Notes under the pieces: generated by a model | Seen by the model: the letters and a program-made list of their open reading frames with translations, nothing else | Database searches by the model: none | Told to the model about the DNA's origin: nothing | Translations under genes and position numbers: made by a program | Part shown: in pieces, positions 1 to 64,000 of the stretch | Layout: the number at the start of each line of letters is the position of its first letter | Numbering within the stretch: position 1 is the stretch's first letter | Assembly: GCA_020161265.1 (NCBI GenBank) | Contig: JAIUOC010000007.1 | Location: forward strand, 248,001 to 312,000 | Direction of reading: 5' to 3' | From: Chloroflexota bacterium | Lineage (GTDB): Bacteria > Chloroflexota > Chloroflexia > Chloroflexales > Herpetosiphonaceae | Length of the DNA stretch: 64,000 nt

Positions 1-3000
1 GGCACCTTGCAACAAACGATCGACGGCTCTGCGGTCGCCAAAGCCAATACCGACGATCCAACTTATATCGGTGGCAGCGCCAGCCCAATTGGTGTATTGC
101 AAGGCTTTTTCCGTGGCCAACTCGATCAGCTAGCAATTTACGATCGCCAAATGACCACCGGCGAAATCTATAGCATTTATTTGCGCGATTTACGCTGGTA
201 TAGCGCTCGGAGCACCGTTGAACTTCAGATTGATACCGATGCACCAGCGATCACGTTGCTTAGCACTGCCGATTATCTGGCAAATCAACCAACAACCTTG
301 GTGGTATCGACGATCGATGCTACTTCCGGCGTGCGCTTGCTTGATGTTGGCCTAAAACGGCCTAACGCTAGCAGCTATACTTGGTCGAGCGCTGGCCTGT
401 GTGCCGAATCGCTCAGCGTCGCGAGCAATGCAGCTTGGTGCTACAGCTTTGATCCAACGAGTTTGGGCGGGGCTGGCAACTATAGTTTGCAATTCCGCGC
501 TGTCGATGCAGTTGGCAACCAAACAATCTCATCCGTCTATACAATTAATATCGATACGACGGCCCCAACTGTCGCCAGCAATTATAGCGAAACTTGGCAA
601 CAACTCAGTGCCAGCAGCACCGATGAGCTTGCTTGGACGGTGGCGCTCAACGGAACCGTCAGTGATACGGGTAGCGGCATCGATCCAAGCTCGGTTCAAC
701 TAAGCTTGCTCGATAGCAGCGGAGCCTTGGCTGGGCTTGATCAGGCTCAGACTGCCACAGTCAGCGGCAATACCTGGAGCCTCAATTATGGCTTTGCCAA
801 CAAACGTCCAGCTGGTCGCTATAACCTGAGCCTCAGCGCTACCGACATGGTTGGCAACAATTGGTCGGGAATTGTTGGCAGCATCGTGCTTGATGGGCGT
901 GCGCCCAGCATGCAGCTTGAGCCAAGCCTGCTTACATCACGGATTATCAGCACAACTCCTAATCTGAATGGCTTGGTGGTTGAACAACCAGCTTGGGGCG
1001 GCGAAGTCGCGGCCTTCCACTTTGCCGAGGCCAGTGGCGCAACCAGCTTTAGCGATTACTCGGATACCAAGCTGATAGCTACATGTAGCGCAAATGCCTG
1101 CCCAAGCGGCGTGAGTGGTCTCTTTGGCCGAGCGCTCAACTTCGATGGCAACAACGATAGTTTGACGATTGCCAGCACCACAACCCTTGATTTGAGTGTG
1201 GCAAGTTTCAGCGCGTGGGTCAAACCAAGTTGGGTTTCAGGCACGTTGGGCTATGCGCCAACGATTTTGGCCCAAAGCGCGGGCAGTAATAGCAATTGGC
1301 GCTGGCAGATGAGCGCCGATTACCGCAGCATGCAATTAACCAATGGCAGCTCAACCACCAGCTTGCCACTCATCTTGGCCGCCAATCAATGGTCGCACGT
1401 GGCCTTGGTGCAAGCAGGCGATCGCTGGACTGGCTATCTGAATGGGGTGGCAATTGGCACGGTCGAGCAAGCGTTTGGCTCAAGCACTGGCTTGCCGCTG
1501 CACATCGGTTCAAATGGCACAAGCCAGTTTTGGGCAGGCCAACTTGATCAGATTACGATCTACGAACGCGATTTATCGGCGGCTGAAGTCTATGCCTTAG
1601 CACAAAGTAAGGTCGCAGGGGTGAGCAAGGCCCAAGTTTGGCTGGCTCCCGACGAAACGATGCTCCCAGCTAGCCCACTGATCAGCTACGATTTTGCTGA
1701 AGTGCGCGGGGCAACCAGTTTCGCCGATGCTAGCGGCAATGGCCATGCAGCAACCTGTAGCAACTGCCCAACTGCCACCAATGGCTGGACTGATGCTGAG
1801 GCACTGAGCTTTGATGGAGTTAACGATGGCCTGAGCGCCACGATTACCAGCAATTTGAGCTTGGCAAACTTTACTCAAGCTGTCTGGATCTATTCAACCG
1901 CAACCGATAATGGCTATCATTCAGTGATGGGCTATCAGCCAGGATCGTTCAATCAGCGCCGCCCACCAAGCATCTATATTACCCAGAAAACGCGGATTCA
2001 TGCTGGGTTTGGCGATGGCAGCGTGTTCACATCATTGGAAACTGGCTCAGTCTTAACGCCCAATGCGTGGAATCACATCGCGACTACTTTTGATGGTCAA
2101 GCCTACCGCGTCTATGTCAATGGCACTGCGGTTTATACCTCGACTGCTAGTGCTGGCCGCACGCCCTATCCTGTCTCCAAGCTGGAGATTGGCAAGGCTG
2201 ATACCTATTTCAAAGGCGCGATCGACCAAGTGCGCATCTATGATCGAGCGCTTTCGGCCAAGGATATTGGGTTGTTGGCTTCGAGCTGGACGAATGCCAG
2301 CCTGACTGGAGCAAGCAGTGTGAGCGCCGACTGGAATTATCAGATTCCTAATGGCTTGCAAGGCTTGTATAAGCTGAGTTTGCGCGGCACTGATACATTC
2401 AGCAACACCGAAAGCATCGCGACGATTTGGCGTGGCATGCTCGATAGCGTTGCGCCCAACATCTCGCTTAGCGCAACCCATCAAGGCGGTGGCTTAGCTG
2501 CCTCAACGGTCTACACCATTACCGCCAGCGATCTGTTCCTTGATCCAGCGACATTGAGCACGCCATGTCAAACGACCAACAGCACGTTGAGCTACAACCA
2601 AATGGGCGGAGTTAGCTCGCTAATTGTGACATGCAGCGTTGTAGGCCATCAGCAAGGGAGCATCAGCGCAACTGTTCGCGATTTGGCGGGCAATCAAGCC
2701 AGTGCATCCTTTAATCTGCCAATGCCAACTACCAACCCAGCGATTCTGATTAGCAGTCCAAGCGGCAGCATTACTGGAACTGCACCAATCAGCATTACAG
2801 GGGGAGCGTTTGCGCCGATTGGGATTCAAAGCGTGGCAGTGTTGATTAATGGTCAGAATCTGAGCACGATCAACTATGGCGTTGGCATTACCAATACGCT
2901 CTGGACCACAAATTGGCAGCCGCAAGCGAGTGGTAGCTACACCATTACGGCTGTTCTGACGACCAGCAACGGCGGGGTTTACACCGATACGACCACGCTC

Positions 3001-3828
3001 AGCGTGCGCGAAGCCTACCAATTAATCGTCAATCGCGCAGGCACAGGCAGTGGCACAATTAGCAGCGAACCAACAGGCATCAATTGTGGTGATGTTTGTA
3101 GCGCCTATTTTGCCGAAAGTAGCGTTATCACCCTAACCGCCACACCTGCGAGCAATTCAGTGTTTAGTGGTTGGAGTGGCGTGTGTAGTGGCAATAGCCT
3201 GTGTGTTGTGCCCATGACCCAAGCGCAGAGCGTTACCGCCAGCTTTAGCTTGAAGACCTATCCATTGGGCATTAGTTTTGCGGGCACTGGTGATGGTACG
3301 GTCAATATTCTGCCAAATGGGGTTAATTGTACCCGCCAAACCCCAGCCTGTTTGCTGTTCTTCAGTGCCGGAACCGTGGTAACCTTGACGGCTACGCCGC
3401 TTGCAAATGCCAGCTTTGTTGGTTGGAGCGGCGATTGTAGCGGAACCGCCAGCTGTGTGTTAACGATCGATCGTGCCCATACCATATCAGCCCGTTTCGA
3501 TTTGGTAACGCCAACCCCAACCGCGACGGCAACCAGCACACCAACACCAACGCCAAGCGCGACGGCCACGCCAACGACGACAGCAACCGCTACCGCGACA
3601 ACGACCAGCACGCTCACCGTTACACCAAGTCCAACCGTCACCGCGACGGCGACCGCAACGCATACACCAAGTTCAACCACCACGAATACGCCTACCGTCA
3701 CCGCAACCGTGACAATCACGGCGACCGCGACCGTAACGCCAAGTCCAACGGTCACAAATACGCCAAGTGCAACACCAACCTTAGGCGTAAGCGAATATCG
3801 GGTTTATCTGCCAATTGCCATGCGCTAA
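1..3828 (+). CDS. Giant secreted LamG / Ig-like / InlB-B-repeat protein (5' end missing)
   Basis: The reading frame is open to the left edge, so only the last 1275 or so residues are present. In order these are the end of a LamG/concanavalin-like jelly roll (about residues 1-60), Ig-like segments, two more LamG domains (about 340-535 and 560-760, each closing with an I-Y-x-R-x-L-S/T-A motif), another Ig-like stretch, and two Cys-containing divergent InlB-B repeats (about 1005-1160, with FSGWSG and FVGWSG). A Thr/Pro/Ala tail of about 90 residues follows, then the C-terminus RVYLPIAMR. LamG domains normally bind glycans or proteins, so a surface adhesin or exoprotein role is inferred. The Thr/Pro tail could be a wall-spanning stalk. 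No catalytic domain is visible in the part present. A 14-bp-arm hairpin follows the stop. Confidence 0.8.
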   Translation, partial: GTLQQTIDGSAVAKANTDDPTYIGGSASPIGVLQGFFRGQLDQLAIYDRQMTTGEIYSIYLRDLRWYSARSTVELQIDTDAPAITLLSTADYLANQPTTLVVSTIDATSGVRLLDVGLKRPNASSYTWSSAGLCAESLSVASNAAWCYSFDPTSLGGAGNYSLQFRAVDAVGNQTISSVYTINIDTTAPTVASNYSETWQQLSASSTDELAWTVALNGTVSDTGSGIDPSSVQLSLLDSSGALAGLDQAQTATVSGNTWSLNYGFANKRPAGRYNLSLSATDMVGNNWSGIVGSIVLDGRAPSMQLEPSLLTSRIISTTPNLNGLVVEQPAWGGEVAAFHFAEASGATSFSDYSDTKLIATCSANACPSGVSGLFGRALNFDGNNDSLTIASTTTLDLSVASFSAWVKPSWVSGTLGYAPTILAQSAGSNSNWRWQMSADYRSMQLTNGSSTTSLPLILAANQWSHVALVQAGDRWTGYLNGVAIGTVEQAFGSSTGLPLHIGSNGTSQFWAGQLDQITIYERDLSAAEVYALAQSKVAGVSKAQVWLAPDETMLPASPLISYDFAEVRGATSFADASGNGHAATCSNCPTATNGWTDAEALSFDGVNDGLSATITSNLSLANFTQAVWIYSTATDNGYHSVMGYQPGSFNQRRPPSIYITQKTRIHAGFGDGSVFTSLETGSVLTPNAWNHIATTFDGQAYRVYVNGTAVYTSTASAGRTPYPVSKLEIGKADTYFKGAIDQVRIYDRALSAKDIGLLASSWTNASLTGASSVSADWNYQIPNGLQGLYKLSLRGTDTFSNTESIATIWRGMLDSVAPNISLSATHQGGGLAASTVYTITASDLFLDPATLSTPCQTTNSTLSYNQMGGVSSLIVTCSVVGHQQGSISATVRDLAGNQASASFNLPMPTTNPAILISSPSGSITGTAPISITGGAFAPIGIQSVAVLINGQNLSTINYGVGITNTLWTTNWQPQASGSYTITAVLTTSNGGVYTDTTTLSVREAYQLIVNRAGTGSGTISSEPTGINCGDVCSAYFAESSVITLTATPASNSVFSGWSGVCSGNSLCVVPMTQAQSVTASFSLKTYPLGISFAGTGDGTVNILPNGVNCTRQTPACLLFFSAGTVVTLTATPLANASFVGWSGDCSGTASCVLTIDRAHTISARFDLVTPTPTATATSTPTPTPSATATPTTTATATATTTSTLTVTPSPTVTATATATHTPSSTTTNTPTVTATVTITATATVTPSPTVTNTPSATPTLGVSEYRVYLPIAMR
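3507..3780 (+). repeat. Thr/Pro-codon low-complexity repeat
   Basis: Degenerate short repeats built from ACN and CCN codons encode the Thr/Pro/Ala-rich tail of the LamG protein. The antisense strand reads as an open Val-rich frame, which is an artefact of this composition. Confidence 0.8.
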
Positions 3829-3839
3829 ACCCTCCAAAA

Positions 3840-3896
3840 CCAACGGCAGAGAAGCTGCATAGAGCATTCCATATGCGAGCAATTCTCTGCCGTTGG
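3840..3896. terminator. Bidirectional hairpin between convergent genes
   Basis: Perfect 14-bp inverted arms (3840-3853 and 3883-3896) enclose a 29-base loop between the stop of the LamG gene and the stop of the UvrA-like gene on the other strand. The position suggests a shared terminator. There is no strong T tract. Confidence 0.6.
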
Positions 3897-3910
3897 CCAT
3901 TACTACTAAT

Positions 3911-6148
3911 TTAGAGGAATTTGGCGGTGATGCTACGTTGGCAAGCTTTCAAGGCCATGGGTGGGCCTTCGAAAATAATCTCGCCACCAGCGCTACCGCC
4001 CTCAGGCCCGATGTCGATAATCCAATCGGCTTGACGAATAATATCCAAGTGATGTTCGATCAGAATCACGGTATTCTTGAGATCGACCAAGCGATCGATA
4101 ATCCCCATCAGCAGCCCAATATCTGAGCGATGCAGGCCTGTAGTTGGTTCATCCATCACATAAACACTGGCTTTTTTGTGCAATTCGGTTGCTAATTTGA
4201 GCCGCTGGCCTTCGCCACCAGAGATCGTGCTGAGTGGTTGACCAAGTTTCAAATAGCTCAAACCAACATCGTTCATAGCTTGGAGCACTGGCTTGATCTT
4301 CTTTTCGTTGAAGAAATCCAGTGCTTCTTCGGCGGTCATATCCAATACATCACTGATCGATTTGCCACGAAGCTGATATTCTAGCACTTCGGCTTTGAAA
4401 CGCTTGCCTTCGCAAATTTCACAGGTTGAGGAAATCCCTTCCATAAACGCTAAATCGGTGTAGACCAAACCTAAGCCATTACAATTATCGCAACTGCCGG
4501 TTGAGTTGAAGCTGAATAACGAGGCGCTCACTCCATTGGCTTTGGCAAAGGTCTGGCGAATATCATCCATAATTCCAGTATAGGTGGCCGGAGCCGAACG
4601 GCTATTCGCAGTTACCCGCGATTGATCGATCACAATGGCGTTGGGGTGTTGGCTCAAAAAGACTTCATTAATTAAGGTGCTTTTGCCTGAACCTGCCACG
4701 CCTGTCACCACAGTTAGCACGCCAGTTGGAATGTTGACATTAATATTTTTAAGATTATGTAAATTTGCATTAACAATCGGCAAGTAGCCAGTTGGCTGGC
4801 GCGAATGCTGTTTGGTTGGCACTGTTTGCTGCAAATAGCTGCCAGTTAAGGTATTTGAACGCTTGAGATCGGCATAACTGCCCTCAAACACGACCTCGCC
4901 GCCGTGCACACCCGCGCGTGGCCCAATATCGACAATATGGTCGGCAATCGCAATTACATCGGGATCATGCTCGACCACCAGCACAGTATTGCCTTTATCG
5001 CGCAACTGTTGCAACAACCGATTCAGCCGCGCCACATCACGCGCATGCAAACCTACGCTTGGTTCATCGAGAATATAGAGCATTTCAGTTAAGCTATTGC
5101 CAAGATGGCGAATCATCTTGACTCGCTGCGATTCGCCACCTGAGAGCGTCGAGGTTTCACGGCTCAAGCTCAAATAGCCTAAGCCAATATCGACCAACTG
5201 CTGCATGCGCTCCAACAACTTGGCCGCCACCCGATCGCCAATCGGATCAGTAACATCAGCCAAGAAACTGATCAAATCAGTCGCTTCAAAATCAGCTAAT
5301 TCGGCAATGTTGCGCCCAGCAATCCGACAATTGAGCGCTGCTTGGGTCAAACGCTGGCCATGACAAACTGGGCAGATTTGCGAAGAAGTAAATTGCTCAA
5401 ACACCGCCCGATTGCGATCGGACATGGCCGCTGCATCTTTTTTGAGATACATACGCTCGAAACGTTCTAGCAAACCTTCGTATTTCGAGCTAAATTCGCC
5501 CCACGAAACCTTAAGATCAGCGCCATACAAAAATGCTTGTAATTCCTGTTCGTTATAATCGCGAATCGGCTTGTCGTTATCGAACAAACCAGAAAGCGGA
5601 TACATCTTCCACATCCATTTGCCGACCTTGAATTCGGGATGCAAAATCGCACCCTCGTTCAGCGATTTGCTGCGATCAAGCAATTTATCCATATCAAGCT
5701 GAACCGTTTTGCCAATCCCTTCACATTCAGGGCACATACCCTGCGGCGTGTTAAACGAAAAAGCATAACCAGGCCCAACGTAGGGCTGACCAACCCGCGA
5801 GAATAATAAGCGCAGCAACACCGCAATATCAGTATAAGTTCCGACGGTTGAGCGCGAACCACCGCCAACGCGTTTTTGATCGATGATAATCGGCGAGTTG
5901 AGATGCTCGATCCGTTCGACATCAGGCTGACCATAGTGCGGCAAAAAGCCTTGCACAAAAAAGGTAAAGGTTTCATTGAGTTGGCGTTGGGCCTCGGCGG
6001 CAATTGTATCAAACACCAACGACGATTTCCCCGAACCAGAGACTCCGGTAAAAACTGTCACCCGCTGTTTCGGAATATTCAAGGAAATATTTTTGAGGTT
6101 GTTTTCGCGTGCGCCATACACCTCAATAAACGCTCGATCCTGCATCAT
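3911..6148 (-). CDS. Short UvrA-like ABC ATPase lacking the UvrB-binding region
   Basis: A tandem ABC ATPase of 745 residues, against roughly 940 for housekeeping UvrA. Visible motifs are Walker A1 GVSGSGKSS (about 36-44), a CPEC zinc knuckle, signature LSGGESQR, Walker B ILDEPSVGL, Walker A2 GVAGSGKST, a second knuckle CDNC...CEIC, signature ISGGEGQR and Walker B MDEPTTGL. The region between Walker A1 and the first CPEC knuckle is short, so the UvrB-binding and insertion domains seem to be absent. Such short paralogues (UvrA2 or drug-resistance types) bind DNA or ligands but are not known to replace UvrA in excision repair. AAGGAG precedes two successive ATGs (6148 and 6145), and either could be the start. 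It is divergent from a MerR-type gene 185 bp away, so induction by a small molecule is plausible but inferred. Confidence 0.88.
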   Translation of the reverse strand: MMQDRAFIEVYGARENNLKNISLNIPKQRVTVFTGVSGSGKSSLVFDTIAAEAQRQLNETFTFFVQGFLPHYGQPDVERIEHLNSPIIIDQKRVGGGSRSTVGTYTDIAVLLRLLFSRVGQPYVGPGYAFSFNTPQGMCPECEGIGKTVQLDMDKLLDRSKSLNEGAILHPEFKVGKWMWKMYPLSGLFDNDKPIRDYNEQELQAFLYGADLKVSWGEFSSKYEGLLERFERMYLKKDAAAMSDRNRAVFEQFTSSQICPVCHGQRLTQAALNCRIAGRNIAELADFEATDLISFLADVTDPIGDRVAAKLLERMQQLVDIGLGYLSLSRETSTLSGGESQRVKMIRHLGNSLTEMLYILDEPSVGLHARDVARLNRLLQQLRDKGNTVLVVEHDPDVIAIADHIVDIGPRAGVHGGEVVFEGSYADLKRSNTLTGSYLQQTVPTKQHSRQPTGYLPIVNANLHNLKNINVNIPTGVLTVVTGVAGSGKSTLINEVFLSQHPNAIVIDQSRVTANSRSAPATYTGIMDDIRQTFAKANGVSASLFSFNSTGSCDNCNGLGLVYTDLAFMEGISSTCEICEGKRFKAEVLEYQLRGKSISDVLDMTAEEALDFFNEKKIKPVLQAMNDVGLSYLKLGQPLSTISGGEGQRLKLATELHKKASVYVMDEPTTGLHRSDIGLLMGIIDRLVDLKNTVILIEHHLDIIRQADWIIDIGPEGGSAGGEIIFEGPPMALKACQRSITAKFL

Positions 6149-6333
6149 CAGACTCCTTGATAACTACAAATCTCTGGTCGCTTCGTGGAATCACCAGCAA
6201 CTTAACTTGCCATATGTGTGATCCGAATTTATTCTAGAACATAGATGCAAGTGTAGGGAGTTTTCGCTTGGTAAACATCCTTTCGACACTCAAATTGCTG
6301 ATCAAAGTCTCAATTTTTACATGAGGGTTTAAC

Positions 6334-7068
6334 ATGAATGTTGGGTATTATTTCCGCACCGTTGATCTGGCCAAGGCGATTAATGTGAGCGTACAGCAGG
6401 TGCGCAATTATCAAGCTGAGGGCTTTTTGCCCAACGTCGAACGCGGCTCCAACGGCTACCGTCAATATACCCAGCAGCATATCGATGCGATCAAAACCGC
6501 CCATCAACTGATCAAGGGGTATGGTTGGCGGAATGCTCAGCAGATTATGGCAGCATTGCATCAAGCCGATCATCAAACAGCATTTAATCTGATCAATCAG
6601 CATCATGCCAGGCTCGACACTATTCACCAGCAACTTGACCAAACCCTGACCTTGCTCAAAGCGGTGGCTGATCAACTGCCGCCCAGCCAACGCCATGCTC
6701 AGCGCATCTTGGTGGGCGAAGCCGCCAAAGCTGTGGGCGTGCCAATTTCGGCCTTGCGCTTTTGGGAGCAACAAGGCCTGTTGCAACCAATTCGCCAAGC
6801 CTCCAACAACTACCGCTATTATGATGAACGCCAATTGCGCCGCTTACGAATTGTCGTGCTATTACGTCAAGCTAATGCTGATTTTAGCTCGATTCGCACA
6901 ACCTTAGAAACCCTTGATCAACAACAACCGCAACGGGCTGTTGCTGCAATCGAAGAGCGCCGCGCCGCTTTGGCCCAACAAAGCTGGGAATCTTTACAAG
7001 CCAACACCGCATTGGTGCGCTATATCCAAACCTATGTCCCACTGCAACCAATCCCAATTATTGGGTAA
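6334..7068 (+). CDS. Transcription regulator with two MerR-type HTH domains
   Basis: A protein of 244 residues with two MerR-like winged helix-turn-helix units. The first is at about residues 6-70 (TVDLAKAINVSVQQVRNYQ, then GYRQY). The second is at about 127-195 (VGEAAKAVGVPISALRFWEQ, then NYRYYDERQLRRL). A helical linker rich in His and Gln lies between them. Classical MerR proteins have one HTH followed by a dimerisation helix and an effector domain. Here the second HTH takes the place where an effector domain would sit, and no Cys metal-binding motif is seen. GAGGG lies 6 bases before the ATG. Because the gene is divergent from the UvrA-like gene, it probably controls that promoter, itself, or both. 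Confidence 0.8.
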   Translation: MNVGYYFRTVDLAKAINVSVQQVRNYQAEGFLPNVERGSNGYRQYTQQHIDAIKTAHQLIKGYGWRNAQQIMAALHQADHQTAFNLINQHHARLDTIHQQLDQTLTLLKAVADQLPPSQRHAQRILVGEAAKAVGVPISALRFWEQQGLLQPIRQASNNYRYYDERQLRRLRIVVLLRQANADFSSIRTTLETLDQQQPQRAVAAIEERRAALAQQSWESLQANTALVRYIQTYVPLQPIPIIG

Positions 7069-7143
7069 ATAACTGCAAATTATCAAGTCAAGTATAGCAC
7101 AAATGTTTTATTTTATCATTATTTTGAGTTCATTTAACCCAAA

Positions 7144-7187
7144 AATCACGCTGCAAGCTTGTTGGCAACAAAACTCGCAGCGTGATT
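7144..7187. terminator. Hairpin between convergent genes
   Basis: Perfect 11-bp arms (7144-7154 and 7177-7187) lie between the end of the double-MerR gene and the 3' end of the truncated lipoprotein copy on the opposite strand. A shared terminator is likely. Confidence 0.55.
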
Positions 7188-7200
7188 CAGCAATAATCTA

Positions 7201-7587
7201 CTATGGCATTTGATAGGTTTGGCTGGCCATTGCGGTGTTGGTTTGATCAATCACCCGCACCGTCAGATTGGTAGCCGCTGGCAACAGCGTTCGACCAACC
7301 CCAACCACCGCAAACGACGATCGCGGACCAGCCTGTTGAAGTAACTGATTTGGTTTGGGCGTGGTATAGATCACCTGTACCGTGACAACAGTGTCATCAA
7401 GTCCAACCGCATCAATCACCACCTGATAGCCATTTGTCCAACGCACACCAGTAAAGACTCCGATTAATAGAGTATCAGTTATCGCAGTCGTAGCGACATT
7501 TGGTTTCCAATCCCGTGGAATAACACCAAGCATGGATTGTTGTTCACTGGAAGTTCCCGCAATCATAGCATCAAACCGAAGGTATAC
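7201..7587 (-). pseudogene. 3' half of a split PrcB-like lipoprotein gene (copy A)
   Basis: This is the C-terminal part of the intact gene at 11810-12349, from the region MIAGTSSEQQ to the end ASQTYQMP, with very high similarity at protein and DNA level. Homology to the intact copy stops at about 7587, in a GGTATAC stretch. The missing 5' half is found about 4 kb upstream in the direction of transcription, at 11559-11713. No signal peptide or ribosome site is left, so a functional product is unlikely. Confidence 0.8.
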
Positions 7588-7621
7588 TTTTGCTACTTTA
7601 CCTTGCCATAGCTTCTTTATC

Positions 7622-9850
7622 CTATTCTAAAACAAAGGGAATATACACTCGTTTAGGGAGCGTGTAAGGAATTCCAACATGGGTCGAAGTTGTAGCATAA
7701 TTACCAACAAAATCACGAATTGTTAATTTTACCCCGCCAAAATATGGAGTGCTGTATGCATGGTTTGCTACTGGAGTTGTTGTTATTTGATCGATAGTAC
7801 CATCATTATCAAAATCCCATTCATACGATGCAACAGTTCCGTGAACAGTCCTCGATGCACTTGCATCAAAACTTATTGGATAATTAATTGATGCTGAATG
7901 CCATTCTGGAAGTTTCGCAATAATTGATTCAGAAAGTATTCCATTAATACTCGATCTCATTGTATCTAATGTGTCGATTTCGTGGTAAATAGGGTAATAT
8001 GTTCCCTTAGTTGTGGCTGAAATTCCTGAATAAACCATTTCCATATTATCATCGGGATAGGTAATAATAGAATTTATCTGTATAGGCAAACTACTATTTT
8101 GGGTTGCACTAACAACAGATTGGGCAGTATAACCAGTGTAAGGTTCCGGATTAAGAGGAGATGCATTAGTTAAAAGGATTATTGATTTGATTGCATCTGT
8201 TCGCCAAGGCATTGTGCTTGCTGTCATTAAACCTGAATACACAGATTCTTCACCTGTACTCCCACCACCATCAGCACTAAGACCCTCAATCGTATTCATA
8301 ATATTTATTTTATTTGTAGTAAAGCCTAGTGCTACCCGTGCAGCAAAATCCGTGGTATTGCCGGTATCTTGTGGGAAATCACGAAATTCTACAATTCCTA
8401 TGCGATAATCAACACCGCTTTCTGTTAGAATATTAATCGTCGATGCAATTGTTGATTGAAGACTCCATAAATTGCTTCCATCAAGCTCACCACTATTGTT
8501 TGTTGTATCAACTACATAAACTAAATCAAGAGGTGTACTCATAGAACATGCGGTTCCTGAATTACATGGGTTAGCTCGAATCTTGACATTTACACTATGT
8601 GGTGTCCATGCTCCTAATGATCTAAAACTTGTTGCTGTTCCATTGACAACTTTGTACATATCAAAAACAAGAGTATAGTTTCCTGAAATGGTTGGTAGGT
8701 TGCTCAACGTAACTATTTCTGTTGCACTGTCACCAGGATTAGTTGCATTACAAATTTGGATACGTGGGCCTTGTACTTCCGTTCCCTGATGTGTCCAGGT
8801 AAAGCCTAGTTCGTATGAGGTTGAAGGTGTACAAAGCCACAGCTGTTTCCCAGTATTTTGAATTTTCATATTAATATCATATGTACTACCTGATTGTAAG
8901 TTAAATCTGTCAATTCCTTGCCAATCAATACTTAAAGGATTCCATCGCAATGCAGGAACTGTAGTATTTGAAGAAAGGACAGATCGAATATCTGCACCTG
9001 GGTAGTAGTGAGAAAGGGCTTGTTCTGCGCGATTATATTGAACGCTCCATGGAACGGATGGATTTCCTAAAGAACAGCGGTTGCCGAGAAGCCAGCGATT
9101 TGTTCCTCGTTGCGACAGTCCACGTCCATGACCATTAATATTTGCCGCGCATGGTGTTGCAGTACTGCTAATTGGATCAACAAAGGCTTGTGTCCTCTCT
9201 TGAGGAATTGCACCATGAGGATAATCAGCAAAAAATTCGGCATTTATGGCTGCTAATGATGTTTTTTCTGCCAAGTAAAGACGATCATATAATGCACTAC
9301 AAACCTTGCGTTGTGATTGATTAAGGAGCCTTCGTGTTGTAGAGCATGGGTTTTCACGGCTTATTACATATTGATTGGGTGGAGTATTACCCGCAATATT
9401 AAATCTGTAGGGAATAAACATCTGAAATTGTGTCGAATTATTGATATTAGAACCATTATTATTAATTTGATAGTATGCATAAGATCGTGCTGCAATAGCC
9501 TGTGCACGCATCGCTTCTGTTATAAATTCAGGCGGAAACATTTCACCAGGCAGAACATTTGGCAAGTATTCGTTCTCAATATTAAGTGTGATTGTAGAAC
9601 TATTATATGGGTATATATAATTAGGATCACCTTCTATTGCGGTACATCCAAATACATCAAAGGTTGTAGACATTTGAGAGCAAGGTATATTGCCTAATTT
9701 AGCACCTTGAGTATCAAGGGGATACATTGTAAGAGTAATCGTAGTAGGCGGTTGACTTGATTGTGCTTGAGCATCCAAAGGAATTTGAAGAATTCCTGCT
9801 AGTGCTAGAATAGTGAGAATATTTAGCCAGAACTTCGTTAATTTTTTCAT
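7622..9850 (-). CDS. Secreted SpoIID-like / VWA / PKD protein
   Basis: Has 742 residues with a signal peptide (about 1-29). A SpoIID/LytB-like domain (about 90-265) shows LPGEMFPPEF, AQAIAARSYAYYQ and the late motif GHGRGLSQRG. An NBR1/CARDB-like beta-sandwich follows (about 305-430, QNTGKQLW), then a von Willebrand A domain (about 445-625, DLVYVVDTT) and a PKD domain (about 645-715, YEWDFDNDG). The C-terminus is RVYIPFVLE. SpoIID proteins are lytic enzymes on peptidoglycan glycan strands stripped of stem peptides, so action on the cell wall, its own or another cell's, is inferred. The VWA domain lacks a canonical DxSxS (DTTNN instead), so metal binding is doubtful. The start overlaps the stop of the preceding gene (TAATG), suggesting coupled translation. 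Base composition is clearly A+T-rich compared with neighbours. Confidence 0.8.
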   Translation of the reverse strand: MKKLTKFWLNILTILALAGILQIPLDAQAQSSQPPTTITLTMYPLDTQGAKLGNIPCSQMSTTFDVFGCTAIEGDPNYIYPYNSSTITLNIENEYLPNVLPGEMFPPEFITEAMRAQAIAARSYAYYQINNNGSNINNSTQFQMFIPYRFNIAGNTPPNQYVISRENPCSTTRRLLNQSQRKVCSALYDRLYLAEKTSLAAINAEFFADYPHGAIPQERTQAFVDPISSTATPCAANINGHGRGLSQRGTNRWLLGNRCSLGNPSVPWSVQYNRAEQALSHYYPGADIRSVLSSNTTVPALRWNPLSIDWQGIDRFNLQSGSTYDINMKIQNTGKQLWLCTPSTSYELGFTWTHQGTEVQGPRIQICNATNPGDSATEIVTLSNLPTISGNYTLVFDMYKVVNGTATSFRSLGAWTPHSVNVKIRANPCNSGTACSMSTPLDLVYVVDTTNNSGELDGSNLWSLQSTIASTINILTESGVDYRIGIVEFRDFPQDTGNTTDFAARVALGFTTNKINIMNTIEGLSADGGGSTGEESVYSGLMTASTMPWRTDAIKSIILLTNASPLNPEPYTGYTAQSVVSATQNSSLPIQINSIITYPDDNMEMVYSGISATTKGTYYPIYHEIDTLDTMRSSINGILSESIIAKLPEWHSASINYPISFDASASRTVHGTVASYEWDFDNDGTIDQITTTPVANHAYSTPYFGGVKLTIRDFVGNYATTSTHVGIPYTLPKRVYIPFVLE

Positions 9851-11139
9851 TATTGCACTTCAATCATTTGTAATTGATACTGTCCGTTGCGTTGATCAAG
9901 TGTTACAACGGCCAAATTCTTACGATCGGGAGATAAAACCATATCCTCTTTATAGAGATTACTGACGAATAGTTGTTCCTCAAAGATCGATCTCACTTCA
10001 CCTGTTTCAATATTTAATAACATCAAGTGATACATACTTTGTGATTGATTTGGGCTATCAATAGCCATTAGAATAGTATTTGTATCTAACCATTCAACAT
10101 CCTTAATATAATAAGGAAGATCAAAATGTTGCGTCATACCAGTTAGTGTATCGAATATAGCAAGCCGTAAGTGCGGGGCCAGCTTGGGATGAGTTCCATC
10201 ACTAAGTAATAAAGCTAGTTGTCGTCCATCGGAATTCCATTGTGCATTATAAATCCAGTGATGACCTGTATATGGGTTTTCTATTTGAAACGAACAAATC
10301 GATGAAGTAGAAAGATCCATCAAATATTGCTTATTCATATCATAGAGAATTGCACTATTCTCTATGGAATTCCATGTCCAATTAGATGGTAGGTTTCCCT
10401 CTGCTATTAATCCTTTAACGACCTCTTCCAATGGTGAAGAAAAGGGAGATTGTTTAAATATTGCTCCATCATCAGTAGACCAAAATGAAATAGGTTGGTT
10501 ACTTAAAGAATAGACTGCGAATTGTCCTGTAGGACTAATTTGTGGAAGGAACATTGTATCAATTGACTGAGCAATTATCTTCGATGATTTAGTACTGTCC
10601 TTTTGTAATTTCAGTTCTTTTTTTTGATTCACTGTTTCTAGATAAAGTACTCCGTTTTCATAGGTACTCCATACAGGTGGCATAGTCCCACCTCCATAAC
10701 GTTCACCATAATTTACGATGTTTCGGCTCATCTTATGAATAGTAGCCATCATCTCCTCTTGTGGTGTTCGTTGTACATACAATAAGCGTTCATTATCAGG
10801 AAGCCACTGGATAACCGCAAGTTCATTAAGAGATTGAACAATTGTTTGAGGGGGAGTAAAGTTCCAACTATTAAAGGCTCGGCTCGATGCTGCAATAGAA
10901 TCTGCGGAAGAATTAAATGAACATATTTTTGCTTGGGGTAGTGGTATGGTTATATCGTTTGAAATTGGTTCTATAGATGCGATGGGTAATGGATATGCAT
11001 TATTTGACAAGACTGATGTTTCTAATGGAATAGTAGTTGAATTTAATGAATGGGTAGTCGTGTCTGATGTTAATCGACCACAAGCTACGAATAGCAAACT
11101 GATTATTAAAAAGATACGTTTGGGCCGAAAAAGTTTCAT
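9850..11139 (-). CDS. Lipoprotein with TolB-like beta-propeller
   Basis: Has 429 residues. The lipoprotein signal ends LLFVAC with Cys20. The rest consists of repeated strands of the type seen in TolB/WD40-like propellers, for example VIQWLPDNERLLYV, ISPTGQFAVYSLS, WNSDGRQLALLLS, VEWLDTNTILMA and LSPDRKNLAVVT. A scaffold or ligand-binding role at the outer face of the membrane is inferred, and no enzymatic motif is seen. GGAG lies 5 bases before the ATG. The stop overlaps the start of the SpoIID-VWA gene, so the two are co-transcribed and probably act together. It is A+T-rich like its partner and lies inside the inserted block. Confidence 0.75.
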   Translation of the reverse strand: MKLFRPKRIFLIISLLFVACGRLTSDTTTHSLNSTTIPLETSVLSNNAYPLPIASIEPISNDITIPLPQAKICSFNSSADSIAASSRAFNSWNFTPPQTIVQSLNELAVIQWLPDNERLLYVQRTPQEEMMATIHKMSRNIVNYGERYGGGTMPPVWSTYENGVLYLETVNQKKELKLQKDSTKSSKIIAQSIDTMFLPQISPTGQFAVYSLSNQPISFWSTDDGAIFKQSPFSSPLEEVVKGLIAEGNLPSNWTWNSIENSAILYDMNKQYLMDLSTSSICSFQIENPYTGHHWIYNAQWNSDGRQLALLLSDGTHPKLAPHLRLAIFDTLTGMTQHFDLPYYIKDVEWLDTNTILMAIDSPNQSQSMYHLMLLNIETGEVRSIFEEQLFVSNLYKEDMVLSPDRKNLAVVTLDQRNGQYQLQMIEVQ

Positions 11140-11388
11140 TGTTGCTCCATAGTTACTAAAACATCATAAACAAGTTATATACCTTTTCAAATTCAAAAGG
11201 TAGTATCTTGCTTAAAAACATTTAATACCATTCTTGAAGAGCAAGAGGAGAATTTAATAGAGGAGTAATACTAGTGAGCATAGTACGTCCTTATCATCTC
11301 TCATAACTCTCATTGGCCCTATAATACTACTCTTTTGAAATTTGTCTAATAGAGTTGAATATAAGATTCATTTTATGAAACGCTATAT
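11140..11388. other. A+T-rich leader region of the inserted operon
   Basis: No gene is seen. This stretch lies directly upstream of the propeller-SpoIID operon and should hold its minus-strand promoter. A partial inverted match between segments near 11263 and 11326 (GAGTAATACT against AATACTACTC) is visible but too weak to call an operator. Confidence 0.3.
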
Positions 11389-11545
11389 GGAGAGCGCAAA
11401 AATGTCGGGGGCAGCGGTCGGTGGGGCTGATGGCTCCCGCTGTGGGTACTTCGGCTTCGAAATCCCAACCAGTGGGATGATCGACACCATGGTGTGTGCA
11501 GTCCGACATCGCGTTTCATGCCCCCGACTTTTTCATGCGCTCCCC
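11389..11545. mobile_element. MITE-like imperfect inverted-repeat element at the island edge
   Basis: Arms of about 25-27 bases (11389-11413 and 11519-11545) are inverted copies of each other with one mismatch and a 2-base indel. They share the core GTCGGGGGCA and the outer part GAGCGC. The about 105 bases between them are G+C-rich, unlike the A+T-rich DNA to the left, and no protein domain is encoded. A second nested inverted match (ATGAAACGC at about 11376 against its complement ending near 11519) adds to the palindromic structure. It sits next to the point where the split lipoprotein gene is broken. It may be a MITE, a remnant transposon end, or a structured RNA. Confidence 0.45.
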
Positions 11546-11558
11546 AAATGTAATACGA

Positions 11559-11713
11559 TGATACAAATCGTCATCTAAACTCAACAAACGATCATCAAGT
11601 TGGGTTATTAGAGTTACTGGAATCACCGTGCCGATTGCAGGCGTGGTTGCCTCACAACTTCCCAACATACTCCCAACGACCACAATGAATATCAATTTGA
11701 TTAAATGGTGCAT
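11559..11713 (-). pseudogene. 5' half of a split PrcB-like lipoprotein gene (copy B)
   Basis: From the ATG at 11713 the product matches the intact lipoprotein (signal peptide, Cys20 lipobox, then to DLYH) almost residue for residue, then departs at about 11559. The open frame continues only to a stop at 11516, inside the inverted-repeat element. GGAG precedes the ATG. The rest of this gene lies at 7201-7587, on the far side of the inserted block. A short exported lipopeptide could still be made, but the C-terminal domain is lost. Confidence 0.8.
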
Positions 11714-11809
11714 ACTCAGCTCCATCCAAGCGCTTAGTTCTTGGTAGCAAGGGCGTTGGTATCGAAGGGCAGCAGCAGACGATGATAATGCAGCCCTTCC
11801 TCGGAAGAA

Positions 11810-12349
11810 TTATGGCATTTGATAGGTTTGGCTGGCTATTTCGGTGTTGGTTTGATCAACCACCCGCACCGTGAGATTGGTAGCCGCTGGCAACAATCTT
11901 CGATCAACCCCAACCACCGCGAAGGAGGCTCGCGGCCCTGCTGGTTGGAGCAATTGATCTGGTTTGGGCGTGGTATAGATCACCTGTACCGTGACAACAG
12001 TGTCATCAAGTCCAACCGCATCAATCGTCACTTCATATCCATTGGTTCCTCGGACACTTGTAAAGACCCCAAGAATCAGTGTGTTTGTAACCGCAATCGT
12101 GGAAACACTTGGCTTCCAAACACGTGGAATAACACCAAGCATAGATTGTTGTTCACTAGGGGTTCCGGCAATCATGACACCAATACTGGCAAGGTGATAC
12201 AAATCGTCATCCAAACTCAACAAACGATCATCAACCTGAATTATTGGGGTTACTGGAATCACCGTGCCGATTGCAGGCGTGGTTGCCCCACAACTTCCTA
12301 GCATACTCCCAACGACCACAATGAATATCAATTTGATTAAATGGTGCAT
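11810..12349 (-). CDS. Small lipoprotein with PrcB-C-like domain (intact copy C)
   Basis: Has 179 residues. The signal peptide ends GSMLGSC with lipid-anchor Cys20. The C-terminal region (about 90-175) has the pattern GYEVTIDAV followed by a strand, TPKP, and a final hydrophobic strand. This resembles the C-terminal domain of PrcB-type protease-complex subunits, so assignment to that family is tentative. An in-frame ATG further upstream (12373) is possible, but AGGAG sits 6 bases before the ATG at 12349. It is the only intact one of three related pieces here, and the other two are the halves of a disrupted tandem duplicate. Confidence 0.7.
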   Translation of the reverse strand: MHHLIKLIFIVVVGSMLGSCGATTPAIGTVIPVTPIIQVDDRLLSLDDDLYHLASIGVMIAGTPSEQQSMLGVIPRVWKPSVSTIAVTNTLILGVFTSVRGTNGYEVTIDAVGLDDTVVTVQVIYTTPKPDQLLQPAGPRASFAVVGVDRRLLPAATNLTVRVVDQTNTEIASQTYQMP

Positions 12350-12736
12350 GTTTAGCTCCTTTAGCGTTTCCATGTCAATGCAGCATAGACTTTATTCTTC
12401 AAATAGGGGTTTTGATCATAGACCAACACAGCAATGCCAAAGCGTAATTCAGTTTCATTGGTTGCTGCATTCGTTGCAACCAATGAAACTAGGTATATTA
12501 GAAACGATAACAAGTTTCGGCAGCAGGGCATTGCAGAATCGTTGCAGAATCGTTGCAACTTCACGGCAAATCAGGATTGATCAACGGTTCGTTAGCCCCA
12601 AACATGCGAGAACGAGAAGCTAAACAAACCAAATTTAGAGCAATTTTGATGAAATTGAATGCAGCGTGCAAAAAAAAATATGTTTCTGCATCTATATACA
12701 GCAGAGACTATTGGATAGCTTATCGGAGGAAACGCA
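12350..12736. other. Intergenic region with a hairpin and short direct repeats
   Basis: No convincing gene is seen. A minus-strand frame of 67 codons ends exactly at the ribosome site of the lipoprotein gene and could be the tail of a lost gene. The region contains a perfect 15-bp-arm hairpin and a tandem GTTGCAGAATC repeat (about 12530-12558), listed separately where useful. Confidence 0.35.
12451..12490. repeat. Perfect 15-bp inverted repeat
   Basis: Arms at 12451-12465 and 12476-12490 are perfectly complementary around a 10-base loop. No T tract follows on either strand, so it may be an operator, a terminator of a lost gene, or a mobile-element scar. Confidence 0.6.
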
Positions 12737-13015
12737 ATGACCCCTGAGCAAGAACAACGCTTCAATCAATTATTGGCCGAAATTCGCGATCCCTATGCCT
12801 CGTTAGAAGGCGCAATTCACGAGCTAGAACACATGATTTGGACATTGCAAAGCCAACATACAATTTCAAGCCTGCGCGTGCGTCAAGCCAAAGTGTTGAT
12901 TCAAATTATGCAATTAACCCTGCGCCAGCAAATCCCCGCCAATCGACGCTTAATTCAGGCCTTATGTGCCAGTACAAAAGTTTCTGGCCCAGCCCGTTTG
13001 GTAAAAAGTGCTTAA
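12737..13015 (+). CDS. Small hypothetical protein, helical
   Basis: Has 92 residues, is predicted from composition to be almost entirely helical (many Gln, Leu, Arg), and shows no signal peptide or known motif. GGAGGAAACGCA gives a strong ribosome site. It is followed 24 bases later by a second tiny gene with its own GGAG, so the two form a small operon. I do not recognise the family. Confidence 0.65.
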   Translation: MTPEQEQRFNQLLAEIRDPYASLEGAIHELEHMIWTLQSQHTISSLRVRQAKVLIQIMQLTLRQQIPANRRLIQALCASTKVSGPARLVKSA

Positions 13016-13039
13016 TCACGGTAGAAAAGGAGCTTAATC

Positions 13040-13273
13040 ATGCAAATCCAAGGATTGTTGGCTGATTTATTTTTGAAACTCGACGCAATTAGCATGACCA
13101 TCGCGGTTCAAGATGATCTCTCAAGCGATGTTGATAGCCAAGTTTGTGCCTGCGCTAACGTTTTATTTGCTACTTTGACCAATGACACAGCCTTTGATGA
13201 AACAATGACCACGGTTTTAGAGCAAATGGTTGCCCAATTTACCCCATCAACGCCACCAACGTTGGCCGTTTAA
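13040..13273 (+). CDS. Small acidic hypothetical protein
   Basis: Has 77 residues, acidic (DDLSSDVDSQ) and helical, with a Cys-x-Cys near the middle and a Pro/Thr-rich end. AAAAGGAG lies 8 bases before the ATG. It is the second gene of a two-gene operon with the preceding 92-residue protein. No family was recognised. Confidence 0.65.
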   Translation: MQIQGLLADLFLKLDAISMTIAVQDDLSSDVDSQVCACANVLFATLTNDTAFDETMTTVLEQMVAQFTPSTPPTLAV

Positions 13274-13285
13274 CCAAAAAAGCAG

Positions 13286-13314
13286 CAGCAATCACCACCA
13301 TGATTGCTGCTGCC
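13286..13314. terminator. Hairpin between convergent genes
   Basis: A GCAGCAGCAATCA arm pairs with TGATTGCTGCTGC across a short loop, with A-rich sequence on the left and CTTTAATT on the right. This suits termination of both the small operon and the nitronate monooxygenase gene. Confidence 0.7.
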
Positions 13315-13341
13315 TTTAATTATCAAGTAATTGAATTTGGT

Positions 13342-14769
13342 TTATTGCTGTGGCACTGCGGCCAGCAAATATTCCAACACATCCACTGCGCTAAAGCCTT
13401 GGGGATGCAATTCGAGCAAGGCCGAAACGGTTTTGATATCATCGCCCAGCGTCACCAAGGGCTGCTCGGTATACTCTTTGCGCTGCTGGGGCATGCCAAT
13501 GTTGGCAAACAACGCATTGCACAAACATTTTCGCCCAGTTGTATCGTTGATATCGCCGCCTTTTTTGACATATTGATCAACTGGCTCAGCCGGACAACGA
13601 AAGCCCATCGTGCCATCTTCACGTGGGTAGGCCACGCGCAAATAGCCTAAATCGCAGATGCGTGGCCGTTCTTTGTAAGTTGGTTCCAAGGCCAGCGTCG
13701 TGTTGAGTTCGGCAACTTTAAATGGAAAACCAGTTGGTGAGGCCAAGGCATCAGTAAAAATCGTCAAACTATCGTTGGCAATATCATTTAATAACGATTG
13801 ACGAATTTCAGGGCTAAAGCCCGAATCATTCGATAAGGCGAAGGCTGTACCAACTTGGATACCAACCGCGCCGCTGGCCAAGGCTTCAGCCAAACGATCA
13901 GGCGAACCATATGAGCCAGCTAGCCAAAAGGGCAGCCCTAAATCTTGCAATTTGACCAAATCGACCACATCGCGCTGACCATAAACAGGCTCGCCGCGTT
14001 CGTTGAAAACCGCTTGACCACGTGGCGGAGCATTGTGACCGCCAGCGGTCGGGCCTTCCACAATAAAGCCATTAACTTTGCCGGTAGCTTTTTTGGCCAA
14101 GGCAATCGCCAAGGTATTCGAGGCAATAATCGCCAAAAATTCTGGGCGTTTGAGCGTCGCTGGCGGCTTATCGAACATCTCGCGTGGATCAAAATGCACA
14201 GCCAATTTATCGTCTGCCCCAGCTTGCTCAACATAAATATTTAGGCTAGCAGCCTCGCCAACCGCAAACTGATCAAGCACGCCAGGAATTTCGCGCGGAA
14301 TGCCCGCACCCATCAGCACATAATCAACATTGGCCAACATTGCCCCATATAAGGCCGATAGATTGGGCATTTGCACCTTTTCGAGCAAATTGATGCCCAC
14401 AACCCCAGTATGGCCTTCCTTGGCCAGAAATACCTCAACAAACGAGGCCACAACATTCAAAATTTGCCATTCAGCTGAAGGCACGGCGGTGTACATCGGC
14501 ACAGCTTTATATGGCTGATCGGCGGGCTTGCCGCCTTCTATAAAGTAGCGATCAAGAATGCGCTCGACATAGCCAGCAATTGGGAACTGAGCCAGCGCTC
14601 GACGCATCGCCCCATCGCGATCGCCCTCTTGCAAACGCCGAGCAAGCACTACATTGATCCCTGTTCCAGAAACTACGCCAAGTTGACCTGCACTTGCAAC
14701 GGCCTTGGCCAGCCGCCAATCAGATACGGCGACACCCATTCCGCCTTGAATTACAATGGGAAAACGCAT
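13342..14769 (-). CDS. Nitronate monooxygenase family flavoprotein
   Basis: Has 475 residues with the NPD/NMO TIM-barrel pattern: N-terminal PIVIQGGMGVAVS for FMN binding, the central GFIVEGPTAGGHNAP (substrate/FMN-phosphate region with its conserved His), and later GIQVGTAFALS. Members oxidise alkyl nitronates with an FMN cofactor, though longer members such as this one may have other substrates. The C-terminal region after about residue 370 carries several Cys (CDLGYLR, FRCP, GRKCLCNALF) and is longer than in the roughly 320-350-residue classical enzymes. It is divergent from the pyrophosphatase gene. Confidence 0.82.
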   Translation of the reverse strand: MRFPIVIQGGMGVAVSDWRLAKAVASAGQLGVVSGTGINVVLARRLQEGDRDGAMRRALAQFPIAGYVERILDRYFIEGGKPADQPYKAVPMYTAVPSAEWQILNVVASFVEVFLAKEGHTGVVGINLLEKVQMPNLSALYGAMLANVDYVLMGAGIPREIPGVLDQFAVGEAASLNIYVEQAGADDKLAVHFDPREMFDKPPATLKRPEFLAIIASNTLAIALAKKATGKVNGFIVEGPTAGGHNAPPRGQAVFNERGEPVYGQRDVVDLVKLQDLGLPFWLAGSYGSPDRLAEALASGAVGIQVGTAFALSNDSGFSPEIRQSLLNDIANDSLTIFTDALASPTGFPFKVAELNTTLALEPTYKERPRICDLGYLRVAYPREDGTMGFRCPAEPVDQYVKKGGDINDTTGRKCLCNALFANIGMPQQRKEYTEQPLVTLGDDIKTVSALLELHPQGFSAVDVLEYLLAAVPQQ

Positions 14770-14866
14770 GAGGCTGCTCCATGTTTAGTAAGCTATTGCG
14801 TGATTGTATGCTATGCTAGTAGCCACAACGTAGTGAATTATAGCCCCTTGTGGCAGATTTCTCTAC

Positions 14867-14915
14867 AATGCAGTGCGTCAAACGCATTGCATTAGGCTAA
14901 AAACGTGGTATAGTT
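14867..14915 (+). promoter_or_regulatory. Candidate promoter with overlapping palindrome
   Basis: A 12-bp inverted repeat with one mismatch (14867-14878 and 14882-14893) overlaps a possible -35 TTGCAT (14888-14893). A -10-like TATAGT (14910-14915) follows after 16 bases, about 37 bases before the pyrophosphatase start. This is read by eye, and no regulator is assigned. Confidence 0.45.
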
Positions 14916-14952
14916 GCGCCGTTTTGACAACGCATTTATGGAGGAATTCCCT

Positions 14953-15489
14953 GTGAATATTTGGCATGATGTGCCATTTGGCGACGATGCGCCAGAAGTT
15001 ATTAACGTTGTGATTGAAATTCCCCGTGGCTCACGCAACAAGTATGAAATCGATAAAGATACCGGTTTGGTCAAGCTTGATCGGGTGCTTTCATCAGCCG
15101 TCTACTACCCAGGCGATTATGGCTTGATTCCCCAAACCTACTGCGAAGATGGCGATCCGCTGGATGTGATTTTGTTGCTCAACTTCCCAACCTTCCCTGG
15201 TTGTTTGGTTGAAGCCCGCCCAATCGGCGTGTTTGGCATGATCGACGGCGGCGAAAACGACGATAAAATTTTAGCAGTGCCAGCCAATGACCCCTATTTT
15301 GCCAATATCAAAGATTTGGCTGATGTGCCACCCCACTTCATCAAAGAAGTGACCCAATTCTTTGCTTCGTACAAAGCCTTGGAAAACAAAACGGTAGAAG
15401 TTGGCGAATGGCAAGGAGCCGAGGCTGCCAAGCAACGCGTTCAAGCCTCGATTCAACTGTACAACGAAAATTTCCGCAAAGCTGAATAA
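14953..15489 (+). CDS. ppa: Inorganic pyrophosphatase
   Basis: A family I soluble pyrophosphatase of 178 residues, the usual bacterial size. It hydrolyses pyrophosphate to two phosphates and so pulls biosynthetic reactions forward. Visible are EIPRGSRNKYE, the YYPGDYGLIP segment and the metal-binding signature DGDPLDVILL. GTG at 14953 is chosen because GGAGG lies 8 bases upstream and the product then begins VNIWHDV, as in relatives. The ATG at 14938 overlaps that ribosome site. A strong terminator follows. Confidence 0.95.
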   Translation: MNIWHDVPFGDDAPEVINVVIEIPRGSRNKYEIDKDTGLVKLDRVLSSAVYYPGDYGLIPQTYCEDGDPLDVILLLNFPTFPGCLVEARPIGVFGMIDGGENDDKILAVPANDPYFANIKDLADVPPHFIKEVTQFFASYKALENKTVEVGEWQGAEAAKQRVQASIQLYNENFRKAE

Positions 15490-15502
15490 GCAAGTTTTTT
15501 CA

Positions 15503-15540
15503 CTATGCCCCTCGCCTGTAGCAATCGGCGAGGGGCATAG
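15503..15540 (+). terminator. Strong hairpin after pyrophosphatase gene
   Basis: Perfect 14-bp arms (15503-15516 and 15527-15540), G+C-rich, begin 13 bases after the stop codon. Confidence 0.8.
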
Positions 15541-15824
15541 CTGTCGCATAGCCGATAGTCGGCACTAATGCCTAACCCCTGAATTTCTAATCCTATTATT
15601 CTCTGGCTCATGCAACAAATGCTGGTATTTCCTCAATTCCAGCCCTTTGCCAAAAAAACCATCATACTTATGCTCTCTGTTCTATGCTCTCTGTTCTATG
15701 CTCCCAGACTCTCATCTGTAAGTCATGGCGCATAATCAGCCCATTAGTCAAACTGACATTAACCAACAAACTCTTCATTTTAGCATGACAATCTTTCCAA
15801 GCAGAGTTCCCGGAGGATGGATCG
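15541..15824. other. Intergenic region upstream of HAF-repeat gene
   Basis: No gene is seen. It contains two head-to-tail copies of a 14-base unit (15671-15684 and 15685-15698, TGCTCTCTGTTCTA) followed by a partial third, and it should hold the promoter of the downstream gene. Confidence 0.4.
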
Positions 15825-16862
15825 ATGGCTTCACTTGGAAAAATCGTAAGTTTTGGCGTATTGACAATTAGCATATTCGCAGGTTTACAACTTCAAACTC
15901 CTACTATTCAAGCACAAAGCCCAAGCCCAGGCTATAGCTACCAAAGCCTTGGCACCCTAGGCGGTCACGATAGCTACCCCAGCGATATTAATGATTTTGG
16001 GCGAATTGCTGGCACCGCAGAAACCGAGTTCTCGGAAATCCGTGCTTTTGTTTGGCGGCGGGGCACCATGACTGATCTTGGCACGCTTGGCGGCGATCAA
16101 AGCTATGGTTATGGCATCAACGACACGGGTTATGTGGTCGGCGAAAGCACCACCAGTAATAATCAACGTCGTGCTTTCTATTGGCGCGAAGGGGTAATGC
16201 TCGACCTGGGTACACTTGGTGGCAGCGTCAGCACCGCGCTCGATGTGAGTAATGGTGAACGGGTGGTTGGGCGTAGCACCACCAGCAATGGTGCAACCCA
16301 TGCTTTTATGTGGTATCGCGGCACTATGAGCGACCTTGGCACGCTTGGCGGCAACTACAGCACTGCCAACGAAATCAACGACAATAAGGTGATTGTTGGT
16401 TGGAGCACCAATGCCAATGGCGAAACGCGGGCCTGTATGTGGAAAAATGGTACGCTGATTGATCTTGGTGTGCCTGGGGTCAAAAGTTATGCCTATGCCG
16501 TCAATAACAGCGAGCAAGTAGTCGGCATGATGGAATTGAGCGATGGCCAACGCCATGCCTTCTTATGGCAAAACGGCGTAACTACTGATTTAAGTGCAGG
16601 CCTGAATCAATATAGCAGTGCCAACGATATTAATGATGCTGGGATCATTGTTGGCTTTACTGGCGATGATAGCACTCCATTGGCCGCAACCGTTTGGCGC
16701 AACGGCACAGTTCTGCGCATGGGGCCATTTAGCCAAGGCCCAAACGAACATCAAACCATCGCAACCTCAATTAACGAAGCCAATCAAATTATCGGCTACG
16801 ATATCGCCAGTGATGATATTTCATCCACCACTGTCGGCACACTCTGGCAGCTTGAGCAATAG
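15825..16862 (+). CDS. Secreted HAF-repeat protein
   Basis: Has 345 residues with a signal peptide (about 1-31, cleavage near IQAQ). The mature part is about seven repeats of some 45 residues. Each contains a core like DLGTLGG, then AxxINDxGxVVG and RAFxWRxG, the pattern of the extracellular HAF family, which folds as a beta-propeller-like repeat array. The function of the family is unknown. GGAGG sits 9 bases before the ATG. The last repeats are more divergent. No V-Y-L-P tail is present, unlike three other secreted proteins in the window. Confidence 0.82.
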   Translation: MASLGKIVSFGVLTISIFAGLQLQTPTIQAQSPSPGYSYQSLGTLGGHDSYPSDINDFGRIAGTAETEFSEIRAFVWRRGTMTDLGTLGGDQSYGYGINDTGYVVGESTTSNNQRRAFYWREGVMLDLGTLGGSVSTALDVSNGERVVGRSTTSNGATHAFMWYRGTMSDLGTLGGNYSTANEINDNKVIVGWSTNANGETRACMWKNGTLIDLGVPGVKSYAYAVNNSEQVVGMMELSDGQRHAFLWQNGVTTDLSAGLNQYSSANDINDAGIIVGFTGDDSTPLAATVWRNGTVLRMGPFSQGPNEHQTIATSINEANQIIGYDIASDDISSTTVGTLWQLEQ

Positions 16863-16865
16863 CAA

Positions 16866-17894
16866 CTAGGCTGTTTGAAATGCGACAACTGGCCCCTGAA
16901 CACTCACGCTCACCTGCATCTTGGGCGCGAGATCAAGCCGTGGGCCAGTTCGTGCCGCAATCATCAAATCGCCAATTTGCAGATCAAGCAGTTGATCGTG
17001 GCCATAAAAACGTTGGCCTAAAATTTGGCCATGCCCATTGGAATCGGGCATAAGATTCAGCGCTTCAGGCCGAATCATCAAGGTGACTGGGCCATGCATT
17101 GGTTTGGTTAAGAGCAATTGACCTAAAGCGCACTCAACCCGATTTTCTCGCGCAACCCCAGGCAAAAAGTTAGCCTCACCCACAAATTCGGCCACGGCTC
17201 GGCTGGTTGGGCGCAAATAAAGTTCATGCGGAGTAGCACTTTGCAAAACCTTGCCCCCAAGCATCACGGTCACTTGATCAGCTAAACTCAAGGCTTCTTC
17301 TTGATCATGAGTTACAAACAGGGCCGTCGCCCCAACTTGGCGCAAAATCTGTTTGGTAGCCGTGCGCACTTGGTCGCGCAGACCTGCATCGAGGTTGGAA
17401 AACGGCTCATCGAGTAGCAATAATTGAGGTTTGGGCGCTAAAGCACGAGCTAAAGCGACCCGCTGTTGCTGACCACCCGAAAGCTCATGCGGCATGCGCT
17501 GAGCCAAACCCGTCAAGCCAACTAATTCTAGTAATTCGTCAATCCGTTGCGGTTTGTGAGCTTGACGACCCAAGCCATAGCCAATATTTTGGCCAACTGT
17601 CAAATGGGGAAACAACGCATATTCTTGAAACACCATACCAATCTGGCGTTGCTCAGGCGGAACTTGGCTTTTGCTATTGGCAATTTCGCGCTCGCCAAGC
17701 CAAATCTGGCCTTGATCAAGCGTTTCAAAACCAGCAATCAAGCGTAGTAAGGTAGTTTTACCGCAGCCCGAAGGCCCAAGCAACGCCCCCAAACTGCCTT
17801 GGGGCAACTGAAAATCAACCTGATCTAGAACGGTGGTAGCATTGAAGGTTTTGCTAATTCCCCGACAGTTAATGGCTAAATTGGCTGTTTGCAT
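16866..17894 (-). CDS. Iron-type ABC importer ATP-binding protein
   Basis: Has 342 residues. It contains Walker A GPSGCGKTT, Q-loop FQEYALFPHL, signature LSGGQQQR, Walker B LLLDEPFSNLD, switch His in VTHDQEEAL, and a C-terminal TOBE-like domain (about 245-340). It matches the FbpC/PotA class that powers ferric-iron or polyamine uptake, and the neighbours favour iron. The ATG at 17894 is chosen over an upstream frame because the product then begins directly with the nucleotide-binding domain. It lies 10 bases after the permease stop in the same operon. Confidence 0.88.
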   Translation of the reverse strand: MQTANLAINCRGISKTFNATTVLDQVDFQLPQGSLGALLGPSGCGKTTLLRLIAGFETLDQGQIWLGEREIANSKSQVPPEQRQIGMVFQEYALFPHLTVGQNIGYGLGRQAHKPQRIDELLELVGLTGLAQRMPHELSGGQQQRVALARALAPKPQLLLLDEPFSNLDAGLRDQVRTATKQILRQVGATALFVTHDQEEALSLADQVTVMLGGKVLQSATPHELYLRPTSRAVAEFVGEANFLPGVARENRVECALGQLLLTKPMHGPVTLMIRPEALNLMPDSNGHGQILGQRFYGHDQLLDLQIGDLMIAARTGPRLDLAPKMQVSVSVQGPVVAFQTA

Positions 17895-17904
17895 GGTTGT
17901 GATC

Positions 17905-19497
17905 TCACGTCTTGCGTTCATTGGCCAACAGCAATGCCAACGAAGCACCTGCTGCGACCATCAACAATAACGCTGGTAAAGCGGTCTGGGAAAACCGTAA
18001 TTCGGCGGTGTTGTTCCAAATATCGGTAGCCAAGGTATGAAAGCCAGTTGGCCCCAATAGCAAGGTTGCTGGTAATTCTTTCAAGGTTGATAGAAATACC
18101 AAAGCTGCACCAGAAATAATGCCTGGCCGTAATAATGGCAGGGTGACACTCAGCACCACTCGCCAAGCTGGCTGCCCCAGCGAACGCCCAGCTTCTTCTA
18201 AACGCGGATTAATTTGCAACAAACTAGTGCGTAGGCTGCCAATCGCTTGCGGCAAAAAGCGCACAGCATAGGCCAAAATCAACAAACCCAAGGTTTGGTA
18301 GGCCCAAGGCAGATAATTCGCACCCCAAAAAACCAAGGCTAGCGCCACTACAATTCCAGGCAGCGCATAACCAACATAGGTTGCCCGCTCGATCAAACTG
18401 GTCAAACGGCTGGGATAGCGCACGGCCAAGAACACCACTGGAAAGGCCAAAACAATCGTGACCAAGGCGGCTAAACTCGCAGCCAGCAACGAATTGGCTA
18501 AATCGGTTAGTTGTAAATTCCAGCTTTGGCCTGCACGCAGACCGATAATCAACCACGCCACGATTGCCACAATTGGCAAAACGACGGCAAACAGCACCAC
18601 AATTGCGCAAAAGATTAAGGCAGGCCAACGCCAAACCCCTAATCCGACCAATTTGGGTTGGCGACTAACTCCCGCCGACGAGCGATAATAACGGGCACGG
18701 CCACGACTCAAGGCTTCGGCAGCCAACAAACCACAGGCCAAACCAACCAGCAACAACGATAACACCGCCGCCCCAGTTCGATCAAATGAGGCCCGATATT
18801 GCAGATAAATCGCTCGCGTAAACGAATTGTAACGCAACAACGAAACTGCCCCGAAATCGCTCAAGGCATATAAGATCACCAATAAACTGCCTGCTGCCAA
18901 GGCTGGCCGCAACTGTGGCAGCGTGATCCGCCAAAAAATATGGCTTGAGCGTTGACCAAGTGATCGGGCGGCTTCTTCTAGCGCAGGGTCGAGTTTGCGC
19001 AAGGCAACCCGCACATTTAACACAATGTAAGGATAGCCAAACAGAATCAATGCTCCGGCAGCGCCCCAAAAGCCATAGACTTCGGGCAAGCGCTCAATCC
19101 CCAACGGTTCGAGCCATTGCTGCACTAAGCCACGTGGCCCGAGCACCGCAATAATCGCCCAAGCCCCGATGTACGAAGGAATCGCCATTGGCAGCATAAT
19201 TAATGTTAGCCAAATTCGCGCTCCTGGTAAATTGGTGCGAGTGGTAAGCCAAGCTAAGGGCAAACCGATCAAGAGCGAGCCAGCAGTCACCGTGATCGCC
19301 AACAGCGCCGAGCCAGTAAACACTCGCAAGGTGCTAGGGCGTTGTAATTGAGCCCATGCTGCCGAGCCGGCCTCACTGGTGCGTAACAGCAAATAGCCAA
19401 CTGGCAAAACCATAATTAACGCAATCAGGCCAGCACTGATCGTTAAGAACAGTGCTGACCAACGGCCAGATCGAAAGCGCAAATGTTTAAAAACCAT
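17905..19497 (-). CDS. Iron-type ABC importer permease (FbpB-like, fused two-domain)
   Basis: Has 530 residues with about 12 hydrophobic segments in two homologous halves. Each half carries the permease EAA-type loop (EEAARSLGQRSSHIFWRITLP in part, near residue 185, and EEAGRSLGQPAWRVV near 435). This is the fused arrangement of FbpB/CysT-type permeases and moves substrate from the binding protein into the cytoplasm. It lies in one operon with a binding protein upstream and an ATPase downstream. Confidence 0.88.
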   Translation of the reverse strand: MVFKHLRFRSGRWSALFLTISAGLIALIMVLPVGYLLLRTSEAGSAAWAQLQRPSTLRVFTGSALLAITVTAGSLLIGLPLAWLTTRTNLPGARIWLTLIMLPMAIPSYIGAWAIIAVLGPRGLVQQWLEPLGIERLPEVYGFWGAAGALILFGYPYIVLNVRVALRKLDPALEEAARSLGQRSSHIFWRITLPQLRPALAAGSLLVILYALSDFGAVSLLRYNSFTRAIYLQYRASFDRTGAAVLSLLLVGLACGLLAAEALSRGRARYYRSSAGVSRQPKLVGLGVWRWPALIFCAIVVLFAVVLPIVAIVAWLIIGLRAGQSWNLQLTDLANSLLAASLAALVTIVLAFPVVFLAVRYPSRLTSLIERATYVGYALPGIVVALALVFWGANYLPWAYQTLGLLILAYAVRFLPQAIGSLRTSLLQINPRLEEAGRSLGQPAWRVVLSVTLPLLRPGIISGAALVFLSTLKELPATLLLGPTGFHTLATDIWNNTAELRFSQTALPALLLMVAAGASLALLLANERKT

Positions 19498-19533
19498 AGC
19501 TCAATCTAGCAAGCTAGGCTTGCAATCACGTGC

Positions 19534-20673
19534 TTATTGGATAGCCCCAACATCTTGCAACAATTCTAAGGTTCCTTGCAAATCTTTCAAATTGCTCAGA
19601 TCGATGTTTGGGGTAATAATTTCGCCCAATGGCTTGATTGCTGGGTTGGTAATAATTCCAGCTACCAATGGATATTCATTGGTTTTATCGGCGAAATAAA
19701 GTTGGGCACCGTCGCTCAACAAATAATTAGCAAAGATTTGAGCGGCTTCAGGGTTCTTGGCAGTTTTGAGCACACCCACACCAGCCACATTCACCAACGA
19801 GCCAATATCGCCATTACCGAAGTAGTGGTTGGCAGCCTTGGCATCAGGTTGCTCTTTTTTCAAGGCAAACAAGTAGTAGTGATTGACCAAGCCAGTATCA
19901 ACTTCGCCACTCGCAACGGCTTTGACAATCGCTGAGTTCGATTCATAGACTTTAACGTCGTTGGCAATCATGCCTTCGAGCCATTGTTTGGCCACATCTT
20001 CACCTTGGCTCACCCGCAATGCGGTAACAAAGGCTTGCAATGAACCGTTGGTTGGAGCCCAAGCGACCCGACCTTTCCACTCTGGTTTGGTCAAATCAAG
20101 AATCGAAGCTGGCAAATCGGTGCTGGTCAAGACATCGGTGTTATAAACCAAAACCCGAGCACGACCCGAAGCACCAACCCATGTGCCTTCGCTGGAAACA
20201 AACCGTGGATCAACCAAGTTCAACAATGACCGATCAAGTTGCACAAAGCGATCGCTCAATGCGCCTAAGGCTCCGGCATCTTGGCCGAAGAAGACATCGG
20301 CTGGGCTATTATCGCCTTCTTCAAGAATTTGCGCGGCCATTTCAGCAGTATCGCCATAGCGTACTTCGACGGCAATCCCAGTTTCTTGGGTAAAAAGCTC
20401 CAACAAAGGAGCAACTAAGCTTTCTGAACGCCCTGAATACACGACCAGACTGCCGCCAGCTGGCTCAGTGGTGGTGGTGGTTGGCACAGTTGGCGAAACC
20501 TCAGCAACAGCGGTCACTTCGACAGTAGCAGTAGCCTCGGCTGCGCTAGCGGTAGTTGGGGTTGCTGCGGCGGTGGTTGGTGCTGGGGCAGCCGTTGGGG
20601 TTGCTTCCCCACCACAAGCTGCAATCACAATGCTCAAACAGAGCAACAGCATCAAAGAACGCACAAGTTTCAC
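19534..20673 (-). CDS. Iron-type ABC importer substrate-binding lipoprotein
   Basis: Has 379 residues. The lipoprotein signal ends IVIAAC (Cys20), followed by an Ala/Thr/Pro linker of about 55 residues and then a type-2 periplasmic-binding fold of the Fe3+/FutA-FbpA class (GSLVVYSGRSESLV, FFGQDAGALG, NTDVL, the YESNSAIVKAVASGEVD segment). GTG at 20673 is chosen because AAGGAG lies 6 bases upstream. A TTG further upstream has no such site. Substrate is inferred as ferric iron; related proteins bind sulfate or thiamine. It is first in a three-gene operon. Confidence 0.85.
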   Translation of the reverse strand: MKLVRSLMLLLCLSIVIAACGGEATPTAAPAPTTAAATPTTASAAEATATVEVTAVAEVSPTVPTTTTTEPAGGSLVVYSGRSESLVAPLLELFTQETGIAVEVRYGDTAEMAAQILEEGDNSPADVFFGQDAGALGALSDRFVQLDRSLLNLVDPRFVSSEGTWVGASGRARVLVYNTDVLTSTDLPASILDLTKPEWKGRVAWAPTNGSLQAFVTALRVSQGEDVAKQWLEGMIANDVKVYESNSAIVKAVASGEVDTGLVNHYYLFALKKEQPDAKAANHYFGNGDIGSLVNVAGVGVLKTAKNPEAAQIFANYLLSDGAQLYFADKTNEYPLVAGIITNPAIKPLGEIITPNIDLSNLKDLQGTLELLQDVGAIQ

Positions 20674-21064
20674 GAAGTACTCCTTAGCCAACTTGCTCGA
20701 TCATTGAGCAAGTTTTAGCAAGTATTTATGCATATGCTAAAAACTATTTCTTCTGAAAAAACAGTTTTTATCAGGCGGAAGTATAACGCCCGCCATTGCT
20801 CATGTCAAATAATTGCGCCTTGGAGATTTTTATTATAGCACTATAGTATACAATTTGGCTGATTATTTTTTAATTGCTAAAACTTAATTAATCATGTTCA
20901 AGATTGAATCAAGTGCAACGTTAATTAAGCAATCAGCCATGGAAACATTGATTACCTGCGTTACACCACGAGGGGCATGCCCATTTCAGCATAACCCTAA
21001 TTCAGTATGCATGCGACCTGCCACAGTGGTTGGGAAGAGCGGTTAACCGAAAGGAGTATGCTCA
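20674..21064. promoter_or_regulatory. Divergent intergenic region with a 9-bp inverted repeat
   Basis: No gene is seen in this 391-base stretch. A perfect 9-bp inverted repeat (20690-20698 and 20706-20714, loop 7) lies just upstream of the ribosome site of the binding-protein gene and could be an operator, perhaps for metal control. The rest is A+T-rich and should contain promoters for both flanking genes. Confidence 0.4.
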
Positions 21065-22771
21065 ATGGCAACCTTGGAACGCTTCCATTCGCCGGGGTAT
21101 CAAGCTGAAAAAGATTTTGGCAACGACCTTGATGGCCTTGACCAGTTCAACGAGCAATGGAACAACAATCTCAATCGCTGGACCAATCAATCGATTGTTG
21201 GCAATCCTTGGTCAAACCAGTATGATGACAATCGCTACTATTATGTCAATCCACTAACCACCTCGTTGAATCCTGGCAATCCTGTGCCGATCACATGGAA
21301 TCCGTTTCCCAATCGATTATTTAACTTCTTCCAAGATCCTCAAGCACCTGCCAACGAGCAACTGAGCACCGACCAAATTTTTGCGCTAGCTGATGCTGGC
21401 GCGATTACGATTAATGGAGTAACAACTCCGATCGGCAATTTGCAAGTACCACAACAGCTTTGTCCTAACAATAACTGGCAGGGCACATTAATTGGCTACA
21501 CTCCAACTGGCTCACGCGGCTGGCTTGATGAATATTGTGAGTGGAGCATTCGCTATGATCCCGATGGCCAATTGCGTAGCGTCATGTTCACCTGTGAAAA
21601 TCCTGCCTATTGGTTCACCTTATGGCGAGTTAATCCCGATCTGGTGGTCAAACTCTATCAGCAAATAATCAATCCAGCGGTTCAGCGCGAAGATTTGTAT
21701 TTGCTCGATTCCAATGGCAAGCCTGTATTCGACCCATTGACCAACGATTATGCCTATGATCCAACCAATAAATGGAATCGCGATACTACACAATTGACAG
21801 ATCGTGGTGGTGCAATGCACTTGACCAGCGGACCCAACACACTTAGTGCTGAAATGTATCTAGCTGCTGCCGCGACAATTGCCCGCACCTGTGGCAATAC
21901 CGACCCCCAAACGTTGATTTGTTGTAGCCAATATGGCCGACCTCGCCGCAATAGCGACCCACACATTGGGCAATTAGCCAATCAAGTGGCGGTCAATGGT
22001 CAAACCGCGATCACACTGACCGATCCAGTTGGCTTGTATATTCAAAGCCCCAATACCAAATTATGGGCGGTGAAAAATCAGCCCGATTATCCAGTGGCAA
22101 ATTTATGGCAAGTGACGAGAGGCGAGGTCAATCGGGTTAGCCCAGGCAATGGCAACGACTCAATTTTGCATGCCATCTTTACCGTTCCCGAAGGTATGCA
22201 GGCCAGTGATATTTTGATTACCGACTCACAAACGGGTAAGCAAGAGCCATTGCAATGGGCTGGCCAAATTGCCCGCAGCTTTATGATTGCTTTGCGAGCA
22301 AGCACCGCGCCATTGCCAACCAGTGGCAGCAATCCAGTACCACAACATCCGCGGCCATGTGTGGTCGTGATGGATAGTACCTATCCAAATTTACAGCCAT
22401 GGCCAGTTCAATTTCTGCCCAACGATCTCTACCAAGCCAACAGCCCGATCGATCTCTCGCCGAGCGTGCCCCAAGGTTCAAGCACCTTGATGGCGCTGGT
22501 TGTGCAGGGCGGCTTAGAAAACGCCAGCATCGAATTTTCACCGCCTGATGGCATCGAGCCAGTCGTGATCGAACAATATATCAACGATAACTCTGGTTCG
22601 CCGGGCCAAACCTCTGGCGGTAGCACCCAAGTCTATCTGTTTACCTTGAAGATCGATGCCAATGCGCCACTGGGTGATCGCAATCTGCGGGTGGTTAATC
22701 TCGATAAAGAAGCGCCAATTGGCGGTGTACCATGGCTTCCAGGTCTCTTGAATATTGTTGCTAACGCCTAA
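21065..22771 (+). CDS. Unrecognised 568-residue protein linked to a heme lipoprotein
   Basis: No family is recognised with confidence. The protein begins without a signal peptide and is rich in Asn, Gln, Trp and Tyr. It has a conserved-looking CSQYGRPRRNSDPHIG segment with a CC pair (about residue 300), an earlier C-E-W and C-E-N-P region, and a Pro-rich stretch. The C-terminal half (about 320-568) resembles beta-sandwich domains. AAGGAG lies 6 bases before the ATG. It is followed after a hairpin by a lipoprotein with CxxCH motifs on the same strand, so the pair may form a redox complex, but that is inference only. It could be exported by a non-Sec route or stay in the cytoplasm. Confidence 0.6.
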   Translation: MATLERFHSPGYQAEKDFGNDLDGLDQFNEQWNNNLNRWTNQSIVGNPWSNQYDDNRYYYVNPLTTSLNPGNPVPITWNPFPNRLFNFFQDPQAPANEQLSTDQIFALADAGAITINGVTTPIGNLQVPQQLCPNNNWQGTLIGYTPTGSRGWLDEYCEWSIRYDPDGQLRSVMFTCENPAYWFTLWRVNPDLVVKLYQQIINPAVQREDLYLLDSNGKPVFDPLTNDYAYDPTNKWNRDTTQLTDRGGAMHLTSGPNTLSAEMYLAAAATIARTCGNTDPQTLICCSQYGRPRRNSDPHIGQLANQVAVNGQTAITLTDPVGLYIQSPNTKLWAVKNQPDYPVANLWQVTRGEVNRVSPGNGNDSILHAIFTVPEGMQASDILITDSQTGKQEPLQWAGQIARSFMIALRASTAPLPTSGSNPVPQHPRPCVVVMDSTYPNLQPWPVQFLPNDLYQANSPIDLSPSVPQGSSTLMALVVQGGLENASIEFSPPDGIEPVVIEQYINDNSGSPGQTSGGSTQVYLFTLKIDANAPLGDRNLRVVNLDKEAPIGGVPWLPGLLNIVANA

Positions 22772-22790
22772 AATTGATTGATTAACTCAG

Positions 22791-22822
22791 CAAGCAAGCA
22801 CGGCCCATGCCGTGCTTGTTGC
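22791..22822 (+). terminator. Hairpin between paired genes
   Basis: A GCACGGC/GCCGTGC stem extends to a nearly perfect 14-bp pairing around CCAT, 20 bases after the stop. It could attenuate transcription into the downstream lipoprotein gene, whose ribosome site follows closely. Confidence 0.5.
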
Positions 22823-22842
22823 TTCAGATCGGAGCAATTGCA

Positions 22843-24369
22843 ATGCAAACCCGCAAACAAAGCCTAACCAGTTTGCTATTAATTTGGTGGCTCGTTGGCT
22901 GTGGCGCAAGTACATCCACGGTTGTTCCAGCGCCAAATCTCGTTGGAGCAGCACCACCAACTTTTAGCTGTAGTTTCAATCAACCAAGCATTAGCGCAAC
23001 CCTACCAGCCGATATCATCATTAGCGAACAAAGCGTCGTTAATTGCTTTGCTTGGCAAAATTTCATCGCCCTCAATTGGGATGCCGACCCCAACGAGCGT
23101 GGTCAGCCCGACCAGAACCAGCCTGCTGGCAGTTTTGGCGAGCCAAATGATCTTGCGCCAACGGTTTGGCAAACCTACAAACTTAATACTGATGTCTTTT
23201 TGCCGAAAGCCCAAACTCCCGCCGCTTGGAATGCCAACGATCTCATCCCATCGCCATGCCAGCCCCAACTAGCTGGCCGCAATTTACCAGATATCAAAGT
23301 ATTGAATATGGGTTCAAAATTCGACGATTTGATTCCCGATTCACTTCAAGCTAGCGGCGAAATTCTGGTCGATCAACAAAGCAATATGGTGCATTACGAA
23401 AAACGTATGAACCGCGATGAATTTGAGTACATTACTCAAACCTTGCTGTATAACGCTGATGTGCAGGCCAACGTTGCCCAAACCCAAGGCATTATGCTGC
23501 CAGTTGGTACGAGCAGCTATGGCAGCGATGGGGCAATCGAAATTAAGGCGGCTTGGCGAATCCTTGATAATCAGCCAAGCAACATCACCAATCGCTATAA
23601 AACCACCCTCGCCATGCTTTACGATGCTGATACCAATACCTGTGTTGGCCCGACAACCATGGGTTTAGTTGGCTTGCACATCATTCGGCGCACCCCGAAT
23701 ATGCAACAATTGATGTGGTCAACTTTCGAGCAAATTGACAATGTGCCTCAATCCAGCTTGCCCGAGCAACAAGCCTATAGTTTTTATAACCCAGTTTGTG
23801 CCTTGCCCGACCCATGTAGCCCAAACGCAACTCCCTTGCCAACCGCCACTCCACCAGGTGTTCCAACCTTAGAGCCGGTTCAAGTTGAGCGAGTTTTGCC
23901 GCTGCCCAGCGATGTGGTCAGCCTGAATCAAGCGGTTCAAACCTTGATTGCTCAAACCAACAGCGATTCAGTTTGGCAATATTATCAATTAGTCAATGTC
24001 CGTTGGCCCAAAGCCAGTTTGGTAGGGCAACCTGGTGCTGGAGCAACCGCACCAATTAATATCAGCCAATTCCAATTTACCTCAAGTGGCCCGCAAAACG
24101 TCAGCAACACCACCATGGAGACCTATGTTCAACAGCAAGATTGCTTAAATTGCCATGTTTATGCCAACGTTGCGGCCAGCGCCAAGGCTGGTTGCAACCC
24201 CACGCTGGCCAGCAATTTTAGCTTTATGTTCGATAATGCTGATACCCCCGATAGCTTTGCTAGCAATAATTGCAAGAGCGCCAAACTAACCCCAAGTGAG
24301 CAATTCTCAGTGGCTCAACTTGAACAATATCATCAAACGCCGCGTATCTGTCGCAATTGCCACCGCTAA
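22843..24369 (+). CDS. Lipoprotein with two CxxCH heme motifs
   Basis: Has 508 residues. The lipoprotein signal ends WLVGC (Cys20). The long body opens with CFAWQNFIALNWDAD, a segment seen in a family of uncharacterised cytochrome-like secreted proteins, and has further conserved-looking parts such as VWQTYK. Heme-c motifs CLNCH (434-438) and CRNCH (503-507) are at the C-terminus, the second only one residue from the end. A Pro/Thr linker lies at about 330-345. It is predicted to be a membrane-anchored electron carrier or oxidoreductase. GGAG precedes the ATG at 22843, which also gives the best signal peptide. Confidence 0.75.
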   Translation: MQTRKQSLTSLLLIWWLVGCGASTSTVVPAPNLVGAAPPTFSCSFNQPSISATLPADIIISEQSVVNCFAWQNFIALNWDADPNERGQPDQNQPAGSFGEPNDLAPTVWQTYKLNTDVFLPKAQTPAAWNANDLIPSPCQPQLAGRNLPDIKVLNMGSKFDDLIPDSLQASGEILVDQQSNMVHYEKRMNRDEFEYITQTLLYNADVQANVAQTQGIMLPVGTSSYGSDGAIEIKAAWRILDNQPSNITNRYKTTLAMLYDADTNTCVGPTTMGLVGLHIIRRTPNMQQLMWSTFEQIDNVPQSSLPEQQAYSFYNPVCALPDPCSPNATPLPTATPPGVPTLEPVQVERVLPLPSDVVSLNQAVQTLIAQTNSDSVWQYYQLVNVRWPKASLVGQPGAGATAPINISQFQFTSSGPQNVSNTTMETYVQQQDCLNCHVYANVAASAKAGCNPTLASNFSFMFDNADTPDSFASNNCKSAKLTPSEQFSVAQLEQYHQTPRICRNCHR

Positions 24370-24424
24370 GGCTTGGGCCGCGACAGCTTAGAAATTGCGA
24401 TTATCGAGGGTTCTTGCCGCAGCG

Positions 24425-24448
24425 AGTGACGGCTTGGAAGCCGTCACT
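24425..24448. terminator. Hairpin between convergent genes
   Basis: Perfect 11-bp arms (24425-24435 and 24438-24448) lie between the heme lipoprotein and the ABC permease gene and touch the permease stop codon. Confidence 0.6.
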
Positions 24449-27087
24449 TAAATATTTTCGGCTTTGATCGTATCGACAATTGGATCGTTGCGGATCATCG
24501 CGCCAGAGATCAGCATGGTTGCGAACACCAGCGCGAGAGTACCCAGCACACAAACTGCAATTGCAGCCCAAGGCAAGGTAAAGGTAAATGTGCCAACCCC
24601 ATCGCCAAATTGGTAATAAATGAACCCACTCAACGCTATTCCCAACGGCAGTCCATACATCAGTGCAGTCAGGCCATAAAATAGACTTTCATAGCGCAAC
24701 ATGCGACGGAATCCAGCTGGGGTAAGGCCTACCGACTTAAGCATAGCAATCTCGCGCCGCCGCAATTTAATGTTGGTGTCGAGCGTGTTGATGATATTGA
24801 TCACGCCAATCAACGTAATTAGAGTTAGAAATCCATAGAAACCGATCTTGATCAGCAGTTGCTGCAAATTGCTGCTATTATTCAGCTGATCAACTGCATA
24901 ATATGCAAAATTACCACCAATCGTCGTTGTGTAGAGCCGTTCGATCGCCGCTAGTGCTGCTGCTGGATTATCGCTCTGCACATACATCGCCCCAGGATTG
25001 ATTGGCCCTAATTGCAATAATTGCTCACTCAAACCATCAAAAACGGCATCGGAAACGAATAAATCAGCAACAAGGGTTATCCCCATAAAGCCCACTGGGG
25101 TTGCTTGGGTCACTGCGCCAATAGTCCATGTTAAGCTGGTTGGTGCTACGCTCCCTGTTTGGGCTGAAACCGTTATGCTATCGCCAGGCTTTAGATTAAA
25201 TAGATCAAAATCATACAACTTACCGCCTTGGCGCAAACTGGTGTGATTGAGTAGAATTCCACGTGGTGCTGCTGGATCGGAATATTGCGCAGGATCAAGG
25301 CCAAGCTGGGCGAGATAATGGGCAAACTCGCTTGGGCCAACCGCACATACTTCGAGCACAAACTGAAACGTACCACCATCGACGGCGCGAGGGAGATTTT
25401 CAAATTTAAGCGCGGTCAAGTCGTTTAAGGCTTGATAGGCTTGATCGGTAATCACCTCGCGCGAAGGGATATACGGCTGATAGGTACAGCGTCTATAAGT
25501 AACTCGCTGCACTTCAGGTAACTGGCTCACCAAATCAGCAAAATTCTTGGCATGGCTTTGGCGATAATCAAGATCGATGATCAAATCGAAATTCATCGCT
25601 TGGCTGGCCTTCCTGTTGATGGTGGTGGTGTAGAGCATGAGTGCATTGAAAGCCACAAATAGCACAATGCTGATCATCAGTGAAAGCACAGTGGTAACGT
25701 ATTTTTTACGATCACGCTTCAGCGATTTGAGGGCAAGCTCAGCTTCAATCCCAAACACCCGCCGAATCAGCGGGCTAGTGCGCAGATTGAGCGGTTTAGC
25801 CGTTTGAATCGCTTCACTCTGACGAATAGCAGCAATCGGTGAAATCTGCGAGGCTCGCCGCGCAGGAACCCAAGCCGAAAGCAGAATCGTTACAATTGAA
25901 AATAACCCAGTCAAGCCAAGCACTAGCGGCGAAAGCACTAGCGTCATACCTTGTTCAGCATCAAGAATTAATTGCGAAACAATGCCACGAGTTAGCTGCA
26001 ACAGTACCGCTACCCCTGCGATAGCTCCCAGAATGCCCAAGGGAATCCCGATTGCAGCAATAACGAGCGCCTCGGTCAAGACAATTCGGCGAATTTGAGC
26101 GGCGCTCGCACCAATGCTAGCAAACATACCAAATTGCCTTTTACGTTCACCGATCGAAATCGCAAAAGCATTGTAAATGACCAACGCCGAGCCACCTACA
26201 ATTAATGTGATCAGCGTAGCCCGAATAATCACAAAGAAACGCACATACGTGGATTGTCCACTAGCGCCCAACCAAGGCAATAAGCGCTCATTGTAGCTAA
26301 TGTTTGGCGTAGCCGAAATTATGCTGAGGTCGGCAGCTTTGGCAATTGCTGGAGCATCGCTGTTAATGCTCGATGGATTATGCGCCAAAATCGCCACATC
26401 CACAGCAGTCGTCGCCGTCAATTGTGCCTGATCAAGATAGGTAAACGCCGGAAACGCTGCCAGCATGCTCGTTTCATCGGCTAAGGGAGCCATCAGGCCA
26501 ACCACTGTATACGTTTTAGTGACTGTTGGCATAAAATTCTCGCCATCATCTAACGCTACATAGGCTTCGCCCCCCCAAGCCTTGACCTTCTCGGCATAAT
26601 CGGGGATATTGCGCCGACCAAAATTGAGTTGCACCGTAGCCCCAGCTTGCAAATCGAGGCCAGAATCTTTGATCATAAGCGGCGAAATCAGCAACTCATC
26701 GGCTTTTTGGGGCAAACGCCCAGTGATCAACCTAATTGATTGATGTTGGAAAGAATCTGGATCATAAGCAGTCAGATAAAGATAAGGCCGAACCTTATTA
26801 TGACTACCATAGGTTGCCACGCCCAGCGGCTTGCTGAGCATCGCCGTCTGAACCAAATGATTTTCGGCAAGCGTCTTGGCCTTAGCAAAAGGCACAGCGG
26901 GAAAACGAGCATGCCAATTGCCAGCCATAAATATCTCATGCTCAATCATGACCTTCTGAAAACTCAGGCCCAGCAAAAACACCCCACAGATCAGCGCCGA
27001 CGATAAGATCACGCCTAGAATGGTTGCGGCTGTGCGCTTGCGGTTGAGGCGTAAATACCTGAGCGTATAACTGGTTAACATATTCAT
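24448..27087 (-). CDS. MacB/FtsX-type ABC transporter permease
   Basis: Has 879 residues. One N-terminal helix (about 18-42) is followed by a large MacB-PCD-like extracytoplasmic domain, an FtsX domain with three helices (about 280-405), another helix and extracytoplasmic domain (about 460-740), and a second FtsX domain with three helices (about 750-870). This two-module plan is typical of permeases for lipoproteins, peptides or antibiotics that work by mechanotransmission. The start codon overlaps the stop of the ATPase gene by 4 bases (ATGA), so the pair is translationally coupled. Together with a VanY-like enzyme and a two-component system it suggests antibiotic or envelope-stress defence, which is inferred. 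Confidence 0.85.
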   Translation of the reverse strand: MNMLTSYTLRYLRLNRKRTAATILGVILSSALICGVFLLGLSFQKVMIEHEIFMAGNWHARFPAVPFAKAKTLAENHLVQTAMLSKPLGVATYGSHNKVRPYLYLTAYDPDSFQHQSIRLITGRLPQKADELLISPLMIKDSGLDLQAGATVQLNFGRRNIPDYAEKVKAWGGEAYVALDDGENFMPTVTKTYTVVGLMAPLADETSMLAAFPAFTYLDQAQLTATTAVDVAILAHNPSSINSDAPAIAKAADLSIISATPNISYNERLLPWLGASGQSTYVRFFVIIRATLITLIVGGSALVIYNAFAISIGERKRQFGMFASIGASAAQIRRIVLTEALVIAAIGIPLGILGAIAGVAVLLQLTRGIVSQLILDAEQGMTLVLSPLVLGLTGLFSIVTILLSAWVPARRASQISPIAAIRQSEAIQTAKPLNLRTSPLIRRVFGIEAELALKSLKRDRKKYVTTVLSLMISIVLFVAFNALMLYTTTINRKASQAMNFDLIIDLDYRQSHAKNFADLVSQLPEVQRVTYRRCTYQPYIPSREVITDQAYQALNDLTALKFENLPRAVDGGTFQFVLEVCAVGPSEFAHYLAQLGLDPAQYSDPAAPRGILLNHTSLRQGGKLYDFDLFNLKPGDSITVSAQTGSVAPTSLTWTIGAVTQATPVGFMGITLVADLFVSDAVFDGLSEQLLQLGPINPGAMYVQSDNPAAALAAIERLYTTTIGGNFAYYAVDQLNNSSNLQQLLIKIGFYGFLTLITLIGVINIINTLDTNIKLRRREIAMLKSVGLTPAGFRRMLRYESLFYGLTALMYGLPLGIALSGFIYYQFGDGVGTFTFTLPWAAIAVCVLGTLALVFATMLISGAMIRNDPIVDTIKAENI

Positions 27088-27767
27088 GCTTGCAGCACCT
27101 CATCGCTCATAATTCGTCCATCACCAAAGGTAATAATCCGATCAGCTTGTTCGGCAATCTTGCGGTCGTGGGTCACGATAATCAAGGTTTGTTGATAACG
27201 CTGGTTGGATTGTTTGAGCAGCGCGATAATCTCCTTTGATGTGGTGCTATCAAGATTGCCCGTCGGCTCATCGGCCAACATTAACGCCGGAGTATTAATC
27301 AGTGCCCTGCCGATCGAAACCCGCTGTTGCTGACCACCAGAAAGCTGATTGGGCAGATGGGTGCTTCGTTCAGTCAATCCCAACGTATCCATAAGCTCTT
27401 TGAGACGTGCTTGGTCTAAACTGCGCTGATCCAAAAGCAGCGGTAGGGTAATATTTTCTTCAACGTTGAGAATCGGAATCAGATTATAGAATTGGTAAAT
27501 CAGGCCAATCTGCTGACGGCGAAAAATCGCCAGTCTGGTTTGGTCGAGAGCACAGATATCCGTGCCATTCACCAACACTTGGCCAGAACTTGGTGTATCC
27601 ACGCCGCCAAGAATATGGAGCAATGTCGATTTACCTGAGCCAGAAGCACCAACGATCGCGACAAATTCGCCTTTGGTTACGCTGAAACTAACATTATCGA
27701 TCGCTTTGATTTGGGTAGCGCCTTTGCCATAAACCTTCGAAAGCTTGTGCACATTAAGAATTTCCAT
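27084..27767 (-). CDS. ABC transporter ATP-binding protein (LolD/MacB class)
   Basis: Has 227 residues. It contains Walker A GASGSGKST, the Q-loop YQFYNLIPIL, signature LSGGQQQR, Walker B LMLADEPTGNLD and the switch His in IVTHDRKI. The length and the GNLD after Walker B are typical of ATPases that partner FtsX-type permeases. The ATG at 27767 with a GGAG upstream is preferred to an in-frame TTG at 27782. It overlaps the permease gene by 4 bases. Confidence 0.9.
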   Translation of the reverse strand: MEILNVHKLSKVYGKGATQIKAIDNVSFSVTKGEFVAIVGASGSGKSTLLHILGGVDTPSSGQVLVNGTDICALDQTRLAIFRRQQIGLIYQFYNLIPILNVEENITLPLLLDQRSLDQARLKELMDTLGLTERSTHLPNQLSGGQQQRVSIGRALINTPALMLADEPTGNLDSTTSKEIIALLKQSNQRYQQTLIIVTHDRKIAEQADRIITFGDGRIMSDEVLQA

Positions 27768-27791
27768 GCTTTGGATCTCCAAAAAATAGGA

Positions 27792-28580
27792 TTATTGCTG
27801 CATGCGTGGGTCATGGGTTGGGTCGGCGTACATTGGCGGGCAACCCTGTTCAAGCGCTTCGGGGCGTAATTCGTAGTGCCATGGTTCATTCAGATAGATC
27901 TGGCACAATCCATAGCTTGCGCCATGCTCAGCGAGCCATGCTATAGCCTCGTAGCCGCCAAGATCGATTGCAGCGCCAGAAACATGCGGCGATGTTTCCG
28001 CAGTCGCGACCCAGCGAGAAGCCTCATCTTCCGAGCCATAACTAACAACCGCCTCACGAAACAGGAGATTTTGGTAGGTTGGTGAGCGCCAACCACTCAT
28101 GACATAGAAGCTAATTCCATGGTCAGCCGCATCGATCGCTGCTTGGCGCAAAGCATCTAGCAGCGCAGGCTCAAGCTTGGTAATGCCAGGCAGCTCATCA
28201 AAAACCGTTGTGCCATCAGGCACGAGACCATCAGCTGTGCTAAGCATGGTGGGAGCCTCATCACGCGGAAGATCGATTCGTGGCATCACCCGCTCCTCAA
28301 CGGGTAATTCATCAGGCATGGCGGCTGGCGTAATACGCTGGGCAGGTGGCTCAGCTTGAGCAGTAGTGCTAGGTTGTACGATCGCTGCTTCATCAATTTG
28401 AACTAGCGGCATGGGCAGCCAAGCCTGTTCATCATGAACGGCATTATTCGACGAACTTGGTGAGGGTGATGCCAGCAAAAATCGATAGCCAACGATCAGG
28501 CCGCATAGGCTGATGCCAAGCAAACAAACGCCAAGCAGCCGAGGTTTCCGATAGGTTTGGGTTGGTTTGTGCTTTATCAT
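27792..28580 (-). CDS. VanY-like D-alanyl-D-alanine carboxypeptidase, membrane-anchored
   Basis: Has 262 residues. One N-terminal membrane helix (about 14-35) and a Ser/Pro/Thr/Ala-rich linker precede a peptidase M15B domain (about 130-260). The zinc and catalytic pattern is visible: YVMSGWRSPTYQ, SPHVSGAAIDLGG (His and Asp ligands) and EPWHYE (second His with catalytic Glu). VanY enzymes remove the terminal D-Ala from peptidoglycan stem peptides and so reduce glycopeptide binding, or they remodel the wall. It is first in a minus-strand operon with the ABC genes and divergent from a two-component system. Confidence 0.85.
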   Translation of the reverse strand: MIKHKPTQTYRKPRLLGVCLLGISLCGLIVGYRFLLASPSPSSSNNAVHDEQAWLPMPLVQIDEAAIVQPSTTAQAEPPAQRITPAAMPDELPVEERVMPRIDLPRDEAPTMLSTADGLVPDGTTVFDELPGITKLEPALLDALRQAAIDAADHGISFYVMSGWRSPTYQNLLFREAVVSYGSEDEASRWVATAETSPHVSGAAIDLGGYEAIAWLAEHGASYGLCQIYLNEPWHYELRPEALEQGCPPMYADPTHDPRMQQ

Positions 28581-28629
28581 GCTGGCAGTCTAGCTGGCGG
28601 GGTGTTAGCACAACGTATGAAATTTTCAA

Positions 28630-28660
28630 TATGCCAACGATATGTGCCAACTGCTATAAT
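28630..28660 (+). promoter_or_regulatory. Candidate promoter with direct repeats
   Basis: A consensus-like -10 TATAAT (28655-28660) is preceded by a direct repeat TATGCCAAC (28630-28638) and TATGTGCCAAC (28641-28651), spaced 11 bases apart. That spacing is typical of OmpR-type regulators. It lies in the divergent region between the VanY gene and the response regulator, so autoregulation is plausible. Confidence 0.45.
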
Positions 28661-28689
28661 CTGGGCCTAGCTAAGGAGAGCACTTGAGC

Positions 28690-29385
28690 ATGCGAGTATT
28701 GATTGTTGAGGACGAACCCTATCTCGCCGATGCCATCCGCGATGGGTTGCGGCTGGCTGCGATCGCAGCAGATATCGCAGGCAACGGTAATATGGCACTA
28801 GAACTACTAGCGATCAACTCCTATGACATCGCCATTCTCGACCGTGATATTCCTGGCCCCTCTGGTGACGAGATTGCCAAACAAATTGTCGCTTCGGAGA
28901 GTGGCATGCCAATTCTCATGCTGACTGCTGCTGATCGGCTTGATGATAAGGCCTCAGGATTTGAACTTGGCGCTGACGATTACCTGACCAAGCCGTTTGC
29001 CCTGCAAGAATTAGTGCTACGGCTAAGGGCGCTTGATCGCAGGCGTGCTCACAATCGGCCACCTGTGCGCGAAATCAGCGGCCTACGCCTCGATGCATTT
29101 CGGCGCGAGGTCTACCGTAATGGGCGCTACGTTGCACTCACCCGCAAACAGTTTGCCGTACTCGAAATTCTGATCGCAGCCGAAGGTGGGATTGTTAGTG
29201 CCGAGGAATTGCTAGAACGAGCATGGGATGAGCATGCCGATCCATTCACCAATGCCGTGCGGATCACAATCTCTGGCTTGCGCAAGCGGCTAGGCGAGCC
29301 TTGGCTAATCGCTACCGTGGCTGGAATTGGCTACCGCATCGATAATGGCAGCGATGGTGCAAACGAACGAGGTATTTGTGAATAG
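28690..29385 (+). CDS. OmpR-family response regulator
   Basis: Has 231 residues. The receiver domain (1-120) has the acidic pair in VEDE, phosphoacceptor Asp in ILDRDIPG (about 51), Thr in MLTAAD and Lys in LTKPF. The C-terminal winged helix (about 130-225) carries ALTRKQFAVLEILI and GIGYRI. ATG at 28690 is chosen because the product then begins MRVLIVEDE. A TTG at 28684 is closer to AAGGAG and cannot be excluded. It is transcribed with the kinase and likely regulates the divergent VanY-ABC operon. Confidence 0.9.
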   Translation: MRVLIVEDEPYLADAIRDGLRLAAIAADIAGNGNMALELLAINSYDIAILDRDIPGPSGDEIAKQIVASESGMPILMLTAADRLDDKASGFELGADDYLTKPFALQELVLRLRALDRRRAHNRPPVREISGLRLDAFRREVYRNGRYVALTRKQFAVLEILIAAEGGIVSAEELLERAWDEHADPFTNAVRITISGLRKRLGEPWLIATVAGIGYRIDNGSDGANERGICE

Positions 29386-30454
29386 GTCGCAAGGGCTAAG
29401 CGTGCGGATTAAACTGACCCTTAGCTACGCAGGATTTCTCATGCTCACTGGGATCTTGATGCTTGCCACCATGTGGGTATTTTATTATGTGCCCGAAGCA
29501 GCAATTACTGTGATCGGGCGGTTTGTGCCCGACCTTTTTCGTGAGCCTATTCTGAGATCGTTAACCATGCTAGCGCTATTATTGGTATTCGGCCTGCTAG
29601 GCGGCTGGCTGCTTGCAGGGCGAATGCTTGCCCCCTTGGCGCAAATCACCAACGCCACTCGCATCGCTGCCAATGGATCACTCGCGCATCGCATTGCCAT
29701 GGCAGGCCGTCAGGATGAGTTTCGCGAACTTGCTGATAGCTTCGATGCCATGCTGGCGCGAATTGAAGCCCATGTAGCTGAACAGCAACGCTTTGCTGCC
29801 AATGCATCGCATGAACTACGCACACCTCTGGCAGTTACCCAAACGCTGCTTGAAGTCGCCCGTAGCGACCGAAAACACCCTGCTAGCGATTTGATTGATC
29901 GGCTCTACACCGTCAATAGCCGCGCAATCAACCTCACCGAAGCCTTACTGCTGCTGAGTCGGGCCAATCAACGCTCTTTTGAGCGCGAGCAGCTTGATTT
30001 ATCGCTGATTGCTGAAGAAGCAAGCGAAACGCTACTACCACTTGCCGAGCAACGCGACCTCAGGATCGAAACCTATGGCGATATGACTCCCACACTTGGC
30101 TCACCCGCGTTGCTCTTGCAAGTTGTAACAAATCTTGTGCACAATGCCATCGTCCATAATATATCAGAACAAGGCAACGTCTGGATTACAACCAGTATCC
30201 ATGCCACATATGCTCGACTGACAGTCGAAAATACTGGTGAAAAGCTGGCTTCTGATGTCATTGCGACACTGGTTGAGCCATTTCGCCGTGGAACTGAACG
30301 AATCCATAGCAACCACATGGGCGTTGGCCTTGGTCTGGCAATCGTCAAAAGCATCATCGAGGCCCACGATGGCAGACTGACCCTTAAGCCTAGAGCCAGC
30401 GGTGGACTTTGTGTCACAATCGACCTGCCGATCGCTGCCCAACCAAAACATTAA
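29378..30454 (+). CDS. Sensor histidine kinase
   Basis: Has 358 residues. Two membrane helices (about 12-37 and 59-82) enclose a very short extracytoplasmic loop, followed by HAMP (about 83-135), HisKA with phospho-His in ASHELRTPLAV, and HATPase motifs N (NLVHNAI), a degenerate G1 and VGLGLAIVKSI. The short loop suggests an intramembrane-sensing kinase that may take its signal from a transporter such as the nearby FtsX-type permease. GTG at 29378 overlaps the regulator stop (GTGAATAG) and has GAGG upstream, which favours it over the ATG at 29354. Confidence 0.87.
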   Translation: MNRSQGLSVRIKLTLSYAGFLMLTGILMLATMWVFYYVPEAAITVIGRFVPDLFREPILRSLTMLALLLVFGLLGGWLLAGRMLAPLAQITNATRIAANGSLAHRIAMAGRQDEFRELADSFDAMLARIEAHVAEQQRFAANASHELRTPLAVTQTLLEVARSDRKHPASDLIDRLYTVNSRAINLTEALLLLSRANQRSFEREQLDLSLIAEEASETLLPLAEQRDLRIETYGDMTPTLGSPALLLQVVTNLVHNAIVHNISEQGNVWITTSIHATYARLTVENTGEKLASDVIATLVEPFRRGTERIHSNHMGVGLGLAIVKSIIEAHDGRLTLKPRASGGLCVTIDLPIAAQPKH

Positions 30455-30534
30455 ACGTTGCTAGGTTAAAGCCTAACAGCTAGTAAAATCGCGTATAATC
30501 AACCAAATACCTAATGCAGCAGAATGGAGCACCC

Positions 30535-32190
30535 ATGCACTATGATGCCGATGTGGTCATTGTTGGAGCAGGTTTGGCAGGGCTGGTGGCCGCTGCTGAG
30601 CTAGCCGATGCCGGCAAAAAGGTGATCTTGGTTGATCAAGAATCCGAGCAGAATCTTGGTGGTCAAGCATTTTGGTCGTTTGGTGGTTTGTTTCTCGTCG
30701 ATTCCCCAGAACAACGTCGCCTCAAAATCAAAGATTCCTATGAATTAGCATTGCAAGATTGGCTAGGAACTGCCGCGTTTGATCGGCCTGAAGATTATTG
30801 GCCGCGCAAGTGGGCTGAGGCGTATTTGGCCTTTGCTGCTGGCGAAAAACGCCAATGGCTCTATGATCAAGGAATGCGTTTTTTTCCGGTGGTTGGCTGG
30901 GCTGAGCGCGGCGGCTATGGGGCCATTGGTCATGGCAATTCGGTACCACGCTTTCATATTACGTGGGGCACTGGCCCAGGCGTGGTTGCACCATTTGAGC
31001 GCCGTGTGCGAGCCGCCGCCCAAAAAGGCTTGATCACGCTTAAATTTCGCCATCGGGTCAATCAATTATTGCTCAATGGCGGGGCTATCGCAGGCATCGA
31101 GGGAGATATTTTGGAGCCAAGCAGCCTGCCACGCGGTGCAGCAAGCTCGCGCAAGGTCGTTGGTAGCTTCACATTTCAAGCACAGGCCGTGATTGTAACT
31201 TCAGGTGGCATCGGTGCAAACCACGATTTGGTGCGCAAAAATTGGCCTGAACGGCTGGGCCAAGCTCCCAAAACCATGGTTGCTGGGGTGCCCGATTATG
31301 TCGATGGGCGCATGTTGGCAATTACCAAGGCTGCTGGTGGCACAATTATCAACCCTGATCGCATGTGGCATTATACCGAGGGCTTGCAGAATTGGAAGCC
31401 AATCTGGACCAACCATGGGATTCGGATTTTGCCCGGGCCATCGTCGTTATGGTTCGATGCGATTGGGCAGCGCTTGCCTGTGCCGCTTTTCCCGGGCTTC
31501 GATAGCCTTGGCACACTCAAACATTTGATGCACACTGGCTATGACTATAGCTGGTTTATTCTGACTCAAAAAATTATCGAAAAAGAATTTGCGCTTTCTG
31601 GTTCAGAGCAAAACCCCGATTTGACCAACAAAAGCGTGCGCCAAGTGCTCGGTCGGGTCTTACCGGGCGCAACTCCGCCAGTCGAAGCATTCAAACGCCA
31701 TGGAGCCGATTTCGTTGTGCGCGACAATTTGGCCGATTTGATCAAAGGCATGAATGCCTTGACCGCAGAGCCATTGCTAGACGCGGCGGCGATTGAGCGC
31801 GAAATTCAGGCACGCGACCGCGAAATGACCAACCCATTTACTAAAGATATGCAAATTACGGCCTTGCGCGGTGCTCGTAACTACATCGGCGATAAATTGA
31901 TTCGGGTTGCCAAACCGCACAAAATTTTAGATCGCAGCGCTGGGCCATTGATTGCGGTGCGTTTGAATATTCTGACCCGCAAAAGCTTAGGTGGCCTACA
32001 AACCGATCTTTCGGCACGAGTGATCGGCCAAGACGGGCAGCCGATCAGCGGTTTATATGCTGCTGGTGAGGTAGCAGGCTTTGGCGGCGGTGGCATGCAT
32101 GGCTATCGTTCGCTCGAAGGCACCTTCCTTGGTGGTTGTATTTTTTCTGGGCGCACCGCCGGCAGGGCAGCGGCTGAGGCCTTGGCTTAA
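30535..32190 (+). CDS. FAD-binding dehydrogenase (ketosteroid-dehydrogenase/fumarate-reductase fold)
   Basis: Has 551 residues. The N-terminal FAD Rossmann motif is VVIVGAGLAGLVAAAELA, followed by an acidic residue after VILVD and the flavin-contacting GGQAFWSFGG. The C-terminal segment LYAAGEVAGFGGGGMHGY is typical of 3-ketosteroid dehydrogenase / fumarate reductase flavoproteins. This branch is usually annotated only as FAD-binding dehydrogenase, and the substrate is unknown. ATG at 30535 has GGAG 5 bases upstream. The ATG at 30514 is possible but lacks a site. The gene stands alone between terminator-like hairpins. Confidence 0.87.
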   Translation: MHYDADVVIVGAGLAGLVAAAELADAGKKVILVDQESEQNLGGQAFWSFGGLFLVDSPEQRRLKIKDSYELALQDWLGTAAFDRPEDYWPRKWAEAYLAFAAGEKRQWLYDQGMRFFPVVGWAERGGYGAIGHGNSVPRFHITWGTGPGVVAPFERRVRAAAQKGLITLKFRHRVNQLLLNGGAIAGIEGDILEPSSLPRGAASSRKVVGSFTFQAQAVIVTSGGIGANHDLVRKNWPERLGQAPKTMVAGVPDYVDGRMLAITKAAGGTIINPDRMWHYTEGLQNWKPIWTNHGIRILPGPSSLWFDAIGQRLPVPLFPGFDSLGTLKHLMHTGYDYSWFILTQKIIEKEFALSGSEQNPDLTNKSVRQVLGRVLPGATPPVEAFKRHGADFVVRDNLADLIKGMNALTAEPLLDAAAIEREIQARDREMTNPFTKDMQITALRGARNYIGDKLIRVAKPHKILDRSAGPLIAVRLNILTRKSLGGLQTDLSARVIGQDGQPISGLYAAGEVAGFGGGGMHGYRSLEGTFLGGCIFSGRTAGRAAAEALA

Positions 32191-32194
32191 TTCG

Positions 32195-32230
32195 TTGAGC
32201 GGCTTCAATCAGAAACTTGAAGCCGCTCAA
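32195..32230. terminator. Strong hairpin between convergent genes
   Basis: Perfect 14-bp arms (32195-32208 and 32217-32230) with an 8-base loop start 5 bases after the dehydrogenase stop and precede the stop of the oxidoreductase on the other strand. Confidence 0.8.
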
Positions 32231-32250
32231 TCTCTAATTCAGCCCAGCAT

Positions 32251-33213
32251 TTAATGCACATTAATCACAATTTTACCCTGGGCATGGCCAGTTCCAAGGT
32301 AGTGCAGCGCGTCAGCCGCCTCGGACAAGCGGTAACAGCGATCAATGACGGGCTTAAGTTGGCCTGACTCTAACAACTGTTGGAGCTTCAATAAGGTCGT
32401 ATGGCGAATCGGTGCAACTCCCAGAAATTGCAAGGTCTTGCTAGTTCCTAGCGATAGTATGCGGCCTAAGGCGACCGCTTGCAGAATTTGCGGCAAAGCA
32501 CCGCCAATTGCAATATATCGACCAGTCGGCGTGAGCATTTTACGATAGTTGAAAATCGATTGATAGCCATTGACTCCAAGAATCAGATCATAACGTTGAC
32601 GATGCTGGCGCAAACCCTCACGGCTATAATCAATCCAATGGCTAGCTCCGATCGCTTGGGCAATTTCAGCATTGCGCGAACTACAGACCGCAGTTACTTC
32701 AGCGCCATCGGCTTTGGCAATTTGGATGGCAAAGCTGCCAACCGCCCCCGAAGCACCATTGATCAACACCCGCTGCCCAGCTTGAATCTTGCCCAAATCG
32801 CTCAGAGCGTAGATTGCGGTAAATGCTGCCACAGGAGTTGCCGCTGCCGCCTCAAATGTAACATTCGCAGGTTTCAAAACCAGTTGATCTTCGGTTGCAC
32901 ACACGTATTCCGCCAGCGACCCTTGAGCCGTGCCAAAAACTGCATCGCCAGGCTTAAATTTAGTTACCTGCGGGCCAACCGCCTCGACCAAGCCAGCGAG
33001 ATCTAAGCCAAGCGAGTTAATTTTTGGCTTACGCAAGGCTCCATTCAACATACGAATCATGATTGGCCCAGTCATTTGATGCCAATCGAGCGTGTTGATC
33101 GACGCTGAATGGACTTTGATCAACACTTGGTTAGCCTGAAGCGAGGGGCGTTCAACCTCACGTAATTGAAGTACGTTTGGGCTGCCATATTTATAAAAAA
33201 GCATTGCTTTCAT
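32251..33213 (-). CDS. MDR-family NAD(P)-dependent oxidoreductase
   Basis: Has 320 residues of the zinc-independent medium-chain dehydrogenase/quinone-reductase type. The N-terminal GroES-like fold has KVHSASINTLDWH and GLDLAGLVEAVG. The nucleotide-binding motif is LINGASGAVGSFAIQIAK. The catalytic zinc Cys/His set is absent, as in quinone oxidoreductases and enoyl reductases. AAGGA lies 6 bases before the ATG at 33213. An upstream in-frame start would overlap the neighbouring membrane gene. It follows the DUF4386 gene closely (22 bases) and is likely co-transcribed. Confidence 0.87.
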   Translation of the reverse strand: MKAMLFYKYGSPNVLQLREVERPSLQANQVLIKVHSASINTLDWHQMTGPIMIRMLNGALRKPKINSLGLDLAGLVEAVGPQVTKFKPGDAVFGTAQGSLAEYVCATEDQLVLKPANVTFEAAAATPVAAFTAIYALSDLGKIQAGQRVLINGASGAVGSFAIQIAKADGAEVTAVCSSRNAEIAQAIGASHWIDYSREGLRQHRQRYDLILGVNGYQSIFNYRKMLTPTGRYIAIGGALPQILQAVALGRILSLGTSKTLQFLGVAPIRHTTLLKLQQLLESGQLKPVIDRCYRLSEAADALHYLGTGHAQGKIVINVH

Positions 33214-33235
33214 CGAAATTCCTTGCCTATTCAAT

Positions 33236-33994
33236 TTACCCAACGTTCTGGCTAACATCAACCTTCACACCTTTGATCAGCAGCCAAAGGCAAATTGAGG
33301 CTTCGCCCAGAAATGAAGGAATTTGAATGAATGGAAAAAGACTGGCAGCAACATGGGGAGCAAGGATGCTGATAAAGCAATTGATCACATAAGCTGCGCC
33401 CCCAAGCGCCAACAATACCCCAACGAAGCGCGGCAAGATCCGCGAGCGCAGAATTAACATACCAGCAGTTAAGCAATAACAGCCAACAAAGGCCAAGCTG
33501 AGGTTAAAGCCGGTTGTTTCCAATTCGAGGGCGCTGGCAGCATGCAAATACAGTTGTTCCGTTGGAATGCCATTGGCATAACGGGCACTTTGCAACAAGA
33601 TTAATGGCTCAAAGTGATTGAGCAAATTGACACTCTCGATCGCCACGGCCACCAGAATAAAAAACAACACCATTCGCGCTAGGATCGGCTTCGCCAGCCG
33701 AAACAGATCATAGAAAATTGCCGCCAAGGGAATATTGCACAAGGCAATAATTAAATGTACCGCCAAGCCCATGCGATAAAGGCTCGGTTGGGTTTGAATA
33801 TTGAGGGCTGTTGCCGCCGCATCATTGACCACAATCAGGGCGGCTGGTACAAATCCCACCGCAAACAGACCACCAATGATAATTAACAGGTAGATTGCGC
33901 CAGCCATGCGCGATTTAAAACGTAGTCCAGCCAAATCTGGTTGAGGTTGCTCGGCGCTGTGCGGAAGGCTGATTCGTCCAGTTTGAAGCTTCAT
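33236..33994 (-). CDS. DUF4386 membrane protein
   Basis: Has 252 residues with six or so membrane helices. It matches DUF4386 in its opening after a cytoplasmic tail (SRMAGAIYLLIIIGGLFA), in central LLNHFEPLILL and in C-terminal FLGEASICLWLLIKGVK. The function of the family is unknown. It lies upstream of an MDR oxidoreductase in the same direction, and the pairing gives no clear functional clue. Confidence 0.75.
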   Translation of the reverse strand: MKLQTGRISLPHSAEQPQPDLAGLRFKSRMAGAIYLLIIIGGLFAVGFVPAALIVVNDAAATALNIQTQPSLYRMGLAVHLIIALCNIPLAAIFYDLFRLAKPILARMVLFFILVAVAIESVNLLNHFEPLILLQSARYANGIPTEQLYLHAASALELETTGFNLSLAFVGCYCLTAGMLILRSRILPRFVGVLLALGGAAYVINCFISILAPHVAASLFPFIQIPSFLGEASICLWLLIKGVKVDVSQNVG

Positions 33995-34098
33995 TGTTAT
34001 TCTCCATCAAGCGATAATTGCTTGGGCCAGCATAGCCGATGGAGCAACAGCAACTCATAGCTCTAAAGAACTATTACAAAGGACTAATCAGCAAATCG

Positions 34099-36705
34099 TT
34101 ATAATATGTCAAGCTCTTGGGCTTTAGCCACCGCCAAGGTGCGATTATTAACGCTGAGTTTGCCATAAATATTGCGCACATGGGCTTTGACCGTATACAG
34201 CGAAAGATACAATTGATCAGCAATCGCCTGATTCGAAAGCCCAGCAGCAATCAACCCCAACACCTCAAGTTCGCGCTCACTTAATGGCTCGATCAGCGCA
34301 GTTTGAGTGCTTGGCATCAACGGCATTTGCGCAAAGGCAGCTAAAATTTGGCGAGCATAGGCATTACCCAACCCTCGCCCAATTAACTCACGCAATAGCT
34401 GTTTCAGTGGCGGCCCTTCATCAATAAAAATTCGAATCAAGCCACCTGGTTCTGCCATAGCCAAAGCCGCTTGCAATGTGCGGGTTGCCTGAGCTTTTTG
34501 GCCTTGTTGTTGCTGCGCTACGGCCTGCAAAATCAAGCCATGCAGCTGTTGATCCTGCCAAGCCTTGGCTTGAAATTGCTCGATCAAGGGTTGCAGTAAT
34601 TCCATAGCTGCCGCCGCATTTGTCTGAGCGAGCAAAACTTTCGCCTGAATTAATGGGGCATCAATCGTTTGGGCTAATTCAGCGGCGGCCTGAAACTCTG
34701 TTTGCGCCAACAGCACGCCAATCTGGGTCGTGATAATCTCTGGCAGCCGCTGGCTAAAATTCTGTTGGCGCACCTTTTGGGCCAATTGCCCCAGCTTGGT
34801 CGTAGCCTGATCGTTGACTCCCCGCGCCAGTTGCAAGCGCACCAGCCAAAGTTCGCAAATAATCGAACGATCAATCAGGCGGTCGTATTGCTGGGCTAAA
34901 TCAAGGCTTTGTTGGGCATAACGTTCAGCGGCATCAAGCTGATTCCATTGATAATAAATCCGCGCCAAGCCTAAGTAGGCTTCGTAGATAATTTGTAGTG
35001 GTTGCTCACCCGCCAATTCAAGAATTTGCTGATAGGTTGCAGCGGCTTGATACAGTTGATTTTCCGATTCTTGCAGCTGGCCCAGACCAATCGTTGCCAA
35101 AATTCGGATAAAGCTGCTGCCCGATGCTTGGGCCAAACTAACAGATTTGGTCAGGGCTTGGCGTGCCGCCGCTCGATCGCCATGAGCCAGATAGCCAAAG
35201 CCCAACGTCCAGTAGGCCGAGGTCAGAGAAAACACATTATCAGCGGCCAAATAGGCTAAGGCTCGCTGCGATTGCGCCAGCGTTGGGGCGAATTGGTATT
35301 GAGCCAACAACAAAATTGCCCGCGATGCTGCAATCTGGCCAATTAAGTTGCGCGTTTGGTGATCATCTGGAGAGCTTTGGAGCGCGGCTTCGGCAGCATC
35401 AAGTTTTTCGGCAACACCGGAGGTTTGGCCAAGCATCAACATCAACGACGCATGCCGCCACCACAACGAGGGCTGCTGCTCAAAAACACTTTTTGGCACA
35501 GTTGCCAACCAATCGAGCAAGGTTGTGACCGTACCGCGAACGTGTAACGAAATCCGCTGCTGATCAATCAGCCGTTCTACTTGGGCAAAATCGTTGGCAG
35601 CGGCGGCATGGCGAAAAGCCTCAATCCCAAATCCATAAGCCTCGTACCAATGACTGGCTCGTCGATGCAACTCAGGCAGATCACGGCCTAATGGGCTAGT
35701 CGCCAAACGCTGGCGTAGCAAATCGGCAAATAAATGGTGATAGCGATACCAATGCCGTTCATGATCAAGTGGCACGATAAACAGATTGGCACGTTCAAGA
35801 TAGGCTAAGGTTGCCACGCCCGAAGCAGGAGCAGCAGCCAAAACTGCCTCACACAACGAGCCACACATCCGATCAAGCAGCGAAGTAACCAACAAAAATG
35901 TCTGGATCTCGGCAGGTTGTTGCTGCAATACCTCTTCAAGCAAATAATCCAGCACAAACCGATGATTGCCAGTAAAGCCATCGATCAGCGGGCTTGATGC
36001 TTGCTGGCCTTGGATTGAAATTGCCGCCAATTGCAAGCCCGCAATCCAGCCCTCAGTTTGATCGGCAAGGATTTGGCTTGCTGATGCTAAAAGATCTAAT
36101 TCCATTGTTTGGGTGAGAAATTGGTGGGCTTCTGCGACCGTGAAGCGTAAATCGGCCACGCGCAGCTCAGTTAATTGATGGCGCGCTCGGAGCCGCGCCA
36201 AGGGCAGATCTGGCTCCTCACGGCTAATAACGACAAGTTGCAATTGGGGAGGCAAGCGTTCAAGCAGCAAGCGCATGGCCTCAGCAATTGGTTTGGCCGT
36301 CAGCCAATGATAATCATCAAGCACTAAAATCGATTGTTGCTCAATTGTCGCCAGTTGATTCAGCAGCAAGAACAAGATAGTTTCAGTTGAGGGCAATTCT
36401 GGGGCTTGTAACCGCTGAATAATTTCTAAGCCAAATGCTGGCTCAATTGTTTGTAAGGCTGCGACAAGATACACCAAAAATCGCGCCAGATCATTATCGT
36501 TTTGATCTAGTGTCAGCCAAGCAACAGGCTGCTTGCAACTCGCAATCCACTGGCTTACAAGCATCGTTTTGCCAAAGCCAGCCGGAGCCGACACCACCGT
36601 TAAACGCCGATCATGACGCGCTTTCAAGCGTTCGAGCAACTGCGAGCGCACGACACCGTTCAAACGGGGAACTGGAATATAGCATTTAGTCGTTAATATT
36701 GGCAT
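34099..36705 (-). CDS. MalT/LAL-type ATP-dependent transcription regulator
   Basis: Has 868 residues. It starts TTKCYIPVPR, typical of this class. It has a STAND ATPase with Walker A GFGKT (about 46) and Walker B ILVLDDYHW, a winged-helix region, a long TPR-like helical solenoid (about 380-780), and a C-terminal LuxR HTH (about 805-868, LSERELEVLGLIAAGLSNQ). Such proteins bind an inducer and ATP, oligomerise and activate transcription. AAGG lies 8 bases before the ATG at 36705. No metabolic operon is adjacent on the same strand, so the target is unknown. Confidence 0.9.
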   Translation of the reverse strand: MPILTTKCYIPVPRLNGVVRSQLLERLKARHDRRLTVVSAPAGFGKTMLVSQWIASCKQPVAWLTLDQNDNDLARFLVYLVAALQTIEPAFGLEIIQRLQAPELPSTETILFLLLNQLATIEQQSILVLDDYHWLTAKPIAEAMRLLLERLPPQLQLVVISREEPDLPLARLRARHQLTELRVADLRFTVAEAHQFLTQTMELDLLASASQILADQTEGWIAGLQLAAISIQGQQASSPLIDGFTGNHRFVLDYLLEEVLQQQPAEIQTFLLVTSLLDRMCGSLCEAVLAAAPASGVATLAYLERANLFIVPLDHERHWYRYHHLFADLLRQRLATSPLGRDLPELHRRASHWYEAYGFGIEAFRHAAAANDFAQVERLIDQQRISLHVRGTVTTLLDWLATVPKSVFEQQPSLWWRHASLMLMLGQTSGVAEKLDAAEAALQSSPDDHQTRNLIGQIAASRAILLLAQYQFAPTLAQSQRALAYLAADNVFSLTSAYWTLGFGYLAHGDRAAARQALTKSVSLAQASGSSFIRILATIGLGQLQESENQLYQAAATYQQILELAGEQPLQIIYEAYLGLARIYYQWNQLDAAERYAQQSLDLAQQYDRLIDRSIICELWLVRLQLARGVNDQATTKLGQLAQKVRQQNFSQRLPEIITTQIGVLLAQTEFQAAAELAQTIDAPLIQAKVLLAQTNAAAAMELLQPLIEQFQAKAWQDQQLHGLILQAVAQQQQGQKAQATRTLQAALAMAEPGGLIRIFIDEGPPLKQLLRELIGRGLGNAYARQILAAFAQMPLMPSTQTALIEPLSERELEVLGLIAAGLSNQAIADQLYLSLYTVKAHVRNIYGKLSVNNRTLAVAKAQELDIL

Positions 36706-36832
36706 CACCATGGCCTTAATTATAAAGCAAACCACTCATGTTAGCCTCGTAAATGAGCAGGTTTGCTATAATCAAGGCCATGATGTTGCAGCTAATCAAT
36801 GGCTAGGATCGAAATAACCCGAGGAGCACTGC

Positions 36833-37303
36833 ATGGGGTTGAAGGCATTAATCAGGCAGTCAGCCAATAGCAATAGCAAGTTACTCGCTGCCTATGATCG
36901 TTCAAGCAAAATCATTTCAATCTACAATTCGCTGCCACTGCAATGGGCATATACGATTAACATTGATAATCAATTAACTATTGATCTTGATGCCGAAGGT
37001 TGGGTGGCAAATATCGATGTGTTTGCCAAGCCGCGTTTAAATCATGCAATCATCGTCCCGCATAAAGCTAAACGTGGTTCAGTTCAATTTGCTATCCCTG
37101 CATCAGGCGAGCGATTTATCCCAAACCCAATCGTTGTTGAAACTGATCAAGCACGTCGATTAATTCGCATAAGCCTTGATCCAACCAACGATCCTGAGCA
37201 AGGGCAATGGCTCAAAACCTCAGAGCAGGTCTATTTGCAGATCAACGCTGATTTACTTCGTACAATTGTGATCGATTTTGGGACAAAAGGCCTATGGGAT
37301 TGA
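36833..37303 (+). CDS. Hypothetical protein, beta-rich
   Basis: Has 156 residues, no signal peptide or membrane helix, and many alternating polar/hydrophobic strands. No motif was recognised. CGAGGAGCACTGC gives a good ribosome site. It is convergent with a second unknown gene 9 bases away, with no hairpin between them. Confidence 0.6.
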   Translation: MGLKALIRQSANSNSKLLAAYDRSSKIISIYNSLPLQWAYTINIDNQLTIDLDAEGWVANIDVFAKPRLNHAIIVPHKAKRGSVQFAIPASGERFIPNPIVVETDQARRLIRISLDPTNDPEQGQWLKTSEQVYLQINADLLRTIVIDFGTKGLWD

Positions 37304-37311
37304 GTTTATAC

Positions 37312-37806
37312 TCATTCGTTACGTTGCCAATTTGGCACAGCTAAAGCAAGCCCAATCTGCAAACAAGGTCGATAAAATGGCTCAAGTGGCAATTGCTGAG
37401 CGATAAAGCTTGTTAATTGTTGAGCACAATGCAACGCAATTGCTTGTGTTTGGCTGGGCCAGCCATTTGTGGGTGGCACAATCTCAAACTCGGAATATTG
37501 GTTGCATTCGCTTAAGCGACCAATCCTCGTTGCTGGGCCACCAAACCCATGGGGGCAACCAAACGCTGTTTGATTGGCAGGGGTAACATGACACCACCAC
37601 GAAAGGGCAGAAATTGCGATCCCCCGTTCTGCACATCGTTGGATGACACTTTGTGCCTCATTGCAGGCCACAATCAACTCGCTGAAACCACTGTTTGCGG
37701 CATAGATTTCAAACTCGGTCATAAGTTTTTGAAGCGCGGCCTGATGCGTTTCGGCAATAGCTTCGAGCGCTGCATAATAGTGCTTGGGGAACAATTCTCG
37801 GTTCAA
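37312..37806 (-). CDS. Hypothetical protein
   Basis: Has 164 residues from TTG at 37806, chosen because GAGGGAG lies 7 bases upstream. GTG at 37836 is the alternative. The N-terminal half is helical and the C-terminal half contains Cys and His (ISALSWWCHVTPANQ, GCPHGFGGP). No family was recognised. It forms a convergent pair with the preceding unknown gene and could be related to it in function. Confidence 0.55.
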   Translation of the reverse strand: MNRELFPKHYYAALEAIAETHQAALQKLMTEFEIYAANSGFSELIVACNEAQSVIQRCAERGIAISALSWWCHVTPANQTAFGCPHGFGGPATRIGRLSECNQYSEFEIVPPTNGWPSQTQAIALHCAQQLTSFIAQQLPLEPFYRPCLQIGLALAVPNWQRNE

Positions 37807-38052
37807 GTGACAACTCCCTCGTTCGATGATAACCACATTATAGGTCTGATCGAATATCTTTGATCAGGCTTGAAAATGATTAAGTAAACCGAATTCACGA
37901 TGTTGAACAACCCCACAGGCCGAAAATCTATGGTTGGGATAATCGGCAGTTTTTAGGCTGAAAAATGAACAATTATGACGTAGGCTTGCAGTTAACCCTA
38001 CGTCAACGTGTAGTGTACTTGCATCAATTTCACATTGTTTAGGAGCTGATAG

Positions 38053-38475
38053 ATGCAACGAACAAGTTTAGTTGGCTTAAAAATCGTGTTGGTCTTGGTG
38101 GGATCAATGAGTTTGTATATTAGTCTTGATTTTGGGCTAGGTGGCTTTGAAACGCTCGGTTGGCAGGGCGCACCGCCGCAAGTCGCCGATCCAAACAATC
38201 TGCGGTATACCGTCCACGATAGCCATTTTCGCTTTTTGGCAGGAGTTTTTGGCACACTTGGGGTGAGCATCCTACTGGCCGTGCGCGATTTGGCCAAACA
38301 TCGCTTGCTATTGCAAACCATTTTTACGGCGTTTATTGTTGGTGGCTTGCTCCGTTTCAGTGCCAACAATCTTGAGATCTTGTTCAGTGGCGAATTATTG
38401 CTAGCGCTGATTGCCGAAATTGGCTTGATGTTGGGGCTGCACTGGTGGCTGCATCAAGCCTTGAAAACGCATTAA
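38053..38475 (+). CDS. Small membrane protein, DUF4345-like
   Basis: Has 140 residues with four hydrophobic segments. The HDSHFRFLAGVFGTLGVSI segment after helix one matches the DUF4345 pattern, and no enzymatic motif is present. The ATG follows AGGAG in the upstream leader. Function unknown. Confidence 0.65.
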   Translation: MQRTSLVGLKIVLVLVGSMSLYISLDFGLGGFETLGWQGAPPQVADPNNLRYTVHDSHFRFLAGVFGTLGVSILLAVRDLAKHRLLLQTIFTAFIVGGLLRFSANNLEILFSGELLLALIAEIGLMLGLHWWLHQALKTH

Positions 38476-38540
38476 TCGATGGTGGCGACAACGGCCTCAG
38501 GTTGGTCTACTTGATGCTGCAAGAGCATCACGACGTTTAC

Positions 38541-38595
38541 AAGGGTAGGTTTTTAATCAATCATTCGCCACAGAATGCGATTAAAACCTACCCTT
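38541..38595. terminator. Long inverted repeat between convergent genes
   Basis: Arms of 18 and 17 bases (38541-38558 and 38579-38595) are complementary apart from one extra T, with a 20-base loop. The position between the DUF4345-like and META genes suits a bidirectional terminator, although the arm length is also compatible with a small mobile palindrome. Confidence 0.6.
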
Positions 38596-38627
38596 GATAC
38601 ACTCACGGCACTAGGGAGTGAGAGAAT

Positions 38628-39086
38628 TTAGGCTTGTTGGACCAATTCGACCACCACTGTGCCACTTGCATCCAGCAAACTCAGCTTATCGCCAGTAATC
38701 TTATAGCTAGTTACTTTTTCTAGTGCCTGAAACAAGGTGGTTTCTTGTTGTTGCAATTCGTTTTCAGCACAAGCCATCTTGGTTGACATCAATGGGCCAA
38801 GGGTCAACTGTTCGCCAGCAACTTTGGCCTCGCCCGAATAGCCATTACAGCCACTATGACCTGAAGCGCGGCCATCCAATTCAAAAGTTAAAGGTAAGGC
38901 TTGTGTACCTTTAATTGGTTGACCATTGATTTGCAAAACATTCCAGCTTGAGCCAGCCAAGCCAGTAGCACCAGGCTGTGAGACATCAACGGTGGGCACA
39001 TTGGTTGGCATCGCGGTTGGTGTGGTCGCACCACCACAGCCAGCCAAAACAGCTAAGAGAGCAAATATCGTAAACGTGCGGCGCAT
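38628..39086 (-). CDS. META-domain lipoprotein
   Basis: Has 152 residues. The lipoprotein signal ends VLAGC (Cys17), then a Thr/Pro linker and a META/HslJ-like domain (about 43-150) with LAGSSWNVLQING, SGCNGYSGEA and MACAENELQQQETTLFQAL. In other bacteria META proteins are heat-shock or novobiocin-resistance related outer proteins of unclear mechanism. GGAGG precedes the ATG. It is divergent from the partner-switching operon. Confidence 0.85.
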   Translation of the reverse strand: MRRTFTIFALLAVLAGCGGATTPTAMPTNVPTVDVSQPGATGLAGSSWNVLQINGQPIKGTQALPLTFELDGRASGHSGCNGYSGEAKVAGEQLTLGPLMSTKMACAENELQQQETTLFQALEKVTSYKITGDKLSLLDASGTVVVELVQQA

Positions 39087-39173
39087 TGGGTATCCTCCAA
39101 AAAAAGTATCTGTTACAAAGCCAAAACGTTAAAACTCGGCCAAAAGTTCCCTAAGAAATTAATATCGCTGTGC

Positions 39174-39179
39174 TATAAT
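39174..39179 (+). promoter_or_regulatory. Candidate -10 element of the partner-switching operon
   Basis: TATAAT lies 55 bases before the first ATG of the operon. No clear -35 is seen at the expected distance. Confidence 0.35.
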
Positions 39180-39233
39180 AGGCCACAGATTCGCCAAAAT
39201 GTAACCCGCTTACAATGGTGGCAGGAGGAATAC

Positions 39234-39584
39234 ATGGATATTACCCATAAAGCCTATAATCGCGTTGATGTTATCACAGTGTCAGGGCGCTTGGCTGCAG
39301 AGACCAAAGATGCCCTGAACGATAAGATTAACCAGATTTTCGAGGAAAATCGCCATTTGATCGTCCTCGATCTCGAAAACTTAGAGTATATCAGCAGCCC
39401 AGGTTTACGGGTGTTGATCGAAGCTCGCAAAAAAGCCCGCGAATGGAAATTAAGCGAACTCGACCGTGGTGATGTGCGGATTGCCAATCTGCCTCAACGG
39501 ATTCGCGAAGTATTCGACTTGACTGGCTTCACGCCATTGTTCCAAATTTACGACGACTTGGTGGAAGCTGTTGGTAGCTTCTAG
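39234..39584 (+). CDS. Anti-sigma-factor antagonist (STAS, RsbV-like)
   Basis: A single STAS domain of 116 residues. The phosphorylation loop is visible as LEYISSPGLRVLIEA, with the acceptor Ser near position 57 and the usual GLRVL after it. Unphosphorylated RsbV-type proteins bind the kinase/anti-sigma factor and release its partner. GGAGG lies 5-6 bases before the ATG. It opens an operon with a kinase-STAS fusion and a PP2C phosphatase, a complete partner-switching set. Confidence 0.9.
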   Translation: MDITHKAYNRVDVITVSGRLAAETKDALNDKINQIFEENRHLIVLDLENLEYISSPGLRVLIEARKKAREWKLSELDRGDVRIANLPQRIREVFDLTGFTPLFQIYDDLVEAVGSF

Positions 39585-39604
39585 ACGAATTTCGGTGAGA
39601 CGAT

Positions 39605-40357
39605 ATGGCGCAAACCGCTGAACTTAAACTGCCAGGGCTGCTCGATTCGCTCGGTGCTCTGTGTAAGTTTGCCTATCAGGCAGCACTTGATGCTGGGCTT
39701 AACGAACATACGGCGTGGGAAATTGAATTGGCAGTTGATGAAGCCGCCACCAATATCATCCAACACGCCTACTCTGCTGAACGTCCCGGTGATGTTCGCT
39801 TGGTCTGCGGACGCGATGGCAGCCGTTTTGTAGTACGACTGTTCGATCGCGGGGTTCCTTTTGATCCTGAAACTGTTCCTCCTCCAGATCTCACCTCATC
39901 AATCGAAACTCGCGAGGCTGGCGGCCTCGGAATGTATTTGATGGGCAGGATGATGGATGATGTGCAATTCAATTACAATCCTGAAACTGGTGAAAACGAG
40001 TTACACATGAGTAAAATCGTTGGGACACGACTGCCCGAAGATGTGCGGGTTGTGCCAGTTCAAGGCCGGATTGATGCCACGGCAGCACCAGCCTTAGCGA
40101 CGATTGTCCATGAGGCCGCCGAAACTGGCGGGCGGCGCATCTTGCTTGATCTTACGGGCGTAACCTTTTTAAGCAGCAGCGGTCTGCGGATTTTGCTGTT
40201 GTTGGCTCGCGAACTCAAAGGCTCCAACGGCGAACTACGCTTGTGTTCATTGCAACCAGCGGTAGCCGAGGTCTTTACCCTGACAGGATTCACCCAAATC
40301 TTTACCATTCACCGCACTCGTGATGAAGCGCTTGCAGCGTTGGCAGATGTTGAGTAA
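39605..40357 (+). CDS. RsbW-like kinase fused to a STAS antagonist domain
   Basis: Has 250 residues. The N-terminal GHKL kinase (about 1-140) has N-box ELAVDEAATNIIQHA, G1 FDRGVPFDP and G2 GGLGMYLMGRMMDD. The C-terminal STAS domain (about 145-248) has FLSSSGLRILLLL with the Ser acceptor. Kinase and antagonist are normally separate proteins that bind each other, so here a kinase may be regulated or titrated by its own STAS domain, or may phosphorylate both this domain and the free RsbV-like protein. No sigma factor is encoded nearby. It lies 20 bases after the first gene. Confidence 0.88.
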   Translation: MAQTAELKLPGLLDSLGALCKFAYQAALDAGLNEHTAWEIELAVDEAATNIIQHAYSAERPGDVRLVCGRDGSRFVVRLFDRGVPFDPETVPPPDLTSSIETREAGGLGMYLMGRMMDDVQFNYNPETGENELHMSKIVGTRLPEDVRVVPVQGRIDATAAPALATIVHEAAETGGRRILLDLTGVTFLSSSGLRILLLLARELKGSNGELRLCSLQPAVAEVFTLTGFTQIFTIHRTRDEALAALADVE

Positions 40358-40362
40358 GGTGC

Positions 40363-43350
40363 ATGTTAGCCAGTTTTGATCGTGGAACCCGACTCTCGAA
40401 ACATCGCATGGTGGCCCTTGGTTGGGCTGCCATGCTCTTTTTGTTGGCAAGTGCCAGCATTATTTGGCAAGGCTTGCCAGTTTTCAACTCGGCTACCTTG
40501 CCAGTAGCTGGCGCGTTATTGCTGTTGCTCGATGGCTTGGCAGTGCGTGATCGTTCGAACCAACCGCTTAGCCTCTCCGGCATTGTGCTCTTGGCCGTGG
40601 CGTTGATTAGCACGCCCAGCACAACCTTGGTTTTAGCCGCCGCCTCAGGTTTATGCATTCGGCTGGGTCGTTTGGCCCGCTCACGCTACGAAGAATGGGG
40701 CCGCCGCGCCCTTGAGTCTGGCGCACGTACCTTGGGCATCGCGCTCGTACTGCCATTTATCAACGATTTTGGGTTGTGGTCAAAATTGATCATACTCATC
40801 ATCAGTTATATTGTGGTGGTTCAAGGCGCACGCTTGATCTTTGCTTTGCTCTGGGATGGCAAGCAAATCACCATGGGCACGTGGCAGGTCAGCGCTCCCA
40901 ACATTTTCTCAATCGAAATTTTGCCTTTGCCGCTAGCAGCAATTGGTGCTCAAATGGCCGAAGATTTTCCCTTTAATTTGGTGGCAATCTCGGCAGCAGG
41001 CTTAGTTGGCAGCGCATGGATGGTGCAACGCGCCAGTCGATCATTAGGTTTGCAGCGCCGCACCGTGGCTGAACTTGGCCAAATCAATGCGATCAGTCGC
41101 GCGATCATTCGGGCCGAATTAGATGTTGATTCGTTGTGCCAGTTGGTCTATGGCGAGGCCAGCAAGGTTGTCGATACCAGCAATTTTCGCTTGGGCTTGT
41201 TTGAAGGCCGTTTCTTTGAACTCAAAGTGCGGGTGCAAGATGGCCATCATGAGCCACCCTTGCGCGTCGAACTCCCCAATGATCGTGGCATCGTCAGTTG
41301 GATTCGGCGCACAGGTCGCTCGTTGTTGGTCGAAGATTTTGACAGCGAAATGGATCGCTTGCCAGCTCAGCCAACCTACCAAGCCGAATATCCGCCACGT
41401 TCAGGGGTCTATATTCCGTTGATGACTGGTGACGAGGTTTTGGGCACAATTTCGATCCAAAGCAGCGAACCTCGCGCCTTTGATACCGACGATTTACGCT
41501 TGCTCTCGCTGATTGCCGACCAAGCTGCGGTTGCGATTGACAAGGCACGCGCCTACTCAGCAGCTCGTCGTCGTGCTGCCCAACTAGCCACAATCGGCGA
41601 AGTTAGCCGCCAAGTTACGGCGATTCTCGATTTGGATCGTTTGTTGCCTTCAGTTGTCCATCGGATTCGGGTCAGCTTTGGTTATTCGCAAGTACATCTT
41701 TTTACCTTTGATGAATTGCATCAACAGCTTTTCTTCCGTGCCAGCACTGCCAGCGATAGCCCATTTTGGCAACGCCAAGGCAAACGCTTACCATTAGGCC
41801 TGGGCATCGTTGGCCATGTCGCCGTCACTGGCGAGCCAATGCTGGTCAATGATGTACGCGAAGAGCCGCGTTTCTTGCCCGATCAACATGGCATCGCCGC
41901 CGAATTAGCTGTACCCATGCGAGTTGGCCAGCAGTTGCTCGGCGTGTTGGATGTACAAAGCGAGAGCTACGGCGCGTTTGATGAAAATGATTTCTTCGTG
42001 GTGCAAACCCTCGCCGATCAAATTGCCATCGCGATTGATAGCGCCTCGGTCTTCCAATCACAACAAGAGGAAGCTTGGGTGCTCAACGCCTTGTTGCAAT
42101 CAGCCGAAAATTTTGCCTGGGTCAGCGAGATCAGCGAAATGCTCTATCTCAGCGTGCGCTTGCCAGCCTTGTTGGTTGGTTGCGAACGCGCCTTATGTCT
42201 TCTTTGGCAGCGTGAAAGCAATCGCTGGATTTTGGCTGAAGGCTGGGGCTTGACCAATGAACAACGCCAATCAATTGGTGCGAGTGCCACCGATGAGCAA
42301 GTGCCCTGGCTCGAACGCATGCGCTCCGAAGGCGAATCATTTGCAGCCGAGTTGGTCGATCTCGAACAGCTTTCGAGCGCAGGCTTAGTGCCCTACAGCA
42401 GCTATGGCGCAGTGCTGGCCCAACCGCTCAACTCGCGCGGGGCCACGCTGGGGGTGCTGTTGTTAGAACAATGCGGCCACGACGAAACGTGGCTGCCACG
42501 CCAAATTACCATCGCCGCCGGAATTGCCGGCCAAGCTGCGGCAGCAATTGAAAGTGCCTTACTGGCGCAAATTGAAGCTGCCCGCCAACATATTGAACAG
42601 GAAATTAGCGTTGCCCGTGAAATTCAAATGAGCTTGTTGCCCTCACGCTTGCCGCAACTCGCAGGCTGGGATAGCGGCGCACATTGGAATTTGGCCCGCC
42701 AAGTTGGCGGCGATTTCTACGACTTTTGGAGTTTTCGCAGCGGGCCTTCAGCAGGCGAGATGGGCTTTGTGATTGCCGATGTCTCGGATAAGGGCGTACC
42801 TGCGGCCTTGTTTATGGCACTTTCGCGCTCGTTAGTGCGTGGTGCGGCGCTTGACGGCTCGCCACCATCACAGGCGATCGAACGTGCCAACCGCTGGATT
42901 ATGCGCGACAGCCAATCGTATATGTTCGTAACGCTTTTCTACGGAATTATTAATCCAGTGACTGGGCGTTTGCGCTACACTTGTGCTGGGCATAATCCGC
43001 CATTGCTGTATCGCGCCGCTACAGGCCAGATTGAGCAATTGCGCACACCTGGAATTGCCTTGGGCGTAATCGATGATGCAGTTTTAGGCGAAGCTGAAAC
43101 GATTATTGAATTAGGCGATGTTTTGGTCTGTTATACCGATGGCGTAACCGAGGCAGTTGATAGTACAATGGATGAGTGGGGCGTGCCACGTTTGATGGAG
43201 ACGATTCATCAGACCGCCCACTGCGATGCAGCGACTATGTTGCATACAATTAGTAGTCGCCTTGCAGCGCATACTGGCGATTTACCAGCCTTCGATGACC
43301 TTACTTTAGTGGTGATTAAACGGCTGGCCGATGCCAATCAACCTGTTTGA
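40363..43350 (+). CDS. Membrane PP2C phosphatase with three GAF domains (RsbU-like)
   Basis: Has 995 residues. About six N-terminal membrane helices (about 20-220) are followed by three GAF domains (about 245-395, 410-560 and 570-740), a coiled linker with AREIQMSLLPSRLPQ, and a SpoIIE/PP2C catalytic domain (about 775-990). The metal-binding Asp residues are in QVGGDFYDF, IADVSDKGVPAALF, YTDGVTEA and FDDLTLVV. It should dephosphorylate the STAS protein(s) made by the two upstream genes in response to a signal read by the GAF or membrane part. It starts 5 bases after the kinase-STAS gene. Confidence 0.9.
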   Translation: MLASFDRGTRLSKHRMVALGWAAMLFLLASASIIWQGLPVFNSATLPVAGALLLLLDGLAVRDRSNQPLSLSGIVLLAVALISTPSTTLVLAAASGLCIRLGRLARSRYEEWGRRALESGARTLGIALVLPFINDFGLWSKLIILIISYIVVVQGARLIFALLWDGKQITMGTWQVSAPNIFSIEILPLPLAAIGAQMAEDFPFNLVAISAAGLVGSAWMVQRASRSLGLQRRTVAELGQINAISRAIIRAELDVDSLCQLVYGEASKVVDTSNFRLGLFEGRFFELKVRVQDGHHEPPLRVELPNDRGIVSWIRRTGRSLLVEDFDSEMDRLPAQPTYQAEYPPRSGVYIPLMTGDEVLGTISIQSSEPRAFDTDDLRLLSLIADQAAVAIDKARAYSAARRRAAQLATIGEVSRQVTAILDLDRLLPSVVHRIRVSFGYSQVHLFTFDELHQQLFFRASTASDSPFWQRQGKRLPLGLGIVGHVAVTGEPMLVNDVREEPRFLPDQHGIAAELAVPMRVGQQLLGVLDVQSESYGAFDENDFFVVQTLADQIAIAIDSASVFQSQQEEAWVLNALLQSAENFAWVSEISEMLYLSVRLPALLVGCERALCLLWQRESNRWILAEGWGLTNEQRQSIGASATDEQVPWLERMRSEGESFAAELVDLEQLSSAGLVPYSSYGAVLAQPLNSRGATLGVLLLEQCGHDETWLPRQITIAAGIAGQAAAAIESALLAQIEAARQHIEQEISVAREIQMSLLPSRLPQLAGWDSGAHWNLARQVGGDFYDFWSFRSGPSAGEMGFVIADVSDKGVPAALFMALSRSLVRGAALDGSPPSQAIERANRWIMRDSQSYMFVTLFYGIINPVTGRLRYTCAGHNPPLLYRAATGQIEQLRTPGIALGVIDDAVLGEAETIIELGDVLVCYTDGVTEAVDSTMDEWGVPRLMETIHQTAHCDAATMLHTISSRLAAHTGDLPAFDDLTLVVIKRLADANQPV

Positions 43351-43361
43351 GGAATTTGATC

Positions 43362-44204
43362 GTGCGTCTCCTAAATAAACATGTGATCATCACTGGTGGC
43401 TCCAGCGGCATTGGCTTTGCCACAGCCCAACGCATTTTGGCCCGCGGAGCCTCGGTTTCGTTGATCGCTCGCAATCGGATTCGGTTGGTCGAGGCTGCCG
43501 AACGCTTACAACCCTTGATCAATCGGGCTGGGCAGCGGATCGAAATTGCCACCGCCGATGTGCGAGTTCGCCATGATGTCAGTCAAGCCATCGCCGATCT
43601 GATTCAACGGGCTGGTCCATGTGATGTGTTGATCGCTGCCGCTGGTGGCGTTCAAGCTGGGCCATTTCAACAACTTGATGATCAAGTCTTTCGTGATCTG
43701 ATGGATTTAAATTATTTTGGTACGCTGCACGCGATTCGTGCGGTTGTGCCACATATGCAAAATCGCCGGGTTGGCTCGATTGTCGCGATTTCATCAGTGG
43801 CTGGTTTAGTGGGGGCGTTTGGCTATAGTGCCTACACTCCTACTAAATTCGCGATTCGCGGGCTGATGGAAGTCTTGCGCCCAGAACTAAAAGCTTATAA
43901 CATCACTACAAGCGTGGTGTATCCAAGCGATATTCAAACCGAGGTTGGGCAAACCAGCAGTAATGGCGATAGCAGCCTGAGCAATCAGCAGCCAATTAAC
44001 GCCGACCGAATTGCCCAAGCGATTGTCCGTGGCATTCTCAAACGCCGCTTTATCATCACCGCCGATGCCCAAAGCTCATGGTTGGTGCGGGTTGGCAACT
44101 TGGCCGCGCCAATCTTAAACAGGTTCTTTGATCGTCCTGTGAAGCGTTCACAACAGCAACCAAAGCCCCACGAGGATAACACCCCACCAACAGGCTTGGT
44201 TTAA
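43362..44204 (+). CDS. Short-chain dehydrogenase/reductase
   Basis: Has 280 residues. The cofactor motif is TGGSSGIGFATA (about 10-20), NAAGG-like IAAAGGV, and the catalytic Ser, Tyr and Lys in AISSVAG and YSAYTPTKFAIRG. The order resembles 3-ketosphinganine reductases, but that is not firm. GTG at 43362 follows GAGG and lies 12 bases after the phosphatase stop, so it may be co-transcribed with the partner-switching genes. The C-terminal helix is basic and hydrophobic. Confidence 0.88.
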   Translation: MRLLNKHVIITGGSSGIGFATAQRILARGASVSLIARNRIRLVEAAERLQPLINRAGQRIEIATADVRVRHDVSQAIADLIQRAGPCDVLIAAAGGVQAGPFQQLDDQVFRDLMDLNYFGTLHAIRAVVPHMQNRRVGSIVAISSVAGLVGAFGYSAYTPTKFAIRGLMEVLRPELKAYNITTSVVYPSDIQTEVGQTSSNGDSSLSNQQPINADRIAQAIVRGILKRRFIITADAQSSWLVRVGNLAAPILNRFFDRPVKRSQQQPKPHEDNTPPTGLV

Positions 44205-44214
44205 GGAGAGCATT

Positions 44215-44850
44215 ATGCAATCGTGGTCGGATGATATTCAGCAACAAGCCGCCGTGTTTAACGCGATTGGGGCCGATTATGAGGTGATGTTTGGCAATAA
44301 TCAAGATCAACAGGATCTCAGTCAATGGTTGGCTGATCTGTTGGAGCCAAACTCGAAAGTACTCGATTCCGGCTGTGGTACAGGCATTCCCACCGCCCAA
44401 ACCTTGGCCAAAGCTGGCCATGAAGTAACCTGTCTCGAAATTTCAGCTTCAATGCTCAATTTGGCGCGGCAAAATGTGCCCAATGGCCAATATGTGCTCG
44501 ACAGCGTTAATCACGTTAATTTTGAGCCTGCCTCATTTGATGCAGTTGTCTCGTTTTTTGCCTTGCTGATGCTGCGCCGCAGTGATATTGAGCATGCGTT
44601 ACAGCAATTCCATCATTGGCTCAAACCTGCTGGCTTGTTGCTGCTCTCCATGGTCGAAGGCGATTTTGATTATATTCAAATTGTGCTCGGCGATCAGCCA
44701 GTCTTTGTGACGGCCTACCCTCAAGCCCAACTTGAAGCCTTGATCACCAAATCAGGCTTCCAAATTCTCGAAACCCGCCTGCAACATTATGTTCCCCACC
44801 ATGGCGCAACTCCTGAAACCCAAATTTTCATCGTCGCCCAACGCGATTAA
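44215..44850 (+). CDS. SAM-dependent class I methyltransferase
   Basis: Has 211 residues. Motif I is VLDSGCGTGIPTA (about 45-57), the acidic residue at the end of strand 2 is in VTCLEIS, and motif IV/post region is FDAVVSFFALLML. The substrate is unknown. AAGGAG precedes the ATG by 6 bases and the gene lies 10 bases after the SDR, so the two are probably one transcription unit. A strong terminator follows. Confidence 0.88.
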   Translation: MQSWSDDIQQQAAVFNAIGADYEVMFGNNQDQQDLSQWLADLLEPNSKVLDSGCGTGIPTAQTLAKAGHEVTCLEISASMLNLARQNVPNGQYVLDSVNHVNFEPASFDAVVSFFALLMLRRSDIEHALQQFHHWLKPAGLLLLSMVEGDFDYIQIVLGDQPVFVTAYPQAQLEALITKSGFQILETRLQHYVPHHGATPETQIFIVAQRD

Positions 44851-44862
44851 CGTTAAAATTAA

Positions 44863-44899
44863 AATGCTCTGCTTCGAAATTGAAGCAGAGCATTTTTTA
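44863..44899 (+). terminator. Strong intrinsic terminator
   Basis: The stem AAATGCTCTGCTTC pairs with GAAGCAGAGCATTT around a 6-base loop and is followed by a run of T. Confidence 0.85.
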
Positions 44900-44954
44900 T
44901 GTTTACTAATGTATATAGATGCACTGATACAGTAAATCCACAAAACAAATATTA

Positions 44955-45010
44955 GGGGGTGCAGGGGGATTAAAGCCCCCTGCATTTCCCGCCTTGAGGC
45001 GGGACGGAAG
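44955..45010. repeat. Double palindromic intergenic element
   Basis: Two adjacent hairpins. One has perfect 9-bp arms (44960-44968 and 44976-44984), the other 6-bp arms (44988-44993 and 44998-45003). The segment is G+C-rich in an A+T-rich gap. It resembles dispersed REP-type palindromes, but only one copy is seen in this window. Confidence 0.45.
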
Positions 45011-45067
45011 GGTGGTGAAACTTTATGGATGTAAATGGACGTAAATCGAGAGTCTATTTAGATATGT

Positions 45068-47851
45068 TTACTTACTGATCAACGGCAGATACTGCACCGA
45101 ACTCGTATCATAATCATCAAGATAGGCCGCAACCCACGCCAGCGGCGAGTTCCAGTTAATCGTCACTTCATTGGTTGACCACGAATCGATATGATCAACA
45201 TAGCACTTCAAGGCCGCGCAACCAGCCAATTCGACTTGAGCATAGGGGTCTTGAATGCTTGAATTTGGCCCACCAGCCACCACACCTGGCGGCGTACCAG
45301 GATACTCTGGATTAATTTGCTTGGCCCAGAAGCGATGATGTGGATTGGTCAATGAGACCGAGCCATAGCCCGAAATATACGAGCGATTCAGTGGATTACG
45401 CCCCAACAAGTAAGCCATGCCTTGGCTAATTGCATCGGCATAGCTGGCATCGCCAGTAAAGTCGCCTGCCAAACCCATTACAATCATATTATTCAGAATT
45501 GATGAGTTGGAACCCCAAGGATATTGCAGACCTGGATCGTATGGAATGCCATAGCCACTGGATTGCTGCGCAGCCACAAATTGATCAGCCGCTGCAATGA
45601 CTGCGGCACGGGCAGTTTGGCGCTCAGCACTACTCAAATCATTGGGAACCAAGGCCAACGACAGGGTGCCAAGGCTGGCCACGCCGCCCCAGTTCATGGC
45701 GCTACCACCACCAAGATCAAGCTGCAAATAATAGCTCGATTCTTCAATTGCTTCGCGATAGGTGGCCGAGCCAGTTGTGATATACAATTCGGCGGCGGCC
45801 CAATACCATTCATCATTCAAGGTGCTATCGCCATAGCCACCACCGCCATTGAAGTTATCGCGGGCGATTTCGTTAGGATAGGCCAAGGCTGCTTGCCAAG
45901 CTCGTTCAGCCGCCACCAAACAACGGTCAGCAAAGGCTTCATCGATCTCACGCCAAATCCGTGAACATTGGGCAGCGGTCGCAGCCAAGTTCAAGGTTGC
46001 GGCGGTACTTGGTGGATACAAATAGCGCATTTGGCTATCTTCGTGTGGAGCCATTGGCAAACCAGTCCAGTTCGCATCGTGAACTTTATGGTGCACCATA
46101 CCCGTTTTGGAAACTGGCGCAGTCGTAGGAATTTGCATTCCTAGCATAAACTCCATATTCCAGCGCACTTCATCCAACAAATCAGGCACGCCATTGTTAT
46201 TTTCGGGAATATTCATGGTGCCATCGGCAAATTGGGCTAGGCTCTCGGGGCCACGTTGCTGCGCTCGTTCATATTGATTGAGCAACGTCCAGACCGAAAT
46301 GCCACTGTTGACCACATATTTGCCATGATCGCCAGCATCGTACCAACCCTTCGAAACATTGAGTTGATAATCGCAGCCAGGCCAGCTTTGGCCTTGGGTG
46401 TCAGTGCCAGTAAAACAGGTTACCGAGGTATCGCCTTGGTTGGGTGCAACCCCGATGTGGCCTGCTGGTCGCGTCCATTGCTCACCACCAGCATAGGGCA
46501 TGGTAATCGCAATCCCGCTGCGATTATGGTAGAAATAGGCCAAAGCATCATATTTCATCCGCGAATACAAGCCTGCCTCGATGGCAAATGGATAGCTCGT
46601 TTCGCTACCGATGCTCAGATAATAGCCTTCACCAACCGTTTGGTAGCTTGAAAAATCGATCAAATGCACATGTTCAGCCGAGGCTGATTCTTCGCCATAC
46701 ACCGTGGTTTGGCCGCTTGCCACCACTGCATCAGCAGTGTTATGCAATTGCCAAGCCAATGGCTCAGTCGCAGGATGCACCAAACTTGCCACTTTGCTCA
46801 TCGTGGGCAAATAGCTGGCTTGGTTGACCCGAATTCCGGTTTCTAACATATACAAACTCACCTGATCAATACAGATCGTCGGGGTTCCGATGCCACCCAT
46901 TTGGAACAACAACGAAGCTGCATCGCTATAGGCCGATGTAAAATTATAGACAAATTCTGTCCAGGCCGAGTTGAGCACTGGATCAGCCGAAAAATAGCCA
47001 GTGTATGGCTCGGCATTTTTTTGCAAACGCACGGGCAAAGTGACTGGCACAGTTGATTTGGCAGCAAATTTAAGCTGATAGCTCACACCAGCTTCAATCG
47101 CAATGGTATGTTGACCAAGCTGCACATCCCAAGGATTTGTGCCAGGAGTGTTGATCGTCAAACACGCGCCATCATCGGTGTTCACACTGACATCGCCGCC
47201 AGTCCACCAAGGCGGTAGGCCACCAACAAACTCGCCATTTTGCACCAAATTGCCCGATGGCTCGACCGGGCCAGTTTCGCCCAACACTTGCACATCGTCA
47301 ATTGTCAGTACATTCGTGCCTTGGCCGCCCATTTGAAATTGAAAAGCAGCCCCAGCATCATCAAAGCCTGAGGTAAAAACAAATTGATGGGCTTGATCGC
47401 TCGTGGTCAAGGTAACATCTTGGCTAAAATAGTTGGTATAGGGCGAGGCCTCTTTTTGCAGTTTCATCACCACAGTACCAGTGGTTGAGGCACGGATGCG
47501 AAACGTGACAGTGTAGGTTTGGCCTGATTGAAGCGGAACTCCATTTTGGCCAACGATTGCATCCCATGGATTACTACCAGCATTATTGATGGTTGCGACT
47601 AATGCACCACTCGCAGTATCAGTAGCGACCGAGCTTGTGGCCCACCATGGCGCAAAACCAGCGCTGAAATCGCCATTTTGCAGCAAATTACCAACAGTTT
47701 GCGGGGGTTGAGCATAAATCTGTGAGGTGGCTGGCACAATCGCTTGTTGGCAGCCTAACGCAATAACCAACCAAAAGACGAAAAATCCTCGTGCCCAAAA
47801 GCTCCTCGTCGAACGGATACCAATCACGGTACGGCTGTGGTCAGCGCTCAT
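45068..47851 (-). CDS. Secreted GH9 cellulase with two CBM4/9-type modules
   Basis: Has 927 residues. Signal peptide (hydrophobic FWARGFFVFWLVIALG, about 20-40). Two CBM4/9-like modules (about 55-195 and 205-340), each beginning N-L-x-Q-N-G-x-F and containing PWW. A CelD-N Ig-like domain (about 345-430) and a GH9 catalytic domain (about 440-915) follow. The catalytic region has YDAGDHGKYV (nucleophile/base Asp pair), a late NPHHRFWA and NEVTINWNSPLAW, the usual acid Glu signature. GH9 enzymes cut beta-1,4-glucans. The C-terminus is VQYLPLISK, related to the tails of two other secreted proteins here. GGAGG precedes the ATG at 47851. Confidence 0.92.
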   Translation of the reverse strand: MSADHSRTVIGIRSTRSFWARGFFVFWLVIALGCQQAIVPATSQIYAQPPQTVGNLLQNGDFSAGFAPWWATSSVATDTASGALVATINNAGSNPWDAIVGQNGVPLQSGQTYTVTFRIRASTTGTVVMKLQKEASPYTNYFSQDVTLTTSDQAHQFVFTSGFDDAGAAFQFQMGGQGTNVLTIDDVQVLGETGPVEPSGNLVQNGEFVGGLPPWWTGGDVSVNTDDGACLTINTPGTNPWDVQLGQHTIAIEAGVSYQLKFAAKSTVPVTLPVRLQKNAEPYTGYFSADPVLNSAWTEFVYNFTSAYSDAASLLFQMGGIGTPTICIDQVSLYMLETGIRVNQASYLPTMSKVASLVHPATEPLAWQLHNTADAVVASGQTTVYGEESASAEHVHLIDFSSYQTVGEGYYLSIGSETSYPFAIEAGLYSRMKYDALAYFYHNRSGIAITMPYAGGEQWTRPAGHIGVAPNQGDTSVTCFTGTDTQGQSWPGCDYQLNVSKGWYDAGDHGKYVVNSGISVWTLLNQYERAQQRGPESLAQFADGTMNIPENNNGVPDLLDEVRWNMEFMLGMQIPTTAPVSKTGMVHHKVHDANWTGLPMAPHEDSQMRYLYPPSTAATLNLAATAAQCSRIWREIDEAFADRCLVAAERAWQAALAYPNEIARDNFNGGGGYGDSTLNDEWYWAAAELYITTGSATYREAIEESSYYLQLDLGGGSAMNWGGVASLGTLSLALVPNDLSSAERQTARAAVIAAADQFVAAQQSSGYGIPYDPGLQYPWGSNSSILNNMIVMGLAGDFTGDASYADAISQGMAYLLGRNPLNRSYISGYGSVSLTNPHHRFWAKQINPEYPGTPPGVVAGGPNSSIQDPYAQVELAGCAALKCYVDHIDSWSTNEVTINWNSPLAWVAAYLDDYDTSSVQYLPLISK

Positions 47852-48078
47852 TGCTGCCTCCATGATTCACTTCATTGGAATCGGTCTCAATACATCAGTG
47901 TAAATGAAGGAAGGTTGTTGAGACGAAAGCTGCTGCTACAGCGCGATGCAATTGGGAGTGCTTTCGTCGGCAATTGAGAACGATCTCATAACTAGATAGC
48001 ATATAATAGCATAGGATTGTGCCGTATAATGCAACCAGCAATTTTGCCGCGTTGAAGCTTGATTGGCTTGAGGAACCC

Positions 48079-49281
48079 ATGCAACCCGCCCGCACCAGCC
48101 ACAACTATACACCCATGCCATTTCGCCGCTTACTGCGCTGGTCGATGATACTCTCAACCGTTTTGGGCTTTATCATCCTTATTCCAGTCGCAACCTCGGG
48201 CCTGAATGTTGAAAATGTGCTTATGACCTTTGGCTCTAGCTATTCAATTGGGCTTGCAGCGCCATCGCTAGTCTTTTTTTTGCTGCGCTGGACAATGCCA
48301 ATCGCCCAACGCCGCAACTGGTCGCCAATTCGGGCTTGGTCGTTGGCAGCATTTTTGGGTGGACTGATTGCCACCATTATTTATGCAGTGATTTTTGGGC
48401 TATTTTTTATTGCCGCCAACGAACGCCTCAACTTCATCATCTTTTGGACGATCCTTGGTTCGTTACTTTCAGCAGGCACCACTGGTCTATTTTACACAGC
48501 CGAGCGCGTGCTGAATGAACTCGACAAAGGCCGCCAAGCCTTGCGCCACAATGCCGCCCTTTCGGAAGAATTGCGGCTTGCTCGTATGATCCAAGAAGGC
48601 TTGCTGCCCGATCATCCACCTGAGATCAATGGTTTAGCGATTGCTGGCGGTTGTTTTCCCGCCCATGAAGTTGGCGGCGATTTGCTGAGCTACGATTTAA
48701 CCGCTGATGGCCGTTTATGCCTTAGTGTGGGCGATGTAACGGGCAAAAGCGTCAGCGCAGCCATGCTGATGGGCATTACGCTGGGAGTGCTTCAAGCAGA
48801 AATTTATGATCATGAAGAGCCAGCGACTGTGCTCAGCGAGCTTGATCGCTGGTTGCGCACCAAGCGTCAAACCAATAATTTTGTGGCCTTGCAAGTCGCC
48901 TTGTTCAACCCCCAAACCAGTAGTATGCTCTTGGCCAATGCTGGGCAATTAGCACCGTTGCGTCGTCGCCAGCACGAAGTAGAGTTTCTAGAAATTAAGG
49001 GCAGTTTGCCGCTAGGAATGGGGCCAACGATGCCCCATGTTCAAGAGCAAGTCAGTTTGCAATCTGGCGATTTGCTGGTGTTTTATACCGATGGCGTAGT
49101 TGAGGCCCAAAATGCTAAGGGTGAAATGTGGGGCTTCGAAAGTTTGATCAATCTAGTCAAAACGATCAAGAGCAACCACCCGCATGAAATTGTCCAAGCA
49201 ATTCTCACAGCAATTCGTAGTTATACCCACAACATCGAACCGCACGACGATATTACCTTGGTCGTGGTGGCTGTTCAATAA
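48079..49281 (+). CDS. Membrane PP2C/SpoIIE-type phosphatase
   Basis: Has 400 residues. About four N-terminal membrane helices (about 18-150), a coiled linker with LARMIQEGLLPDHP, and a PP2C domain (about 185-398) with VGGDLLSYDL, VGDVTGKSVSAAML, FYTDGVVEA and HDDITLVVV. It is the second phosphatase of this class in the window, with no kinase or STAS gene beside it, so its substrate is elsewhere or is the operon at 39234-43350. ATG at 48079 follows GAGG by 5 bases. An upstream GTG is less likely. Confidence 0.87.
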   Translation: MQPARTSHNYTPMPFRRLLRWSMILSTVLGFIILIPVATSGLNVENVLMTFGSSYSIGLAAPSLVFFLLRWTMPIAQRRNWSPIRAWSLAAFLGGLIATIIYAVIFGLFFIAANERLNFIIFWTILGSLLSAGTTGLFYTAERVLNELDKGRQALRHNAALSEELRLARMIQEGLLPDHPPEINGLAIAGGCFPAHEVGGDLLSYDLTADGRLCLSVGDVTGKSVSAAMLMGITLGVLQAEIYDHEEPATVLSELDRWLRTKRQTNNFVALQVALFNPQTSSMLLANAGQLAPLRRRQHEVEFLEIKGSLPLGMGPTMPHVQEQVSLQSGDLLVFYTDGVVEAQNAKGEMWGFESLINLVKTIKSNHPHEIVQAILTAIRSYTHNIEPHDDITLVVVAVQ

Positions 49282-49284
49282 ATT

Positions 49285-50130
49285 ATGTCAAATAAACACC
49301 AGATTGAGCATATTCAACTTGAGCATAATGCCTTAGCGCCAATGTTCATCGCCAAACTAGAGCCACATCACATCCCCAACGTGGTTAATCTGCCACACCG
49401 CCATAGCTTCCACGAGCTTTTATGGATCAGGGCTGGTACTGGGCGACATTGGGTTGATCAGCAATCGTACCCATTACAAGCCCACACTTTAGCTTTAGTG
49501 GCTCAAGGCCAAGTGCATGTTTTTGAGCAGGCCGAGGCACTTGATGGCTATTATCTGCGCTATGATCAGGCGTTTCTGCCCACCCAAGCTGATGAGCAAC
49601 AACCAAGCTTTCGAGCCAACGGCGGGCTACAACTGAGTGCTGTCGATAGCCAAATTATCGATAGCTTGTTTGAATTATTGGCCCACGAATATCAACGTGA
49701 AGATTGTTTAGCCAAATATCACAGCCTACGCCATTTGCTGCTGACCCTCCTTTGGCAAAGCCAACGGCTGAGCCATGCCGCCGATCAACCACCACAATCA
49801 GCCAATTATGCCATGTATCGCCAATTTTTGGCGCTGCTCGAACAAGCATTTCAGCAGCATCATGACATTCACTATTATGCCGATCAGCTTAATCTGAGCA
49901 AAACCCAATTGGCGCAAATTATCAGTCAGCACAGCGGCCAACCACCCAAACGCATCATTCTCAAACGAATTTTGCTCGAAGCACAGCGTTATTTGCAATT
50001 TACCACCATGCCAATTCAACAACTAGCCCAAAGCCTCGGCTTTCATGATCCCTTCCATTTCAGCAAATTTTTCAAGCAAGAGCTAGGCATTTCGCCACGC
50101 CGTTATCGCGAACAAAGCTTCAAAAAATGA
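49285..50130 (+). CDS. AraC-family transcription regulator
   Basis: Has 281 residues. The N-terminal cupin-like domain (about 10-100, LPHRHSFHELLWI with metal/ligand His) is followed by two C-terminal HTHs (about 185-278) including NLSKTQLAQIIS and IQQLAQSLGFHDPFHFSKFFKQELGISPRRYR. It starts 3 bases after the phosphatase stop, so the two are tightly coupled. The downstream MFS exporter is a likely target or at least a functional partner, which is inferred from order. Confidence 0.9.
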   Translation: MSNKHQIEHIQLEHNALAPMFIAKLEPHHIPNVVNLPHRHSFHELLWIRAGTGRHWVDQQSYPLQAHTLALVAQGQVHVFEQAEALDGYYLRYDQAFLPTQADEQQPSFRANGGLQLSAVDSQIIDSLFELLAHEYQREDCLAKYHSLRHLLLTLLWQSQRLSHAADQPPQSANYAMYRQFLALLEQAFQQHHDIHYYADQLNLSKTQLAQIISQHSGQPPKRIILKRILLEAQRYLQFTTMPIQQLAQSLGFHDPFHFSKFFKQELGISPRRYREQSFKK

Positions 50131-50250
50131 TATGTTCTGCTCAAAATTTTTCCATTTCTTCGATCTCCCACAATCGTTACAATAAAGCGATGGCTCGCAT
50201 TCCAGCAGGTGCGAGCCAGCAATGAATTAGCACAATCAAACGAGGGCTTC

Positions 50251-51678
50251 ATGAAACGGATCGTGATCGATCAAAAAATTGCAGTTTGCGTCGTCTTTGT
50301 AGCGGCGTTATTTATGAGTATTATGGATGGCACGATTATCAACGTGGCACTAGCAACCATCCAACAAGATTTTGGCGCGAGCAGCAGCGCAATCAATGCA
50401 ATCGTGGTGATCTATTTAATTTGTATTGCGGTGGTAATTCCAGCTTCGGGCTGGTTGGGCGACCGTTGGAACACCAAATGGGTCTTTTTGACCTCACTTG
50501 GTTTGTTCACCTTGGCCTCGCTGGCCTGTGGCTTAGCCCAAAATATCGAGCAATTAATGCTAACTCGGGCTGCTCAAGGCATCGCCGCTGGTGCATTGAT
50601 GCCTGTCGGTACGACCATGCTTTTCCGCACCTTTCCGCCGCACCAGCGCATCCAAGTTTCGCGGGTGCTGATTATCCCGACGGTCATTGCGCCCGCAGTT
50701 GGGCCAGTGCTCGGCGGATTTTTAGTCGATCATCTGTCATGGCACTGGGTCTTTTTCGTCAATGGCCCAATTGGCTTAGCCGCGCTGATCTTCGGGGTCA
50801 TTTGGTTGCAAGCGCCAGCCCAAGAAGAAGTTGGCGCATTCGATTGGATGGGCTTTATTTTAGCGGGAGCAGGCTTTGCCGCGTTGCTCTACACCTTGAC
50901 CGAAGGTGCGAGCAAAGGCTGGGGTTCGCCAATCATTTTGGTGAGTGCCGCGATTGGGGTTGGCGCACTTGCCGCGCTGGTGGTCGTTGAATTAGCCAAA
51001 GCCAAGCCAATGCTTGATCTGCGGCTCTTCTCCATTCCCTTGTTTCGCATTAGCAATTTAGTAGCGATTTTCGGCTCAGCCGCTTTTACAGGCATTCTGT
51101 TTCTGATGCCCCAATTTTTGCAAAATGTGGTTGGAGCCAGTGCGCTCGAATCGGGCTTGACCACCTCGCCCGAAGCAATTGGTGTAGTGCTATCGAGCCA
51201 AATCGTAGCGCGACTTTACCCCAAAGTTGGCCCACGCCGCTTGACCTTTGGCGGGGTTTTAGGGGTTGCTGTGATGATGGGCTTGATGAGCACAATCGAT
51301 GCTGAAACCAATTTGTGGTTGGTACGTGCCTTGATGTTTGGCACAGGCGTGGGGATGGCCTACCTCTTTTTGCCAATTGAGGCCGCCGTTTTTGCCCAAA
51401 TTCCCCATGCTTCAACTGGCCAAGCCTCGGCAATTTTCAGCATGCAACAACAACTTGGTTCGGCCTTGGGCGTAGCCATTTTGGGCAGCGTGTTGGCGCT
51501 CAATCATAGCGGCACAACAATCAATCAAAATGCCCAAAGCTATCAGTATGCCTTCTTGGCAGCAGCAATTTTGGCATTCGTTTCAGCTTGTGTAGCGTTG
51601 TTCATTCGCGATCGCGATGCAGCAGCGACTATGGCGGAACATGGCGAGCACAGCGAATTAAGTCATTCAATCGCCTAA
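50251..51678 (+). CDS. MFS drug exporter, DHA2 (14-helix) family
   Basis: Has 475 residues with about 14 membrane helices. It has the family signature in helix 1 (SIMDGTIINVALATI), the motif GWLGDRW after helix 2, and motif C-like IAPAVGPVLGGFLVD. It exports hydrophobic drugs or metabolites by proton antiport. ATG at 50251 follows CGAGGG. It is in the same direction as the AraC gene and ends at a strong hairpin. Confidence 0.9.
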   Translation: MKRIVIDQKIAVCVVFVAALFMSIMDGTIINVALATIQQDFGASSSAINAIVVIYLICIAVVIPASGWLGDRWNTKWVFLTSLGLFTLASLACGLAQNIEQLMLTRAAQGIAAGALMPVGTTMLFRTFPPHQRIQVSRVLIIPTVIAPAVGPVLGGFLVDHLSWHWVFFVNGPIGLAALIFGVIWLQAPAQEEVGAFDWMGFILAGAGFAALLYTLTEGASKGWGSPIILVSAAIGVGALAALVVVELAKAKPMLDLRLFSIPLFRISNLVAIFGSAAFTGILFLMPQFLQNVVGASALESGLTTSPEAIGVVLSSQIVARLYPKVGPRRLTFGGVLGVAVMMGLMSTIDAETNLWLVRALMFGTGVGMAYLFLPIEAAVFAQIPHASTGQASAIFSMQQQLGSALGVAILGSVLALNHSGTTINQNAQSYQYAFLAAAILAFVSACVALFIRDRDAAATMAEHGEHSELSHSIA

Positions 51679-51684
51679 AACAAA

Positions 51685-51715
51685 GGCGGCGCATGCTGTT
51701 ACTCATGCGCCGCCA
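51685..51715. terminator. Strong hairpin between convergent genes
   Basis: An 11-bp G+C-rich stem (GGCGGCGCATG with CATGCGCCGCC) lies 7 bases after the MFS stop and 14 bases before the DhaL-like gene stop. Confidence 0.8.
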
Positions 51716-51728
51716 ATCGTTTAACTAT

Positions 51729-52616
51729 TTAAATAACTTCTTGGTCACGCAAACGCGGCTGCGGATCATCGCCACGGCTGCTAGGGCGTTGTTGCGGTTG
51801 TTGTGGTTGGCCGCCAAATAAACCGCCACCACCAAATAATTGCCCAAACAAATCGCTAAGTCCACCAAGGGCATCGCCATAGCCACCTTGCGGCTGTTGT
51901 TGCTGGGGTTGTTGCGATTGTTGCGGTTGACCACCACCAAATAATTCTTCAAAACCGCTGGTTTTGCTTGGCTCGCCACGGCCAGCGCTCAGGCCATTGG
52001 CAAGCAAGGTTTGCAACAAACTGCCAAACAACGAACTAGCTCCAGCAGCACCTGGATCGACCTTGCCAGAGGTATCGTTGTTGCCGAATTGACCAAAGCC
52101 AGAGCCTTGCTGAGTTGTGCCATAGGCTCCACGTTGCGAAGCCTTGTAGCCATCCATCAGCGCTTCGAGCGTCGATTTACCGTTATTACGGGCTTGCATA
52201 AAGGTGGTCACGCCGGGCACAAGCCCATCGAGAATCCCGCCTTCGCCCTGTTGTTTAACCCCAGGCGTATTTTGCACCCCGCCCAACAAGCCACCGAGCA
52301 ATTTCACAATATCATTCACCCCAAATGATGTTTTACCTTCTAAATCTTTGGCAGCTTGATCTAAGCCGTTGGCATACATCGGAGCGGTTGGGCCTTTGCC
52401 TGAAGTACGCAAAGCCTTGCTAGCCGCACGTAAGGCTTGATCAACCGAGCCTTGGCCTTCATTTTGGCGCAATGTATTGGTGATCGTTTCAAAATTGCTG
52501 AGCATGTTATCGCCAGCATCGCCGTCGCCAACCCCATCAAGGGCATTCAATGAATCACGTTCATCGGCTAAATTGCGGGTCATTTCGGCAAAAAGGTCGG
52601 TCAAAGCCTTCGACAT
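51729..52616 (-). CDS. DhaL-like domain protein with a Gly/Gln/Pro-rich tail
   Basis: Has 295 residues. The N-terminal part (about 1-165) follows the DAK2/DhaL fold pattern: LDGVGDGDAGDNM (magnesium-phosphate Asp cluster), a GxGPTAPMYANG loop and ALMDGYKASQRGA. DhaL domains bind nucleotide or phosphate and phosphorylate dihydroxyacetone or fatty acids. The Asp spacing before GDGD is one residue shorter than in the usual form, so catalysis is uncertain. The C-terminal about 100 residues are low complexity (GGGQPQQSQQPQQQQ and similar), ending with a charged tail. It lies downstream of flotillin on the same strand, but a hairpin separates them. Confidence 0.7.
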   Translation of the reverse strand: MSKALTDLFAEMTRNLADERDSLNALDGVGDGDAGDNMLSNFETITNTLRQNEGQGSVDQALRAASKALRTSGKGPTAPMYANGLDQAAKDLEGKTSFGVNDIVKLLGGLLGGVQNTPGVKQQGEGGILDGLVPGVTTFMQARNNGKSTLEALMDGYKASQRGAYGTTQQGSGFGQFGNNDTSGKVDPGAAGASSLFGSLLQTLLANGLSAGRGEPSKTSGFEELFGGGQPQQSQQPQQQQPQGGYGDALGGLSDLFGQLFGGGGLFGGQPQQPQQRPSSRGDDPQPRLRDQEVI

Positions 52617-52728
52617 ACAACAACTCCTTTGGTGCTAAACCATAATCCTGCTATGGGTATTGCGATTTTCGTACCACCAATTACCACGATTCTAACAGCT
52701 TGGCATGATCAACTCAATGCTTAAACAG

Positions 52729-52769
52729 CAATTGGCTGCCTGTGCTGAATCAACACAAGCAGCCAATTG
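52729..52769 (-). terminator. Hairpin downstream of flotillin gene
   Basis: 16-bp arms (52729-52744 and 52754-52769) with one mismatch directly follow the flotillin stop in the direction of transcription. Confidence 0.7.
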
Positions 52770-52779
52770 AACGCTATGC

Positions 52780-55014
52780 TTAGCTATTTTGCACCAACAT
52801 CAAGACACTGCTCAATGGTTGGGCAGCCAATTGAGGCATCAATTGCAGCATACCCTGGACTTTGTGCAACACCGCTTGTTGTTCTGCGTTGGCAACACCC
52901 AAAACTTGTTCGAGGGCTGCACCAACCGTCAGGGTTTGCAACTCGTCGGCACTCAAATATTGGCTGGCAATCAAGGCTGCTTCGCGCAACACTGGTTGAG
53001 CAGCGGTCAGATTCAAGCCATTGTCGTTGCTAGCTGATTTTTCAGCATCGCCATTGCCATTGGCTGGCAACACCCGACTGATCAAACGATTGCCAAGTTC
53101 TTTTAATGGAGCAGGCGCGGTGTTGATCAAACTGCCAACGCCGTCGGCCAAACCAATCATGCGTAGAATTTGTTGGGCAGTTTCAGGCGTACCATAAAGC
53201 TTGAAGTCCATTGCGGCCATCGCTTCGCCCATGGCTTTGGCTTGAGCCACGCCAATTTCAACTTGGGCGTGCATGCGAATCCGTTCAAGTTCAAGCTCTT
53301 GGGCAACCCCAGCGTGAGCGGCTAAAGCTTCGGCCAAGGCTTTTTGGCCTTCGGCTTCGGCAAGGGCTTTGGCACGAGCTGCTTCAGCTTCAGCCAAACC
53401 ACGTTCGCGAATTGCTTCAGCTTCGACACGGGCGGCATCAGCTTTGGCCTTAATCACTTCAGCTTCGGCCAAACCTTGTGAAGCGACAGTTGCTTTGCTT
53501 GCTTCGGCCCGCATAATTTCCGCGTCGGACATCGCTTGGGCTTCAGTACGGCGAGCTTCGGCCATCTTGATTGCAGCGGTTGCTTCGGCGGTTGCCTTTT
53601 TGTTCAAGGCTTCGGCATCAGCTTCGGCCTGCTTAATTTGGCGAAAGGTTTCAAGTTCAACTTCATTTTTACGATTGATAATTTCGCGTTTCGCATCACG
53701 TTCAGCATTGATAATTTGAATTTGCGCTTCACGTTCAGCGGCAGCACGCTCTTGCACCGTGACCACGCCTTGCTCAGCAACTTCACGTTCGGCGGCAATT
53801 GCCAAACGATCTTTTTCAGCTTGTTCGAGTTTAGCTTGCTCTTGGGCCAAGGCCACTTGACGTTCGCGGTCGGCCACTTGGACGGCTTGTTCACGCAACA
53901 CTTGGCTGCGTTGAACTTCGCGCTGGCGTTCTTGTTCGGCCAACTGAATCGCTTGTTGCTTACGTTGTTCGGCCAACATCACCGCTTGTTCTTTGAGCTT
54001 TTCGGCTTCGGCAATCGTGCGTTCTTTTTCAACCCGACTTAATTCAGCCGATTGTTGTTGTTCATAGGCAACTCGTTCAGCCGCAGTACGCTCTTCTGAT
54101 TCGCGAATTAAGATTTCACGTTGTTGGGTAGCGCGGGCTTGCGATAAGTTTCGCTCTAAATTCAATTTTTCTTGATCAACATCAGCGTTACGGCGGGTAA
54201 TTTCCAATTCGCTGGAGCGTTCAATATCATTTTGTTCTTGCGAAGTCGAAGCATTGCGCCGAGCAATTTCAAGCTGCTTTTGGCGCTCGATCGTGTTGCG
54301 CTCTTGCTCAGCCGTGGCATTACGCTTAGCAATTTCAGTTTGAGTCATTTGATCAATTTCGTTACGTTGCTTGAGTGCTTGCTGAATCACCTCGGCATTG
54401 GCCCGTGCCACTTGGGCCCCGAACACATCATCGGTACCGAAACTCCCTTGACGAGCACTCTTTAAGGTTGTAATTGAAACCGCTTCGAGCACCAAACCAT
54501 TTTCAGCTAAATCGCTACGCACCAAATTTTGCACTCGTTCAACAAATTTTTCACGCTCTTGGTGCAACGACATCAAGGTAAAGGTTGCAGCCACATCACG
54601 TAGCGCACCTTCCAATTTACTTTCAACCAAACGTTTTACACTATCAGTATTAACTTCTTTGCCACCAATGGTACGAGCAGCGCGTTCAATATCTTCGGCA
54701 ATGGGATTAACTTTGATAAAGAAAATCGCCCGAATATCGGCATATTGTGGGTCGATCGTCAGCAAAGCATTGGCTTCCGTCCGCTCGACATCAATATCCA
54801 TCGTGCGCAAATCAACCCATGTAATTTCATGAAAGGCTGGAATAACCCAGCTACCACCATTAAAAACGACCTTTGGTTTGCTGCCACCAGTTCGCACATA
54901 CGTACGGTCGGCGGGTGCTTTCACATAAAAATGGTTGACCAAGGCAAAAAACACCACAACCAACAGAATCACGACCAGTAGGGTAATCCCGACTAACACT
55001 GCAATCTGTTCCAT
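52780..55014 (-). CDS. Flotillin-family membrane scaffold protein
   Basis: Has 744 residues. One N-terminal membrane helix (about 4-28), an SPFH/band-7 domain (about 30-215), then a very long coiled coil (about 215-600) rich in Glu, Ala, Arg and Gln with typical AEAE repeats. A C-terminal region (about 605-744) includes QVEIGVAQAKAMGEAM and a small helical bundle. Flotillins organise membrane microdomains and the function of other membrane proteins. Three 22-residue repeats starting E-I-A/T-K/R-R-N-A are seen at about 227-292. AAGGAG lies 9 bases before the ATG. An NfeD-like gene lies upstream in the same direction, the usual flotillin partner. Confidence 0.92.
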   Translation of the reverse strand: MEQIAVLVGITLLVVILLVVVFFALVNHFYVKAPADRTYVRTGGSKPKVVFNGGSWVIPAFHEITWVDLRTMDIDVERTEANALLTIDPQYADIRAIFFIKVNPIAEDIERAARTIGGKEVNTDSVKRLVESKLEGALRDVAATFTLMSLHQEREKFVERVQNLVRSDLAENGLVLEAVSITTLKSARQGSFGTDDVFGAQVARANAEVIQQALKQRNEIDQMTQTEIAKRNATAEQERNTIERQKQLEIARRNASTSQEQNDIERSSELEITRRNADVDQEKLNLERNLSQARATQQREILIRESEERTAAERVAYEQQQSAELSRVEKERTIAEAEKLKEQAVMLAEQRKQQAIQLAEQERQREVQRSQVLREQAVQVADRERQVALAQEQAKLEQAEKDRLAIAAEREVAEQGVVTVQERAAAEREAQIQIINAERDAKREIINRKNEVELETFRQIKQAEADAEALNKKATAEATAAIKMAEARRTEAQAMSDAEIMRAEASKATVASQGLAEAEVIKAKADAARVEAEAIRERGLAEAEAARAKALAEAEGQKALAEALAAHAGVAQELELERIRMHAQVEIGVAQAKAMGEAMAAMDFKLYGTPETAQQILRMIGLADGVGSLINTAPAPLKELGNRLISRVLPANGNGDAEKSASNDNGLNLTAAQPVLREAALIASQYLSADELQTLTVGAALEQVLGVANAEQQAVLHKVQGMLQLMPQLAAQPLSSVLMLVQNS

Positions 55015-55161
55015 TATCAATAACTCCTTATAACCCAGGATGGCAGCAATACACTAATCAAACAGCCATCCTAGAGACGTTCCCTCGTAAAATGTTCCTT
55101 CTTTCAAAAGCTATAAGCATCACATTCGAGCATTCCTCAAACTCAACCCAATATCTAAAAA

Positions 55162-55764
55162 CTAACGACCAAATTGTTTGGCAATAAAACAACGCTTAAC
55201 TTGATCGTATTCAACCAAAGCGACTTCAGTATTGGTTGGTAATGGTTCGCCAGTCGCTAATTGAGCAAATACCGTGTGTACTGTGCCATGGGGATCACGC
55301 ACCTCAACTCGGCCATAGGTTACGCTAATCGTTGGGCTACTAACTCGCCCAACCCGCCCAACCAATTGCTCAAAACCAACGATCAGGCTATTTTCAGGAG
55401 CTAATTTAGCGAATAAGCGACTGGTACGGCTGGTTCCGAAAAAGGCCAAGGGTAAACTTAGCACCAACACCACCGCAAAAAACCAACTGGGGTATACGCT
55501 ATCAAATTGAAACGCTACTGCATTCAGCAGGAGTCCAATCAACCCAAACAGCGATAAAAAACTAACGAGGATAAACATTAGGGGCACTTTGCCAACCCCA
55601 AGGGTATCGAGAGCACCATCAAAAAAATCGTGGCCATCGCTATCGATATCAGCATCGCTATCGTGGTCGCCGAAGCCACCAACGATTTGCAACACTGCAA
55701 AGACCAAGCCAAGGCCAAGACTAATTAAAAATGGTAAGTTGTACCACGTTGTCCATACCTTCAT
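55162..55764 (-). CDS. NfeD/OB-fold membrane protein, flotillin partner
   Basis: Has 200 residues. Three hydrophobic segments (about 8-30, 60-85 and 90-110) are separated by an acidic loop (DHDSDADIDSDGHDF). A C-terminal OB-fold beta domain follows (about 125-195, VGRVGRVSSPTISVTYGRVEV). Such short NfeD-type proteins are encoded beside SPFH proteins and probably anchor or regulate them. GGAG precedes the ATG at 55764 by about 10 bases. It is 147 bases upstream of flotillin in the same direction. Confidence 0.75.
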   Translation of the reverse strand: MKVWTTWYNLPFLISLGLGLVFAVLQIVGGFGDHDSDADIDSDGHDFFDGALDTLGVGKVPLMFILVSFLSLFGLIGLLLNAVAFQFDSVYPSWFFAVVLVLSLPLAFFGTSRTSRLFAKLAPENSLIVGFEQLVGRVGRVSSPTISVTYGRVEVRDPHGTVHTVFAQLATGEPLPTNTEVALVEYDQVKRCFIAKQFGR

Positions 55765-56026
55765 GGGCGTTTTCTCCACATCCTAGTGTAGCTTCTGTAC
55801 GTGGTAATTATTAAAATGTTGCAGTGGATGAACTGCTGTGAGCGGCACAACAAGCATAGCACAAAAGCCAGATGCGACACAAGCGGCATGCTTGTGTTAA
55901 AATACGCAACATTGTGTTGTCGCCCAACGGCTCTAGCCGCGTTATCAACGCTGATTGCACACCGACGTGCTGCTTCTAGGCGTGGCTTTGGCTTTGTTAG
56001 TATCCAAACGCGAGGAGAGCAGTCGT

Positions 56027-57811
56027 ATGCTCCGAACTCACACTTGCGGCGAGTTGCGCCGCGACCACATCGACCAAACCGTGACGTTAGCTGGTTGGGT
56101 TCATCGCCGCCGTGATCACGGCACGGTGCTCTTTTTAGATTTGCGTGACCGCTATGGCTTAACCCAAGTGATTGTTGATCCTTCGTCGAATCCCGAAGCT
56201 CGCGCTGTGCTCGATAGCATCAAAAATGAGTATGTGATTCAGGTCACTGGGCGGGTGCGCTCACGGCTTGAAGGCGCAGAAAATGCCAATTTGGCAACTG
56301 GCGCGATCGAACTCGAAGTGCAAAGTGCCAAGATTCTCAACACTGCCAAAACTCCGCCAATCTTGGTGAATCGTGATGGTGGCGAGGATGAAGCGCTGCG
56401 CTTGAAATATCGCTATATTGAATTGCGCCGCGAACGCCAACAGCATATCTTGGGGTTACGCCATCGCACGATCAAATTTATGCGCGATTGGATGGATCGC
56501 GAGGGCTTTTGGGAAATTGAAACCCCAATTTTGATGAAAAGCACGCCTGAAGGCGCACGCGACTATCTTGTGCCAAGTCGCTTACATCCAGGCGAATTTT
56601 ATGCCTTGCCCCAATCGCCGCAACAACTTAAGCAATTGTTGATGGTTTCGGGCATCGACAAGTATTTCCAAATTGCCCGTTGTATGCGTGATGAAGATTT
56701 ACGCGCTGATCGCCAGCCCGAATTCACCCAACTCGACATTGAGATGAGCTTTGTCGAGCAAGACGATGTGCTTGATGTTGTCGAACGCTTGATGACTGAA
56801 TTGGTGGCCAATGTCACGCCGCACAAACGCTTGGTTTCGCCTTTCCCACGGCTCACCTACGCCGATGCGATTGAATATTACGGCTCCGACAAGCCCGATT
56901 TGCGCTACGACTTGAAATTTGTCAACGTAGGCGAAATCGTCAAAGATAGCCAATTTGGGGTGTTTACGGGGGCACTCAGCAGCGGCGGCAAAGTTCAAGC
57001 CATTCGCTTGCCCGGCTGTGGCAGCTATTCACGGAAGCAAATCGACGATCTGCAAGAAGTTGCCAAAATTGGTGGAGCCAAAGGCATGGCTTGGATGGCG
57101 ATCGAAGCTGATGGCAGCGTGCGCTCGCCGATCGCCAAATTCTTCGAACAAGCCCAACTTGATCAATTAAAGAGTGCAACAGCAGCTGAAGCTGGCGACT
57201 TAATTGTCTATGTTGCCGACAAACCAGCAGTGGTAGCGGCCTCGTTAGATAAAGTGCGGCGCGAAATGGCCAAGCGGCTCGATCTTGCCGACAAAGACCT
57301 GATGCATTTTGCATGGGTGATCGACTTCCCAATGTTTGAATACAATGCCGAAAGTGGCGAATGGGATGCCGCCCATCATCCATTCTGTATGGTCAACCCT
57401 GCCGATGTTGAAAAAATGCAGCGCGGCGAATTTGAAGGCGTGCGAGCCGCCTCATACGACTTGGTATGTAACGGCTATGAGTTGGCTTCTGGCTCAATTC
57501 GGATTCACGATCGCAGCATTCAGCAATACATTTTTGATCGCTTGCCCTACAGCCCTGAAGAAATTCAAAAGCGCTTTGGGCATATGTTGGAAGCCTTCGA
57601 ATATGGCGCACCACCTCATGGCGGCATGGCTCCAGGCATCGATCGCTTGGTGATGTTGTTGGCCGATACCGACAACATTCGCGATGTGATCGCCTTCCCC
57701 AAAACCCAACGTGCCGAAGATCTGATGATGAATGCGCCATCATCGGTCGACAGCAAGCAGTTGCGTGAGCTTGGCCTGCGCTTGGCCGATGGAGTTGAAC
57801 CACGCGGCTAA
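56027..57811 (+). CDS. aspS: Aspartyl-tRNA synthetase
   Basis: Has 594 residues, the normal size of the bacterial form. The N-terminal OB-fold anticodon domain (about 1-110, [14 protein letters not shown]) is followed by the class II core with motif 2 ([19 protein letters not shown]), the bacterial GAD insertion (about 290-420) and motif 3 ([19 protein letters not shown]). It charges tRNA-Asp with aspartate; whether it also serves tRNA-Asn cannot be judged here. GAGGAG lies 8 bases before the ATG at 56027. A frame further upstream is open but without a ribosome site. Terminator hairpin follows. Confidence 0.97.
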
Positions 57812-57823
57812 GCTTAAATTTCA

Positions 57824-57866
57824 ACATAAATTGCTCATAGTTATCTAAACTATGGGCAATTTATGT
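57824..57866 (+). terminator. Hairpin after aspS
   Basis: A long stem (ACATAAATTGCTCATAGTT with AACTATGGGCAATTTATGT, one G-T or mismatch) around a 5-base loop lies just after the stop and is followed by TTTAAA. Confidence 0.75.
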
Positions 57867-57922
57867 TTAAAACCCCAAAACCTGTGATACGATAACCTGA
57901 GTGATTGAACGTGTGGATTGGC

Positions 57923-58309
57923 ATGCAAACGGCGCAGATTTCTTCGATTAATTTAAGCATTCAGCAACGTTGGCTGATTTGGCTGTGGGTACTATTTTGT
58001 GGACTAAATCCGCTTAGTTGCTTATGGCACTGTGGTGCATCGACCCAAGCAAATGAAATAAATCTGAATCGCGATGCTGGAATGTTTATTTGCTTGATGG
58101 CCGAATCGCAGCCACCCGCCAGCAGTCTCCACACCCATGCACCTAGCTCCAACCCTGAGCCAACTCAGCAAGGAGTAGCGCAATTGCATGGGTTTAATAG
58201 CCTCGAATTAGAATTGAACTGGCTTTGGCAACAATCTAACTATCAACCACTGATTTGGCAGAGCCAACCGACAGCGCCGCCCCTAGCACCCCCACCAGAA
58301 TTACTATGA
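57923..58309 (+). CDS. Small secreted or membrane protein upstream of YtkA-like lipoprotein
   Basis: Has 128 residues from ATG at 57923. One hydrophobic segment (about 15-35, including LWVLFCGLNPLSCLW) is followed by an HC, a run with conserved-looking His and Cys (GMFICLMAESQ), and a Pro-rich end. Relatives of this plan often sit beside copper-related or FixH-type genes, but I do not recognise the family. The next gene lies 50 bases downstream on the same strand. The alternative start TTG at 57905 adds six residues. Confidence 0.5.
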   Translation: MQTAQISSINLSIQQRWLIWLWVLFCGLNPLSCLWHCGASTQANEINLNRDAGMFICLMAESQPPASSLHTHAPSSNPEPTQQGVAQLHGFNSLELELNWLWQQSNYQPLIWQSQPTAPPLAPPPELL

Positions 58310-58359
58310 TTAATTTAGTTTCAGTAATATGCTTGCTATTTTTATAAGGAGTATTCAGC

Positions 58360-58758
58360 GTGTTCAAACGACTTTTATTTTGCTTATTGCTATTATCCAA
58401 CCTCGTTGCTTGCGGCGGCAATGATGCGGCTCAAGTGCCTGCTCCGGTTGAAAAAACCGTTGATGGCGTGACCCTCAAACTCATCTCGGAAAACCCATTA
58501 ACTCCCAATACCGACCAAACATGGGTGATTAATGTGACGCAAAATGGTCAACCGGTGGATAATGCCGATGTCTATTTGGATATCGATATGCCTTCGATGC
58601 CAATGGGCCAAAACAAACCACTAGCCAAAAGCGAGGGTAACGGCAACTATCGCGCCCAAGGCATTTACACCATGGGCGGAGCATGGGCAGTGAGCGTTTT
58701 TGCCGAATTTGATGGCAAAGAATATCAAGCCAACTTCGATTTCAACGTACCAGAATAA
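58360..58758 (+). CDS. YtkA-like (FixH-type) lipoprotein
   Basis: Has 132 residues. The lipoprotein signal ends LVAC (Cys18), followed by one beta-sandwich domain with DADV-type NADVYLDIDMPSMPMGQNKP and a GGAWAVSVF strand. This matches the YtkA-like/FixH pattern found near copper and cytochrome oxidase assembly genes. The Met-rich M-P-S-M-P-M-G segment could bind copper, but that is inferred. AAGGAG lies 8 bases before a GTG start. Confidence 0.75.
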   Translation: MFKRLLFCLLLLSNLVACGGNDAAQVPAPVEKTVDGVTLKLISENPLTPNTDQTWVINVTQNGQPVDNADVYLDIDMPSMPMGQNKPLAKSEGNGNYRAQGIYTMGGAWAVSVFAEFDGKEYQANFDFNVPE

Positions 58759-58866
58759 GACCTAGAGCTAGCCCTTCGTTTGAACTGAAGGGCCAGCTCT
58801 ATTTCGTTTCATTCAGACTTGACAAATTCAACAACTTCGGGCATCATTGGCGCTAGCAAATCAAGC

Positions 58867-58941
58867 GCGGGAGTAGCGCAATGGTAGCGCATCTGCCTTC
58901 CAAGCAGATGGTTGCGAGTTCGAGTCTCGTCTCCCGCTCCA
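58867..58941 (+). tRNA. tRNA-Gly(UCC)
   Basis: A full cloverleaf is drawn by eye: acceptor GCGGGAG/CTCCCGC perfect, D stem GCGC/GCGC, anticodon stem TCTGC/GCAGA with loop CTTCCAA (anticodon TCC at 58899-58901), T stem GCGAG/CTCGT with loop TTCGAGT, discriminator T and an encoded CCA. It reads GGA codons. Confidence 0.95.
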
Positions 58942-58949
58942 ACAACACT

Positions 58950-59003
58950 ACAAAGCTCCAACGGAAACAACGGTTGAAATGCTGTTGTTGGTTGGAGCTT
59001 TGT
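58950..59003 (+). terminator. Hairpin after tRNA-Gly
   Basis: Perfect 13-bp arms (58950-58962 and 58991-59003) around a 28-base loop, starting 9 bases after the tRNA 3' end. Confidence 0.65.
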
Positions 59004-59203
59004 TATGCTCCCAGCCGTAATCCACGCTCGATGCAGCAGGTGTTGAATAATCCGGCGTTGCTCAGGAAACCCAAGCGTTTCGAGTAAGTGCGGTAAATGA
59101 TCCAAGAAAGCTCGTGCTTGATCAAGATTGACGCGCGGTGGCGCACTTGGCACGGCCTGAAGTTGCTGTTTAAGTTTGGCACTATGAGAAATCCATCCTC
59201 ATT
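59004..59203 (-). pseudogene. Possible C-terminal remnant of a site-specific recombinase
   Basis: A minus-strand frame without a start reads as a short, protein-like helical stretch (KLKQQLQAV..., then LGFPEQRRIIQHLLHRAWI). The last part recalls the conserved end of large serine recombinases (EQRRxLLxxLLERV). No catalytic N-terminal domain or upstream start is present, and the frame then runs through the tRNA hairpin. A location next to a tRNA gene suits an integrase scar. This is an eye-level resemblance only. Confidence 0.25.
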
Positions 59204-59310
59204 CAATTAACTCACTAACTTCACGCTGGCAACTCCTTCTAATTTACTCCTGACCATACTCCTATTTACCAATGGTCTATACTCACCTCAACCATTTGTG
59301 AGGATTAATA

Positions 59311-59628
59311 ATGATCAATCGCTTAGTTCTCATCGTGTTCATATTCGCACTCTGGAGCTGCGCTGGCGCTACACCACCCACACCCGATCCAACACCAGAA
59401 GTCATTGCAATAACGCTTTCGTCTGAAACGAAGCTCTGGACTATTCCACCCAACTCAGCCGATATCCAGCCATTGGCAAGCCTTCCAGCCGGCACCATTG
59501 TGCGCGTGATTCGCCATAGCATGCGGTATAACGGCTTCTGGCTCTTTATTCGTACCGATGGCTATGAGGGCTATATTGAAGAGCGCTATGGAATACTAAC
59601 CATCGAGCAACGGGAACAACTGAAGTAA
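59311..59628 (+). CDS. Small SH3-like lipoprotein
   Basis: Has 105 residues. The lipoprotein signal ends LWSC (Cys17), then a Pro/Thr linker (PPTPDPTPE) and one bacterial SH3-type domain (about 35-95), with a turn like LPAGTIVRVIRH and GYEGYIEERYGIL. SH3b domains usually bind peptidoglycan or peptides. GAGG precedes the ATG. It is followed after a small hairpin by another lipoprotein gene that is frameshifted. Confidence 0.65.
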   Translation: MINRLVLIVFIFALWSCAGATPPTPDPTPEVIAITLSSETKLWTIPPNSADIQPLASLPAGTIVRVIRHSMRYNGFWLFIRTDGYEGYIEERYGILTIEQREQLK

Positions 59629-59647
59629 GTGGCGTAACTACGTTGGC

Positions 59648-59666
59648 TTGCTCTATCATAGAGCAA
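59648..59666 (+). terminator. Short hairpin between lipoprotein genes
   Basis: Perfect 8-bp arms (59648-59655 and 59659-59666) with a 3-base loop. Confidence 0.45.
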
Positions 59667-59690
59667 TGTCTTTGTTGTAGGAGAACGCCC

Positions 59691-60226
59691 ATGCTTCACA
59701 AAACCCTGATTATAGGACTCTTTTCAGCCCGATCGTTGGATGTAGCGACAAGGCCGCTCCTGGTCAATCAGAACCTTCGCTCGCGTCCTTGAACCGTGAT
59801 GACCTGAAAGCCCTCGTGTGGACAGATGACATTGCTGGATTACAGGTGGAAGAAGGAGACTACACCATGCGAAGCGATTTGGATCGCTTCATCACCGAGG
59901 CGCGGTTCCAAGGCACCAAGGACTATTTCTTGGTCACTATCGGTACCTACGAATCGCACGATCTCACCATCAAGCAAGCCAAGCTCGGCCTTGAGGGTAT
60001 CAACCAATTGGCCAATGGGGCAGAGTTTGCGACTCAGCTTCCAAATATTGGCGACCTGCTGTACGTGGGGCATAATCCATCAGATGATTTTACCACTCCG
60101 TCATTTGTTTTAGCACGCTGCGGCATTGTTGTTGAGAGCCTTTTGAGTAAAAAATACCCTGCACCGATCTTGGAAAATTATGCCAAGGCAATCGACCAGC
60201 GCATTCAAGCTAAGTGTGGCAAGTAA
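59691..60226 (+). pseudogene. Frameshifted small lipoprotein gene
   Basis: ATG at 59691 with AGGAG 7 bases upstream begins a signal peptide (MLHKTLIIGLFSA) but this frame soon stops. From about 59732 the next frame (one base missing) gives IVGCSDKAAPGQSEP, a lipobox with Cys, and then runs open to 60226. Restoring one base near 59730 would give a complete lipoprotein of about 178 residues. The mature part (with KALVWTDDIAGL, FVLARCGIVVE) is not a family I recognise. Either the gene is inactivated or the sequence has an error there. Programmed frameshifting is possible but there is no slippery run. Confidence 0.7.
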
Positions 60227-60275
60227 GCATCCACTACCTAACATTGAAAGGCTAGAGGCTGAGGGAATACACTTA

Positions 60276-60635
60276 TTAACTAGCACTGTTCGTCAGTAAA
60301 TCGCGAATTTCTCGTGCACTCATAATCAGATCTGAGATGAGCATTCCCAGTCGAAGGGTCGTATCGCTATAGCAAATCAATATAGTATTTGAATTGACTG
60401 CAAACAACCCTAGTGTCTGCTGCAAATCACGCAGAATGATGTAATCATCTATCGGATGATTCAAGGTAAGTATGATATTTTTGGTAACCTGAATGCCCTA
60501 GGACAAACGTACAATTCCATGATTGTCGTCTGCTGCAGCCATAAAATCGGGATGCGAAAACACAATATTATGCAAACTTGGCAGTTTTCGCTGAAGATCG
60601 ATCACATATTCTTTAATCAGCGTATAGGTCATCAT
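60276..60635 (-). pseudogene. Roadblock/LC7-like gene interrupted by one in-frame TAG
   Basis: From ATG at 60635 (GAGG upstream) the frame reads 45 codons to TAG at 60498-60500. It then continues open in the same frame for 73 more codons to a normal stop at 60276. The two parts together make a coherent small protein of about 119 positions. The second part (DDYIILRDLQQTLGLFAV, ILICYSDTTLRLGMLI) has the strand-helix pattern and hydrophobicity of Roadblock/LC7 domains. Those usually regulate small GTPases and polarity or motility in gliding bacteria. Single nonsense mutation, recoding or error are all possible. Confidence 0.55.
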
Positions 60636-60678
60636 CGAACCTCAAACTCATCGATACCCAACATATAGGAACAAGCGA

Positions 60679-61185
60679 ATGCAGCACCTATATCCCTATA
60701 TTGGGCCGCCCGAATTGCAACACACATGGGATGAGCGTTCACAACGCCATATAATTTCGACAATTGCCGATGTTGAGCTGTGGAATGCAAGCCAACCAAA
60801 ATCACGCCACGAGCAGAGCCTAACCGCTACTTTTATTATGGATCCCAAAGCCCAACTTTGGATCGCCGATCAGCGTTCTGAGCATGTGGCTTGTGCCCGT
60901 GGTGGCCATGTTTTGGCGGCTGGCGAAATCACGTTTATCGTTGAGGCAGGGCTACTCGTAAACTGTGAACTGACGAATCAATCAACTGGCTATTGCCCAG
61001 AGCCAAGCACATGGTCAGTCGTTCAGCAAGTGCTTGATCAACTTGGGCTGCCGCACACTGGCGGCTGGACAACCAGCTACGATTTTCGGCGCTGCCCAGC
61101 CTGTGGCATGATTAATTTGATCAAAGATCAATGGTTTGTCTGTGCTGTCTGTGAACATGAGTTGCCATTAGCCTGGAATTGTTGA
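60679..61185 (+). CDS. Hypothetical protein with C-terminal zinc ribbon
   Basis: Has 168 residues. An unrecognised N-terminal alpha/beta part (about 1-125) is followed by a four-Cys zinc ribbon near the C-terminus (CPACGMI, then CAVCEHEL, spacing about 17). It may bind nucleic acid or protein. There is only a weak ribosome site (GGAACAAGCG). It is convergent with the gamma-carbonic-anhydrase-like gene 8 bases away. Confidence 0.65.
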   Translation: MQHLYPYIGPPELQHTWDERSQRHIISTIADVELWNASQPKSRHEQSLTATFIMDPKAQLWIADQRSEHVACARGGHVLAAGEITFIVEAGLLVNCELTNQSTGYCPEPSTWSVVQQVLDQLGLPHTGGWTTSYDFRRCPACGMINLIKDQWFVCAVCEHELPLAWNC

Positions 61186-61193
61186 GCATGAAA

Positions 61194-61712
61194 CTAACCC
61201 TGAGCTGCCGCAAGGTAGGCATTTTTCAGGGCAATATAATTTTCAGCAGTACGGCGAATTCGCTCAAGATGTGCATCATCTAAGGGGCGAATTTTGCCTG
61301 GAATACCCAAAACCAGCGAATGGGGCGGCACAATCATGCCCTCGGTGACCAAAGCCCTCGCCCCAATCAACGAGCCACGCCCAATCTGGGCATGGTTCAA
61401 AATTACCGCGCCCATGCCAATTAGCACGTCGTCACCAACTGTACAGCCATGCACAATCGCGCCATGACCAATACTTACGCCTGTGCCGATCGTCAGCCAA
61501 GCATCGGGGTCAGCATGCAAAATTGAGCCATCTTGAATATTACAGCCTGCGCCGATCCGAATCAGGCCTTTATCACCGCGAATCACAGTCATCGGCCAAA
61601 CGCTCACATCGGCGGCCAACTCGACTGCGCCACAAACCAAAGCTTGAGGCGCAATATATACCCCTTCGGCGCGTGAAACCCGATCGCTAACGCAGGGAAA
61701 TTGATAGTCCAC
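61194..61712 (-). CDS. Gamma-carbonic-anhydrase-like hexapeptide-repeat protein
   Basis: Has 172 residues, with left-handed beta-helix hexapeptide repeats through about 20-150 and a C-terminal helix. Three His residues in the expected zinc-ligand order are visible (SILHAD, then SIGHGAIVHG). This is the YrdA/PaaY branch: some members hydrate CO2 and some have thioesterase activity. GTG at 61712 follows GAGG by 7 bases. It starts just after the PhzF-like stop, so the two genes form an operon. Confidence 0.88.
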   Translation of the reverse strand: MDYQFPCVSDRVSRAEGVYIAPQALVCGAVELAADVSVWPMTVIRGDKGLIRIGAGCNIQDGSILHADPDAWLTIGTGVSIGHGAIVHGCTVGDDVLIGMGAVILNHAQIGRGSLIGARALVTEGMIVPPHSLVLGIPGKIRPLDDAHLERIRRTAENYIALKNAYLAAAQG

Positions 61713-61722
61713 CGACACACCT

Positions 61723-62622
61723 CTAGGCTAAAACATGGCCACGCAGAATCGTCAAAGCCTCGCCGCCAATCCGCGAGCTAATAATCTGCGCCTCTTGATC
61801 GAACTGCACTGCCACTTCTAAACGGCCTGGTCGGCCCATCGCATCGCCTTGTTCAGCCCGATATTGCACCAAATTGCTACCATCAGCTTGGGCAATCGCC
61901 CCAACTCCAACCAATAATGCACCTAGCGGGCCTTGGGCTGAGCCAGTCACCGGGTCTTCATCGATGCCAATCACGGGACCGAAGAAGCGCAAATGCACAG
62001 CACTTTCAGCATCAAGCCCTTCGAGGCAGTAAAGTACTAAAGCCGTCAGTTCATGGCTTTGGCAGAGAAAGCGCACATCGTTCATATTAGGCTTAATCGC
62101 CAAAAGATTGGCCAGATTATGACAACCAATGTAGCCATAATTGCCACCCCGCGTTGGTGGAATATCGCTGCGAATATCAGCTTGATCTAAACCGAGGGCG
62201 GCGGTAAGCGCCACAATTTGCAGTTCCAACGGCTCAAATTCGGGCACTGGAATATCCAACCAAACTTTACAAGCCGAGGTCTTGCTCTCTTGTAACTCGA
62301 CCGCCAAAATTCCCGAGGCGGTTTCAATTTGATAGCGCCCAGGAATGGCCAAATGACCGCGTTCGGCCAAGGCATGGCAAGCAGCAACCGTGGCATGGCC
62401 ACATAAGGGCACTTCGACTGTCGGAGTAAACCAGCGCAATTGCAAATCGGCTTGGCTACTCGGCAATACAAAAGCCGTCTCAGAAACATTCATCTCGCGA
62501 GCTAAACGCTGCATCACCACCGGATCAAGCCCAGCAGTATCGAGCAACACCGCCGCTGAATTACCAGTAAACGGAACATGAGCGAACGCATCAACTTGGA
62601 CAATTTCTCGCCAGCGTGGCAT
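61723..62622 (-). CDS. PhzF-family isomerase/epimerase
   Basis: Has 299 residues with the diaminopimelate-epimerase-like double fold. Family landmarks are VDAFAHVPFTGNSAAV (N-terminus), the catalytic Glu in NVSETAFVLP, the CGHATVA-type LCGHATVAACHAL, and the C-terminal DPVTGSAQGPLGALL. PhzF in phenazine producers isomerises a trans-2,3-dihydro-hydroxyanthranilate. No phenazine genes are here, so the substrate is unknown. It is first in a two-gene operon with the gamma-CA-like gene. Confidence 0.9.
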   Translation of the reverse strand: MPRWREIVQVDAFAHVPFTGNSAAVLLDTAGLDPVVMQRLAREMNVSETAFVLPSSQADLQLRWFTPTVEVPLCGHATVAACHALAERGHLAIPGRYQIETASGILAVELQESKTSACKVWLDIPVPEFEPLELQIVALTAALGLDQADIRSDIPPTRGGNYGYIGCHNLANLLAIKPNMNDVRFLCQSHELTALVLYCLEGLDAESAVHLRFFGPVIGIDEDPVTGSAQGPLGALLVGVGAIAQADGSNLVQYRAEQGDAMGRPGRLEVAVQFDQEAQIISSRIGGEALTILRGHVLA

Positions 62623-62919
62623 GGAACGATCCTCAAAACTAGGGTTAATCTAGCTTCATTCTAGCACGATGGCCGCTCGTTGTGGTTGCCACCGCTTCAT
62701 TATAAACGCTCACTTTGCATGCTTAGGTTAAAAATAGCCCCTCATCTACCACCTGGATGAGCTAATAAAGAGTAGGGTTTCCTAAACTCACAATTCTGCT
62801 CAGCAAAACCGCCAAGATCTTTTATAATAAAATTACGCTCTTGCTTCATCATTGCCGCTTAATTTGCTTAACTAAATCTAGTATGTTTAGTCAATCTCGG
62901 TAGGTTTGAAGGAGTTTCT

Positions 62920-64000
62920 ATGCAACGGAGCGTTCTATATCGATTTTTGTTATTAATGATACTCAGCGCTTGTGGCTCAACCCCAGCCCAGCATCCAACC
63001 ATCATCAGCGTTCCTGCGGAAACTCCAGCGATCCTTGCCGCCGAAATTACGCCTGAAGCCCAAAACTATCCTTTATTAACCGCCTATCAACAAGCAATCA
63101 ACCAGGCTTTAACCGCCACACCACCAGTCTTGACCTTGAGCAGCCTCGATTCGCAGCAGGCTATGGCGCAGATTGTGGCACTCAACGAGCCGAAATTACA
63201 AGGTCAATTCGTTGATCAAATCGGCACGCCCTTTCGGAATGAGGTGTTTGGGGTTGTGCCAGTCCGCGAAAGCGATATTATCGAAGCAACCGCAGCCTGT
63301 TTGCAAGTCAGTTGTTATCGCGTCGAGGTCTATAATTTTGCCTTGAATTTGACCCTCGCCATCACCGTTGATGTTTCCAACCAAAAAGTGATCGTGGTCG
63401 AACGCCTCGCCAACAGCCAGCCCGATATTCCCGAACACCTAACCGCAGTTGCCCGCGAGATTGCCAGCAATGCCATCGAAGTTGAGCAAGCGCTCGGCTA
63501 CAAACCAACCTCGGATCAAGCACTGATGGCCAATACCAAAACTGCCTTGAATGCCACCCGTTGCGAACGTTCAGTCCATTTGTGTGTAGCGCCAACCTTT
63601 GTTGCAGGCGAACGCGCACTCTGGGCAATTGTCGATTTGACCGATACCCGCTTGGTCGGAGTGCGCTGGACAAATGTTGGGGCAACCGGGCCTGCTGTCA
63701 CCGAAAAGGGCATGCAAAATGAGGCCGTGCTGAAGTATTGCGACCACACCACTCGCCTAGAGCGCGATGGTTGGGCCTTTGATTATATGCTGACTTCATC
63801 CGATGGCCTGCGGATTTCCGATGTGAGCTATCAAGGCAAGCCCTTATTCAAAAGCGCCAAGTTGGTCGATTGGCATGTTAACTATAGCGAACGCGATGGC
63901 TTTGGCTATAGCGATGCTGTCGGCTGCCCTTATTTTTCGCAAGCGGCAGTGATTGCGGTCGAACCACCGATGATCGGCGAAATTCGCGAGAATAATCAAG
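62920..64000 (+). CDS. Lipoprotein resembling a copper amine oxidase (3' end missing)
   Basis: The frame from ATG at 62920 (AAGGAG 8 bases upstream) is open to the right edge, with 360 residues seen. The lipoprotein signal ends LSAC (Cys18). An N-terminal domain of about 150 residues is followed by one with RLVGVRWTNVG and then SSDGLRISDVSYQGKPLFKS, WHVNYSE and DAVGC. This run resembles the beginning of the copper amine oxidase catalytic domain, which oxidises primary amines with a self-made topaquinone. The topaquinone Tyr and the copper His ligands would lie beyond the window or are not recognised, so catalysis cannot be judged. Confidence 0.55.
   Translation, partial: MQRSVLYRFLLLMILSACGSTPAQHPTIISVPAETPAILAAEITPEAQNYPLLTAYQQAINQALTATPPVLTLSSLDSQQAMAQIVALNEPKLQGQFVDQIGTPFRNEVFGVVPVRESDIIEATAACLQVSCYRVEVYNFALNLTLAITVDVSNQKVIVVERLANSQPDIPEHLTAVAREIASNAIEVEQALGYKPTSDQALMANTKTALNATRCERSVHLCVAPTFVAGERALWAIVDLTDTRLVGVRWTNVGATGPAVTEKGMQNEAVLKYCDHTTRLERDGWAFDYMLTSSDGLRISDVSYQGKPLFKSAKLVDWHVNYSERDGFGYSDAVGCPYFSQAAVIAVEPPMIGEIRENNQ

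Follow-up and report, generated by a model that had tools for sequence, protein, structure and literature searches.

A short C-terminal tail on exported proteins of filamentous Chloroflexota: a probable sorting or attachment tag with a PorU-like C25 peptidase as candidate partner

In filamentous Chloroflexota, numerous large secreted proteins end in a common tail of about nine residues (…VYLPLxxR/K), which is very likely a short linear C-terminal tag for sorting or attachment. Directly observed are the tail, where it sits at the C-terminus, its association with export signals, its distribution across taxa and the co-occurrence of a C25 peptidase; recognition, surface retention and the part of C25 are deduced from these. 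The explanation that we favour overall, and consider probable, is that the tag acts after export and that a PorU-like C25 cysteine peptidase is its most likely processor. The tail is not mentioned in the open-access literature that we consulted on Chloroflexota envelopes (PMC7332563, PMC13319060) and on CTERM systems.

The tail was recognized in three proteins encoded in the window, that is, the whole stretch of 64,000 nucleotides analysed here (PWM, the scoring matrix described below):

1..3828, plus strand: giant LamG-domain secreted protein, 3' part
3505..3798, plus strand: Ser/Thr/Pro-rich linker from the last folded domain to the tail of the LamG protein (boundaries approximate)
3799..3828, plus strand: C-terminal tag RVYLPIAMR and stop of the LamG protein (PWM score 18.5)
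7622..9850, minus strand: SpoIID/LytB, VWA-like and PKD secreted protein (signal peptide MKKLTKFWLNILTILALAGILQIPLDAQAQ)
7622..7651, minus strand: C-terminal tag RVYIPFVLE and stop of the SpoIID protein (PWM score 12.3)
45068..47863, minus strand: GH9 cellulase carrying two CBM_4_9 domains (IALGC|QQ, resembling a lipobox, in the signal peptide)
45068..45097, minus strand: C-terminal tag VQYLPLISK and stop of the GH9 protein (PWM score 8.0)

The three C-termini are present in the sequence exactly as a preliminary description had reported them: …SEYRVYLPIAMR for the LamG protein (stop 3826-3828, plus strand), …LPKRVYIPFVLE for the SpoIID protein (stop 7622-7624, minus strand) and …SSVQYLPLISK for the GH9 protein (stop 45068-45070, minus strand), the ORF of the last reaching 47863 rather than 47851. 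All three proteins also carry export signals, as had been claimed. Those of the SpoIID and GH9 proteins lie in the window, and the clear signal peptide of the LamG protein (MHIRSSRSLIVRATWLALLALLLSPFLLGWL…) is visible only in DNA fetched from upstream of it, where the frame of 4,401 codons begins approximately 9.4 kb 5' of the window (~4,360 aa counted from the first Met). The VWA label of the SpoIID protein comes from the preliminary description, and VWA had no Pfam match here. None of the three ends in an LPXTG-TM-basic tail or has a CTERM model among its NCBIfam matches, which agrees with that description. Its further claim that a lipobox is missing holds for the LamG and SpoIID proteins, which lack one with Cys at +1, but is doubtful for the GH9 cellulase, which on the evidence of IALGC in its signal peptide could combine lipoprotein and tail-bearing status. 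The GH9 tag lies about 12 residues beyond the GH9 domain and is conserved across four Herpetosiphon species. This genome (G000) is Herpetosiphon-like, its GH9 protein sharing 99% identity with the one from H. aurantiacus DSM 785. A HAF-repeat protein (15825-16862, plus strand) ends in TLWQLEQ and lacks the tail, as had been noted, despite its signal peptide. Two small genes in the window (7201-7566 and 11810-12373, both minus strand) share a near-identical end peptide, LPAATNLTVRV.DQTNT..ASQTYQMP, and appear from their sequences to be a lipoprotein gene or fragment that was duplicated.

Because a loose DNA pattern gave a forward count equal to that of its reversed control in this genome, we turned to stricter patterns and to a PWM applied to ORFs. 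The PWM, trained on 35 non-redundant tails, all from other genomes, was applied to an unbiased sample made up of the window and 40 stretches of 20 kb at even spacing (864 kb and 645 ORFs, or 14% of the 6.04-Mb genome). Scores of at least 9 were obtained at 19 of the 645 C-termini, compared with 0.05 expected when internal windows served as background, which upholds the proposal of a short tag shared by unrelated exported proteins. Sixteen of these 19 were signal-peptide-like, two were 5'-open ORFs and one was a false urease match. The tail was concentrated in proteins whose signal peptides look Sec- or Tat-like: at a score of at least 7, it was found in 18 of 246 signal-like ORFs vs 1 of the other 360 (Fisher p 7e-7; the predictor is crude and over-calls); none of 180 ORFs from other phyla and none of 77 from tail-negative Chloroflexota reached this score. 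The predicted enrichment among signal-bearing proteins was thus recovered, but its restriction to non-lipoproteins was not, as one protein (L255, genome G096) has both a clear lipobox (LAAC) and the tail YLPLVRK. The statement that lipoproteins lack the tail is accordingly not strict, and such combinations suggest that the tail may serve for something other than, or beyond, anchoring. Motif matches in the sample were concentrated at the very end of proteins, with 18 at 0-3 residues from the stop vs 4 across positions 5-199 from the end. By extrapolation, we infer approximately 130 tails per genome (range ~100-150 in Herpetosiphon). Two tandem clusters, of five large genes (L052, G000:C2:140001-160000) and three (L068, G000:C4:200001-220000), consist entirely of tailed genes.

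The consensus from 57 unrelated proteins is [VI]-[YF]-L-P-L-[VAIT]-x-[RK]-COOH, with 0-4 trailing residues; a broader form is (R)-x-[VI]-[YF]-L-P-[LMF]-[VAIT]-x-[RK]-COOH. These proteins were selected on positions -7 to -4 (Y/F, L, P and L/M/F/I), leaving -9, -8, -3, -2 and -1 free, and among the free positions -9 is R-rich, -8 is V/I, -3 is V/A/I/T, -2 accepts any residue and -1 is R/K. Neither of the two positions counted separately was used for selection: R/K occupies -1 in 50 of 57 and V/I/L occupies -8 in 44 of 57. The logo holds scant information upstream of about -10, and variants such as FLPYTSK, WLPYTVKN and VYLPLVTKGE occur. The tail is joined either straight to a folded domain or via an S/T/P linker (8 of 20 cases in our own genome), and in AlphaFold models of the GH9 protein and one C25 enzyme it is a low-confidence coil, neither strand nor helix. 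Tails occur on Sec proteins and on one Tat protein, a twin-arginine (RRQF) exported protein (L226:273-1562, minus strand), which indicates that the tag is not confined to Sec substrates. Families matched by tail proteins include choice-of-anchor Z, T, X and I as well as LPXTG-anchored and myxosortase-dependent ones. Such matches would be expected were the tail to stand in for an anchor, and the domain context, as read from sequence, fits that of anchored proteins. The control for these matches is weak (best 25 of 467 families; choice-of-anchor Q in 2 of 69), and the two choice-of-anchor Q control proteins may themselves be tail variants (FAPYISQ, FAPWATR). Among gene neighbours of tail genes, no family recurred beyond common ones.

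The strict DNA pattern was run on 400 Chloroflexota genomes. In the window's own order it gave 292 matches, spread over 38 of the 43 genomes (control 5); the other 17 genomes of the class gave none (control 4), and the remaining 340 gave 65, concentrated in a few families. Reading of 19 matches from outside the order revealed real tails scattered through other Chloroflexota classes. In C25-positive genomes, nearly all were ends of real secreted proteins; in C25-negative genomes, four of six were chance, single matches being mostly short chance frames. Genome G266 was tail-rich by the loose pattern and had no strict matches. Among named genomes, Herpetosiphon species and one Ardenticatenaceae MAG had matches (some in Herpetosiphon read TGG, no stop), and two Anaerolineae MAGs and 19 genomes from other phyla had none. 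Among GH9 orthologs, those of Herpetosiphon bear the tail and those of Ardenticatenaceae a tail-like end; at that place, other Anaerolineae and also Ruminococcus have a TM anchor, actinobacteria a CBM-type extension, and some relatives nothing.

Peptidase_C25 was chosen for testing because one tail protein matched PorU. In the panel, it was found above cut-off in 19 of 19 tail-positive genomes vs 0 of 21 tail-negative ones. Across the larger set, PorU-like C25 was present in 47 of the 48 genomes that have two or more strict tails vs 19 of 352 others, and outside the window's own class in 12 of 12 vs 16 of 328 (all of these counts are uncorrected for phylogeny). The preliminary description had suggested looking for a co-occurring membrane protease; the best co-occurring enzyme is instead this secreted cysteine peptidase. 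Chloroflexota C25s score 157-221 bits against the NF033707 PorU profile (equivalog cut-off 420 bits), PorU 6za2 is their only PDB sequence match and top fold match, His715 and Cys756 are invariant in 29 of 29, and 26 of 29 bear the tail themselves. Genomes G247 and G261 have real tails with no C25 detected, and G395 has three strict pattern matches (sequences unread) and no C25; either C25 is not strictly required or it was missed in these genomes. We therefore regard C25 as a tentative lead for the enzyme that recognizes or processes the tail.

In the preferred explanation, tail-bearing proteins would first pass through the cytoplasmic membrane via Sec or Tat, as their predicted signal peptides suggest. 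The free C-terminal peptide would then be recognized outside the membrane, and the protein would be retained at the multilayered envelope of Chloroflexota or become attached to it. The PorU-like C25, usually tailed much as PorU bears a CTD, is the most likely candidate for recognition or processing. A more specific version, which we offer only as a possibility, is that Chloroflexales and several Anaerolineae-like lineages have a T9SS-independent form of C-terminal sorting in which a PorU-like C25 transpeptidase recognizes the nine-residue tag of ~100 or more Sec or Tat proteins per genome. If so, the enzyme would use the tag to attach this cargo to an atypical outer layer, in bacteria that lack BAM and LPS.

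C25 enzymes may, on the other hand, simply be common tail-bearing cargo. This is how they would figure if the tail were an uncleaved, non-covalent docking peptide, held (e.g., by strand addition) by a putative receptor of the wall, the S-layer or the outer layer, an alternative that we consider rather unlikely. A short, conserved, low-confidence coil whose hydrophobic residues alternate and which is often carried by a flexible linker would suit such a role, and the C25 enzymes are tailed like other cargo. Peptidase_C11, a cargo-type control and another secreted protease family, also correlates with the tail (13 of 19 tail-positive vs 1 of 21 tail-negative genomes), and G247 and G261 have tails without C25. 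Nonetheless, a receptor candidate was not found, and C25 tracks the tail distribution better than both control families tested.

A quite improbable alternative is that a Chloroflexota sortase (PF04203) cuts the tail at its LP-x-[VTIA] core and joins the protein to the wall. Sortases number 2-6 in each of the tail-positive genomes searched, and our 864-kb sample revealed no LPXTG-TM-basic protein. However, tail-negative genomes equally contain sortases, no clade among the 16 sequences compared was clearly restricted to tail lineages, and the tail lacks both a transmembrane helix and the LPXTG glycine. At one locus (L268, G000:C9:234554-236919), a gene for a PorU-like C25 with the tail precedes a sortase gene at a distance of 114 bp, and matches to C25 and sortase are equally close in two other Herpetosiphonaceae genomes, G029 and G062. 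This adjacency leaves room for a sortase role, but the pair was not observed at the sortase loci examined outside that family. A cap that aids folding or stability or protects secreted proteins from degradation, with no part in sorting, is very unlikely: the hydrophobic consensus with its basic end, on many unrelated exported proteins, would suit one, but the tail is confined to some Chloroflexota lineages, is lacking from secreted proteins of related classes, and lies at a distance from the terminus that varies too little for a general cap. Chance or common ancestry of C-terminal domains, to which tails common to some tandem paralogs (L052, L068) might point, can be practically discounted given canonical spacing in 57 homology-independent proteins, the excess over expectation at C-termini and the confinement of matches to the last residues.

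The outer envelope of filamentous Chloroflexota looks diderm-like in images, yet no genes for BAM or LPS are reported (PMC7332563, PMC13319060). A tag shared by ~100-150 exported proteins in each Herpetosiphon genome, together with a candidate enzyme, would provide a handle on the cargo of that surface and would annotate many proteins, predatory hydrolases among them. PorU-type C-terminal processing would also reach beyond Bacteroidota.

One of the nearest known systems is the T9SS of Bacteroidota, in which a C-terminal signal is likewise found on Sec-exported surface proteins, many substrates are served by one C25 PorU-like enzyme with a Cys/His dyad, and the enzyme carries its own type of signal, a CTD in PorU and usually the tail in Chloroflexota C25s. 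PorU retains its CTD, and the last CTD residues, including basic ones, are essential for export (PMC11285876). T9SS CTDs are, however, folded Ig-like domains of ~67-108 residues (PMC11285876), compared with about nine in the tail, and the Chloroflexota C25s score well under the PorU equivalog cut-off. The T9SS also attaches cargo covalently to an outer-membrane glycolipid. BAM and LPS genes are not reported in Chloroflexota (PMC7332563). T9SS proper was ruled out as the identity of the tail system because the SprA/Sov translocon (TIGR04189) was absent from all 19 tail-positive genomes (0/19; Prevotella positive control 2,626 bits). LPXTG signals resemble the tail in their short C-terminal Leu-Pro motif and basic end, and sortases are present in tail genomes, but the tail has neither a TM segment nor LPXTG, and its motif sits at the extreme C-terminus, the tail ending four residues past Pro. 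With PEP-CTERM/exosortase, GlyGly-CTERM/rhombosortase and MYXO-CTERM/myxosortase, it shares the use of one tag on many unrelated exported substrates and the presence of choice-of-anchor domains upstream; these signals are tripartite with a transmembrane helix, whereas the tail lacks the length needed to cross a membrane, and no NCBIfam CTERM or sorting-signal model covers it among the matches listed. The eukaryotic, intracellular signals PTS1 and KDEL, in which a few residues at a free C-terminus serve as a portable address, are unrelated to the tail in sequence but similar to it as short C-terminal addresses.
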